Assembly: GCF_964275005.1 (NCBI RefSeq)
Contig: NC_092685.1
Location: 30,618,866 to 30,682,865 of the forward strand
DNA from: Diadema setosum
Taxonomy: Eukaryota > Echinodermata > Echinoidea > Diadematoida > Diadematidae
Direction of reading: 5' to 3'
Length of the DNA: 64,000 nt
Below are positions 1-64,000 of the stretch, piece after piece (position 1 is the first letter of the stretch; the number at the start of each line of letters is the position of its first letter). The notes under the pieces are model-generated. The model had not been told where the DNA came from, ran no database searches, and saw nothing but the letters and a program-made list of their open reading frames with translations. The position numbers were made by a program, and so were the translations under genes.

Positions 1-3000
1 AATTTTTTATTAAAATAAAGAAATAAAAACTTATTTAAAAAATCCAAGTCCATATCCTGTAGATACCTTAAAATGTAATTGCATAGCTATCAGGGTAGCG
101 TTATTGTTACCATAAAATAATGGCTTTGTTTCACCAACAAGACATCTTTTGTAGGATTTCTGTTCAGCAAGATATTAGGAATCAAAAATATTTGAGATGT
201 AATTTTGAAAAGACTGATGATTTTACACAGTTACGCAGTAATTGATCAATTATTGTTTGTAGTGTATAGTGTTGTGACTTCTCTTGCAAAACTTATTACA
301 CTGATTCTTTCTTCTCTGACTTTGTATACAGAGAAATTCTTGTACTATATGTCCCTTTCACAGGAGTTAGATTTTTGTAGTTAAGGTACTATTGAAATTA
401 ACCAGTTGATGCCAGCTAATGTAACTTGATATTGATACTGCTACCAACGAAGTCTACAGCCGTTCCTCTCGCAATTTTCCAAGAGACCTTGATGCCCCCC
501 AAACAAGATTCTTTTTTTGCCCATCGGCAAAGAATGGACAGGTTGGTGTAATCCACCTGTGCGATAGCAGTCAAGCAGTGCATGTATCCCCTGTCTATCA
601 ACTGCATATACCATCAAACAATGCAAAATATCAATTGGAAGTGAGCTTGTTCCATTTATTTATCTGTTTTATGTATTCTTGTGAAGAGCCCTTATGATTT
701 GCCAGTGTTATGAGGTTCAGCAATGCGTGAGTGGATTGAACTCTGTGACTCTGCAGTTCTGCATTCCATAAACATCTGTGTATGGTACGACATGCTGTAT
801 GCATAGATTTAAGACAAAAAGAAATTAAGAAAATTTGATGTAAAAAAAAAAAAAGAGAAATGATTCAAACTTTCAAGATCCAGAGGTACACTGTATTACT
901 GCAGCACAGTGTGGTTCAGGCATATGGCAGTGCAATGTCAAGCCATCAAGTAGTATTGCATAATATAGATGTGCATTTCTAAATTGAGATTTCTAGTACC
1001 AAATCTGACCAAAACAAATTCTAAATGGAGGGACAGGAAAGGAGTAAGATAGGAGACATTCTTCACATTGAGAATGGAACTTGACTAGTCCCAACTCATG
1101 TATTCTGGACACCTCTTTTCTTTCACCATTTGTATTCAGTGTTTTCTTACCATGCATTCTGGATTAGATCTAGGTTAGCTTTTGTCTCTTTCAGTCAAGT
1201 TTTTAAAGTACACTATACTTGACACTTCCTACATGGCTGATTCATCCCCAGTGTTAGCACAGCACCCTTTGAATAGATATTTGTGCTTTTAAATAATCCT
1301 TGTGATTTGTGCCACGTGTTATAATCATTGAATTCTGCAGATTCTGTTTTTCTGTTCATTTCTGTTTGCAGAATTGTCATTTAGTCCCGCATAAATGTCA
1401 GCAGTTTTGATGGCAAGAGATTATGGATGATGACTTGGAAGAAACTGGCCAATGTTTGTTCTGTCAGGCGAAAGATTTTTTTTAAATGCACTTTAAATTC
1501 TAAATCATTGTACATCATGTAATCCAGGAGAGAAGCTCAACCCTTTCATGGGTGCAAAATAGTATCCGCTCTTCTCTTCATTTGTCCACCAATGGCATTT
1601 GAAGGTTTTAGCCTGGCATATGATATCATGTTAATTCTCTTGGTACAGTCTCACCCTCCTTATACATTTTCCCTTCACATAATGGTGTGCGTATCGCTTG
1701 TATAAAATGTACGAGCTGAGATGGATATAATTATCAACTTGCTGATCTATTCCTCTAAACATCTGTCACTGATCACGGGGCAGTCCTTGCTAAAAGGGGA
1801 TGTATTTCCACCTCCCTACAGCTATCACTTGTCGCCTAATTTCCCTCCAAATTAGTCATCAGAGAATGATTTCCTCTAGATCAGCTACAGTGTTTGTCAG
1901 ATGTCAAGCAATGCGAATGCACAACTGCAAGTACTATTTAATTGAAGTAGAGTGTGCAGTAAATTGAGGAAAAAATGAATGTGTGGAAATGCGTAATTAT
2001 GTTGTTTAGTACCTACATGTATTTGCTCTTTTTATAGTGCATTTAGAACAATGTGCATGCAGACTGATATTCTTCAAACATTCCTAAAATCATTCATAAT
2101 ATCAATAATAGGATATGTGCAAGAATATTTGTGTTTCAAATTAGTTTTATGCTATTAATGATGTTTGCAGGTTGCACTTGGAGCCCCGTCCCATGAGGCT
2201 CTTTGTGTTAAACTTAATGAATTATAATCTGGGTCCTTTTTCAGAAAGCAGTTTACTTCAAAGGCAATATACAAAGATGAGTTTCTGTACCCGCAGCTAG
2301 TCAATGACCAATCAACTGTGAGAATTTTGGTTGTTACTGTGTTTGACTACAACTCTTTGATAGCAGATTGCACAAATCTTCCTGAAGTGGGCTTCCCCAA
2401 GTCCCATTTTCTCTGAGCACTTTTGCAATAATCGCTCTTGGTAATGACTGCACTCTCCCGTTGCAGCTTCCAGGCAAACGACCAATCACCTGCGAGTATT
2501 TTGGTTGTTGCCATGGAAATGGCAGTCAGGAAGTTATATTGTATTGCTGAGTGCCTAATTGGATAGGCTTTAGTGCTCATTACTATTACTTTTTTTTTAA
2601 CAGGGAAACAGGCACTTTTGTGAACTAATTTCCACACTTCATCTCTTTATGTAGCTTTTCACAGCTTGATGGAGAAGTTCTTCCTGGTGATTGGGCAATA
2701 TCAGCAATACATGCATTTAATGGGAGGCAAAGTATATAAGAGTGGCATAAATGAGTTGCTGTACAAGTACACATGCAACCCGGCTTATCTGTAAGCTACA
2801 TGATGTAGGTCTACTGGAAGAACAAATTTTCTGATGATTTGAAATACTTGCCGCAGGTCAACAGTGAACTCAAGAGCTGTGCTTTACCATAGCGCATTTA
2901 TCATGCTAGGGGCCAAATGTGAAAGGAAAGTTTTGAACGTATGGATAAAGGTACATGTATGTACTACTAATGTGACGTGGTGAATCAGAGAGACGTCCAG

Positions 3001-3300
3001 ATATTGACTGTACTAAAGGTTTACTGTATGCTGAGAAATGTAGAGTTCTGTTATTCTTTGGTGGTGTGCTGCAGATTATAATTTGAATGATCCAAATCAT
3101 ATCTCACTATTTAATTTTGTCTTGTTGATGATGACTGGAGACTTCTGGGCAATTTGTTATGTATATCTGTTGTGTGTATACTGTACATGTGCTGCAGAGA
3201 GAATTATTTTGTACTGTTTGCCTTGATTTGCGCTTTGAATGATTGTATTGTGTTGCAATTAAGGAACACTTCCAATAAATTGATCCCCACTGCACTCACT
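1..3300 (+). other. Probable 3' UTR end of an upstream gene
   Basis: No exon with family resemblance was found in this AT-rich stretch on either strand. An AATAAA hexamer lies at 3274-3279, followed within about 30 bases by T/G-rich sequence (tggtttgtatctgtg), which is the usual layout of a cleavage and polyadenylation site. The absence of coding signal and the long T-rich character fit the 3' UTR of a plus-strand gene that starts outside the window. This is inference: no coding exon of that gene is visible, and the hexamer could be chance in AT-rich DNA. Confidence 0.3.
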
Positions 3301-3377
3301 TGGTTTGTATCTGTGCTCTCTCTTTTCATTGGCGATGTGGATGTGTGAACGCGGTTACATTCATACAAACAATAAAA

Positions 3378-3413
3378 TGTGTGTGTGTGTGTGTATGGGT
3401 GTGTGTATATACA
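3378..3413. repeat. GT microsatellite
   Basis: An interrupted run of GT dinucleotides broken by short ATGG and ATAT interruptions. Short tandem repeat with no evident function. Confidence 0.8.
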
Positions 3414-3893
3414 ATGTACACACATACTCTGGACATCTGTAAATTCTCTGCTAGAAGCACCAACCTTTGTAAGAAATGTGTATGTGTTTGAAATCATAAT
3501 TTATGTAGGGCCTATAAGTAAGTAGCATGATTTTAGACTAACTGTTTGGGGCATCAAAATGCCTTAATATTTATAGATCAGAAAATTTCCAGTGAAATAA
3601 AGGTTTAACAACAAAGATCTTCAGATCTGACAGTGTAGTCAAAATTGACCCAGTCAGCTTTAAAAGATGTTCAACAAAGCTCAGGTGGAAAAGATGTGAA
3701 ACTGACATTGAAATCAGCAAATCATGTTTGTTTGTTTTTTTGTGATTGTTATTAAATCTACAAGGTAAGAAAGTACCCAGACGCTGTGATCAATGAGTCT
3801 CCATTTCAATATAGCAAGTTTTATTTCATACATGTACTTCCAATACAGTTTAATAATTCATGGCATCTTACAATAATCAGATGGGGTGTAATA

Positions 3894-4484
3894 GGACCCC
3901 GTTTACAGTGCGAGGCTCGGCCGCGGCCGAGCCGCGGCCGAGCCCAGCCCCGCTTCAGTGTAAACGCGCAAAAGGCCAAATGCGAGGCCAAAATTGGCCT
4001 CGCATTTGGCCTCGCTCTGGAGGTGGTCTCGGCCGCGGCCGAGCCCTGCCTCTTCTTGGTGTAAACGCAAACTGGGCCAAATGCGCGGCCAATTGCGCGG
4101 CCAATTTTAGTCTGGCTTCCAAACCCTCCGCCTGGATCTTTTGCTATTCAGGATATTAACCCCCTCAACGTCGAAAACTAGTATAGTTTAAGGTGGTTTT
4201 GTCCTGCAAAGGATTTTTTCCTTCGGCAAAGGCCTTTGCCTGAACGGCGACTTCGTCGCCACGGAATTCATTTGGCAAAGGGTCTGAAAACCAGACAATA
4301 CCAAATTGCGTTTGTTTACAAGCAGAGCGCCACTACGACAAAATATTGAAAGGTTTGAATCAAAAGCGCGGCCGAGCCCAGCAGTGTAAACGGACAAAAT
4401 TGCGAGGCTCGGCCGCGCAATTGAGGCCGGACTCGGCCGCGGCCGAGCCGCGGCCGAGCCCGGCCCCGCACTGTAAACGGGGTC
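3894..4484. mobile_element. GC-rich TA-flanked MITE with CGGCCG repeats
   Basis: A 591-bp element in otherwise AT-rich DNA. The left end reads GGACCCCGTTTACAGTGC and the right end is its inverse with one change, so terminal inverted repeats are clear. Both ends are flanked by TA (3892-3893 and 4485-4486), as for Tc1/mariner-type target sites. Just inside both ends are repeated CGGCCGCGGCCGAG blocks. Internally there is a near-perfect palindrome with 18-bp arms and a 2-bp spacer (about 3973-4010, arm GGCCAAATGCGAGGCCAA). No transposase frame is present, so it is non-autonomous. ORFs across it are GC-driven artefacts. Confidence 0.75.
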
Positions 4485-5017
4485 TAAGGTGCCTGATGCC
4501 AGCACAATAATCATGATACAACTGCAAATATTGCTGAACCACATGTCCTGTTTTTTTCAACAACTGATCATGAACACCAGTACAGAAGAACATCACATAA
4601 CAAGTTGCTTGGGATCACTGAAATTTCCTTGTGATGGGTATCTCATTACATCAGAGATAAAAACAGATAAACAAAAAATAAATAAAAAGGAATGGCATCT
4701 GCAAAATTACCTCGTTTTATCAGGTATTTGACCTCCAGATAATGAGGCTCCACTGTATAACCTTCTTACATTTACACAATGCATATCTGCCTTGTGAGTT
4801 GTACATCACGCATCTCATCTCCCCTATGTCAACAGGTCTTCATAACATGATACATGGTCAAGGATCAAATAACAGTTTTGAGATTAAGTTGGCACACTGT
4901 CAAATCAATAGCAGTCTCTCTACATTAATTAAACATCAGAAATGGTTCTACTTGAGAGTCATTAAAATGGGGTTGCTGTACACTATCTCCTTAATTTGCA
5001 AAGACTCGCTGATTATA

Positions 5018-5201
5018 CAGTGCACTCCCGTCATAACGCACACGGTTACAACGAAATTCTCATTACCATGAAGTAAAAATTCCAGTCCCCAAATTATCAT
5101 CTATATCTCTTCACATACTTAACTATTCGGCCATGATGAAATTTTGGTATAACAAAGGAAATCTGCTGGTACCAAGGACTTCGTTATAACGGAGTCACCT
5201 G
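5018..5201. mobile_element. TA-flanked MITE, CAGTGCACTCCCG family, copy 1
   Basis: A 184-bp element with left end CAGTGCACTCCCGTCATAAC and right end GTTATAACGGAGTCACCTG, flanked by TA on both sides (5016-5017 and 5202-5203). Interior words such as 'accaaggacttcgttataac' recur in two more copies at 46867-47019 and 47772-47958. Terminal sequence and TA target fit a non-autonomous Tc1/mariner superfamily element (pogo-like ends); no coding capacity. Confidence 0.8.
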
Positions 5202-8200
5202 TAGTCAAAATGGAACTTTTATCTATTTCATTCCTTAGGCCAAAAGTTCATTATAGGACACCATACGACAAATTCTTGAAGATTTTTGTATCCTCCTTGC
5301 CTTGCTAATACTGTGCAAGCATTGGGCTGTACATCCAAGTTCAAGCCAAATTCTTATCTTAACTATTGTGCCACAAGATTCTCCACCCAGCTTTAATATC
5401 ATTTGTAATGACAGTACACAAAAGAGCGCAAGGACAATAGAGGCAACAAAACAAATACTGTGGTACTGTATGAGGGCTCATAGCTTCAATACGAAAGCAA
5501 TTTTTCCTGGAAAACATTGCTTTAAACATGAAATGGTTTCAAACCACGAGATGAGACTGTGTGTGGTCTCTACTTCACATGAAAGGCCATTTTCAAATGA
5601 TTTATATCCAATAATGATTACTAAGTCCGTTTCACGGCAGAAATATGAAGGAGCTTTAGAATTTCACAATGGGCACGTTCAGAGGAAAAGAACCTATTCT
5701 GAGCATGCACAAAATTACTCATCAAACTCAATCTATTTATGGCTCGTGCCTTACGAGTTTCCACTACGCATTATGGGCTATTTTTCCGTCCACTCAATTC
5801 ATGCCGCAGAGAGCTACTTGATGCACCAATCATATGGGGGCACCGTTTTTATTTTTTATAGGCTGCCTTCTTGCATAATCTAAAGCTACTTTTTAATACA
5901 ATACAGGGAGAGAGAATGTCCAACGCAATCAGCATCTAAAACATCTGCGTCACAAATCTAAAGCTCCCTACTGTCTTGAGCTTTTCATAAGACTCTGTTA
6001 CTCTCCATGTAGGTGTGTTCTTGATCTGAAGAAGAGCACGAGTAATTTGTCATGTAATTCCCCACATCATCTTTGATTTGCTTTCTTCTTCAATGCTTGA
6101 TTGGTAACTTATGTCACGTAATATCCCTAAATCACATAAGTCATCAAACCTCCGCACATAGTGTTTAGTCCATTTTTCATTATGTTAAGTAGTCACCATC
6201 GTAAGTATTGTTCATTCTTGATCCCATCAATCCACAGTTTCCCTAATAAATTTAAAGTACAACCGTCGTAGCACCATTTATTCTCCATTTTTGTTTCCTG
6301 TATGCAAAATTAAACAGGAGTTTTAAATCACACAAGACCACTCACTGAGCAGTTAAACACTAACCAAGTCTATGTGGGAACACTTTTAACCTTTGTTGCA
6401 AGTAATGAGACTACAACAAAGCACTTAAGACAGATGTTGCAATGAGAATAAAGCTGATTCTAGGCTGTTGGTAACAGCTCTAAAATGCTCAGTAGATGAT
6501 AAGCAAGCCACAAGTCATGTGAAATAGCAGTACAAACTGAAACACACACATAAAATTATTATTCAAACGTAAATGGAAGCACTTTTACTTGAAAGGCATA
6601 ACAACAATAAAGAATAACAAAATCATTAACAGATTGCTGTGAATAAACATAGGACCGCAGTTGTGATGTTTATGGGGATTATCAGTCAAATACAGTGTAC
6701 TAAACAATACTGATATGAAGTCCCAACCTTATCACTGTTACTTTCTAAAGAGAGAATAACAAACTTTCCTCTGTAAACAATAACTGTAATAACTATGCAG
6801 TACTACACTTTTCAGTGCTACAAGCTAACATTGCATATGGATGCTTACAGCCACTGCATTATCTGTACTTGATTTTAGTACTACGTTTACCAGCTACAAT
6901 GTATATGACCTTAAACAAGTTATTACTACATTTTTTGGACACTTAATCACACAAAAATTAAGGTACAAATGCAAGAAAAGGAAATGCAGCTGCACTCTGC
7001 TGAGATTGAGGAATTTCATTTAATGGCATGAAAAACCATGAACAGTATATTCTCTGTGGCTGTACATAAATTATTGCACGATATCAGAAGCTAAGGTTTA
7101 CAATGTGAAATGTGACATGATAATAAATACCAAATATGATAAAAGGTTCATCATAACTCTCATAACATTTCCCAGGTGATGTCAGTCCTCAGAGTAAATC
7201 TGACGATTTTTTTTCGCTCATCTCTGAACCAGGCTCCTTCTGAATCTACTTCTGAGAAAAGCTTTGTCTTGTAACTGGGCTAATCTGAGATTTACATTCC
7301 TTCATCAAAAATTTGTATTTCAGGATAATTTAAACCAAGACTCTTGCTAGCCATGCAAGGGATTTGATTTGTAAGCACAGCTGTGACAACATCACTCTTC
7401 TTCTTCATCTTCAAACTAGTTCATTCAAAATGCACCTATAACCTACTGAAAACAGATTAAAAATAAACCCACATGTTTCTTCAGAAAATACATGAAGAAA
7501 AAAAAAACATGGCTCTCGTTAATGCTGAATAATTTAACACCATCACTAACATCACAGTAATTGAGAATGGTTGGTGTGGGTTTTTTTCAGTGAAGAAAGT
7601 GGTAGAAAATAGCTCTCTTCTCATAATTCTAATTGCTGCTAAATAAATTTGGATATTACATAAAATGTGAACTAGTACATAATGTTATTGGATAAAAACT
7701 ATAATCGTCATCTTGGTAAATATGCCAACATCAAGCTAGGTAAATTAAACATTCTGTACTTTTTGCACATTATGGTCCCTCCTCACAAAAACTATTCCTC
7801 CTCCCCCAACTTACACACAAAAGGGCAGTTACAACTGTCATCAATTTCTTGGGGACAACAATCCATACGGTGACTTAGTCTACAGTGACAGGTTTGATGA
7901 TAGTGAAGGGATGCATTTGCAAGCACTCTTCAACACACACAAATAGCCCCTTGCACATATTCAAGCAATATTTCAACGTCATGGATATGATCCAGCTGAA
8001 GTAACAGCGGCATCACACCTTTCAATGGCACACATGATCCCCTTACATGCTTTGTAAATCACTAATCAATTACATCTCAGCAAGTGTTTCGTAACAAACT
8101 ATTCTCGATGTGAAAACAAGCTTTGGAATGGCAGTGAGAGTCTAGTGCATGAAACTGCTCTAGAGCCATGTAAGCTTTGAATGCAAAAAAAAAAAAAAAA

Positions 8201-9229
8201 ATCTATGAGGCAAGAAGCAAGTCTACCGTCAGAGAGACATGCTGAATATTCCCAGGTGCTATAACAATGACGGCATCTGAATGCTGCTATAATCGGTGTT
8301 GGATTGTCCCGCTACGAGGCACCAAGATGTGTGGTTCATTTGAGAAGTAAAAATTCACCCCCCGACTGGACTAATTTCCCATGATGACAAGTACCATAAC
8401 ACATGAACCATGAGAACACCTCTTCTCCTCTTTTCTTTGATTATGAGTACTGTGAAGTAAGGTGTTTTATCCCTGACAACATACAGTATGCACAGAGAAT
8501 TATGTATTTCTTTTCAGGAAGTATGCCTGCTAAGAGTTACAAAGATTCTATTGGTGTCCCTGCAAAAATGACAACAAGCAATATTGTTTTGTCACTTCTG
8601 CGATATTTTCATTTGCGCTAGGAACTATTATCCTGCTAAACATCATCTCTACTGGTGATTTATTGGCAAGTTTTATCTGTTAGTCTCTATATAATATCTA
8701 AAATGAGCACTGGTCTCCCAGTATCATAAATGACACTTCTGACCCCTGCAGAACAGAGGAGAGTGCCTCAAAACTTGTAAACAGGGAGTATGTTCAAAAC
8801 ATGGGTTATGAGACTTGGTAATGTACAGCACCTGTATGACACAGCCTGAAGTACCAGTACAGCTTGTCTGCGTCGCAGCAAGAATTCTAAAAGACCAAGT
8901 GTGGGGTGTGCAGTCATAAGTAAAACCACTTGTTCCTTTCTACAGCCTTAATGCCTGATCCTCTGGTCCCTGGCTTCATTGGCATTCCACAGAGTCATCT
9001 GCGTCATCTCCACTGCATGGGGTGTATGCCCTGTCTCCTCCCTGAGGGCTCCAGTGAGATTATTCAAATGATGATCGTCCATCCCTGCAAGCATCCACAT
9101 GGCATTTTGCAAGATATACACACTTTGGGTAAAAGAGCAGTTTGGTTTGTAACAGCCCTCCCTACATGTCTTGATGACAACCTCCCCACTGCAGGGTCTC
9201 CACTGGTGCTACAGGCCCTTACCCCTGGC
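5202..9229. other. Gene-free stretch; probable RAB3GAP2 3' UTR in its upper part
   Basis: No exon recognisable on either strand. The part just below 9230 must hold the 3' UTR of RAB3GAP2, transcribed leftward. A minus-strand AATAAA (plus-strand tttatt at 8659-8664) is a candidate poly(A) signal giving a UTR of roughly 0.6 kb; other candidates lie further left (for example near 6277). A 193-codon open frame at 5302-5883 on the plus strand has no recognisable family and no splice or promoter context, so it is not called a gene. Confidence 0.4.
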
Positions 9230-9373
9230 CTATGTCAGGGACCCCACCGCCTCGATGAGCTGGAGTGCAAGGGGGTACTGCTGGTGAGAGTCTGGTAGTA
9301 GTCCCACGGCCTGGCCGGCCAGGTGGGCTGTGTCTGAGATGGGTGGGTGAGGGCAGCGCAGTGGCTCCTTGGA
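9230..9373 (-). CDS. RAB3GAP2: RAB3GAP2 last coding exon with poly-C acceptor tract
   Basis: Codes 47 residues ending [24 protein letters not shown] and a TAG stop at 9232-9230; human ends with [27 protein letters not shown], so the terminus is intact. The acceptor CAG at 9376-9374 is preceded on the transcribed strand by an unbroken run of about 19 cytosines (plus-strand G run 9376-9394), an extreme polypyrimidine tract. The run length could be a sequencing estimate. Confidence 0.9.
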   Translation of the reverse strand, partial: SKEPLRCPHPPISDTAHLAGQAVGLLPDSHQQYPLALQLIEAVGSLT

Positions 9374-12300
9374 CTGGGGGGGGGGGGGGGGGGGAGGGGG
9401 AAGGAGGTAACAACACAGGATTAAAACAGTTAAGCATCGTGTTTCACTGTCTTTGTTCACATGAATTCACTTTCAAGATATTCCTTTTATTGGAGATACA
9501 GAGCTGTCTAGTTAGTGCTGGAACAAGTCTAATCTTGAGCCACCAACATTACAGATAGCAGGCAATCATAATTTCACACTAAGTATTGTATGTTTTATAT
9601 GACTAAAATAATCTGTTTCCTGTAAAAAGATGATAGCCTTGATGATTCCTATCTTCCGTTTGATATTTTCAAATAAAATATTCAGATAAAATAACCCAAA
9701 GCTCTTCCTACGCATATTAATCATCTCTTAAGAGCCTAACAAGCAGGCAATACTCATGCTCTGAAGATGATAGATGTACTTCATTCTGATGGCAATGACT
9801 GTATGTAAATGACTCTACATTTTTCCATTTCTTCGTCAAGCAAGAATTCAGGGAGACAAATACTTAACATGCAGATTACAAATCTGTAGACTTTCAGCAA
9901 AGAGCATACAGGCTTCGTGTGGTTACAAACCACGGAATATTTTATTTGACATAGCTAAATTGTAAGCGACACTGACAATCAAGCTGTTAGCGCTCACCAG
10001 TGCTTTAAGCCAGGTGACAAGCGAGGGCGGTAGTCGGGACTGCCTCTCCACGCTGACGGAGTCCGCTCCAACGACTATCTCCTGAGCAAGCCTCTGACCA
10101 ACAATGTGGATCAGCTGCACTGCCATTTCAGTTTGCTCGGAAACTGACACAAGGAGCTAAAAAGGAGAGGAAAGGTCAAAGGTCAAACCACTAACTAAAC
10201 CAGATAAGGTTCACAACATGGACCGACTTTTATTGGCAAGAAATGTTCTTGTGTTCTCATTGTATCAAGTTTTGAGCATGGCCGGTAACAAAACAATTGT
10301 GCCATCATTGCAAACACTAATACTTTCAAATTATTTGCAAAACCTGGACACATATTCTTATTAGCAGATTATTACACATATGCTTAAAAATTAAAGTGAA
10401 ATATGATGATCCTTTCATCTTAAGTGTGAGGTCACCCTCCAAAGTCATCCATGAACATGTAGAAGACGCACATCAATTGCTGCTACGAAAATTAAGTACA
10501 ATGATACAAAGAAAACATGAACTGCACACATCACAGCAGTTTAAATCAAAATACGTCAGATGTGAGCACGTATTGATGTATCTGTCTTCAAATATGCCCT
10601 ATTCTGAATCATCAAACCAAGCCGTGATCCTTTAACATTAGTCCCACTCATCGGTTCCCATTTCTCCTCACCTCCTGTGCTATGGCGTCATAACCGCTGT
10701 TGTACAGCTGGCAGACATGGTGTCTCTTCACCAGGTCGCTGTCCACCCTCAATGCCAGGGCCAACTGCAGGGCCACGCCTGGCCACACCTGTCCCGGGTG
10801 GGTCTTCGGCAGCCGCTTGGGGTTCTCCAGGGGCACCGTCCCCCCGGCCGCGATCCCAGATGCATCGGACGCCGTGCTGCTTCTCCTCCGCTCGGACAAC
10901 GCTGAGGAGGAGGCGGAAGAGGCGGTGCTTCCTGGGGTGGAAACATCACCCTCCATTTCTGACTGATGGTTGGGAGGGAGGGTGAAAACAGCTGCCATCA
11001 CAAGTCGTTGCAAGAACTGTGGGAAGAAAAATGAGGGGGAAAATGGACAGGTTACAATGAAAATTGCAGACCACCTTCCTTTTGATATTTGTCACTGACT
11101 GATAATCCTTAGTACGACTATGACTGCACTGCAGCCTTTGTGATCCTTTTAATGACCCTCAGCTCATCAATTCTATATACAAACCTCATATGTGCTTTGT
11201 CTATTCACAGCAATTTCATCATCAGCCTCTTAAACAAATGCTTAAAATGTGAAACTGGTTTTTTAGCCATACAGTGTAGTTGTGTACTAGGCTCAAATCT
11301 TGCTCAGTATTTCTATATCATCTTTATAACTGCTATTGAATGTGGTTGTTCCTACAATGTAAGTCATAAGGTACATAAGACACTAACATACAAACATGCA
11401 CACACACAAACGCACACGCATAAACATACTCCCGCACTGATGGTTCCATGACATTTGCTCCTGTGACAATAGCTCCACTGAAAGATTTGCAAGCTAAGCC
11501 AAACATAAATTCTACCCGTAAACATAACCTTAACCCTAATCCTCACATCAAACTAAACCTAAAATCCTATCACAACCTTAACTCTAACCCTAAGTCCTTT
11601 GAGAAAATAAGACCAGAGCAATTATCGCAGGAGCAAATGTCGTGTCACCTGCATTAACAGATGGATGGCAAACACGGAAACCCAATGCCCCCAGCACTAT
11701 AACATAGAAGACACATATAGAATATCAAAACAAGCACGATGAAGGTGGCTCATCCATCAGCCTACAATCTCAATTCAATCTTCAATCTTTATTTCCGATT
11801 CAATATATAATATACAAAGTATATGTGAATATGAGCAAATTGTACAAAAAGTGAGTTTAAAAACAATGGAAACGACAACAAAACAAAGCGAGATTATGAT
11901 AAAGACAAAAGAAAAAAAAAAAACACATCGGGAAAACAGATATCACAGGTACATAGAGAACAGAAACTCATTAACATTATGTGTTTGGTCGACCGGAAAA
12001 TGGTATGCGCGTAGAAAGCCAGAATAGGCTTGTTATGTTGCACATACCCCGCGTTATAATCATTTGAAAATTACTTTTAAAAAAATCAAATTAATCGTAA
12101 CAAAAAAGAGAAAAACATTAAACACCATCAACATCAACATCTCAACACCACAGAGTCAAATCTTATATAAATAATATCTGCATTTCTCATGAGAAAAAAA
12201 AAAACAACAAAACAAATCAAAATCAAATGCAGAAAAAGCACAGATGACAATCCTTCCAAAATTCACAAATGACTGCTTACCTCCTGCCTCATTTTGATCA

Positions 12301-15300
12301 AGCCGAAGTCAATCTCATGGCTGGAAGGGCTGAACATGGTACCCAGGGCTTTGAAGAATGCATTCTTGGTCTTGTAGTCAAACAGCTGTAAAACCTGCAG
12401 CAGCAGAAAGAACACATTCCACTCCTTCTGTATCATTGCACACTCATATGTAAGTATGTCCTTCCCACCTACCAAATTTACCACTGAACATACCCAAATG
12501 AAGGTATGGCTGCATATTATGAATGCTCCACGGTCAGTTGATCCCTGTTCTTCACCACTGACCCAATTATTTCACATAAACAATTTTCTATGCAATTGAC
12601 TGACAAATTGCCCTACATCGACGTAAATAAGCACTGAATTAATCAGTGTTTTAGTAGTAGCCATGATAACAAATCATGGGCGTACATACTCGAGCAGGAT
12701 TCGAACCTACGACCTCCTGATCACTGGACAGGCGTCATCTCCACTAGACCATTGAGCTTTCGCCCGAGAGCAAGTGTTGGTTCTAATCCTTATAACAATT
12801 TTCTTTTTTCGTTTAAAAAAAAAAAAAAAAAAGAATACCTGTCACATTCAACTCTAAGACTAATACACATTCTTAACTGAAGTTGTATCTGGAAAATAAC
12901 ACTTTTTGGCAGAGTTGAGTGAACTGTCATTTATCTTTACAATTTTTCCACAAGGGACTACCTTTCTGAAATTTCATCATCACTGTGTAGTATGCATCTG
13001 CACCTCCTGTTCTATAATCTCTGTCTAGTAAATGGAATATCCATCGAGAGTTTGACTGAAATTTCCAAGACAACATCTGGGGTGGACTGACATATGGATG
13101 GACAAAAAAACAAACAACTCAGGAATATGATGCCTCTACCCTTCAGTTCCCCTCAGGGGACTGAGAGGTATAAAAAAAAAGGTCATTGTTAGAGTCATGT
13201 AAGAAGCAGCCTCTCACCTTGACTGATTTCATGCCAAAGGTCATGACCCCATGCATGATGGTGCAGAGCTGCTTGTGGATGTCGACCAGGGCGTGGCAGG
13301 GGAGGGTCTGGCTGACTGCAAGCTCCACCAGAGGGGTGGGGCCCTGTATGTGCTGCCACAGGTCCTCTGTCTCAAAGAGTGGGGTGAGGGACGACTCTGG
13401 TTCCACCTGCAATGGAAGCAAACAGGTTGCTTTTGTTAGTTTAGCATAGTTTACCTTTGTTGCTTTGTTTTGCTGTGTTTTGTTTTGTTTTTGTACGTGC
13501 GTATGTGTAAAAATGTTATTGATACTCGGCTGATAGTCTTTTCTTGGAATTTGTTCTGAAGGAATGTCGATATCAACTGATATACATTATCAAATTCAAA
13601 TGACTTTTTCACCATTGTCTACTTTCCTAACTTGCAGAATATCTCTATAAATCAATGCTATACTGTCTCCCCAATGACCTATTCCAGGGCTATGACTGAA
13701 TTTGTAACTTTTGTTTTTATTGGCACAAATGGAAGCAAACAAAGAGGGCAGAAGTGGAAGTAAACAAAGAGAAATAAGAAGTTCAACAAATTACAAACAT
13801 TTTATGACTGTTTCCTTCTTCTTCTTTTTCAGCACACATTTCACACACTACTCCATTTGTAGTCAAAAGGGACACCAGCATATTATTAAATTGTCCCTTT
13901 CACAGTGGCCAGTATGAAACATGTGTCTGCTGAAAACATTCAAGTTTCTGGCTGTGTGTTGATTGGTTACTCATTTTTGTAAACTACATAGACAGAAAAC
14001 AAGGACACAAACCGAGTTAAATGAACGATAGTAGATGAAAAGACTACCTGGTAGATGCACTCCAGAAGTTCTGTTGCCAGACCCAGGAACCTGCCCAGAG
14101 CTATTTCACTCAAGCCGACGTCCTGAATAAAGGACAATACATAAAACAGATTGTGATAACAGTGGGAACAGCTTTTGAGGTGAACACCAGGAAAAACATT
14201 CCACTCACCGAACACCTGAGCTTACATTCAAGAATTAGTCTTGAAATCTGAGATGACAATTATCTGATAAAAAGGTGCTGAATTTTCAGGTATGCCAGAT
14301 GAACTCAACTCTGATTGATATCATCACTATCAATGGGAATGCAAACAATGTGCTGCTCACATCAGTAACTGTAAGAGACCACATCTACACAAGCTAACAG
14401 CCCTTGTCACATTCCTCTACTGTCATGCATACATCACCACATCACACTAGTACACTGTCCTCTCACAAACCCAACAAGGTCAACACCTTGCAGCAGATTT
14501 TTACAGCTGACACAACCATAACATATATCTCCATGCTTCATCATGCCCCAGCATGAACAACATTATAGTACTCTCAACTATCAATCGCAAGAAAGTAATG
14601 ATTTTGATTCAAATCGTGACAATAATCCCTGCAATTCAAACAACTACTTCAGCGTAAGAATTGTTTTCAATAGCTTACCCGCTCATAAAACAGAGTGAGA
14701 CATTGTCATAAAAAAACTAGTGATTATTTTCAGGTTTACAAGAGCTGAGGGAAATGAATGAGCACCAATTACAGATTTTGAATACCTATGCCTCGTTGCT
14801 ATTTACCTAGTATTCATTTTGTGTTTTCATTCTAAGCTGGACTACTGTCACACCAGATGAAGTAATCCATCTGAGAATGCAGCAATGCTACAATGACAGA
14901 TACAACTGAGTTGAATATGAGCACTTTGTGTTCATGTGCACATGTTACTATGCATTGGCTTGTTGACTATCTCATTGTGCAGCAACAGAATCAAGCACTA
15001 TCAGAAACAATCACACACTTTCATAGTATCCTAAGCCCAAAGACCCTGTAGTCATACCCTTCTGCATAGCCTGTCCTTTGGCGCCTTGCCAACTTTGTCC
15101 ATGAGGAACGCTGCTCCCGAAAACTTTTTCACCATGAATGTATGCCACATCATGCTGGCTACGCCTGTAGGAAGCAGCAAAAACGGAGACCTCTCATCAA
15201 CTACAATGATGGGGTTTTTTTCCCATTTTATTTCTTTATAAAATACTTTATTGCCTACACATCATCATGTTACATTATGAGCAAAGACAAAAAGGTACAA

Positions 15301-18300
15301 ACATACACTAGCAAAGTTTCTCTTGTATTTCTCCTATCAAAATAGAGGATACACCACTGATTATCATGAATTGCAACTGACTGACAAATTGCCCTACTTT
15401 GATGTAAATAAGTTGCCATAAAAACTCAACGCAAGAATTTCTTCAATTGAATGATTACTATATACTTAGAACTTTTTACTTTATAGTCATTGTGGACAAG
15501 TCTTTGTTTGTTTTTTTACTTTTGAGGAAAAGTCCCTATCACATGATGCAGTAGTAGTTTACAAGGGACACTAAAAGAGGAAAATGATTCAACACTCACC
15601 ATGTTGCAGGACAGGATTCCGTATTGATCGTAAATGATGAAGTCCACAGGAGAGATAGCCAGTAGCCTGAGACAAAACAGAATTTTACCCACATTTTTAT
15701 TAACTTCGAACACATCAAGTTAAACTGAATTTACTTGCACTGAACAACTTTGTTCTCGCATGACTACTAAGGAAGCATTGAATGCATGTAAGCAAGCAAC
15801 CACGACACAGATGATTTCAAATCCCCTGCAAAGGACCAGCCAGTGAGGATAAAGTGCCTTGCCTAGGGGCACACCCACTGCAGGCATGGGATTTGAACCT
15901 GGGACTTTGTGATTGATAGCCTGCGGTCTTATCCACTGAACCATGACTCCTCCTCATCCCGCAAAATAACATAGAAATATAAAGATCAAAATATTCATGA
16001 TTTGTCTTCCCCCTGCATGTTTGATTGGGATGTGTTTTTCTAACTGGATCACCATCTACCAAACATACCCCAACAGCATGAAAAAGGTGGTACTTAATAC
16101 CAATACATCACACTTCCCCCTTCACATTCACCTTCAAACATACTGGCAGCAGATGGATCTTTCTTCCCTGCTGCAGTAAGTTGACCCTAACACATTCTTA
16201 CCCTGTTTCAGAGCATCACATGGCATCATCTGGCAACTAGTGGTAATACAATGTTGTATCTGTACACAGCTTTTGTTTTCCCTCATTGCGTCAAGACTTT
16301 CACAGCACATTTAACAAGGCGCTACAAGTGCTATTTCTGTTGTCGACTCTTATTTCTCCGAGTAAGTACAGTGTGCTCTGATTAAAAAGTCAGTCTCCAG
16401 GCAAAGCAAGTCATTATATGTATCTTGCCCAACATGAGATTGTGGTTGTCCCCTTGTAAGCTGGCACCATGAGCTTGTAGCATTCTGTTTCTCAGTACAA
16501 AAATACAATAAATATTGGAGAAAATTCACAGCCCTCGATAGAAACCGACATCTAAATTAGTATCCCTTTCCACAGTTAAAAGTAAATGTCAATGAAAAAT
16601 CACAGATATCAAATGACTGTCAATGTTGAATTTTTCTGCAGTTTGGTCATCCTGTTAAAAAAAAAAGAAAAAAAAAAAGAGAGATCAAGATTTTCACAAC
16701 ATAGAATAACAATAACATAAACATGAACTGAAGTGCCAGCACTTCAAATTCGAAATGTTCAACATCATTTCAGTTAACAAACCTTTCTCCAGTACAAGAT
16801 AAGACTTTGAAAAAAAAAAAATAAAGGTAAAAACATTGGGGTGCCCCATTGATCTCCTAGCCCAAATTCATAGTGTCTCTCTTGATTTGAGGCTGATATC
16901 TACCCTGGTACACTGGTCTGCCCACTCTCTCACCTCGGGGTTCTTGTTCCACTGCACCACATACTCCCACGTACAGTGAGCCTGTAAGACATCATGCTCT
17001 AGGCTGTGCACAAATCTTGAGCACAGCGTCTGCATTGTGTCTTGACGAAAAAGAGAAAATACATCATGTTAACTTTTTTCCATGCGTGGAGAGGGGTTAG
17101 AGGGACGACACATTTCATGTACATCCACAAGACAATATTTTCTCCTTAATATCTCATTCACATGAGTTTAAAAAAGAAAATACAACAATGTTTGGGTAAT
17201 CTTATCTTTGTTTGTCTTTTACCTTATCTCTTCTACACAAGACATGCCGACAAGTAGATTTCGCATCTCTTTCACGACATTACCCTGGAATGATTTTAAA
17301 AATTTGCGACCGACTAAAGACTGAAAACTGAAACACTATCATGTCAAATCTAAAACTAGTGGAAGACACTTTGTCACAAACTATCAAATATTCCACAACT
17401 GTTGGAACCCCATCGAAGACTGTGACAGATGACAGGTGATGATGAGAATATATATGAAAACCTGGATTTAACATTCTCTCCATTTTGTTTGCTCACCCCT
17501 TTGCTTTAATCCCCCTCCTCACTTGCTTGGTTTCTCATTTTGCCTCTGAAGAAGATTCTGCCAGGATCAAAAGCTCAGGCCCCTTTTTACTCTATTTGAC
17601 ATTCTACTAACTCCTCACTTCAGCCAAACTGACAACCCCTGAAAAGATTTGATCCATCAGTCCCATGCATCATGCCTCAATCTTACCTTGCAGCCTGTCC
17701 AACGCCGTGGGCTCGACCACCTCCTCTGCCTGTGGCTGGGGGATCGGAGACGGTGTCCGCGGCTCCTCTACCCGGCTGGATTCTCTGCTGAGGATCAGGA
17801 TGCGGCTGCTGGCTGAACACTGGGAGAGGAAACTGGGCGGGACCCTGAAGTGGGCTACCCACCGCGCTACAATCTCAGCGAACACACCTAGACATAAAAG
17901 GCACCGTGAATACGTGTGTCAGCATTTTATCTGACATGGTTTCTGCTGAGGCAACTGAAGAAATTTTCTCATTTTTTAACACAGAACAATTGGGGGGGGT
18001 GATATTAATGTGAAATCACAGATTTGCCAATTTGCATTTGATCAATCACAAATACAAATAATCATACCTTTCTCAGTATTTATTTGAACTTGATCAAGCT
18101 GTCACTGTCCTATTCTCCTCAAGTTTTCTATTCACATGAAACTGATTTTCATGGTGGATTCCCCCTTTAAACATAGGATGTGTGTTGTCTCACCTCTACC
18201 TCCCTCCATGATGGCCTTTACCGATATGTTTGGCATCGCAATCTCTGTGGGGGGCAGTGAGCCGTCGACGCTCCATCCCCTGGAGAAGTTGCTCTGCAGT

Positions 18301-21300
18301 TTGGCAATGGTGTCCTGCACACACACACACAAAAAAAAAAAAAAAAACATGAACACTGCACTCATTAAAGCTCACTTCAGTTGGTCCAACATTAACAACT
18401 AATTGCATGAGAACATCCATGCTTCCAGTATTTGATGACAGCATTCGTCTATACTTTCCTCAGCAGGAAATGGCAAATTGAAATTTTTAGTTTCCTTTAA
18501 AGGGGAAGGCTAGTAACTGATCAGTGGGAATCAGTGGAAATGCTGGGAGGTGATTGTTCCAATCCTTATGGGATTCATTCAAGAGTTCATTGTATATCTA
18601 TTGTTGTGTGAAAATGATTTGCTTCAGAACGGTCTCATATTCAAGTAATGTGCAGTTTAATGCTTCCAGGTTAGCGTCCCTGGTCAGTGACGGAGCATTA
18701 ATCTGCACATTACTTGAATATGAGACCGTTCTGAAGCAAATCATTTTCACACAACACTAGATATACAATGAACTCTTGAATGAATCCCATAAGGATTGGA
18801 ACAATCATCTCTCAGCATTTCCACTGATTCCCACTGATCAGTTACTAGCTTTCCCCTTTAATGAAAAAAATACACATTGTGGATGCCTCTCGATATATGT
18901 GACCCTCTACTGTATTTATCCCCTCCGCCCTCTCAAATGCAACCTGGGGCATGACATGATATTACACCTCTGCAACAACATTAGCATCTCGGTAGCAGTG
19001 TTTCAATGCTGGCTTATCATCCTACACAGAAAGCATTATTCTCTACTTATAAACCTCTCTACAGGCTCCTGCTGTTACATTAGTTGGTGGTGTTGATGCT
19101 GTTGATGTTGCTAATATGGATGTTACTCTCATTGATAGATAGTAGTAGTGTTGTTGTTGTCATCGTCACCGCCGACATCATTGATGACAACTCGGTTACT
19201 ATGCTCATTAAAAAAAAAAAAAAAAAAAAATCAGTTGCAACATCTGACACACCTTGCTAAGTTTGGTCTGGGTCAGTCTCTTCAGCACCATCAGGTCTCG
19301 GAGCTGTTCAATCAGGATGTCCCACATGCTGACATCCACCCAATCACGGCTCAGATCTGAGCTGGGTGTGGTCACCGGGCTGGCATCCTCACTCTCATCG
19401 ACCTCCATTTGTGCTGTAGAGTCCTATGTGAAATAGATGACATCGAAAAAGAACAGAGAAAAGGTAATGCATTTTTGTCATCTGGGTACGGCACAACACA
19501 AATGTCAACGATCTATGAGCAGAATTTGAAGCTTGTGGATTTTCAATCCAATGAAAGTATTTCCTCACGTATTAACTAAATCTCTGTCACTGAAGCTATA
19601 TCTAAACTCAGCCTAGCTGCCAACTGCTTTCAGAGGCCTCACAAAATATGGCATGAGGTATCCTGCATGTAATTATCTGCCTGTATAATGCAGGCAGTAA
19701 GACTAGTGTTTAATCAAAGTATTGAGGCCACCACTCCTATAAGCCATAGCTGCTGTGTCTCAGTATTGCAATGACTAGGAGAGAACTTACAGCTGTCAGT
19801 CTTGCAGAAGTTTGCTTATGAGCAAATTAATACTTGCTTAGAGGCCACGGAAAATAAATCCAAAGTAAAACCACCACCACCACCACCCCCCCCCCCCAAA
19901 AAAAAAAAAAAAAAAAACAGAAACAACTAGAAATGTCGCTTTGGCGACTGGTATGCCTCCGCCATAATGCATGATTTTCCCAATAGGTCTAGATAGTACA
20001 TGTGGACACTGTGTGATTACATTTTCACAAAATTGGCAAAATATTGGAATGACAAGTTTGTCACAAATGTGTTGAATGTTCACCTTCCTTGATGTAGGTT
20101 TAATTGGATGAATAGGAGAGCATGTATCTAGGGATTTAAGGACTTTAACTTGACTTTGACCCATTCATACATTTAGGCATTGAGTAATTTTCAAGGTACA
20201 GGTGTGGAGAAAAAGTGCAATTTCTGAATTGAATAGTAAATTGTTACCATTTTCATCTGGCCCTTGACCCTAAAATTCATAAGATAATTACTTTCAGGTA
20301 GAACATGCATAATATGTACTAAGTTTCAAGGTAACTTTAGCCACTTCCGAGATATGGAGGAAAAAGTTAGTTCAGCACTTTCACTTGATCTTTGACCTTT
20401 TGACCTTTGAGGCAAAAAGAGAAAAAAAAACTTTCCAGAGAATTTCTATTAGGTTACACACGCATACACCAAGTGTAAAAAAATAACCCTGCTGGCATTG
20501 CATAAATATGAGGGTAATAGTAACATTTTGAAGTCTTGCACTTGACCTTTGACCCCTGACCTTTGACCCCATGAACCCTACATTCTCTAGATAATCACTT
20601 CCAGTCAGTACATGTATATACTATGTTCCATGAAGATACCTTGAACAATTTTCCAAGGTACGGAGAAAAAAAAAGAAGTTTTAATATTTTTACTTGACCT
20701 TTTGACCTTTGACCTTTGACCTCATGACCCAAACTGTCACCAGAGAATCTTAATTGGGTAATACATGTATACACTAAGTTTCAAGAAAATCTCTTCAGGC
20801 ATTCAATAGATATGGTGGAAATAGTGAAATTTTATGTATTTGACCCTGACCTTTTGACCTTTGACCTTTGACCTCATGACCCAAACTTTCACCAGAGAAT
20901 CTTAATTGGGTAAAACATGTATACACTAAGTTTCAAGAAAATATCTTCGGGCATTCAAAAGGTATGGTGGAAATAGTGAAATTTTATGTATTTGACCTTG
21001 ACCTTTTGACCTTTGACCTTGAGCATGTGCACCCAAAAGTTGATAGGCACAACTTCACCCCCTAATACACATACATGCCAAGTTTCATTAGGATACCTCA
21101 ACAGGTTTCGATAGTTACCTTGTCCACAAAATTCATTACGGACGGACGGACAACCCGAAAACATAATGCCTCCGGCACCACTTCGTGGCGGAGGCATAAA
21201 AACAGGCTGGCAAGAGCTTAGCTCAAGACTCTTTTAGAGAAATCCTTTTATTTACTCATTGTTAATATAGCTGTTCATTAAATATGTTTCTGTATAAAGA

Positions 21301-24300
21301 CTTTTTTTGAAGAAGCAAGCTACTTGCAGTGTGCCATTTTCTATGATTTCTGGTCTCCTCTGCAGAAAGTGGCCAAGCTCTACTATTCCTCACTGAATAT
21401 CAAATCTCTGCATCACTCGTGGAAGCCAGAAAGGCCCTAAATTGCACACACTATATTCCTTTATTACTGAAGATCATGAAAAAAAGTTAAAGCCCTACAC
21501 AATGCTTTCAAATCGCTTCCAGGAACACTACTCCAGATCCAAGAAATTATTTTACCTGACTCTCCGCTGCCGTTTTCCCCTTCTTTCCCTCCGCATTCCC
21601 GACCATTGTCCTGACGACAACAGCAGCCATCTCAGCCCCGCCCACATGCTGTGTGTCGTACAGCAGTCCGTGTATGCTCTCCACCTCGGCTGGGGCCATC
21701 ATACCCACACCCCCAGGGTGGGCGGGGAAAGGGGAGGTGGGTGTGGCAGTCTCCGATAGCAGGTGACAGAGGTTGGCGGTGGCTACTTGCGCATTCTTCA
21801 GGAACTCTGCCTCGTTGTGGAGCCAGACTTGTAGAAGAAGCATCTGTGTGAGAACAGATCAGCATGATGCACTTCATTCAAACCACGCTACGTTCACATG
21901 TTGAGCACCTATGGTCTGCAAAGTCAATTCTAAGTCTAGTGATACATGTTTCTATGATGCCAATTGTGATATTATATTTCACAAGCTCTTCCTTTGCTTG
22001 TACAAATGCAGTTTGTGTTATTTCTTTAATATTCAAAAACAACAAACAACAACAACAACAACAACAAATCTCTTGGTCTATCAAAGAGTATTACCATCGA
22101 CTCTACTGTACAGGATCACATGATTGACTAGAGACAAGGAATATAAGTTAAAATGACCTGACAAAAAGAAGTCCTGAAGGATAAATCAAATGAGCAAGGG
22201 TCAGATTTCCTCTGAATTATGTATGCATGCAGGTCTGTTTAAATGCACCTCTCTTGAGGAAAGGGTTTCTGATTTTTCCACATATATACATTTTAGTTAA
22301 TATTCAAATCCTTTTCTCTTACAGTAATACCACAGTACTGGCGAGCATGACCATGTTTGGGGAAAACATAAAACAACTCACTTACCCTCAACTCATGTGC
22401 TTCCACCTCTGCATCTCGAAGTATCTTGCAGATTGTGGCGGCGGGACTGCTGTCTATCAAACAGGGTCTGAAAAGGTACATTCCTGCAACAAACGGGGAT
22501 GAGGCAAGGATAGAGAAAGACACATGATGCCAATCTCTTTCAGTCGATATCTTAGTCCTAAATTCAAAAACATGGTTTGACTTGAGCTTGCCAAAGCCAA
22601 GTGCTTTTCACACATTCATATTATTTGTTAACTTTAAACTCGCTTGGTCTATACCTTACTAAAGAAGCATAAGGAAAAAGGCAAAACTTTCAATAATCTA
22701 CAATTGGATGGCATATTTCCGATGAGAATGTTTGGCCTACCTAAGGCAAGTTTCTTCTCTTCTGCAAGGTTATCCTTGAAAGTGACCTTCATCTTCACTT
22801 CTTCCGTTGGTGCCATCTCGTCTCCTCCTTCCTCCTCCTCCTCCTCCTCCCCTCGTCTCTTCCTTTCCTCTCCAGCCCCCTCATCTGACGGTCTCCGTAC
22901 GACCGTCTTGAAGCAGCTGAGGAAGGTGGCGGGGTCCATGCTGTAGTCCACAGTGAAGCGAACCCTGGCTTCCGACGAGGAGGACGATGACGATGACGAC
23001 AGGTAGGAGCTGACTTCCTTCAGCAGAGCCTCGAGAGCTGTGGGGTCCTGCTTCAATGCTGAGGCAAGGGCCTGCCAGAGATAGCAAAAGCAGCCACAGA
23101 TATGGCATGTACTTACAGTAACAGCAAATGTGACATCCAAACAGAAAAACACAACAAATGAAGGACAGAAATGTTCACTCCAAAATACACCAGTCTTTGC
23201 ATACTCCTACATACAACATTTTTTTCCTCATTTTCTAGTGACAAGGCTACAGTACAACGTCAAAGAATTCAAAGAAGTAGGACATGAGAAGTGGAAGAAA
23301 AGTGAAGAACACAATTTTCAATCCAGATTACATCAATACAACATTTGTATAATCTATAAATCTATTACATTAATGCTCCTATTGAATGTTTTTGGTATCA
23401 TCATGACCAGTGTCACTATCACATAACAATCATTATTTCATTCCATTGGCATTTATACAATTTTTTACAATGCAAACAGCATTTTTTTCATGATTTCAGC
23501 CTTTAAAAAAGGGTAAATCTTGTAAAGCAACCAATATGCTACCATACATTTCTCACAGGATTATTCAAACATATGAAAAGATCGAGTTAACTAAAAAGCT
23601 TGAAACGCAGGTGGTGCTACTGACAGATGCTCTGAACTACACCCACCTCGAGGGATGACTCACTGCTCGCCGTCTCTTGCTCCAGCCCCTCCCCAGCTGT
23701 CTCCTTTGCCCCGCCATCCCCGGGATCTGCCTCGCCGCTCTCCTCCCCTCCTTTGCTGTCACCTCCTCTCCTCTGGAGCCCCTGGATCCTGGTGTAGGTC
23801 TCCACCAGCGTGACCTGGCAGCCGCAGTACTGGAGCAGCTTGCGGCTCTCGTAGTCCATGCTGCTGGGCTCCTGGCCCGACAGCTGGACGATGAGGACTC
23901 GGACGATGTGGAGAAGCTCCTCGGGTGACATGCCCTTGGCCGACAGGGCTTTGTCAAGGGCCTTGGAAGAAAATGGTACACTCATCCATCAATCCAAAGC
24001 AAAGATTATTCATATTTCTTTTCCTTTTTTGTACTTGTACTTTTATTTCTGTTTCTGATATGAACAGGGCCCACTGAGAGAAAAGTGCTGAGATCACTGA
24101 AGTGACTACCCTGTATAAATAAGACTATATATAATGGTAAGAATAAGAATAATAAAATGATATTGCAATAGTAATGATGAAGTGTGACAATTAGCCATAC
24201 ATATGCCTAGTGACAGTGGTCTCCTTGTAATCCTACAAAGTAACTTTTGTTAAGAGGTACTCTAAAAATCAGAGGGCCTTAGAAAAAAGGCTCTGTCATT

Positions 24301-27300
24301 AGCCACAATCCAAACCAGCACCTAGTGGGCTTTGAGAGCCAATTGGCACAGGAAACCTCCTAGCGCTGTACACACTGTATAAAGTCCCTGGCACAAAAAA
24401 ATGTCAACCCCTGCCATCAGCTCAAACACTATTCCCCAATTGAAAACTTTCGAAGCAATAACTGTGCTTTTATTCAGAGTGATGCCCATGTGTGAAAGAT
24501 GTTTGAACTCATTTTGTTTAATTTCTACATCACGTGTGATCTTTCAAGATGAGATCTAGACTGCCTCATTAACCAGCAGTTAGTGGCCTACACATACCTG
24601 TTGCTTGTACGCCGTCAACTTGAGATCTTGCAGTATTTTGCTAATCGGTTCCACAATGGGTTCTGCGTGGACAAGAGATAAAGATGCCAATGTCAACTTC
24701 CTGCCAAATCTATGTTCATCATAAGGACAAATTTCATGTTGGCTGTTTCTCATCAAAGTTCTTTTTCCATCTAATGAAGGCATACATCACAACAATCAGC
24801 TACTCAAATATTCATTGTCAAAGCTACAAACTCGGACTGGACACATGGAAAAACTAATATTCAATCTTTTCAGCCATAATTTCTTCACAAATTACTCTCC
24901 TATCACATTATTTCTTTAGTATGTTTGATGATGCAGATTGAGTGAGAAAACAAATATTTCTGATCATCACTTTTACCTAAATGAGAAACAAGTCCATCTT
25001 GTCACTGCAGTAGCTAATGCTCTTTAATCAACTATCTCATCAAAAGTTTTTAGAAGCCAAATGTGACGCATGTAAACATACCAGTTCTCCACACGTAATA
25101 CTATAAGATAGCCAAGAGGGAGTGGAAGATAAACAGATAGAGAGACAGACAAACAGATACACAGACGGCAAGCACATTGCTGCTAAGACAAAAGCAAATG
25201 GAAAATAATGATATTGAAGACATACATGTATATTGGATGAGCAGAGAAAGGTGGATAATAGTAGAAATTAACAATGTAGAGAAAGTGATAGAAACCTTCA
25301 AAAAAAATATGAAGACTATGTTACATATTGACAAAGATTTCATATGCATCGCTCACATCAAGCGAAGCAGTGTGTTGACTGAGTGACACGCGAGAATTGA
25401 CCCCTGACCTTTCAGTGACCTCCTGTGGTGCAGCAGGCTGGACAGCTTCTTGATGAGGTGCAGGTCGTGCGCCCTTTTGCTGTTCTTGTCGCTCAGGGCC
25501 AGGTGGAACGGCACATTGATGGTTCTCACGAGGCCGCTGGGTTCCAGCAGGCAGCACTGCAACATGTGGGGGCGTGTGCGCGAGTCTTGAAACGAGAGGC
25601 TGTTGAGACCCATGACCCCATGGCCTGGATACAGCAGCCTACGGAGTGAGGGGGAACCAATACACAATCATAATCATTACAACATCACATACAAATGCTT
25701 TCTTTTTATGCCAAGAATACAGTTTCATCTAGCCAAACAATGGCCCGAATTCATGAAGGTGGTACAATTTTTGTCCATGGTTTAAACCATGGACAAAGAC
25801 CACAGTAAAACTGGGGCACCAAGTGTCGACGAAATGACTGATTTCGCAATGAAATAGGCCATGTGACACTTGGTGCCCCATACAAAACTACAGTCTTTGT
25901 CCATGGTTTAAGCCATGGACAAAGATTGTACTACTTTTGTGAATTCGGGCCAATGCGTTTGTGTATTTGACTTGCAATATTGTTGGATGTTTGCATTGAT
26001 TTTGCTTCTTTCTTTCTTTTGGAACAATGATGTTCTGTTAATTTCTAAGTTACGGTTTGTTTGAAATTTAATCCTGTAGAGGAATATTTTTCTGAGATGA
26101 CATAAGCTCTGTCCCTGCCTCACCTGCAAGACTTGGGCACATTGAAGGCCGCCACCCTGGGGCCTTGCTGGGTGTTCCACACTTCTATAATCCCCCTGCG
26201 GGGTGCGTAGATGACCAGGAAGAGGGCCACCCGGGGTCCGTGTGAGCTCCCTGTACTGGCCCGCGCTCTCTTCCCCCCATGGTCCCGGTGGATGTCCTCC
26301 ACCACCTGTATCCAGCCACACTGGGCGTCACGATAACCTGGCAACGTGAAGGAACGTATCACTGTACTGAGAACAAAGCCTAAAGAGCATAGCTTCATGG
26401 AAACTACTAGAAGTAAAACATAGGGGAACATAGAACATGCTAGCATCACAAGCATGATGACCTTTAGAAAAAACCTTTAGATAAAGCAACTCAAACAAGG
26501 CTTGCAATGAAAGCGAGAGACAGTATTAAGGGGAGGGAAGAAGACAAGGGGTATGAGTTTTCTTCAATTTGTCTCCCTCTTTAAAAACAAGAGACCTGCG
26601 GGTATAGCGCTCACCTGAGTATCGCAAGTTCACCTTCACGCAGTCACTAATCTAAATTATTCACAGCTCTACTAAAATTTGACCAAGCATTCTCAAGTAG
26701 AAGATGAAAATGTACAATAAGGGCCCACATTTTTTAAGATTCCTTAATTTGGGGGGATTGGGGCCCGCTGGGCTCCTCTGGGTGGGGCATGGAGCCCATT
26801 TGATAAATTGAGATCCTGACCCCCTAGGGATGCTACCTGCCAAGTTTGACGAAAATCCATCATGAGGTTGTCAGGAAGATGAAAATGTACAGGCCCCCAT
26901 TTGGACCTTCCCAACCCCCTGCCCTGGGTCCCAAGGGGGGCATCCCTGATTCTGCCATGAACAAACTTGAAACTACAGTCATCAATGTACTAACTCATAG
27001 TATTAACTTAGCTCTATCACTTCTGGTTCTAGAGAAGAAGATTTTTACAGATTCCTTAATTTTGGGGGGTTTGGGCCCCCTTGGGGGCCCCCTGGGTGGG
27101 GCACGGTGCCCATTTTAAGAAATTGAGTTCCTAACCCCCTAGGGATGCTACCTGCCAAGTTTGATGAAAATTGGTCTTGGGGTTTTCAAGAAGAAGATGA
27201 AAATGTAAAAAGTTTATGCACGACGCACGAAGCACGACGCACGACGCACGACGCACGACGCACGAAGGGCGATCGCAATAGCTCACTTGAGCCTTTGGCT

Positions 27301-30300
27301 CAAGTGAGCTAATAAAAGTTGTAAGATTAGCAGTTGCCATCTCATACCCCAAGGCTTGCAATATTTAGCAGCTCATAATGGAAATAGGATTACACATTGG
27401 GGAAAGTTGACGGTAAAATCATCACATTCACACTGCAGCATATTTTGTGCACATAGTCTCAGCTCCACACAGTGTCACAGTATGTGCAGTTCATACTGAT
27501 TTTGTTTCACTCCTTTTGATTAAAAGATAACTTTCTCTTCTGGACATATTCTTAAGTATTTTACAAAGGCAAAATATCTGCTGCTCTCTTTACCTTTCCA
27601 CATCCTGACTGCCACTCCCCTGATGACATCAACCAGCGACACTCTGCCGAAGCTATCAGTGCTCACCGCTAACCTGAGACCAGGAGCCAGAACTATACTG
27701 TCTCCATGGCGACGGACATCAGGCAGACCAAACCTGCATCAGGAAGGAAAATTTCTCCTTTCAAAACAAAGTCTACTCTAACAACAGCTCAGTGATATTC
27801 ACCTTTCCAGAATCCGCAACACACAAGTCCACAAAAATCCTCATACATCAATTTCAATATCCTTAAAACATATGAATTAACTTATTACTAAGATGCCAAC
27901 ATACAGCAGTTTATTACTTTCACAGAAAATTTTCGCTGTAAACTTACGAGAGAGCTCAAAATATGCAGTGCCTTTCTTCATCCTTCAAATTTTTAAAAAC
28001 GTATGTTTACCATTCATCAACACCACTGGAACCTTGCACTGACAAGAAAGAATACAGTACTCAAATTACTAGATCCACTTTGACACTTTGATTACAGTAC
28101 GACAATACCATTTTTACCCAACTGTAAATGTCGCATCTGCACAAAGCATGTTAAAAAGAGCAATTCATATTACACAGAGTCTAGTAACATTCTGATGCTC
28201 AAAAATACTTTAAGCAAGAACTTGAAGCAGAACTGGCCTCACTGTAAGAGATCCTCATGTTTGGTGTAAAGTAAATTTGACTCTGATCAGCTGACCTGAT
28301 GGGGAGAGACATCGCTGGCTCTACCCGAGGCTTCTGCTTGGAACCCGTCTGTGTGTCGGCATTCTGCTTGCTGCCACCAAAACCAAACCATCCACTGTGA
28401 AGGAAAGATGTCATCAAAACAATGTTCATGGGATACAGCCTCTCTTGAAAACTATCAATATTCTGGCCAAAAAAAAAAAAATAAATAAATAAATAAATAA
28501 ATAAATTTCACAATGAGCAAACAAAATCTGGCTCAGGAATAATACTTGCCACATTCCAGCTAAATATAACCATGCCCACATTAGCAGAAACAAGACAAAA
28601 TAGACCTCGTTTTGTTTTGTTCTTTAATAGTTCTTTAGTGTAACGATGGCTTCAAATAATCTTCAGGCAAAGAATATTCGGTATGCATCAGGCTAATGTC
28701 ATATTTTGAACACAAAATGAACATTGGAGGATAATTAATGCATTAAACATCATTGAGGCTGAATAGAAGTGCCCCCTAAAGGCATCTATGAGATGCGCTG
28801 CTAGCATCTGAAACTTGGCATGAGGACCAAAATGGTGATGTCCTAGAGAAAATGTTCCACTTAAGTTGGCGGCTCATTGATGGTAGAACCAATCACCCAT
28901 GAATGGCCTGTAATCATTTCATGTGGGAAGATAATTTTCCTCCTAATATTCCTGAGTTTTAACAATGAAACACACTATCCACGGCATTCAGAATATCAAA
29001 TGCTAACCAGCAAATATTACAATATACAGCTGCACATGTCCATAATCACAAATTGATAGTAACATCACAGTGTACTACAGTACACCCATGTATATGTACT
29101 CTCAGGTTTGATGGAATCCCATATTCACACAGCAAAAATGATCAAAAGGAATGTACAAATAGCTGTAGTTCCTTGAGCACACAAACAAACAAGGAAAACG
29201 AAGAAAGCATGCCAGAGCAAAACCACACAAAGACAACTTTGATAGTATGAAAGTTTGGCAGTCGTGTCTCAATGAAGCACTATTATAGAACGGTTCCAGA
29301 AATCCCTGCAATCTGATTGGTTGAGAGCTGTGCGTTAATTTTTACTAGACCGACGTTCGATATCAAATAATTATTACGATCACTAATGATAGCCACTGTA
29401 AACAAGCTATCGCTCACTTTTAGGTTACCGCGCAGCTCAGTTCACCAAGCAAGATGGCTGCAGCAGCCCTGGTTAATTTTGAACTCTTGACTGACGGCGA
29501 AATAACTGCTTTACTTGATGACTTGGATGCTGCAAGTACTAAAAAATCAATCAAATTTGGATATTCTAGATTGGAGAGTTTTGCTAGGATTAAACATGTG
29601 GATTTAACTGACATTTCTGCTCGTGATTTGGACACTCTGCAGACTTCATTTTATGCATCGGTACGTAAAGAGGATGGTTCACTGTATATTAAAAAGTCCA
29701 TGCAATACATTCGGTATGGTATTCAACGTCATTTTCTTGACAATTGCAATATTGACATCTGTAACAAAACTCAATTTCCTGAGTGTTCGTATGTTTAAGG
29801 CAGTTTTAGTTAAACTGAAGCGAGAGGGACTAGGCAGTACTAAACACAAGGACCCAATTTCTCCAGCTGACTTTGAAAAGATACAATCATCAGAGTAAAC
29901 GGATTGCACCAAACCACAAGGACTACAGAACAAGGTATTCATAGATATTTTAACCTTCTTTTGTAACCGAGGAAAGGAGAATGTTTGTGATTTAAAAGCA
30001 TCTGACTTTACTGTGTGTACTGATGAGGATGGAATTCGATATGTGATGAAACGTGATCAGCTCACTAAAAATCGCAGGGAGAGTGACGATGAAGTTGGAA
30101 GTGGAGGGATCATGTTTGAAATCCCTGGAAATGACAGACATCCTGTCAAATCATTTCAGTTCTATGTTTCAAAACTAAATCCATCTTGCCAATGGTTTTG
30201 GCAGAAGCCTAAACCAACTGCACCACTGAGTGATAATGACCCATGGTACTGTAACATTCCAGTAGGGATAAACACTCTGGCCAACAAAATGAAAGTGACC

Positions 30301-33300
30301 TCAACTGCGGCCAAGTGCAGTAAGGTTTACACGAACCACTGCCTCTGGGCAACGTGTGTTACAACACTCAACAATACTGGATTTCCATCAAGAGACATAA
30401 TGTCTGTCAGTGGACATCAAAATGAGAGTTCGCTCAAGATCTAGTCTAAAACTAGCAATGAAAGAAAGAAGGAGATGTCTAGTAAGATCGCAAGCAAGAT
30501 TCACTTGGGTAAGGCGAGCTCTTGTCCATCTACATCTACAACAGCGCAAGTGGATAATGCAGTTGATGTTGATGTTCGGAACCAGCAAGTGGCTCTTCAG
30601 ACTGCACCAACATCACCATCTCGCAGTCAAGCACCATTAACAGCAGTGCAACAATCTGTACAGCCTGCTCAATGCCAACTCTCCGTTTCACTGTCATCAG
30701 AGAGCAACACTATGTGTACTACCAGTCATACCTTCAATTTCAACAACTGCGTAGTACACATCCATAACAACTAGTCATGTTGCTATGGACTTGTAAATGC
30801 GTTACTCCTGTTCACAATTCATTGTTATTTATTAGAAAGTTTATCGCATCAACTGTTTGATGTGTCTATGTACATAAACATGTACATGCATTCTTGAACT
30901 TGGGAGTTGGACTCAAACTTCCATACTTACAACACTAGTACAATGCAAGCAAGATTAGAAGGCCTTCATTTCAGAAATGGTAAGTTTTAGTATTTCATTT
31001 TATAAAAATTGAAATAAAATGACAGAATATGTGTTAAATCATGCGTTCAGTAATTACCGATGCATGGCTAGCCATGCATCCAGTCTTTTGCCATGCGTCG
31101 GTAATTACCGGACGCATGGTTGAAAAAATTGATTTTTGGCCAAAATTTGTCCACCGTTCTATAAAACAGATGATGCACATGTCTTTTCGTGTGTCGGTAG
31201 GACTAGTGCGCATGCGGTGACTATGGAAACTAGTCCAAACCCACTCGGCTGCGCCTCGTGGGTCAAACAGTTCCATAGTTACCTTATGCATACAATTCCT
31301 ACCGACACACTCAGACCTGTGCATCATTTGTATACTGGTATCCCATAGTTAGAACTCTTCATAAGACATTCAACTGACCTTGCTGCTGAGAATATTGCCG
31401 ACTTCAGCTTGCTGGCTACAGCCATGGCCACGTCAGAGAAGAGAGGTTGGGCACTTCCCTGATTACAGACATCAGCAAATGAATGTGAGAAGTTATAACT
31501 CAATGCAAGGAGATTCTAGAGAGCTCTTAGGGAGATATTTGTGTGTTGCATGCATCTCAATTGCCAAAGATGATTCTCAAATGGGGTGAGGGTGTATATC
31601 CTTGTCAGGACATCCAATGTTTCATGCAGCCATGTGTGTAATTAGGAACACTTGGCAGCTCTGATATTACCCAAAATGTAATGTTATGTCTATGTCCACT
31701 TGACTTTCACTTTGATACGAAATTAAAACACGATTACCTGACTTCATGATATTTTGCAAAGACATCAGTCATGCAAGCTGAACTATTATATTCCAAATCA
31801 CATTCAAGTAGATATTCTACACAAATATGTCCTGCATCTGTATAAGAAAATCACAGTTTTCATTAAGAAATTAAACATTTCTGGAGTCATTAGTATCTAA
31901 TGAACTGTCAAAAATGCCAAACAAGTAAAAGAAAACAAAACAGCACTATATTTACATTACTACTGAATTACTCACAAATGACTAAATGTTGCTAAGCACC
32001 TGTACATCAAAACAACTAAATTGCATAGGGCAGCATATCAGCACATTTACAAGTTGCTCATTATGTTGTGGGAAAACACAAAAGATGACAAGATCTCTGA
32101 TCCTAGGAGAGTCTTTCACTTTTTGGCTACCCCACAGACAAAGACACTTTTGATAGTCTCAGGTCGGTTCAGATCTCACCTCCAGGGCGTAGAAGAATCC
32201 CAGGAATGGTCCTGCCCCAGCGGTGACGTACTTGTGACAGACAGGGGGCGTGGTCCTGACCGAGGCATTGTAGCCACCCAGGGCGGATGCCGCATGGAGC
32301 TGGTCAAACGAGCAGCTGGACACCACACCTACAGGATAAAACCACATAAATTTACCTTTAAGGTTTGGGGTTTTTTTTAACCCTTGTAATAATCACTACA
32401 GAGGTAGCCTCTATCAAGTACTGTATACATCATATATTTTGTAGTATTTTTTGTTTTGTTTTATTCTGTTTTGTTTTTACAAATTTCATGGGTGCACAGA
32501 TATTCACAATCTTTATTTTTCAATAAGTGCCACATTACTGCCTCCCAAAACACACATGCAGTGCAACTTGTTTGCGGGAAATCACTAACATTCCTTCTCT
32601 AAAAGGACAACCCCATTTTCTTATTCTATCGCTGTGGTCTGCAATCATGAAATTAACCACTAGCAAAGACTGTCTTATAGGTCCCAAGTCATTGTATAGG
32701 AGGCAGACACAGTGTACCTAGATAAAGGCTTCTTTCATACTCTCTGCTAACATGTTTGAGATTGACTCATTTCCTTCAGCAGACACTCTGTATTCATGTA
32801 ATGCACTGGGCAAAATAATCTGCTCTTCAGATTGAGAAACTTCATGCAAATGTCAACACAATACAAAGTTAATTTTTTTTCTCTCTTGTACTGGGTTAAA
32901 AAAAAAAAAAAAAATGTCATCATAAGTAGATTTCAAGATGTTAGGTCCAAATCATTAAAATTTCCCATTGCACTAATTAAATACACACTATCAGTATTTC
33001 AGTGGCAACTGACATTCATATATTTACCACCTTGGAATATCTTCTTTGGCGAGATCATTTCTCGTTGTATTACTAACTTGCACAGCAATGGAGCCAAAAC
33101 CAAAAACAAAGAGTTGTGAAGCTTCACTCTGATTTTGCCAACCACAGACAGGCTGAGGGAAATTTACCTGTGCTGACGTGATCTACAATAGCATCTTGCT
33201 GCTGCAGGCCCCACTTTTTGTAGGCAAGGGGTGGCGGCTGGATGTTGTCCTGGCTACCACTGGCTGCAGCTGTCAGGGAAAGAGTACATGATACAACAGG

Positions 33301-36300
33301 ATGCAAGTTTCAGACACATCATATTGGACTCACACAGGACTTAGACAGTGGTAAAAAGCATCTAGACAAGAGGAATGGTTTCATACAAATTATTTGGGAA
33401 GGTCACTACATGAAACAAACATGTCCACAACCTTGATAGTGACTTACAACTAACATCCTGCAGCTCTAGAATTGACTGTATAAGACATCCTTTCATTGAA
33501 GCAAGAAATCTATATAAAGTTACTTTGATGAAGATACATCTATCTCCTGAATCAAACTCAGTTATATAGCTCTGCATGAATGTATAGGTATGACATACAG
33601 AGAAATCAAACTAACATTACTCCACTAGTCCACATCTACTTTAACAGGATTGATGATGGCAACAACACTATGTTAATGCCATGGTAATGCCATGGTATTC
33701 GTGGTAACTGAACATGAAGTACTTAATCTAATATTATTACTATCTATTCATTTATTTGCTTTCTTCATTATCAAGAACACAAGAAAGCAACATAGAAATG
33801 GAAATTACAAGGTATACAAAAACTATGCACAATATAATTCTTAAACACAGCACAACAGTCAATGCCTACAGACAACCCCATCAATCTTAATTGCTCTCTT
33901 ACAGCAAGTAGTTATGTGTTGCCCCAGCTACCATTCTTGAGGCATGTAACACAGTTGATTATTACCCAATTCATACAAATTCACAGCATACTGTATATGC
34001 TGTTATTTTCGCGAATGAGGAGCTCACGGACATTTTCGCGAGATGTTGTTTTCGCGAATTGACACGGAGGCCTACATAAGCGCATTATACTACCTTAGCA
34101 TATGGTGACATTTTCGCGTGTTGTTAAATTCGTGGTCCAACTGTGATTCACGAAATTCGCAAAAATTAAACCCTCGCAAAAATAACAGCTCATACAGTAG
34201 TAGCACCAAGGACCCATTGTTTGCCAGGGCAGGTGAATGACCGAAGATTTATTGGTGTTTGACAGCCAGTGTAGGTACCTTTGGCGAGTTGGTTCCTGCA
34301 GGCACGTAGGCTCTGGAAGAGGCTGAAACCGTCCACCGTCACCAGGGCTGTCGGGTAGAGGATGGTGAGCTCCTCCTGTTGCTCGGCAACCCCGGCATGG
34401 CGCGGCATCTCGTACGTCCTCCCCTTCAGCCTCAGTACAGGGTCCTCGTGCAGCAACTGAGACAGGAGCAAGGATCCAGTCTGGGCCCATCGGTAGAGCA
34501 GAAGAGATATAAAGTGTCCATAAAAACCAAGATTAACAAAGCTGAAGAACCAGCAAGTTCCTGAACCAACACAAATTAAGAATATTGCATTTATGACTAA
34601 CGTACCAACCTTCCTGCATCATATTCTCACAAACCTTGACAGATAAATGCCCAATCAGACATGCTACTATGTAATTCTTGAATAGTTTTGAATGAGGTTG
34701 ACATCATGAGTGCAACAGGGAGAAAAACAAAGGATTTCCATCAAATATTTACCAGAAACAGTAGTCTCAAGTTCACTGTCATAACTGTGTCATCAAATTC
34801 TGTTGATTTACTCCACATTATGCAGAGATATGGGCAAATGGCTTTACAACCATCTGACACATTGTTTCTTTATGAGAGAAAAATAAAGACAGTTGGGGGA
34901 AATTCATGCTAAACTGCTATTGCAGCCTGATGATACCTTTTTCATCAAAATATCCTCATGAAAACAACCATTTAAGCACATACAAAGGTGCACATCAATA
35001 GGCAGAGTTTCAAGTTGAAACTTAATCTGTCTGCGTTGGGCAGCCAAACAAAAGAGGCACTACTAAGATTCCAAGCACAAAAGCACTTGTACAGGATCAG
35101 AGTTTGGCCTAATGAGGGATCAAGCTCTGATAATGGTGGCCGAAATATATAGGAAAAGAATGCCCTCATTCCTTTCACTGCAGCAGCAAGATAATCCTCC
35201 CTGTTGCTATGAAAGCTCCTGACAAGAATGGGGCCACAATAAGCCTATTACAATAAGCCTATAACTGTTTTCATGTGCGTGGTCTCCTTCAAACATGACT
35301 ACTGGGGGAAGGGGTGGGGCACTAGCCTCTGTACCTCAAGGTGTTCTTATGCCAAACTATATCAGTTGTTCCATTATGATTTATCTAATTCTGATGGGGG
35401 AAAAAATACTTAAGAGTTTCAAATCAATCCCTAAATAGAGAGATACAGAATCACAGATACAATACCAATAGTGTACAAAATTCAAAACTACACTAGCATC
35501 TGCCCTGCTTCAAATTAAAAAAAAAAAAAATGATGAAACAGACACACAAACTGATTGACTGATATTTAATGTAATAAGATAAACATACACTGAAATGCAC
35601 GCACACAAATGCAACAAGATACATTTATAGCTGTAATGATATAGGGAAACAAACCACAAAAATTTGCAACACGGAATAAGAATTCCAATTCTTAATGTAC
35701 ATTATGTAAAAGTATCATAATGGGCAGTTACAAAAAGGATGAAAATGATCATACACCCGGACAGGACCCAGCAAAATACCACACACTGATTATCCACTGC
35801 AGATTCATCACTGAACACTGATCTGACTTACCTCTGTGTACATCCTGACATAGCCAGAAGTGAAACCCACTACGACGCAGGTCCAGTCTGGGGCCCCTTG
35901 GGATGAACGCTTCTGTGATGCCAAAGGAACGCACATGACGCTGGTGATGCACTCACTGGATGGAATACAGCATAAATAAAAAATAATTTAATGGTTTGCA
36001 ATCCAGCAAATGACAATTACTACCACCGCCACGGAAGGAGGTTAAGCGATCATCGGCGTTGGTTTGCCTGTTTGCAGAATTAAACTCAAAAAGTCGTGAA
36101 CAGATTTGAATGAACCTTGCAGAAAAGTCAGTAATGACACGAGAAACAGATGATTAAATTTTGATTGTGATCCAGGAATTTTTATGGATTTTTGAAGGCC
36201 TTTTGGCATAGAAGGTCAATAAACTAAAGGGTTCACCTGCACGTACTGGAGGTTTACATAAATTATGCGCACTAAAGTGTGTGCTCTGCTCAGGCAAGGC

Positions 36301-39300
36301 ACCGCGCAGCTGGAAGCTGATGACATAAACAAAAGGCTTCTATATTGGGAAATTGCATGCGTGTATGGGTGGAAATGACTTGCTGACTTGGCAGAGATCT
36401 GTGCTCTCCAAGTGCCTTTCTATTTGTATCAGTGAGAGGGAGAGTAGGGACAACTGAAAATTGCACTGAAACTCTGGTAGTGGTACACACACTTTTGGTG
36501 CAAGCACATTGGAAATTATCTCATTCATGATAAAATAGATATAATACTGAAAGAAAGTCAATTGTAGTTACCCGTCTTCTTGATTAAGAATGTCTCTGTG
36601 AATGATGTGGTATTTGCTATCAATTCCATCCTTTTCTTCTGGATCCCATTTCTCTGCCAGCCAAAAATAAAGAGAGAGAGAGAAAAAAAATAAATAAACA
36701 CTTTCACATACATGTATTCATGATTTTTAGATGGTGATAGATAAAAGTGACATGAAAGAATGCCATGTGATTTGCGTATGAGATGGTCATAAGCAAATAA
36801 AGCATCCATATTATCATGTCATTTTGTAAAAACGAGTGAACGATTTCTTATTTCTTGGAGCTGGGGCAATATTGTACATTATCCTATTACTTGGATCCTA
36901 CGAAAACTCATAAAAAAGTTTTAACAAAAAGATATATGAACAAAATCATTGTTATTTATGGAAGGAACACATCATGGAACATTTTAAGTGTTTAATGTAA
37001 TGATAAGACAGCCTTGCACACTTTCACGCACACACTTATTCAACCACCTTGGTGCCAATGACAGAGATATATAATGTACTTTGTAAATCACTTTAAAGGC
37101 AATCAAATCTCAATATCACAAATGTAAAGGAGAAAAATACCCTTTTGACTTGCAGTTATTCAATATCTCTGTAGCTACAACAAAGTCAAATCAGCAGAAG
37201 GGCTTCAGAGTTCTGCTGATCGTAGAAAAAAATAATTTAGATACTGTATGCACCAAATATTTCAGGAATTACGCGAGTCAGCTGCTATTCACAAAATTAA
37301 AGACATGCGAAAATAATGTCTCTGATCCCGATAGGAATGTGACGCACACATATACATTTCTCTGTTCAGTACAGTACTCCAGGACTGCGAAATTTACCAC
37401 TTGCGAAATCGTCGGGAAGTCCCGATTCGCAAAAATTTACACTCGCTAAATATAACTGAGATAATCTGTTAGCATGGCCACAAGGAAAACTCCTGAGGAC
37501 TGGACTTACGCTGGAGGAACACTGCCTTCTGTTCAAAAGCGATAACCATGAGCTCACTGGTGGGGGAGAGGGCGATGCAGCATTCCTGGAGCCAGGCATC
37601 CTGGTCCGGAGGACCGGCATCCGCCTCGCTCTCCTCCTGTTGGCAAACCAATATGGCAACACAGGTTTTAAGTTTGCATGCACGGCTGGCCACTAAATCT
37701 AACACATTAAAGGGTAAAATGCTTTTGTGACCAGTGGTCCCCAAAGTTGTAGATGTAACATCTAACATGGAATCATCAACAACAACAAAAACAGCAACTG
37801 ATGTACGAACACAAAAAGTACACTGTTGAGGTCGATAGCTTCAGGATAGAAGGACATGCACTCAACAAGAGAACTTAGAATGATTGATGTAGATTTGCGC
37901 AGAAGCAGCAAAACAGCACAATTTCTTTTCAGCCTTGTCTGCATTGTTTCTTTGCAAATAAAATGAAATAAGAAAACTACAATGTGCTAGTACGTTTACA
38001 CAGAGCACTCAACTCAAAGACACACTTAAGAATTCAGATATGAATTTCACAGATAAAAAAAAAATGTACAAAGGACACAAAGCTAACAGAAGCTGCCAAG
38101 ATCAAAACATTACTGAAGGACACATTCAATAGGTGAACACAAAAATTTGCTAGTAGTGCAGTCAGCTGAGTTGCAAATATTATTTTTTTGTGTCTGAAGA
38201 TCTTGTTTGCCAATCCTAAGAGTCACATTACAGCAGGTATGCAAAAGAATGTAAGTTTTGAGGGGTATGTCCCATACAGAATTAGATCACTTTATTGGGT
38301 TCAATTCACACAAATTTCTTACACAATAAACTCACTTTAGTGACATGTGAATAGACGAAACATTTTACACATCTTGAACCAAAATACATACACTCTAATG
38401 CACAACTTGTACTCTTCCACACAGATTGGATATCAAATATAAACAAAAATCAATCTTACAAGAAGACATGAATCAAACAAAAACTAAATGAAACACTTCA
38501 TTCATCTACAAGATCCACCAGCTTCTGTGAATTTCCACTACTCAAGACAACACTGACATCAAAATGATAACAGTGTAAATATCTGATGAATCTTTGAGCA
38601 ATTTTATCACTTCACACTCTAAATTGTCACAATTACTACAAACTAGATTTTGTACTGCATTTTTTTTTTGTTATTCATTAATTCTTTAGAAATAGGATGA
38701 AGCACTTTCACAACATGGGCTCATGCCCACTACTTCTTTAATTCAAACAGGTAATGTCAGCACTAGGGTATATTAAACTTTGCTCTTCCTACGCAAATTT
38801 GCTAATATGAACACGTTGATGAATCTTTGTAGAAACTATGCAGGTGAGAAACTTAATGGGAAGCATGCAGGTGATGCACGAACACTCACTTTTTTGAAAG
38901 CAACGGCATTTAGGGCTGATTTCACTTTTAGACTCACACTGTTACTCTCCTCTCCAGACCACGCCCAGTCAGCATCCTCCCAACCATCTACTGACATTTT
39001 TTTTTTTTTATTAATATGAAACAAAACAACAATAGTTATTCATTTATATGAAAATATGTTTCTTCTGGACATTTTCTTCGCACTAGCTGATGCAAAACAA
39101 AAAGCACAACTACAACTGCTTTCAAATTGACAACCATTGATGGAAATTATAGCCATATTGTACAAATGAGTACTCACAACATTGCTGAAGTTTATACATT
39201 TCAAATTATTTTACAGGATCCCACTTTCTAAGGGATGAAAAAGTATCTAGTAAAATGATTAATTTGGTCAAAGGGATATTGTGTATTCATGCATGTATTA

Positions 39301-39579
39301 ATCACAAGTCTTGATTTTCAAGCAATTTTTAATTTAGGAGATCTAAAATACTTCTCGCTTGTTTCACACCCCTACATGGCAAACATTGCACAAAGTATAG
39401 TGATAATGTATTTGTCATGACTTAAAGGTGCTAAAAGAACTCGTGCCTCAGAACAATACTGGTACTAAGGCATCACCTGTGTCAGTCACGCCTTCATCCT
39501 TCTTCCAATTTGGAAAGAGGTATCTCTGGACAGTCCCAATGTCACTGAAAGATCCCACATTGGACAAGACGCATGACAT
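9230..39579 (-). CDS. RAB3GAP2: RAB3GAP2, Rab3 GTPase-activating protein non-catalytic subunit (30 coding exons)
   Basis: Encodes the regulatory partner of the RAB3GAP1 catalytic subunit; in animals the complex acts as GAP for Rab3 and GEF for Rab18 in vesicle and ER trafficking. Exons (minus): 39579-39477, 38990-38890, 37636-37510, 36653-36572, 35955-35832, 34480-34279, 33269-33168, 32328-32180, 31458-31379, 28394-28296, 27733-27594, 26337-26124, 25638-25409, 24662-24598, 23961-23647, 23071-22741, 22483-22386, 21843-21556, 19423-19253, 18314-18194, 17887-17687, 17040-16934, 15666-15600, 15164-15058, 14122-14048, 13406-13218, 12394-12281, 11016-10672, 10156-9998, 9373-9230. All have GT-AG borders and compatible phases, totalling 4650 nt (1549 residues, longer than human at about 1393). 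Diagnostic stretches include [62 protein letters not shown] and LALQLIEAV. Confidence 0.95.
9376..9399. repeat. Homopolymeric G run
   Basis: Nineteen consecutive G on the plus strand, then AGGGGG. It doubles as the polypyrimidine tract of the last RAB3GAP2 intron on the minus strand and could form a G-quadruplex on the opposite (non-template) arrangement. Confidence 0.85.
9998..22483 (-). CDS. RAB3GAP2: RAB3GAP2 C-terminal domain block (exons 17-29)
   Basis: Residues about 822-1502, equivalent to RAB3GAP2_C. Recognisable parts: [20 protein letters not shown] (exon 19; human [20 protein letters not shown]), [20 protein letters not shown] (20), [20 protein letters not shown] (22), [20 protein letters not shown] and [12 protein letters not shown] (24), [20 protein letters not shown] (26), [15 protein letters not shown] (27), QRLVMAAVF and [16 protein letters not shown] (28), [14 protein letters not shown] and [12 protein letters not shown] (29). 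Exon 23 (15666-15600) is only 67 nt and has a longer misleading open frame; the phase-compatible frame ([19 protein letters not shown]) is the one that aligns. Exon 28 contains a Ser/Ala-rich insert ([17 protein letters not shown]). Confidence 0.92.
12595..12790 (-). repeat. tRNA-derived SINE in RAB3GAP2 intron 26
   Basis: On the minus strand 12768-12689 reads as a tRNA-like head: 7-bp acceptor pairing CTCGGGC with GCTCGAG, A box TGGTCTAGTGG (12751-12741) and B box GGTTCGAATCC (12707-12697). A non-tRNA body follows down to about 12595, with a tail word CTTATTTACGTCGATGTAGG. The same tail recurs at 15412-15369, supporting a dispersed family. The anticodon arm does not fold cleanly, so I call it a SINE rather than a tRNA gene. 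Confidence 0.75.
15369..15412 (-). repeat. Tail fragment of the same SINE family
   Basis: Plus-strand words aactgactgacaaattgccc and tgatgtaaataag match the body of the SINE at 12595-12640 closely. No tRNA-like head is attached, so this is a truncated copy or an independently spread tail. Confidence 0.6.
15832..15955 (-). repeat. tRNA-derived SINE in RAB3GAP2 intron 22
   Basis: Minus strand carries an A box TGGTTCAGTGG (15943-15933) and B box GGTTCAAATCC (15899-15889) at tRNA spacing, followed by CTAGGCAAGGCACTTTATCC, a tail word typical of marine invertebrate tRNA SINEs. It is a different family from the copy at 12595-12790. Confidence 0.75.
18501..18857. mobile_element. TTAA-flanked foldback MITE, copy 1 (RAB3GAP2 intron 19)
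   Basis: The element is essentially one long hairpin: the left arm (AGGGGAAGGCTAGTAACTGA...) is repeated in reverse on the right (...CAGTTACTAGCTTTCCCCT), with arms of about 160 bp around a short centre near 18680. TTAA flanks both ends (18497-18500 and 18858-18861), the target of piggyBac-type transposases. A second copy lies at 55815-56207. No coding capacity. Confidence 0.85.
19873..19918. repeat. CCA repeat followed by poly-C and poly-A
   Basis: Compound simple sequence: CCA units, about a dozen C, then about 20 A, directly beside the left end of the 152-bp-unit element. Probably an insertion or slippage tract. Confidence 0.8.
19925..21200. mobile_element. Element with about 152-bp tandem units and DR1 motifs (RAB3GAP2 intron 18)
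   Basis: Ends carry inverted TATGCCTCCGCCA words (about 19950 and about 21185, the latter inside a GCCTCCG/CGGAGGC hairpin). Between them a unit repeats: the anchor AAGTTTCAAG or close variants begins at 20321, 20471, 20623, 20776, 20928 and 21080, a period of 150-153 bp. The intervals between anchors contain clusters of TGACCTTTGACC. Ends at 21136 carry a short gga-cgga tandem. No transposase frame was recognised, so it is non-autonomous; superfamily not assigned. Confidence 0.75.
22741..23961 (-). CDS. RAB3GAP2: RAB3GAP2 exons 15-16, expanded low-complexity middle region
   Basis: Exons 23961-23647 (105 codons) and 23071-22741 (110 codons) code residues about 607-821. They replace a shorter helical stretch in human and account for much of the extra length. 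Visible are a Gly/Glu-rich tail in exon 15 ([20 protein letters not shown]), a run of nine serines in exon 16 (near residue 737) and a run of seven glutamates (near residue 786). Around them the alignable parts remain: [27 protein letters not shown], and [19 protein letters not shown] matching human NVRFSDDKDG followed by KTFLEYL. The acidic insert is probably a disordered linker; that is inference from composition. Confidence 0.88.
25409..38990 (-). CDS. RAB3GAP2: RAB3GAP2 N-terminal domain block (exons 2-13)
   Basis: Residues about 35-584 correspond to the conserved N-terminal half of the family (RAB3GAP2_N), expected to form a propeller-like scaffold that binds the catalytic subunit. Conserved segments in order: [19 protein letters not shown] (exon 3), [18 protein letters not shown] and [19 protein letters not shown] (5), [20 protein letters not shown] and [20 protein letters not shown] (6), [13 protein letters not shown] (7), [11 protein letters not shown] (8), [12 protein letters not shown] (9), [13 protein letters not shown] (10), [11 protein letters not shown] (11), [15 protein letters not shown] and [19 protein letters not shown] (12), [12 protein letters not shown] and [20 protein letters not shown] (13). 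No gap relative to human was noticed. Confidence 0.93.
25742..25951. mobile_element. Palindromic MITE, GGCCCGAATTC family
   Basis: Inverted ends TGGCCCGAATTCATGAAGGT and the reverse (TTTGTGAATTCGGGCCA), with nested inner inverted words TTTGTCCATGGTTTAAACCA and GGGGCACCAAGTGTC / GACACTTGGTGCCCC. About 210 bp, no coding capacity, in RAB3GAP2 intron 12. A half copy ending in the same GTGAATTCGGGCCA is at 58945-58986. Confidence 0.75.
26586..27318. mobile_element. Repeat with duplicated GGGCCCC units and ACGACGC minisatellite
   Basis: Two diverged copies of a unit (about 26695-26880 and 27030-27190) share words such as cccctagggatgctacctgc and caagtttgatgaaaa. They are followed by a CACGACG minisatellite (27219-27267) and a hairpin agctcacttgagcc/ggctcaagtgagct (27278-27311). 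The left edge has a related gcgctcacctgag word, so loose inverted ends are possible. It sits in RAB3GAP2 intron 11. Non-coding interspersed repeat, family not named. Confidence 0.6.
28471..28506. repeat. Poly-A then TAAA microsatellite
   Basis: A run of A followed by about seven AAAT units; may mark the tail of a retroposed fragment but no body is recognisable. Confidence 0.8.
29283..31164 (+). mobile_element. Decayed Crypton-type (tyrosine recombinase) transposon in RAB3GAP2 intron 9
   Basis: A DNA transposon copy antisense to RAB3GAP2. Coding remnants run from an ATG with good context at 29454 ([12 protein letters not shown]) through 30774. The recombinase core is recognisable from family knowledge (Crypton/DUF3504 type, as in ZMYM proteins): [65 protein letters not shown] and SGHQNESSL. 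The reading is interrupted at least three times (a shift near 29795 and stops near 29896 and 30442). The catalytic arginine of the usual HxLRAT motif is W, and the position expected to hold the nucleophilic tyrosine after SSL is a stop. The segment is bounded by a perfect 12-bp inverted pair (TTATAGAACGGT 29283-29294; inverse 31153-31164), unusual for Cryptons. Confidence 0.75.
29454..30774 (+). pseudogene. Crypton tyrosine recombinase remnant
   Basis: Three open segments: 29454-29798, 29790-29898 in another frame, and 30013-30774 in that second frame with one stop inside. N-terminal part is helical and charged as in SAM-like DNA-binding regions of YR enzymes ([15 protein letters not shown]). 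The C-terminal tail after the catalytic domain is Ser/Thr/Gln-rich ([14 protein letters not shown]), a common layout in metazoan Crypton proteins. Loss of both key catalytic residues and the breaks show it is inactive. No intron was needed. Confidence 0.75.
31170..31326. mobile_element. Foldback repeat adjoining the Crypton
   Basis: Inverted arms TGATGCACA...GTGTGTCGGTAGGA and TCCTACCGACACAC...TGTGCATCA around a centre with CCCACTCGGCTGCGCCTCGTGGG. Only 5 bp separate it from the 12-bp inverted end at 31153-31164, so it may be either a nested MITE or part of the same composite unit. Confidence 0.6.
33991..34197. mobile_element. TA-flanked MITE, CTGTATATGCTGTTATTTTC family, copy 1
   Basis: 207 bp with ends CTGTATATGCTGTTATTTTC and AAAATAACAGCTCATACAG, flanked by TA at 33989-33990 and 34198-34199. 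The interior has repeated TTCGCG words. It lies in RAB3GAP2 intron 6 and has a second copy in inverse orientation at 63657-63844. No coding capacity; Tc1/mariner-like target. Confidence 0.8.
36021..36312. repeat. Dispersed repeat (aggaatttttatggatttt family), copy 1
   Basis: Shares ordered words with 41838-42292: gatccaggaatttttatgg, ggtcaatgaac-like, atgcgcactaa and gctctg-tcagg, ending in gcgcagctg. It begins with accaccgccacggaaggagg. Non-coding, in RAB3GAP2 intron 4. Confidence 0.6.
37235..37462. repeat. Degenerate TCGCAAAAATT-type MITE remnant
   Basis: Carries words such as ttcgcaaaaatttacactcg and gcgaaatttacc that recall the TTCGCG-rich MITEs at 33991 and 58090, with an atactgta word at its left edge. 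Clear ends are not visible. Confidence 0.4.
39477..39579 (-). CDS. RAB3GAP2: RAB3GAP2 coding exon 1 (start codon)
   Basis: Start chosen at 39579-39577 because the translation [15 protein letters not shown], then RYLFPNW, aligns with the human start (MACSIVQFCYFQDLQ, then FLFPHL), and the exon ends at an ACAG/GTGATG donor in phase 1 that joins exon 2 ([15 protein letters not shown], matching human TDWEDDGWGAWEE). All three frames upstream are closed between here and the acceptor-like CACAG at 39747, so that 39746-39580 stretch is most likely 5' UTR belonging to the same exon. Confidence 0.88.
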
Positions 39580-40517
39580 CTCGGCTCCTTATTATGCCTC
39601 CAGATTCCGCTCTTGTTCTCGGATCCCTCGGCAATTGCTGTGGACCTGGCCTTTGGCTCAGGAGAGTCTCTTGTAGATGCTGCCACTCTTTGGTGTCATA
39701 GAGGGAACCATAGATCTGGCAAGCTGTCTGAAGAGGCCTGCACTACCTGTGAATGAAACAGGGAGGGGTAAAGAGTTCCATACAATGTATGTATATTAAT
39801 CCACTCAAACTGACCTATTCACTTCACTGTAAGGAAATGGCACATGAAAGAATGAAGATTATTTGGGCAAAATACTATTATAAAGCCCAAGGATATTTCT
39901 GAGCTGTTCAAGTTTAAAACACCAACCCTCCAAAAGCTGCTAAGAACAGAATTATACAGAAAAGTTTAATCCCTATCAAAATTCTAATGCAAACTTTAAT
40001 CTAAGTAATCATCCTCACACCCTTGCCTTGGGTGGTCGGCTCACGATGACTCATTTTCATATGTTTTGGGTTGGTTTTTTTTTTTTTTGCATTAAGTAAA
40101 TTGTTTGGATCAGGCCATCAAATTTCGAACAAAAACACCATTTTTTGAATGCCCCAATCGTGCAGCTAAAACTAAAAAAATAAATTATAATTTCTTTACG
40201 TATACATTTTCTTTCATTTCAGACCCCTCGGCAAAAACAAAACAAAACAAAACAAACAAACAAACTTTCAAATTAGATTTTACTGGCCTGACATGTCACA
40301 TGAACAGGCCATCCTCACCTAGCCTCAGCATGCATCAATTAAATGACAGAGGGGCTTAGGGGTAGTTATTGTCGATAGGATCGCTAGTAGAACATGTCAC
40401 AATGCATGATTGAGCCGTCTGTACCACGTTCAGTCAGTGAGTGTAACTGTAGGCGCATGGCGCATATTTTTGTTTTAATTTTCTCAAATACAGCTCAACT
40501 CAACTGGAACTCTTACC
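39580..40517 (-). other. Predicted RAB3GAP2 5' UTR intron and exon parts
   Basis: Minus strand has an acceptor (ATTCACAG) ending at 39747 and, upstream, a strong donor CTTG/GTAAGA ending an exon at 40517. Joining them gives a non-coding leader exon followed by 39746-39477. An 84-codon frame in the leader exon (ATG at 40767, containing VESPEKLSPVKS) would end at a TAG right at that junction, so it would be an upstream ORF, not an N-terminal extension. Transcript evidence would be needed to fix this. Confidence 0.4.
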
Positions 40518-40639
40518 AAGTCCATCTAACAGTTAAACAGCTGATATTCAGAGTAGTTACACGGTCTTTATCAAATGTACCTACGAATAGATATCTAGAT
40601 TCTAGGCACCTACTGAGAGAGAAAACAGTAACGTTATGA

Positions 40640-41440
40640 CGAACCGACTTCACTGGAGACAATTTTTCAGGAGATTCTACGACTGACTGTGGCGTGGGTG
40701 GTGGTGCAGAGTGTGTGTACTTTTCGACGGACGACACATCGAGCGTCCTGGCTGCTGGCTGGATCATGGACGCGACGACTTTCTCTAGCTGCAAAGTGGT
40801 TCCCTGCTGAGGACTGTAGTCGGTAGTAGTAGAGTCTATCCCAAGTTTGACTGTCGTTTGTACTTCGAATCACATCAATTAGTGATGTCCATGCAAACAA
40901 CAGCGCCGGGACCAAAACAACACGGTCACGGACATTTCTTCCCAACTGAGTGTCCCACCCTAAGCCGTGTGTGTACGTTGTACCATGGCAGATCGGCGGA
41001 TCGAGCGAGCCAAGCGCTTCGACACGGTTGTGTGCAGAGTGGATGTACGTCGTCGATCGTGTACAGTACATGTATCACTCGATGTACACCAATACGCTCT
41101 TTGATACGTACACGTCGCGTCGCACTATTCACTTACTCACTAGACTCCTTGCGTTTACGCAGTGATATTGTGCTCTAAATCTTTCGATAAGGCCCAGGGA
41201 TTTCATTCGATGACCTGCGATACTCTCGCTCAAGACGTGATATTCCCAGTGTCGATCGTCGAGGAGGCGCGCCATACACGTACACAGTGCGGGAAATTCA
41301 ACTGAGCTGTTACATGCACTGTGCACTGTACTAGAGCTGTTGTACGTAATGGTATCTGGCTAGATTGAACAGCGTGTTTGTACTCAACCAACCGGCCCCG
41401 ATAAACGTTACACAAATGCTGCAATGAAAACTCACCGTCG
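40640..41440. promoter_or_regulatory. CpG-rich bidirectional promoter of RAB3GAP2 and XRCC3
   Basis: The start codons of RAB3GAP2 (39579, minus) and XRCC3 (41553, plus) face away from each other. Between them CpG dinucleotides become dense (for example acgtcgtcgatcgtg, ggcagatcggcggatcgag, cgatcgtcgaggaggcgcg) in contrast with the AT-rich surroundings. No TATA box is evident. Head-to-head arrangement plus the CpG cluster is the usual signature of a shared housekeeping promoter; the exact start sites cannot be read from sequence. Confidence 0.6.
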
Positions 41441-41463
41441 TCAGCTGTCTTTTTTTCCTCAAC

Positions 41464-41553
41464 ATGAGTGCTGACAAGTTAAAATCAGCAGGTTATCTCG
41501 ATGCGATGGAAGGTTGGTTGAATGAATGTACTGTACGGGCAGAAAAGAATTAA
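41464..41553 (+). CDS. Upstream ORF overlapping the XRCC3 start (TAATG)
   Basis: A 29-codon frame (MSADKLKSAGYLDAMEGW...) starts at ATG 41464 with A at -3 and ends TAA at 41551-41553, whose last base is the first base of the XRCC3 ATG. The frames differ. If the transcript starts upstream of 41464, ribosomes would meet this frame first and XRCC3 would depend on reinitiation or leaky scanning. The XRCC3 ATG has T at -3, a weaker context. Translation is inferred only. Confidence 0.5.
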   Translation: MSADKLKSAGYLDAMEGWLNECTVRAEKN

Positions 41554-42734
41554 TGGATGACTTACCAATCAACCCCAGAATATTAGCAGCAGTGAAGAAA
41601 GGTAAGCAATTGGAGGAAAGAGTTATTCCTACCCAGCTGATACCGGCTAGACTGCTCTACCTTCCAAACAAAACACAATAAGCTACAGTAAGCATATAAG
41701 TACTGTCATGTCAAGACGTTGGACTTGTCTTTTCCAGTTCCACTTACAGCATCCCGTATGAGGAGAATTACAGTAACACAGTGAAATTGTTTAACAGCTA
41801 GTAGGTACCCTACTTAACAAATTTTGTGATACAATAAGTTATGATAATGATCCAAGGAACAGATGATTATTCTTTTTGTAGTGATCCAGGAATTTTGATG
41901 GATTTTTGAAATTGAAAGATTTTTTATCTCATATTTGCAGACAGGGTCAATGAACTTGGGAGTTCAAGCTGCGCATATTTTAGGTTTGCATATATGCGCA
42001 CTAACCGTTACAGTGGGCCATGACAAATTTTTCTGTTTGCAAAATAACTTGAGAAGTTGTTAGCATATCTGAATGAAACTTGGAGAAAAAGTTGATAATG
42101 ACACAATTAAGGAACAGATGATTAACAATAGTAGTGATTGAGAAATTTTTATGGATTTTTGAAGAATTTTTTTTTTTCAGACAGCCTCAGGGTCAATGAA
42201 CTTTGGAGTTCAAGCTGTGTGTATTTGAAGTTTGCATACACGCACTACAGCGCGTGCTCTGTTCAGGAGAGGTGCTGTGCAGCTGTTTTCTCAAACCCGG
42301 TTCAACTGAACCTGGTGTGTTTTCCTAATCACTGCCGAATTTTTCATTGTTAACGTAATGATGCTTGTTAACGTGATGAGTAGAGTCTACAACTCCAATC
42401 GTGCTTCTCAAGTGGTAGATCTAGATATTTTTCATCAACAAAGTGCATTGTTTATGTGACATTTCTCTCTTCCCCTCTCTCCTCTTTTCTCTCTTCCCTT
42501 CTATTTCTCTCTCTCCCTTTCCCCTAATTCTCTTTCTTTCTATATATTTCTCTCCCCCTTCTATTTCTCTCTATGTTTCTCTTATTTGAATACCAGCAAA
42601 TATAAGAAGCTTTGAAGCAGTGCTCCATCTCTCTCCCGCTGATCTCTGTCGCTGCACCAAGCTATCATCCAGAGATGTTTCTCTCCTGATAAAAGCAGTG
42701 TCTGAAGCAGTGTACAAGTACAAAGGCACGACAG
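41553..42734 (+). CDS. XRCC3: XRCC3 exons 1-2, N-terminal helix-hairpin region
   Basis: Exon 1 (41553-41601, 49 nt) ends AAA-G/GTAAGC; exon 2 (42597-42734) follows an acceptor ATACCAG behind a long C/T tract (about 42460-42590). Both ends are phase 1. Exon 2 codes [18 protein letters not shown] and [20 protein letters not shown], matching human [34 protein letters not shown]. This is the small N-terminal domain of RAD51 paralogues. Exon 1 is too short to be seen as an open frame but its residues leave little doubt. Confidence 0.9.
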
Positions 42735-45700
42735 GTAAACAGTGACAGTGGAATCTAATAGCAAGAGGAAAGTACTGTTATTGAGAGAGGCATGTTATCA
42801 TTCAACTACAAGCATTCTTTTCTATTACAGTATTCATCACATAATCGGGACATGTTGGGAGTAGCAAACACGGCCCCTTTAAGCAGGGTGCCCGATTTCG
42901 CGATGAGCACTCACCATACACTAACGGCATACGACATGTACATGTAGTGCACACACACACACACACACACACACATGCATAATGACGTACTGTACATGTA
43001 CATGAATACACAACCACGCTACCCCTCGCCGGCGCGACCCTCTAGCTCTCCCTGCATTCTCGCAATGATGTAGAGTAATCGCAACCGGGTTCTTCTTCTG
43101 TCACCTCTCTTCGAACACAAAATATGTGGATTAAAAGCTAGCACCTTTCTTAAACATTCGTAGAATTCTTGGACACGTAGGGCGTTCCATATAAATACAT
43201 ATCCACAACCATGGGAAATGATTACCCAGAACTGATGTGGGAACGTCAATGAAAAGTCCTTCAATCATTCAATCATCACGGCTTGATTGTTTACTTGCCG
43301 CGATCACTGCACTGTACATGTGTTGTCAATATGTAGCGATCTAGCTCGCCATATTATACACATGTACAGAAAAGCGAAGGCGGGCAGCGAGCTGAAATGT
43401 ACGTGTACACCAGTCCGAAGCTTGCTTTGTAAGTTTGATGTAAACAACAACTGATAGGGAATCTTTGAAATATTGTTGTGGTATTTTGGTAGATTTTTTG
43501 TGTAAAATGTCAACAAAATCAAAGATCGCTTGAAGAAAAATTGTCCCGTTTATCAGAGGTCCCCGCCCAATTATCCAGTGAAAATAACGTGCATTGGAAA
43601 TGTTTCTGGGAAGCGTATGTCATTTAAGCGAGGTTCCCGATTATCAGATGCCCGATTATGCGATGAATACTGTACTTCTTTTTTACTCAATTTAACAAAT
43701 CACGCACAATCATGAAAGATGCTTAAAAAGAATATACAGTATACATTATATGCCTTCAATTATGTAAACTTAGTGTGTCTATGTCTGCATGTCAGCATGT
43801 GGCCATCTGTGGGGGAGGTTGTTCCAAAGGATGGATATTGTTTGAATCCAGGTTTAACCCATTGCAAGTCATAAATTAGTCAGCTTAGAATGATTACGAC
43901 TTTTGTGCTATATTTTGTTGAGAATGTAGCAGGGCTCTATATTAGTGGTGGCCCAGTTACCTGCTACTAAAAATTACACCAGGCCACCAAATTTCCAATG
44001 AGGCTATCTTTTAGTGGCCCATATTGGCACTTCTGATTCAAAATGGATTGTTATGTTTCATTTTTATTATGATATTATATAATATCTGCAGAGATAATAT
44101 CTCTTGCCAGGAATCGTTCCTGACACACACACATACATACACACACACAAAAAAAACAGCAACAACAAAGAATACCTTTGTCTAGATTTTGAATATGTAG
44201 GGGAAAAAAATGTCATGTACATCCGTACTTAGAGCTGTTCTTCACAACTTGGTGCTTATGTTGAGGTTTGCATTTGTCTGTATGTGGAAATTTTTTTCTT
44301 TTTCTTTTTTTGCACAACAGCACTTGACATCTACAACCAGACTTTGCAGGAAGAGCACAGGGAACCAACTCATCTTTCCACAGGATGTCCCATCCTGGAT
44401 GACTTCCTGCAAGGGGGAATCCTAGTGAAAGGTATCACAGAGATAGCGGGTCAGAGTGCAGCTGGAAAGACCCAGCTATGCCTCCAGCTGTGTCTTACAG
44501 CCCAGCTTCCAATCCAACATGGAGGGCTTGCTAAAGGTAATCTTTCAGTGAAATATGCTTCTGTACTTACCCTCACAAATGATTAATTTGCACACTAACG
44601 GCTGGCTACGGTGAAGTTTCTTCTTTTTTTTTTTCCTTCTTCTTTTTTTTTTTTTTTGTTGTTGTTAGAAGTGCATTTCAAGTTTCCTTTGTTTTGTACT
44701 ATAACAAAGGACAGATTGTATCGTTACAATAAATTTTAGCTTCAACCAATCTGTTATGTTTGACGAGCTGGCTTTCGCGTACTTCTGTGGACTTTCTCAA
44801 GATAGAATGATACTTTACATCTTTTGCTGTGTGGAGCATAGATAGGTGGCAATGTATATCCAGTCTCCCTATTCAAAGCAGGATTGGTCTTCCCAATCCA
44901 GATCACTTCTTTGACTTCACTGGCAGAAAGGAGGTTTCAGAATCAATTATGTGGGCATCACCCCTCCCATTGTTATGGCCAGGGTCAATGGCATGCTCAA
45001 CAATGGCTGAATGGCTGGGGTGATTAAGTCTAAATCACCTTTAGTGTTCTTTGAATCTGTCCTTAGGTGAACTTTCAGTTTCTCCAAGATAAGTCTTATC
45101 ACAATTACTGCAAGGAATCTTGTAGTTTGCATCCTATATGATTTGTTGTAATGATGTCATATAAGACAGACTATTACCTTCTCGAGTGATTTTTTTTAAT
45201 GCATTTCAGCACTATTCATCACAGGATACTTAGATAGTAAACAGAATGTGATGAAGGAGTGACTGCAAATACCAGCATGCTGTCCAAAGTCTACTACCAT
45301 ATCTTTTCCCAATTGTACACATAGTCATGTCCCTACCACAAAAAAAAAGTCTGTTACATATGCAACAAACTCATTTATTAGCAAAACATTTACCGTTATG
45401 TCATTTTTCTGTGAAGGAGCTGTATATGTATGCACAGAAGATGTGTTCCCCAGCAAGAGACTCCAGCAGCTTATCAGTGCGTTCAACCGGAAGGTGGGAC
45501 CTGTCCTCGCTTCTCAGCTCGCCCTGGGAGATCACATTTATGTGGAGCATGTTGCAGAGAAGGTCTGTATCCATAATCAGCTAGTAAGGTGCTCTACTGC
45601 ATTAACCCTAAAAAGACTGGGGGGGGGGCCTAAAAGGCCCCCCCCTCGACATTTCGCGCGATTACTCAGCAACACGCAATGCTCTCGCCGCAATGCTCTA

Positions 45701-48700
45701 TGACTTTTTTCTTTCGAGTTTCCCGCACATTTTGACACCAAATTTGTGACGCCCGGGGGTACGGTTCTGAAGTTACATAACTTTTTGTACATGCACGTGA
45801 GACCGAAAATGGCTCAAAAATGTGATTTTGTGTACAAAGTCAATACAAATTGAGTTTTATCACATGGTTCATATAAATATGCTTATTTTTACTCTCAATG
45901 GCTAAAATCAATTTGTTTTAGCAGTATTATGCTTCAAAAAGGGTCTGCCACAAATTTTGCTGAAAAAAACAACAAAAACAAAAGGTCGTAAAAACAAAGA
46001 AATACATAAGAAATTCATAAAACAATAAAATAAATAAGAAATTAATTTTGATACCGAATTTTTTTTCAAGTGCATTTGCTTAGAATGCCACAAAGAATAT
46101 CTAGACCAAAAATGAACACTTTTGGAGCTTTATTTACTGATTTAGATCAAAAAGTCTGATTTCTTGCATAAATTAGCATGATTAATCAAAATAAAATAAA
46201 AGAAGACTATTTTGGAAAATTTAAATATACGATCTTGTAGATTACATCGCACACTACCATTGTGCAAATTTCCGCGGTGATCGCGCGATCCACGGCCGAG
46301 ATCTTAAGGGGGGGCCCTTTAGGCCCCCCCCCAGTCTTTCGAGCTACCAAAATAGCCCAGTCTTTTTAGGGTTAAATGTCTGTTATGTACACAACAAACT
46401 CATTTGTCAGGGAAACATCTATCGGTATATCATTTTTATATGCCATACCGATAACTGGTAGATTATGATTATGTGATCACATCCATTTTGTAAGGTATCA
46501 TCTGCTCTTTGCATAGCAAGCTGAACGTTGCTCTAATCAGAAGCCTTTATATTGAAGCTCTTGTGTATTCCAAAAGCGTAGCACTACATCTACAGGTTTG
46601 AATTATATGTTATTGCAAATATTGCTTTTCTTACATCATCAGTAGGATGAGTGAATACCAAAGTAATTTTTGCCCTGCGTATTTAGTCAACGACTGAACA
46701 AGAAACAAATAAAGCGTCAACATAAAACTTAAGCTCACATGATATTCCCTGCCAGCAACCCTTTGCTGCTAAGCTGATGAGACTGATATTTAGGTTTGCT
46801 TCATCTTATCTTGCAGGCAATTTTGTTTGTGTTTTCAGATGAACAAAGTGCATTGTAGTTCAAGTACAGTGCACTCCTGTTATAGCAAAACTCTTGCTAC
46901 AACTAAGTAAAAATTCAGGCCCCAAAATCATTGTCTATGTATCTCGGCTATAACAAAATTTCGAAATGACAAAGGAAAACTGCTAGTTCCAAGGACTTTG
47001 TTATAACAAGAGTCACCTGTAATAGATTTACAGACACTGTTAATGCCAAACACTGAACTTTTGTTGCCCTATGCAAGAGTGTTTGTTGGTCGATAGCAAT
47101 GGGCAATGCATTGTCAGATCCTCTTTCCATCATTTCTAATGCTGACTAGACAATCAACTGCTTGTAATTCAAAGGCAATTTAAAAGCTGGTGTTGACTAT
47201 TGTGTATGATTCTTTTTTTGAATGGGATGTTAATTGTGTCTATTTCACATCCCATGAAAGAGAGTGTCTTGTCTATTCAAGATTCAAGTCAGATTTAATT
47301 CTGAAATGTTACATAAGTCAAGCAAGCACTTAATGGTCTGAAGTATTTCAAAAATAATGGATGCATGTAGCTCTTTAATTATACAGCATTTTTGTCCATT
47401 GCTATTCATCCACTTCCAGAGAGAGCCCATCAAAAGAACCAATTACTGTAAATGTCACTATTTCCACGCAAGTAAATTTTTACGCTGAGCAGCTCAAAAA
47501 TGTATTCTTGAATTCATGCTGTGCAATTGCCGACCAATTCAAAATGTGCAGAGAAAACTGTTAAGATATTTCTTTAAGGGTTTAACTTTTAGAATTTGCA
47601 CTAATCAAGGTAGCACGAAATGCGTGAAAATTACTGTACTGCAAAAATTTCCATGTCTACAGTAATTGCCCTGAAACACAGTGTCTTCAGTTGGGGGAAG
47701 TTTTGATTGCAAATACATCTCGCATTACGTCCATTGAAGAATGTGCAGCGCACCACTGCCTTATGATGATTCAGGGCACTCCCGTTTTAACGAACAGGGT
47801 TATAACAAAATTCCATTTACAACGAAGTAAAAAATTCAGGCCGCAACATTACCCGCTCTTTGTTTGTTATTGTTTATTTGTTCGGTTATAACGAAATTTT
47901 GATATAACGAAAGAAAACTGCTGGTCCCGAAGGACTTCGTTATAACGGGAGTCCACTGTATTTCTGTTCTGTCCACTTTCCCTCAAACCCAGGATCAGTT
48001 ATGGCACTGCCTTGAGAAGCGGCTCCCCCTTCTGCTGTCCAGGGGCATGGTTAAGTTGGCAGTGGTGGATTCTCTCGCCGCCATATTCAGGAGCGAGTTT
48101 GAGCTGCGAGACACGGTGAAGCGGGCGCGAGAACTGCAGCGTGTCGGTGCCCATCTCCACAGGCTGAGTTGCCAATTTAATGCTGCCATCGTGTGCGTGA
48201 ACCAGGCAAGGCTCTACATATCACTTACTGCTGCAATACGTCTTGTTCATTGTAGCCAATCACCTGGATTCACAAATCCTATGAAAATGTTAATGGTGGT
48301 ATTGTAAATTATTTTTTTTTTTTAATGGTAAACTTTAAAGGCACATAAAACAAAGAAAAACATTGTTCATAAATGTAGATATTTCTAATATTTTTTATTT
48401 TTTTGCAATCTTTCAGTTTTTTTTTTATTTTGATACATTTCTAATGCATACTTGCCAACTAATAAGATTCTATCAGATTCAGTAAGATTTTTTGCATTAA
48501 AAATAGCAAAATAAGATTTTCTGTCAGAGAAATCAGATTTTAAAGAAATATTTAGATATACCTTTCATGTGTATTTTCTGAAGATTTGACTGAAAGTAAG
48601 ATTTTTAACTCCAGTTTGCATATAAAATAAGATTTTTGCAATCCACAAGTAAGATATTTCATCTTGAAGTGTTGGCAGGTATGCTAATGTTTCATGCCAA

Positions 48701-49141
48701 CTCATCACATGTTCCATGGAAATCGATGGTGATGATATTGATGCAAAACAATAAAAAACATGAAAACTCTTTTATCAAACTTTTATCTTTTCTCTGAAAC
48801 AGTGGTATCCACAACTTTTTTACTTCAAGCAAATTCCTCCTCCCCTCTAGGTCACAGCAAACATGAAGTCATCACTGGATCCCAGGGAGTCAGAGATGAT
48901 GCCCGCCCTCGGACTGACGTGGTCAAACGTTGTCAAAGTTCGCCTCATGCTCAGCCGAACACCGTACAGGCTCCCACCGTCGGTGCTGAAGGACACCAAG
49001 AAGTCGGACGGAGGAGATGGGGTGCACCACGCGGAGGCGGACATTCCCGTCAGGCAGATGGAGATACTCTTTGCCCCTCACCTCCCTAAGGACGTCTGCC
49101 ACTACATCGTTGACGGGGACGGAGTGAAAGGACTCCAGTAG
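41553..49141 (+). CDS. XRCC3: XRCC3, RAD51 paralogue of homologous recombination (6 coding exons)
   Basis: Acts with RAD51C (CX3 complex) in homologous recombination repair, stabilising RAD51 filaments and processing Holliday junctions. Exons: 41553-41601, 42597-42734, 44321-44536, 45417-45562, 47993-48205, 48851-49141. Phases fit throughout (1053 nt, 350 residues; human has 346). The start [21 protein letters not shown] aligns with human MDLDLLDLNPRIIAAIKKANLKS. Walker A is GQSAAGKT (exon 3), then [17 protein letters not shown] (exon 4; human YICTEDAFPHKRLQQL), [20 protein letters not shown] with Walker B (exon 5), and [17 protein letters not shown] with APHLP near the end (exon 6). Both nucleotide-binding motifs are intact and no break was seen. 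Introns 2-5 are heavily filled with MITEs. Confidence 0.95.
41838..42292. repeat. Dispersed repeat, two tandem copies (XRCC3 intron 1)
   Basis: Two adjacent units (about 41850-42010 and 42080-42292) share gtgatccaggaattt/ttatggatttttgaa, cagggtcaatgaact and ggagttcaagctg, and both resemble 36021-36312 in RAB3GAP2 intron 4. Non-coding. Confidence 0.6.
42828..43672. mobile_element. TA-flanked DNA transposon remnant or MITE (XRCC3 intron 2)
   Basis: 845 bp with ends CAGTATTCATCACATAATCG and CGATTATGCGATGAATACTG, flanked by TA (42826-42827, 43673-43674). A second inner pair (CCCGATTTCGCGATGAGC; CCCAATTATCCAGTG, AGGTTCCCGATTATC) echoes the ends. These ends resemble pogo/Tigger-type elements. The interior has a CA repeat (42951-42974) and an 81-codon minus frame (43019-43264) that I do not recognise as transposase. 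Confidence 0.75.
43930..44035. repeat. GTGGCCCA-type repeat fragment
   Basis: Words caggccaccaaatttcc and ttagtggcccatattgg resemble the repeat at 54335-54672 (gggccaccaaaa, ggtggcccgcc). Short, diverged, non-coding; in XRCC3 intron 2. Confidence 0.45.
44321..44536 (+). CDS. XRCC3: XRCC3 exon 3, Walker A
   Basis: 72 codons, phase 1 to phase 1, between acceptor CACAACAG and donor AAAG/GTAATC. Contains [16 protein letters not shown] and [19 protein letters not shown] with the P-loop GQSAAGKT (human GRSSAGKT), ending QHGGLAKG as in human QHGGLEAG. Confidence 0.93.
44690..45140 (-). mobile_element. Penelope-like element fragment (GIY-YIG end plus hammerhead-like motif), XRCC3 intron 3
   Basis: On the minus strand broken frames resemble the C-terminal GIY-YIG endonuclease end of Penelope-like retroelements (words corresponding to a cysteine pair with KTYLGET, an AIAEHA-like stretch, then [16 protein letters not shown] and LPPIYAP). 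It is followed at 44802-44758 by AAGTCCACAGAAGT and CGCGAAAGCCAGCTCGTC, which recalls the hammerhead ribozyme segment these elements carry. The copy is truncated and broken. Reverse transcriptase was not seen. Confidence 0.55.
45606..46371. mobile_element. TTAA-flanked MITE with poly-G/poly-C termini (XRCC3 intron 4)
   Basis: 766 bp flanked by TTAA (45602-45605, 46372-46375). Left end CCCTAAAAAGACTGGGGGGG then a GGGGCC-TAAAA-GGCCCC palindrome; right end mirrors it (GGGGGGGCCCTTTAGGCCCC ... CAGTCTTTTTAGGG). The right side has an extra copy of the AGTCTTT word separated by about 25 bp. It starts only 43 bp after the exon 4 donor. TTAA targets occur in piggyBac and Kolobok families; no coding remains decide between them. 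Confidence 0.8.
46867..47019. mobile_element. TA-flanked MITE, CAGTGCACTCCCG family, copy 2
   Basis: 153 bp, ends CAGTGCACTCCTGTTATAGC and TTATAACAAGAGTCACCTG, TA on both sides. Same family as 5018-5201; lies in XRCC3 intron 4. Confidence 0.8.
47446..47662. mobile_element. TA-flanked MITE, CTGTAAATG type
   Basis: 217 bp with ends CTGTAAATGTCACTATTTCC and CAAAAATTTCCATGTCTACAG, TA at 47444-47445 and 47663-47664. An inner TACTGTACTGCAAAAATT suggests a nested or duplicated end. Related in style to 58090-58248. XRCC3 intron 4. Confidence 0.6.
47772..47958. mobile_element. TA-flanked MITE, CAGTGCACTCCCG family, copy 3
   Basis: 187 bp, ends CAGGGCACTCCCGTTTTAAC and GTTATAACGGGAGTCCACTG; right side followed by TA, left flank TT. 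It ends 34 bp before exon 5, so it directly abuts the XRCC3 acceptor tract. Confidence 0.8.
47993..48205 (+). CDS. XRCC3: XRCC3 exon 5, Walker B, with GC donor
   Basis: 71 codons in phase 0 ([38 protein letters not shown]). The hydrophobic strand ending VVD is Walker B. The donor is AACCAG/GCAAGG: the homologous join to exon 6 (VTANMKSSL) requires the break after CAG, and the intron starts GC instead of GT with an otherwise perfect donor, the known GC-AG subclass. Confidence 0.9.
48447..48683. mobile_element. MITE with 6-bp direct repeats (XRCC3 intron 5)
   Basis: 237 bp with inverted ends CATACTTGCCAAC and GTTGGCAGGTATG, flanked by the direct repeat CTAATG on both sides (48441-48446, 48684-48689). 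Interior repeats the word aataagattttt five or so times. Superfamily not assigned; a 6-bp duplication is unusual for hAT or Tc1. Confidence 0.75.
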
Positions 49142-50070
49142 CCTCGTCCTCCATTGATGGTTGAACAATTTGTCGACTATGATGCAGACTCGAACCCCAA
49201 TCTTCTTGTAAACTGGAGATTCCCTTTGCCTGAGATTCCCTTTGCCTTAGATCCCCTAGCAAACTGAGGACTCTGATTACAGGAATATGCACACAATACT
49301 ATCTGCACTTACATGATTCTAAAGCATGATGTCCCTTGAGGCCGGGTCCAGGGCCTACTTTGGGACCCTGGAAGCTCTAGGGTTATAGATGCTCTGTGGT
49401 GCTGCCTTATTTTTGAACATGCATGACAAAACTAAAGTTGGGCTGGAGAAAGCTGAATTCTAAACTGGAGAAAATACATCTTAAGCAGGAAACAGACAGC
49501 TAGAGCAAAAGAAATTCAAGCTCAAGTGGGAGAATGGAAGATTTTGAGAAATTGGCCGCAAAGTTGGAGGTCTCCTGCCAAAAGTGGCAGAGGTGAAGTT
49601 TGTCAGCAGACATTCCATTGCTTGAACAGAGGACGATAAATTTGTTTGTACTGTTTTATCATCGATGCACATGAAACTTCAGTCCAGTGAATGAGAAAGG
49701 CTGTGTGTGCATGTGTGTGAATTGGACACAGCAACAACTCTACTTATTCTGAGAACTGTAAATCTGGCCTGAGACAACTCAACTTGTTCTAAGAACTGTA
49801 AATCTGGCCTATCTTGTAGTGGTAGTAATTACCCTGGAATGAAAATAGGCCCAAATGCCTTTTTGAGTGATATACTGTTAGAATGGCTCTTGTGTTTTTC
49901 TTTGTTCACCCATCCACAAATGAATATGCAGAGTACAGGTAAAGAAAGACACCTTGATCTTTTTTATGTCTCATTTTGTTGTATTGATATTTGATAAGAA
50001 CCATTTTAAATTGCTAACAAAGTGATATTATATAAATAATCTGCCTCAAAAATAAAGTTTCATACCATGT
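49142..50070 (+). other. XRCC3 3' UTR with poly(A) signal
   Basis: No coding signal after the TAG at 49139-49141. AATAAA at 50051-50056 is followed by T/G-rich sequence (gaggttggctctgatttttt), giving a UTR of about 0.9 kb. Within it lies a local duplication of a roughly 55-bp unit (49733-49785 and 49786-49815; shared word gaactgtaaatctggcct). Confidence 0.55.
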
Positions 50071-50185
50071 AGAGGTTGGCTCTGATTTTTTACTGTTTTA
50101 AGTAAGATTAAACAACTGAACTATAAAAGCAATGGGATTCTAAAGTTTCAAATGCATTAACCACCTTGTGACAGTAGTTGCAGCT

Positions 50186-50190
<5 letters not shown>

Positions 50191-50212
<22 letters not shown>
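50191..50212. repeat. CA microsatellite
   Basis: Eleven or so AC units, uninterrupted, just downstream of the XRCC3 poly(A) signal. Confidence 0.85.
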
Positions 50213-50216
<4 letters not shown>

Positions 50217-50747
50217 AAAGCTTTTACCATTCTGTTTCATTTTAACTCTATTCAAGTAAACTTGAGTACGGATTGGCTTTTGATTGTGTAAAATGCTTAT
50301 TGGTGTGCGTGTGTGTTTGTATGCTAATGCCTTTGTGTACTCATTCAATTTCATAGTGTACACTGATTATATCATCCTAGAAAGTTCTTGTTTTCTCGTC
50401 CTACCTCCTTCTGCTTTTATTTTATTGTTTCTGGGGTTGGCATTGGGGAGAGAAGGGAGGGGTTTACATACAACTGTTTACCTGTATTATGATACAGCTG
50501 TTCATCACTCATGGAGTCAGTGTGCCAAAGGAAGTGGCACTCATTTAGTACCATCAGTGGTCCTTGTTGTTTCTTAAAACAAATTTACTGCTTGACAAAC
50601 ATGCAATATGAGCAATCATGCATCATATCAAAAAAGCATGAATAATACCTATGAACATATAAACGTACAGTGTACATGTAAATGAGTACTAACAAACACT
50701 TGCACACAAACAAACACACATCTAGACAGATACATGTAGATAAATGG

Positions 50748-50796
50748 AGGTGTGTGTGTGTGTACACTGATGTGTGTGTGTATATATATATATATA
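50748..50796. repeat. GT then TA microsatellite
   Basis: GT units interrupted by ACACTGA, then TA units; directly beside the left end of the Tc1-like element, which needs a TA target. Confidence 0.85.
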
Positions 50797-52459
50797 CAGT
50801 TAACAACAAAATTATTCATACCCCTTGGAAATTTTTAGTTTTGAGCAGATTTCTTACAAATGAAGGATGGAGTGATGGTGATTGGGTGTTAACTCTTTAC
50901 TCTTATTTGTCCTCTATAAATTGACATTAATTCCAGTTTCACCTTATTTGCATAACAATAGAAATGTTGAGATATTTAGATTTGGGCCTTTACAGAATTA
51001 TTCATACCTTTATGAACACACTGTCAATGTCATTGATTTTTTTCAGAGGACTGACACGGAAGTGTTCTTGTGTTTGGTCACTGAGTTTGTATAGGTCTCC
51101 ACCAATGCATTTGTTGTTCTTTCTGCCAAGAGGACCTCCATTAGCTTAAGATTTTAGAGTGTCCATGGCAACATATGATATCTAGTTCCCAACTCAGATT
51201 AAAGATTGCTTCAAGAATGTAGAATTTAATTATACATTGGAGTACATTTGCTGCAAATTCCCCATATTTTGCAACTGGGTTAGGCCAAGTGACTCTGAAC
51301 TGGCTGTTCTCCTTGAAGACATTGCTGTAATGACATCCTTGTGGAAGTCTTCTTCCAATAGCCTGACTCTATTATCCTTGAGATTGTTCAGTATAGCTTT
51401 GATTGTGATCTTTGGGATGGCATTGTTCCAATGTTGCCATAAGAAGCTCTACCCTTGAGCTCCAGACACATCCCAAGAGATTCGTCACAATGTGAAACTG
51501 TCCATTCTTGAAACAGTAGTTGATATTGAAACTACAGACACTTCTGACAAAGAGTATTCACATTCCTTTCTCATTGAACAGGCTAATTGGTTAGCAGTAG
51601 TACACTGCATCTCCCAGCAAAGAAGAAAGACCTTTAAAGACATGTCTGTAGTGATATGAGGTGGTCAAGAGTCACGAACGTCTTAAACAGCATACATCCA
51701 ATGTGTGCGTTTTGTTCAGTACAGAGCAGAATTCTTCAAGGTGTGTCTGGACGTCAAATTTTTCACCTTATTTGCCATGGAGAGATTGCCTATGAGTGAC
51801 AATGACCTGAATATCACATCAGAGACATCCCAAGTACATCTTGGGCAGGAATAGATCCAACTTATACTGAGACAAACTTCTTGAAGCATATCACTGTCCA
51901 GGATTCCATGGACAATAACAAGAAAAGAGCCTCTCCTCCTCCAGAGACAAAAATATTCTGGTACGGTATTTACAAGTAATGGTCTTGGGACATTGCTGTT
52001 GATGTTTTGGGGTAGACAAATTATTTCCAAGGTATTGAACGAATATCTAATATGCATTGTAGCTATAGAGATCACATGTCGGCATGGACACTCTGAAACC
52101 TCAAGTTACTGGAATACTGGAGGTCCCCTTAGACAGAACGTGGACCAATGTCTTTTGATGATCTGCACAAACCCAATGGCAAAGCAAATGGACTCTTCAA
52201 AGTTGCACTAATGAATAAATCAATGACTATGACAGTGATTTCATAAGGGTATGAATAATTCTGTAAAAGCCCAAATTCAAATATCTCAACATTTCTATCG
52301 TTACACAAATGTGGTGAAACTGGAATTAATGTCAATTAGTAGAGGACAACTAAAAGTATAAAGTTAACATCCAATCACCATCACTCCATCCTTCACTTGT
52401 AAGAAATCTGCTCAAAACTAATAATTTCTCAGGGGTATGAATAATTTTGTTGTTGATTG
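50797..52459. mobile_element. Full-length but decayed Tc1-like transposon with IR/DR ends
   Basis: 1663 bp, the usual Tc1 length, flanked by TA. Terminal inverted repeats of about 220 bp: left outer end AACAACAAAATTATTCATAC (from about 50804), inner repeat ACAGAATTATTCATACC (about 50992), and mirror copies on the right (about 52243-52262 inner, 52434-52455 outer). Two direct repeats inside each inverted repeat is the IR/DR layout of Sleeping Beauty-type Tc1 elements. The interior, best read on the minus strand, has only broken transposase-like words (for example WQHWNNAIPK, IIRHNVKLSM-like context absent), so it is inactive. It sits between two microsatellites. Confidence 0.8.
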
Positions 52460-52474
52460 TATATCTATGTACAT

Positions 52475-52509
52475 TATATACATATATATACATACATATA
52501 TATATATAT

Positions 52510-52563
<54 letters not shown>

Positions 52564-52584
52564 TGATTGATAGATAGATAGATA
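52475..52584. repeat. TA then TAGA microsatellite
   Basis: TACATATA units followed by about eighteen GATA/TAGA units (52511-52584), between the Tc1 element and a hammerhead-like fragment. Confidence 0.85.
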
Positions 52585-52720
52585 ATTGAGAAAATGAAGA
52601 CGGTAGATGACTCACGATGCCCGCTGGTGGTAGAAGCTTTCGACCTCTGGTCTTCGTCAGCTTTATTGTCTGTTTACACAAAATGGAATAGCGGTTTTGA
52701 GTAGAACAAACCATATGGAG
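52585..52720 (-). mobile_element. Retroelement fragment with hammerhead-like motif
   Basis: The minus strand at 52668-52633 reads AAGCTGACGAAGACCAGAGG then TCGAAAGCTTC: a CUGANGA core, a GACC/GGTC hairpin and a GAAA box, in hammerhead order. There is one extra base before the hairpin, so activity is doubtful. This motif is typical of Penelope-like element ends. It abuts the GATA microsatellite. Confidence 0.45.
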
Positions 52721-54051
52721 TAATGAATATAACACACTGAGTATAATTTCAGCATGAGCCAACGACTTCAGAACATACTTGGCAACATATTTAGCAATTA
52801 CAAAACATTCCACAATATATTACTGTAAGTAAATATATAATGATATAAAAATCATAATTACAGGCCAAAAGTAGAGAGTAACATCAGGCCTCAACTTGAT
52901 TTCTTCCATGTATACAAATATGAATCCTGTACCCTTAGAATACCACTGACTTATACTGCAGATGGCTGCCTCAGGAGGTTTGTGTGCTGTTGTTTATGTT
53001 TATTAAAGTTTGACAGCATATGTAATATATCATGTATGTGGGTATCAGTTTTTCTCTTTGTTTAATGAGGAATGAAACCCAAATATCATTTTGTAGATAG
53101 AGTGAATGCAGAGATATCAATAGAATACATCGGTGAAGTTTGAGGAAAATCAGAGAATCCATTCAAAAGTTATGAATTTTTTAATTTTCAGTACCATCAT
53201 TACTGATAAAATGACTACAATTTGTGATGTTGCAGTAGGACAATGGCATAAAGAATTAAGGGAATTCAAACAAAATACCTGTTTTCAGAACTGTAGAATG
53301 AAAGTAGAATTTTTCCATGTTACTTAAAAATTACTGAAAGAAATTTATCTCAATACTTACTGAACTTTAAGATACCATGGAACGAAGTGGGTCACAAGGA
53401 TTATATCCCCCACATTAATCAGAGTTATTTTGCCTTTCTTTGTCAGATGACTGGTGAATTACATTAGTACTGTTCTGTATGTGCCTCTGACTCCTACAAC
53501 TTACATGTAAAACACAAACACAAAAAAAATATTATTATTATATGCCATATAAATTAATTATTATTATAAGTTTTCTAATTATATCTACCATAATGAAGGA
53601 GCACTTGACTTAGCTCTTTCAGCAGGCACAGTAACAATGTTACCCTTGACAAATATTAGTGGAAGGAATGTGTACTTTTCATTTTAAAAAAATAAACTGA
53701 TTTTTTTAATGATATTTTCTTTATAACATCCTACTATGACATCACAAACTGTTGCAGTCTTCTTATTTGGCAGACAGTGGTGGTACAGAAATCTTAAAGA
53801 TTCATAACTTTTGAATGAATGATCAACATTTTCCTCAAACATTACTGATGTGTTCTAGTAATACATGTATATCTGCATTTACTCTATTCACGTATATATT
53901 TGGAGTTCATTCCCCTTGAACAACTTATCACAGTACACATGATCTTTGATCGATGACATATATCTGAGTCAGTCAAACAATTGAGTTATGTATTTATAGA
54001 TTGCTAGGGATGAAGACTAATAAAGTATAAAAGTTTTTCATGAGAATGAAA
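52721..54051. other. AT-rich stretch without recognisable features
   Basis: No exon, no clear inverted repeat and no family resemblance seen. Short A/T runs and scattered stops in all frames. The sequence agaatacatcggtgaagtttgagg (about 53123) and its loose inverse at about 53825 hint at a diverged inverted element, not firm enough to call. Confidence 0.3.
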
Positions 54052-54204
54052 CCAGGGGCCTGTTTCATAAAACATGTTATTAGTGACAACTGCCACATTT
54101 CTATGACAAATTTGCTCTCAGCCAATCAGATGCAAGGATTTCAGTAGCTTGTCACATCTATGACAACTTGTCACTGATGACATGTTTATGAAACGGGCCC
54201 CTGG
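54052..54204. mobile_element. Foldback MITE, CCAGGGGCCTGTTTCATAAA family
   Basis: 153 bp with ends CCAGGGGCCTGTTTCATAAA and TTATGAAACGGGCCCCTGG and inner words TAGTGACAACT / AACTTGTCACTGATGA. This GGGGCC-TTTCATAA end type is common in marine invertebrate genomes. No coding capacity. Confidence 0.75.
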
Positions 54205-54334
54205 TTGGCATAGTATGTGTATCAATACATGTTAAAACAAAAATGTAAGTAATTGGTCGAAATGGTTTGAATTGCACAAAGATGAAAATGTATCAATATG
54301 CAAGCACATGTATACACATGTATGGGTTTATACA

Positions 54335-54670
54335 GGGCTCGACACTAACGTGGCCCGGTGGCCCACAGCCACCAAAAATGAAAGTCGGGCCACAAAATTT
54401 CAAAAAAGGGCAAATTTGGTGGCCCGCCTCGGGCCACCAAAATTTTTTGAAAAGTAGGGGTCTATGTCAATAAATTCATAACTTTTTGTGCCGGAAATGC
54501 ATAAATGCATGCAGTGAGTGTGTAACTCATAAAAAACAAAAACAAAAAAAACAAAAAAAAACAGGACTTTTACTGTTTGTTATTGATTTTTTTTTTTTCG
54601 GGTCACCACATTTTTCTCTCGGGCCACCAAAAATTTGAAATTGATGATTTTGGTGGCCCCATTGGTGGCC

Positions 54671-54672
<2 letters not shown>
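54335..54672. repeat. GGGCCACCAAAA-type repeat
   Basis: Repeated words ggtggccc and gggccaccaaaaat (54342, 54417, 54433, 54622, 54651) in both orientations, leading into a TA microsatellite at 54673-54712. Related fragment at 43930-44035. Non-coding. Confidence 0.55.

Positions 54673-54712
<40 letters not shown>
54673..54712. repeat. TA microsatellite
   Basis: Twenty uninterrupted AT units; divides the GGGCCACC repeat from a hammerhead-like fragment. Confidence 0.9.
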
Positions 54713-54715
<3 letters not shown>

Positions 54716-54850
54716 TATGGAAGTTCTACGTCGGTGTGTACAGTAATAAATAGATATCAAGAGTAAAGACAGTTGTATAAACACCGCAGGAGCCAAAAAA
54801 TTGGACTGACGTTTCAGTCAAAGACCTTTATTAAAGTAAGTCTGAACATA
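54713..54850 (-). mobile_element. Retroelement fragment with degenerate hammerhead-like motif
   Basis: The minus strand at 54836-54804 reads ATAAAGGTCTTTGACTGAAA then CGTCAGTCC, the same arrangement as the core at 52668-52633 but with the CUGANGA box degraded. Like that copy it ends at a microsatellite. Low confidence because only one of the two core boxes is kept. Confidence 0.35.
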
Positions 54851-55387
54851 AACAATTTGATGCAAGAAACTAAGAAGACACATAAGTTGCCAAGATACAA
54901 ATAATGATAACAAAAGGCTGGCTGGACACATGATATAAGCGCTAGGGAATGACGCCACAAAAGATAGAAAGAATAGATGTGCAATTTAAGTGCGAATGTT
55001 ATTATGACGCAAGAAAACCTAGGCGCATATCAAAGTAAGCGCGTGACACAATGAAACAAAGTATGGATTGATGACTGAAATAAAATAAATAAATAGACAA
55101 AACAAAAAACAAAATGTATGGCGTCACAAAAGAAAACAGAAAAAAGAAAGGTCCAAAATGAGAAGCATAAGATAAGCAAAAAGCACATCTAGAAGACATC
55201 ATAAAAAGAAAGTGACGCAAAGTAGTAAAGGAAAAAAAAGGAGCAAGGAAAGAAAAAGGGGAGAAAATAAAGTTCCAGATAATACAAGAGACGTGAGATG
55301 CGCGCGCATACATACACAAACAAGAATAATAATAACTAAAAAAAGTATATAAGAATAATAAAATAATGATTAAGTCCTGAGTAAGTC

Positions 55388-55388
<1 letters not shown>

Positions 55389-55423
<35 letters not shown>

Positions 55424-55425
55424 TA
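55389..55425. repeat. TA microsatellite
   Basis: TA units with one TTTA interruption. Confidence 0.85.
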
Positions 55426-55814
55426 CAGATTTGTGTATAGTTTAAAGAGACACTTGTGAGGTCATAACATAATCACCTAGTAATATTTCCATATATGCAT
55501 GCTGTTGTTGTTTTTTGTGTATTTTTTTTACTGCTATTGTTTCATGAAACCTTAAAATTTGGTAACATTTTCATTTCAGGTCTGATTATGATTGTGAAAG
55601 TTTTATCATTCTGTTTCATTTTCATAGCCATTTTCAGCATAGTTCAAATGAAATAACACCAGCTAGTATCTTTCTAATACAATGATATTGGCTGAATATG
55701 AACCACTAAAGCAAGAGAGATTAAAAAAATGAAATTGCATAATTATTAGTATGAGTGCTTTTCATGTATCTTGTTTTCAAAGTCATATTCAGCATTGTTT
55801 GAATTTTTTATTAA

Positions 55815-56207
55815 AGGGGATGGCTAGTAACTGATCAGTGGGCATGTGTTCCAATCCTTGTGGGATTCATTTAAGAGTACATTATATGTCTATTGTTATG
55901 TGAGAATTATTTGCTTCAGGATGGTCTCATATTCAAGTAATGTGCAGTTTAATGTTTCCAGGTTAGCATACCTGTACAGTGACGGGGCGATTGTTAACAG
56001 GCTGTTAATGATTGTCCCATCACTGTACAGATGCTAACCTGGAAACATTGAACTACACATTACTTGAATATGAGACCATTCTGAAGCAAATAATTTTCAC
56101 ATAACAATAGACATATAATGTACTCTTAAATGAATCCCACAAGGATTGGAACAATCATTCCCCAGCATTTACACTGATTCCCACTGATCAGTTACTAGCC
56201 ATCCCCT
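55815..56207. mobile_element. TTAA-flanked foldback MITE, copy 2
   Basis: 393 bp; ends AGGGGATGGCTAGTAACTGA and CAGTTACTAGCCATCCCCT, flanked by TTAA (55811-55814, 56208-56211). The arms match those of 18501-18857 nearly throughout (for example TCTCATATTCAAGTAATGTG). The centre differs and includes its own small palindrome (gttaacaggctgttaatg). The left arm lacks a segment present on the right. Confidence 0.85.
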
Positions 56208-56887
56208 TTAAATGACACAAAACAAAACATGTAGCAATACATATATTTTGTTTGCAATGATATTGCCTAAATTACCACTGTTCAAAGCAAGAGATATGAA
56301 AACAATGCAATTGCATATTAAAGTATATGAGAGGTTTGCACATATCATTCATACAAGATTATTATTCAAATTTTAATAGATATGACATTCATATCAGAAT
56401 TTTTCTAGAAAACCAGTGTGTCATTCTTGTAAGAAGGATGTCATCAGACATCAAGAGAATTTCGCACACAACACACAGCTTCTATAAATCATGTATAATA
56501 ACAACAACAAAAAACATACTTTGAATTTCTACATCTAAATCTTTATGTCTCAATAAATATCTCAAACCCTAGGTTTAATCCAGCATATGAAAAATCAAAA
56601 TAATGAATACTGCAATTTTAAGGAGAACAATGGTAAGGCAAGATTTGGGTGCAATTTCCTTTACAGTGATTAAACATGAACTCAGTCTTGTCCATTTGGT
56701 ATGTCATTTATGCGTCTGATACGATATACACCATTATTTTGATTACTTACATTGTTATGCACAGTTGGGTGAAACTGTGCAATATGAATTTACAGTGATA
56801 TGATTATTGCCATATTTTCATTATTATCTATTATTACTTTTTGTTATTATTGTTATCATTGACAATATAATGATTAGACTTATAGAT

Positions 56888-56988
56888 ACAATGATGATGA
56901 TAATGATGATGGTGATGATGATTGTTATTGTTATTATTATTATTATCATCATTTACATTATCATTATCATTATTATTTACTAGTTATC
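56888..56988. repeat. GAT/ATT trinucleotide-rich tract
   Basis: Imperfect GATGAT then TTATTA units; simple sequence. Confidence 0.7.
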
Positions 56989-57109
56989 AACTTGGGCAGT
57001 GAGTAACCCACCAGCAGACAACTGAAGTATACAACCAAGTAAAGATATAGGCCCTAATTGTGATGAATGCATTCCTTAGGAAAAAAAAAAAGACACTTAA
57101 TTTCAGTGA

Positions 57110-57152
57110 CCCCCCCCCCCCCCACACACACACACACACACGCACACGCACC
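57110..57152. repeat. Poly-C and CA microsatellite
   Basis: About fourteen C followed by ACAC units with CGCACACGCA at the end. Confidence 0.85.
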
Positions 57153-57289
57153 CTCTCCTGATTTCGTCCAGCGATGTTTGTTCACCACACATAGGAAATG
57201 ACCACAGAACACATTGCCTAAAATGTGATCAACCCCATCTACAGCCAACTTGTCAACATTTCCACCCGTGTGACCTCATCCTTCGTCGA

Positions 57290-57572
57290 CCGCAAAAGTC
57301 GAACTGGTGCGACGCGTTCGGATCGTGTTCGGATCGTGTTCGGATCCTGCTTCGGAAATTGAAACTCGTCCGGAAATAGCCGAAATAACTGGCTCAACGA
57401 TCAGCCATCTTTTCTCAAACAGTGACAGATCATGAAGGTGGGCGAGACTTTAGAACCGATTCTGGACTAATTCAGGACATGTACCACCAGAAGACCCGGT
57501 TTGACAGCAGCAAAGATTCGTCATAGCTGTTTAGGCGAAATCTTAGGGATAGATTCGCTTGCCAAGACCCCT
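57290..57572 (+). promoter_or_regulatory. Probable promoter and 5' non-coding exon of a further gene
   Basis: CpG-rich island in AT-rich surroundings (cttcgtcgaccgcaaaagtc, gcgacgcgttcggatcg), with a short tandem TTCGGATCGTG, TTCGGATCCTG near 57318-57350. It ends in a strong donor CCCCT/GTAAGT at 57573. An ATG at 57433 opens only an 11-codon frame (MKVGETLEPIL), so coding would start in a later exon outside or deeper in the window. The gene cannot be identified. Confidence 0.45.
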
Positions 57573-58089
57573 GTAAGTAGCTTCATATTGAACCTGCAAT
57601 ATGGGTGTTGGTGCATACATAGCCTGTATTAGAAGCGCTTACATTATATTCGTGTTACTTGTACACAGTTAGCCAGTCACTGCACTGCCTGAGTAGTGTT
57701 GGCTTCGCCTCCGGTACTGTGATACTGTACAGTAGTAGTGCACTCGGTGTGCCTGTGCGCCTGCCTTACTTTGCCCGACAGTCGCCCATGGAGTCATGGA
57801 CATGCATGGATCGTGTAGCTAGGAACTTCGGCTCTCAGCTGCACAATCCAAATCCGACTGTTCATATGTGACTTGTGTCTAATGAAGATTTGATTAGACT
57901 TATTTTTCTTGATCAGCATCAATTGATGATTGTGGTGCACAGTGCATTGTGTGTAGAAAAAGGATTTGATTTGTGTCTAGGACCTGCTAAGTAGTGCTGG
58001 TGCTATAATTTATGTCCAATGTCAAATTGTTCAGTGCCTGATTTGGTGTATGGGTGCAGGTGTAAACTAGTGTAGGGTCTACTTGATTA

Positions 58090-58248
58090 CTGTAAAAGTG
58101 GAAATTTTTGTGCATTTCGCGCAACCAGAAACTAACGTAAAAATAAATGTATGTTGTGTCTTGATTCCGCGGAATTAAAAACATGCGAAACTCTTCTTAC
58201 CTGGCCAAGCGCGAAAAATTAGGCGCGTGAAAATATCCACTTTTACAG
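58090..58248. mobile_element. TA-flanked MITE, CTGTAAAAGTGGA family
   Basis: 159 bp with perfect ends CTGTAAAAGTGGA and TCCACTTTTACAG, flanked by TA. Interior contains TTTCGCGC and AAGCGCGAAAAATTAGGCGCG words. Tc1/mariner-like target, non-coding. Confidence 0.8.
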
Positions 58249-58944
58249 TACTAGATTCTACATATTAAATGTCTAACGTTAACTGGTTAGGGCTAGGTCA
58301 GACAATGTGTCATTCATAGGTAGACTTTCTAAAGACAGACAGTGTAGCAAAAGTAGTTAGACTAAGGCAAGGTTGATCTACGTTTACTGTAAAGGCACAG
58401 CCACAGGAGTTTTCTTCTGCAGTTTTATTTTAAAAAAAAAGATCTTTTAGAGGTGTGTAGAATCTAGCTAGAACTCTACTGTCTCAGATTTCTTGACGTT
58501 CTCTTATTTTATGTCATTGTTAAAGATAAGAACTATAGATTCTACATCCTTGCAATTGAAATTCATCATGTTGACCATAATTCTACAGTTTTTAAAGTGT
58601 TTGTCATGTCATTGAAAAGGAAAAATATTCAAGCTCTTTACCGTTGGACTACTTTACCCGAGATTCTGGAAGAATGCTGGAGTGTTGTCACAGCAGTCTG
58701 GCTTCCAGTTTTTCCTCTTGTGGTTTAGTCTTGTCCTTTCTATTCCTTTCCTTTCTTTTATTTCCTGTCTCTTTGTCTGGCTCTCTTCTGTGCTCTCAGC
58801 ATTTTCGTCTATGTGGAGCTAAAACGTTGGTTTGCCCATGCTCACTCCAGTCTGGTCTTGAAAGTAATCACTGAAGGGCCATTGACAAGTAAAGATGCGC
58901 AATCTGTCACACGCACTTACACGTATGCAGAAGAAATTAGCATA

Positions 58945-58986
58945 GACCATGGTTTAAACTTAAACCACCTTTGTGAATTCGGGCCA
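58945..58986. repeat. Half copy of the GGCCCGAATTC MITE
   Basis: Matches the right end of the element at 25742-25951 (CCATGGTTTAAAC and TTGTGAATTCGGGCCA) without a left arm. Confidence 0.6.
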
Positions 58987-59351
58987 TCGGGTTAGAGTTT
59001 GACGCCACCCCACCTGGCCATGACACAGCCAACTTAAGACGTCCACAAAATTTAGATTTGAATTCAGAGGCTTAAAGAGGTTAAAATTTGTGTTCAGATT
59101 CATCTTTAGGTATGTCATTGTTAATAGCAGACATCACATCAGCATGATATTAAATAGTATTCATTCTAATTACCTAGGTTTTCTGATCACACATAACATT
59201 CAAACCTCTGGTATCTCACATTGATCCTGTGAGTGATTGTGTAGAGACATCACATGTGTCTAGCTTGCTTCGCTGCTACCCAATGTTGTGACAGTAATCA
59301 TTTTTTTTTCCATGATGAAGGAAACCTCTTGACATTGTCTTTACATCATAA

Positions 59352-59379
59352 GTGTGTGTGTGTGTGTGTGTGTGTGTGT
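59352..59379. repeat. GT microsatellite
   Basis: Fourteen uninterrupted GT units. Confidence 0.9.
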
Positions 59380-60986
59380 TTATGTTTAGGCAAGTTTGAA
59401 TTTGAGATCATATTCAGCTGAACTAGAAATTCCTGTGATCATCCCAATCCTAATTTCTTACAAAATATTTGGGAGTACAAGTGTATTGTCTAAAAGTTGA
59501 AGAACTTTCTTGCAGACCTCTGCTCCATATATATGGTACCTCTTTACTTTTAAAAACCAGTCATCTTCAGCCATGTCCAGGTGTAAATAGACACAGTCCC
59601 ATACATGGTAGTTCAATAATGCACTTTTGTTAATCTATTAAGTAATGCTGTATTATTTGTTTTACATATGAAATGGTAGTGGACTCGGTACTATCGTGAC
59701 ATTTGTTTATCATCACGACTCCTCTCAGATCATAGAGACATTTGATAAGGTCAATTCCTGTACATTTTATTGAGAAAAATGATTTATTTGTATGATATTC
59801 CCTCAAAATAGATCAGAACATGCAAACTACCAAGTACAACATGGTATTCCTGCGACCTTTCAGCAATTGTTATGATTCCTCTGATTTTTGTGCACCATAT
59901 GAAATTACGTTTGCTGGCATTCAAATTATAATCAGTCAGAAATCAATTGCTTTTATTTTTCAGTACCAGTAGCAGTGCATACATAACAAGAAATTGTTAT
60001 GTTTTAGATGATTGCACATATTCTCAAGATAATGCAAGACTACTAGGGCTAAATATAGCACAGGTGGACAATTACACTCTACAGCATGTACTTCAAAATC
60101 TAGGACTGAACATCGAGCATTATGAATTCTAATTCAGGATGCTGCTGTAAACACACTTACCTGATTGCCCTGGGCAATTAAGACTCACTGCTGGCCAAGT
60201 GAAACAGTTGAGCACCTGCCCTCCACAGTATGGGTACCATGTCTCGGTGCCTGTTGGCAAGCAGGAATTTTTTTTTTTTAAACCAATTTTTTTAATGCAT
60301 TGTATTTTTTTTTTTTTTTTTTAGCATGACTGATGACATAATGACTGCTGTGTAAGAGCTGTTTGTAAATGGTCAGTGATTGAAAGGAAACATTTTAGGA
60401 TGAAAAAACCCATTTTTTAATCAAATGTCTCTGTTGGCCATCAGGTATTTAATAATAACAACAAGTACAACAAAAATTGTTTCAAGAATCAAATCTCAGT
60501 CACTTTTTATTCAGACTATGTGGATGCGACTTCTGAATGCATGAATGGAGACGCAGTCTTGTTGAGTTGTGCTCCGTCCTGGCAGTGTCTGCCAGTTGTG
60601 GTTTTTGTGTCTACAGCTAGACATCTTGACACAGACTGCGCTGACTGCGTAGGCAGTGAGCCTGGGCAATGGCTTACATGGCTTCAGTGGTTACCTTGAA
60701 CTTTTCAGTGAGACCAGTTAGTACGTGTTGTTTTTGTGGTAGACCCTCACAGTGCTTTTGAGGTAAATATTGTAGGGGCTCCTTGTAGCACTCCTCTTGT
60801 TGTCTTCCTCCTTTTTGATTGTCATCCTCTTTTTTGATCATCACAGAGCTGGCATGTAGTGTTTGCATTTGACTACTCTTACCAGGCCTTACAGGACCCT
60901 GCATCTCAAAGGATAAAAGGAATGGTATAGTTTTGGTTGAGATGGGGTTTCTGCTTTCTTACCTTATTTCTGAAGAAAAAAAAAGA

Positions 60987-61278
60987 ATGAGAAACCTCTT
61001 ATGAACTGCATTTATGAAAGAGCATACAATTTTAAGAGGAATTTGAAGTTTATTTGATGAAAATTGGTTTTGAAACGACTGGGATATCCAAAAACAAAGA
61101 GGTCCTAATAAAAGATGGGACCCATCTTTTATTTGGTCCTATTTGTTTTATTTTGTTTTTGTTTTTTATATGTATATCTCAGCCATTTCAAAACCAGTAT
61201 TTATTAGATACATTTTGAATTCCTCTGAGAATTGTATGCTCTTTCATATTTCTTAAGTAGTTTGTAATTGTCTCATAA
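60987..61278. mobile_element. Foldback MITE near 61.1 kb
   Basis: Nested inverted words: ATGAAAGAGCATACAATTTT and its inverse (AATTGTATGCTCTTTCAT), GGTTTTGAAACGACTGGGAT and ATCTCAGCCATTTCAAAACC, and a centre AAAAGATGGGACCCATCTTTT. About 290 bp, no coding capacity. Outermost ends (ATGAGA/TCTCAT) are approximate. Confidence 0.7.
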
Positions 61279-63145
61279 AAAGTTCAAATCTAAACCTCCC
61301 ATCTCAACCCAAACCTACATGTGTACATCATCCCTCTAAGCTCATACCAAACACAAATTTATCACAAATGTTATAAAGAATATCATACTAGAACTATGAG
61401 AAGCATTCAGTCATTCAGAAAAGGTATCTTCATGTACATGTACAGTACATAAAGTCCAAAAGAAGGAGTTTAAACAAAAGAAAACCAAATCAAATACCTG
61501 ATGTGTATCACATGCATAATATGTGATGTGAAATGCTTCTCAGTCACATTGTTTACTATCCTGATATGGTACTTCATAAACATTTATTCACGTGGATTGG
61601 AGAATCAGTATCAAATTGATCTTTTGTACAGAAACATGGGAGAGTGATAGATTTAATATGGTGTGGAAAATTGATTGGAAATATTTGTAACATGGCAATA
61701 TAAAGGCATTGTATATTTGGGAGTTTGAACATCATGGAATTCAAGTCTTGACACTGTAATGACATCTGAAGATTTGATCTCAATAGTTTAGAGAACAAGA
61801 AGGATGTGGCCTCCATTACCACTATCTGATTTCCAAACAGTGCATTGTGAATTCATTTCATAAGCAGAATTTCTTGTTTTATTCCAGTGTTTCACTGATG
61901 ACAACAAATACTGTAAATGATATATCTTTGTTATGTACATGTATGATCTCTTGTTTTCATCCTAGTCTTGTCTAGATTGTGTGCTTTTTGTACTTCAGTA
62001 TCATATGTTTAATACAAACTTCTTTGTGCAATGTTAGTGACCTTGATTTCCGAAGGTTATTACAAACTTTACTTTGAAAAGAAACAAGGCCAAAGGGGCA
62101 AGAGAGCTGTGTAGCATTATGTCATTATGAAATGAATTGCATGGAGGAGCAGTAATGACTACAAGTTATACAAGTTGATGCGTCAACTTGTGACACAAAA
62201 CTAGTACCGGTACCTTTTTTTTTCTGTCTCTTTAAAAAAAAACAAAAAAAAAAACACAACTTTGAATATCTGGTAAGCTATTAATAGTGGCTATAATAAT
62301 AACTGATGCATGTTTGTGGCCTAACATACAGAATGTCACACATTTACATGTATTGGTAATGTGTGTTTTCCTGGAGTGCGTAAGTTTCACTTTGAGACGT
62401 GATCCACTGTGGTGCAGTGAAACTTGATGGATGTTGTGAGGACTGGGGAAAGTAGATTGCCATGTCAGTCTGTATTGCAACAGTAGTTTGTTGCTTGCAT
62501 TTTGAGTCAGAATTTTGTCTCTTTTATTGTGTAAACAGGGGTCACATGTACTTTAGTTCCTGTATAAAGCACTCCATCCTGAGTGTGTAGCACAGTTGAT
62601 TCCGAGTTGTTTAAGTTAGGAATGTTTAAGTTGAAAGTATGTACTTTTCTTGGCAGCAGTTTAAAAAGTCCACAGTTTCAAATGATAAAAGAATTATTTC
62701 AGTTGCATACAGGGGATTCAAACATGCATGGTACAACATATGCATTCATGCATGGTATTGCATAATTCTGTAGAAAACCTGACGCAATTATGTAAAGTCA
62801 GTTAAAGCCTTTGAGTTGATCTACATTGTGTACCTACTGTCAGTACTCCAAGAGCACGATTTCAATTAAGGTTTTCAGAAGATGGCAGTAGCTCTATGTA
62901 TGCGGAGCAGTGGCCATGAATCCCCGGTGTTTTCTCCTCTCTTTGCTGGAGAATGTTTCCCGCATCAGTTTGTGTCAGAGCCAGAGAGAGAGAGAGAGAA
63001 TAATTTCCATCTGATGTCTTTCCAGGATAAGAAGACTTCGTGAAGTGTATGTGATCGGTTTGACACGCAGCGAGGTCACATGCTATCTAATCAGTCACGC
63101 TGTCTTCTGACCGAGGTGAGGATGGAATCAGATGAGTGGTGACGC

Positions 63146-63153
63146 TATAAAAG
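63146..63153 (+). promoter_or_regulatory. TATA box of a second (alternative) first exon
   Basis: TATAAAAG preceded by GTGACGC, with a plausible start about 30 bases on (near 63178) and an exon ending at 63329. Its position inside the presumed intron of the rightmost gene suggests an alternative promoter, but a separate gene is equally possible. Confidence 0.4.
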
Positions 63154-63320
63154 TTCTCTGGTTGCCATCTTTTCCTCTCGTTAATTGTTTAACTTCCTGT
63201 TTGCAAGTACCTTGCGTTTGTTAGTGCAGTAGACCTTCCTTGTGTAGTTCTAAAGTTGCGTCTTTGTACAGCAGCGCTAGTTTCTGTCTCTGTAAAGAAT
63301 TTGAGTGGGTTCCTGACATA

Positions 63321-63329
63321 ATGGATTAT
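63321..63329 (+). CDS. Possible three-codon start exon (MDY)
   Basis: ATGGATTAT followed directly by the donor GTAAGT. If the TATA promoter at 63146 is used, this would be the first coding bit, in phase 0, of a gene continuing beyond the window. Very short and unverifiable here. Confidence 0.25.
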
Positions 63330-63656
63330 GTAAGTTTATCATTATCGTGTCCTCCAACCATACAAGTTAAAAATATCAACATCTATGTTGCGTCAGGACA
63401 AGTAATAAATGATTCATGACATGACATTTGAAACAGATGTGGTTTAGATCTGCATACTTTGATAGTGCCAGCACATCATAGTGTACAAATAACATTATGG
63501 ACCTTGATGACTTTGCATAAATTGATTCCAAGTGTTGCAATTATAATGATAATAATAATAATTATTATTATTTTGTTACATTCCATTGTTGATTTCTTCA
63601 GAATTTCTTTCTAAACAAGAATAAAAAAATTGTACTTACGATGTCATGACTGAATA

Positions 63657-63844
63657 CTGTATAAGCTGTTATTTTCATGAAGGTTTAATTTTCCTGAATT
63701 TTGCGAATCACAGTTGGACTGCAAATTTAACAACACGTGAAAATGTCACCATGCGCTGAGGTAATAGTGCGCTTACATACATGTATGAAGCCCTCTGTGT
63801 CGATTGGCGACAATATCTGTTTGCAAAAATAACAGTGTGTACAG
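63657..63844. mobile_element. TA-flanked MITE, CTGTATATGCTGTTATTTTC family, copy 2
   Basis: 188 bp, ends CTGTATAAGCTGTTATTTTC and AAAATAACAGTGTGTACAG, TA on both sides. The interior (for example aatcacagttggac, aatgtcaccat) matches the inverse of the copy at 33991-34197. Confidence 0.8.
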
Positions 63845-64000
63845 TAATGAAATGAGGTTGTTTTGCCACTTGTCTTGATTTTTCTTTCATTTTTGTTCGT
63901 TTTCAAGAGCTGTTAATATCTTGATTCATTGTTCAGTTTTTTTATGATGCATTATATAACTCTGACTAGATTTTTACATGTATACACGTGTACAATCCTT

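Follow-up and report, generated by a model that had tools for sequence, protein, structure and literature searches.

DR1-type words in the satellite-like core of a Helentron-related transposon family of Diadema setosum

Our analysis of 64,000 nucleotides of the Diadema setosum genome (contig NC_092685.1; the whole stretch is called the window) assigned a discrete element of about 1.28 kb within an intron of RAB3GAP2 to a family (family A) of HINEs, i.e. non-autonomous Helentrons. The family is non-coding and present in many copies, of which this one is young, and most units of the element's core hold one or more copies of the DR1 word TGACCTTTGACC. The DR1 consensus consists of two AGGTCA half-sites with a 1-bp spacer and is bound by receptors of the HNF4, COUP-TF and RXR class, and seven words in the HINE fit this consensus, including the spacer, exactly. 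HINEs with satellite-like cores are already known; the question addressed here is why such cores keep particular words. Within one genome we found a contrast between neutral decay of the word after insertion and its apparently better retention between relatives of the family, and the word turns up again in a second HINE whose ends are unrelated. The likeliest reading, which we consider fairly probable, is that this is a HINE of the ordinary kind and that its DR1 core is kept up within the transposon lineage.

The initial annotation had described the element as intronic and bounded it at 19925 and 21200. RAB3GAP2 coding stretches indeed lie on either side on the minus strand (about 26338-26123 and 17047-16928), and the comparison of copies moves the ends by a few bases only, to 19926 and about 21202. 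Transposon sense is the minus strand, on which the order is 5′ subterminal inverted repeat (subTIR), inverted repeat (IR), GTCY-type microsatellite, central monomers, 3′ subTIR and palindrome. In window coordinates the features are:

19926 to about 21202, minus strand: whole HINE (non-autonomous Helentron), from ends common to 20 of 20 copies with differing flanks, boundary bases (n = 95) and empty sites
about 21198-21202, minus strand: 5′ end of the HINE, in an A/T run, from copy comparison
21186-21198, minus strand: 5′ subTIR, TATGCCTCCGCCA on the minus strand, 13/13 complementary to 19952-19964
21166-21178, minus strand: IR pairing with the 5′ subTIR into a terminal hairpin (92% match; fold)
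21138-21151, minus strand: microsatellite (ACGG)n, which is (GTCC)n on the transposon strand, from sequence and copy comparison
20322-21137, minus strand: central satellite-like array of five full units of 150-153 bp and a partial sixth, from TRF, direct repeats and self-match
20386-20397, plus strand: degenerate DR1 word of unit 1, one mismatch
20543-20568, plus strand: two DR1 words of unit 2 (starts 20543 and 20557), exact match to TGACCTTTGACC
20703-20721, plus strand: two overlapping DR1 words of unit 3 (starts 20703 and 20710), exact match
20855-20873, plus strand: two overlapping DR1 words of unit 4 (starts 20855 and 20862), exact match
21007-21018, plus strand: DR1 word of unit 5, exact match
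19952-19964, minus strand: 3′ subTIR, 13/13 match with 21186-21198
19935-19948, minus strand: 3′ palindrome GTCGC-CAAA-GCGAC, then ATTTCTAG(T), from sequence and as a stem in the fold of 19926-19970 (minus strand)
19926, minus strand: 3′ end of the HINE, from copy comparison

Folding of 21160-21202 on the minus strand gave the terminal hairpin at -12.1 kcal/mol (z -5.49). The (GTCC)n microsatellite varies in length among 20 copies and is frequently longer than in the window copy. Within 19926-21202, all stop-to-stop frames fall short of 110 aa.

The period of about 152 bp that had been proposed was recovered by three approaches. Lag 152 tops the self-match of 19950-21200 (0.430 vs. a mean of 0.268, sd 0.020, for lags 20-499), with further peaks at lags 304-305 and 456-457; TRF reports a period of 152 at 20693-21020 and 20695-21087; and the main direct-repeat families of the array are spaced at 150-153. 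Anchor words are present at all six places from which six units had been counted, those at 20471 and 20623 in degenerate form, and because two more decayed, half-recognisable units extend leftward to about 20038, the array is one of about 7-8 units and not of six. The DR1 words that had been reported are likewise in place; in all, the HINE contains seven exact words and one with one mismatch. With up to one mismatch allowed, 9 matches occur in the window vs. 0.30 expected from shuffles. A lone exact word at 10174-10185 on the minus strand is located outside the HINE and outside any array; by eye, its surroundings resemble the pyrimidine tract that immediately precedes a 3′ splice site of RAB3GAP2.

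The element is almost certainly a HINE. It combines subTIRs of about 11-15 bp, an IR with a 5′ microsatellite, a 3′ palindrome, insertion at TT without target-site duplication (TSD), absence of coding capacity and central repeats. Canonical Helitrons have the termini 5′-TC ... CTRR-3′; the element has a 3′ end CTAG(T) but its 5′ end is T(n)ATGCC and not TC, and we rejected this assignment. A TIR-type MITE was likewise rejected, since on the 3′ side the inverted repeat stops short of the terminus and the empty sites of four copies show no TSD. The same anatomy, TT insertion and lack of TSD characterize Cg_HINE of Crassostrea gigas, likened here by description and not by sequence: the excerpts of PMC7492417 describe a left flank of subTIR, IR and microsatellite (GTCY types in several), central satellite-like monomers mostly of 140-180 bp with two conserved monomer segments common to some elements, a right flank of subTIR and palindrome, and thousands of dispersed arrays inserted at TT without TSD. 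Unlike for the DR1-bearing family A, no nuclear receptor word is mentioned for Cg_HINE in the excerpted Results (PMC7492417). DINE-1 and HINE-Mo, as excerpted in PMC4067079, resemble family A in their 12-15 bp subTIRs, 3′ stem-loop, TT or T-rich insertion, microsatellite and optional tandem repeats, DINE-1 also in an IR near the 5′ end, and differ in that the excerpts describe no DR1 array. Pearl (bivalves) and Tsp (sea urchin) are cited there among invertebrate DINE-1-like elements (PMC4067079) and can be likened to family A by description only, not by sequence; an excerpt of PMC11136912 also refers to oyster elements of the pearl type that have central repeats. In the open-licence PMC literature, which does not include Repbase, no paper among the matches listed joined TGACCTTTGACC with transposons, and a search of the same literature for nuclear receptors with Helitrons, repeats or invertebrates gave no such element among the matches listed. 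The terminal hairpin had no match in viral or genomic contig collections, and the unit pattern with the spacing of the element had none in the viral contig collection.

A Helentron is probably the mover of the HINE. The genome (G000) contains 49 matches to PF14214, the Helitron-like Rep domain. Around one of the 49, in 20 kb minus a 2-kb middle piece, the terminal words of family A were absent; the open frame at this locus measures 3,401 aa. It was also observed that 21 of the 49 are each contained in one open frame, 3,276-3,517 aa long, and these loci are apparently intact giant autonomous elements.

The initial annotation had taken the element for a transposable repeat that carries evenly spaced DR1-type sites, and this was borne out by thousands of copies in the genome (912.7 Mb in 102 contigs; all genome-wide pattern counts given here are lower bounds). 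The own-genome search returned at least 57 matches among the best 40 of 2,895 first-look candidates scored. The 34-mer of the left end, with up to three mismatches, occurs at least 3,660 times (1,824 + 1,836 on the two strands; reversed control 0), and a 22-base word of the family A body at least 5,569 times at up to three mismatches (control 6). Both ends were common to the first 20 loci and the flanks were unrelated; the base before ACTAG is A in 18 of these copies and G in two, and the right subTIR word is intact in 18 and variant in two. On the plus strand, the flanking base is A at the left end of 90 of 95 copies and after the right subTIR in 92 of 95. Empty sites were found for four copies (L042, L068, L080 and L092), one of them with two comparison sites, and the joined flanks align without TSD, apart from differences in A-runs. 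The HINE inserts at A/A (T/T) without target duplication, the empty sites being paralogous. The empty site of L068 is an uninterrupted repeat within the window at 47785-47928, in the region of a Rad51-family gene (Pfam Rad51) which we take to be XRCC3-like, and L080 is inserted within the array of a related element. Divergence from the majority string is 0.4-3.6% in 95 of 96 copies; the remaining one (L067, at 8.6%) is misaligned.

The copies differ in the size of their arrays. In 56 copies from contig C1, lengths range from 1,118 to 1,858 bases, interrupted copies included, and each copy carries 3 to 9 exact DR1 words (mean 6.0). Among 155 gaps between successive exact anchors in these copies, 85 measure exactly 152 and ten 144-145, and many of the others span several units with degenerate anchors. 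Four of the best 40 copies are 1,430-1,621 long with repeated unit matches. Two further arrangements were noticed. L020 has two copies that point the same way, one at 7-1337 and the other at 1501-2801, with only about 160 bp between them, and at L041 (1607-3801; G000:C1, about 4.749-4.751 Mb) 499-bp pieces of the HINE 3′ end follow head to tail at an exact spacing of 499 bp. This run is compatible with rolling-circle copying or unequal exchange and is possibly a nascent satellite or a rolling-circle concatemer.

Within single insertions the DR1 word fades at the neutral rate, and no host constraint is visible. A copy was available for the decay test at 95 of 100 loci, after L041, L051, L053 and L074 (rearranged or interrupted) and L067 (misaligned) had been dropped; for L090, where the right end was not found, a fixed length was used. 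Sixty C1 loci were drawn from 100 listed places, all with an exact 34-mer left end, and terminal substitution rates are therefore not evidence in this test because the left ends are conserved by the choice of sample. The initial annotation had named as a test whether copies keep DR1 more than the rest of the unit, with equally fast decay as the refuting outcome. In the 95 copies, private substitutions amount to 30 in 7,215 base-copies of the DR1 13-mers (4.16/kb) and to 268 in 58,592 for the rest of the units (4.57/kb), which is the refuting outcome for single insertions and led us to reject an enhancer under host constraint, for which slower decay of the motif within insertions is expected. 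The 30 substitutions compare with a context-matched expectation of 33.6 (ratio 0.89, rotation 0.32), the corresponding ratio for the TGACC half-sites is 0.84 (54 vs. 64.6), and in the first 36 copies the private rates were 4.51 (DR1) vs. 4.50 (rest) per kb. DR1 12-mers are kept at a mean of.920 vs..858 for 636 other unit 12-mers, 31% of which do equally well or better. Two tests favour DR1 protection and are only suggestive: with all substitutions counted, shared variants included, the rates are 7.2 (DR1) vs. 14.9 per kb (rotation 0.058), and among five units of the window copy an average of 4.37 of 5 are identical in the DR block vs. 3.70 outside, with 9 of 157 rotations as good.

Between diverged relatives of family A, the alignments suggest that DR1 words mostly outlast their neighbours, namely in five of six arrays; the sample is partly selected, in that DR1 hits had led to four of the six. 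Identities of TGACC/DR1 columns and of the columns outside in the six long alignments are.920/.783,.907/.721,.972/.786,.923/.824,.949/.824 and.833/.808, with rotation p of.009,.022,.000,.005,.042 and.371, respectively. The last two belong to the arrays not chosen by DR1, i.e. the host array of L080 (p.042) and the tail of L098 (p.371). In two short alignments of relatives p was.233 and.200, and another two contained too few columns of DR1. Across relatives, identity is.85-.98 for the seven DR1 words, where 687 12-mers have a mean of.757 (sd.132); other boxes of the unit, e.g. CCATGAAGATAC, are likewise well kept, and repeated heptads can flatter such alignments. The loci L103-L110 were chosen by DR1 hits, so that the DR1 words in them say nothing about recurrence; the checks not selected by DR1 are the two arrays just named and a word count in masked bases.

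This count covered 207,477 bases that were not chosen by DR1 and in which family A was masked. Among 655 unit 12-mers TGACCTTTGACC ranks first, with 23 occurrences at seven loci (six at L007, one at L008, four at L010, two at L011, one at L012, eight at L074 and one in the window); a poly-A-type 12-mer reaches 21. Of these 23 words, 14 sit in the two loci with a second HINE family, family B (L007 and L074). L074 is a family A copy interrupted by a complete family B element of 1,276 bases with an 11-bp subTIR TGTCCCCGCCG and a GTCC microsatellite; inspection by eye adds a 3′ palindrome and a TT insertion site. This one full copy contains 8 exact DR1 words, for the most part at a spacing of about 158 bp. 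The 3′ end of family B occurs at least 2,255 times genome-wide (1,134 + 1,121; control 0). Ends and units of family B are unrelated to those of family A: besides the microsatellites, the unit arrays of the two align only across the DR1 block, which is oriented oppositely relative to transposon sense. In two further arrays, C (L107, L110) and D (L010), the DR1 word is again nearly all that is shared. Outside this genome, TGACCTTTGACC may also occur beside AAGTTTCA in mollusc repeats. Genome-wide, TGACCTTTGACC was found at least 66,903 times (33,795 + 33,108), the reversed word 389 times (203 + 186), and half-sites 3 bp apart at least 997 times vs. 406 for the control, in a pattern that allows 64 spacers. 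We estimate that family A supplies about 22,000 of the DR1 words (3,660 ends × 6.0). In the masked flanks, TGACC pairs occur 25 times at spacing 1, 15 at 7, five at 4, three at 5, two at 0 and never at 2, 3, 6 or 8; in family A they occur eight times at spacing 1, six each at 2 and 8, and twice at 0. Exact 7-bp runs reach four heptads in family A, and no run in B, C or D is longer than a pair.

Going by the established biology of the family, an autonomous Helentron would supply Rep and helicase and would nick and copy the HINE by rolling circle, and array length would change by whole units. DR1 might be a maintained array core in the active transposon lineage that is free to decay once a copy has landed, and it might be the site for a DNA-binding protein helping the transposon, be it an NR2-type receptor of the host or the Rep of the element itself. 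The word looks kept in the lineage because it outlasts its neighbours in relatives and recurs in an unrelated HINE family. Taken by itself, such lineage-level maintenance appears to us evenly poised, and receptor binding as the reason for it is doubtful. Use by a protein helping the transposon is the likeliest, rather than a host enhancer kept at the RAB3GAP2 locus, and sequence analysis alone found nothing at the intron copy that points to a regulatory role. We put forward only tentatively that a host nuclear receptor-type DR1 is a selected working part of HINEs here, kept in most units of otherwise unrelated satellite cores by two or more families of independent structure, perhaps by several others too, which would so have seeded tens of thousands of consensus sites across the genome. 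If true, the 66,903 exact words would form a reservoir of sites for the rewiring of receptor networks. With the contrast between decay and retention, two questions become open to test: does a transposon enlist a host receptor in order to spread, and are transposons the source of most potential DR1 sites of an animal genome?

A HINE in which DR1 has no role, the word having been present in several ancestral monomers and spread along with them, is possible though somewhat short of probable. It agrees with the neutral private decay, and the excess in the genome might reflect copy number alone, as families A (3,660 ends, mean of 6.0 words) and B (2,255 ends, 8 words in one full copy) could by our estimate give more than half of the 66,903. 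Neither the retention in diverged relatives nor the sharing of nothing but the DR1 block between otherwise unalignable units is expected from it. The word might instead have a mutational origin, with 7-bp slippage of TTTGACC making and renewing the DR1 spacing automatically. The runs of 3-4 heptads in family A and the ten anchor spacings of 144-145 beside the 85 of 152, about one heptad apart, would fit such slippage; however, a seed would be required in each unrelated family, and since exact 7-bp runs are only pairs, or a single TGACC, in B, C and D, simple slippage is hardly the whole story, and we regard it as unlikely. In rolling-circle replicons, iterons are direct repeats bound by Rep, and a short word directly repeated inside two HINE families could similarly serve as heptad repeats for a Helentron Rep. 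The unrelated termini of A and B, which probably mean different partners, and the opposite orientation of DR1 relative to transposon sense in the two speak against this, and we judge it quite improbable.

The initial annotation had offered two roles for the array, a mobile enhancer and a nucleosome-phasing cassette. For the former, in which copies would be nuclear receptor-responsive elements for nearby host genes, the presence of 3 to 9 perfect consensus words per copy is suggestive. The better retention of the words in five of the six arrays of relatives, a partly selected sample, and their recurrence in family B look like upkeep in the transposon lineage. There is also a precedent in the ISX Helitron of Drosophila, which spreads dosage-compensation binding sites and in this resembles family A with its putative protein-binding words; binding and selection are reported for ISX in the excerpts of PMC4384637, whereas in family A private decay is neutral and binding only a candidate property. 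Preservation by the host did not hold up, with no post-insertion constraint in 95 copies, and wholesale host use is unlikely given thousands of copies. We consider the mobile enhancer very unlikely, although a few co-opted copies may act for host genes. The phasing cassette is scarcely credible. Units of about 144-158 bp do come close to the length of a nucleosome core, but their length is fixed neither within nor between families (144-145 and 152 among copies of family A, about 158 in family B), and in a repeat of 152 bp there would be hardly any room for a nucleosome linker. Consensus monomers of oyster HINEs likewise span 138-181 bp in Table 1 of PMC7492417.

Two other features of the window were noticed. 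Open reading frames at 29424-30444 lie within the RAB3GAP2 gene, one with a match to DUF3504 (29899-30444); they are presumably remnants resembling tyrosine recombinases of the Crypton type. On the minus strand, 12686-12758 matches a tRNA above the Rfam gathering score and could be a tRNA or a tRNA-derived SINE.
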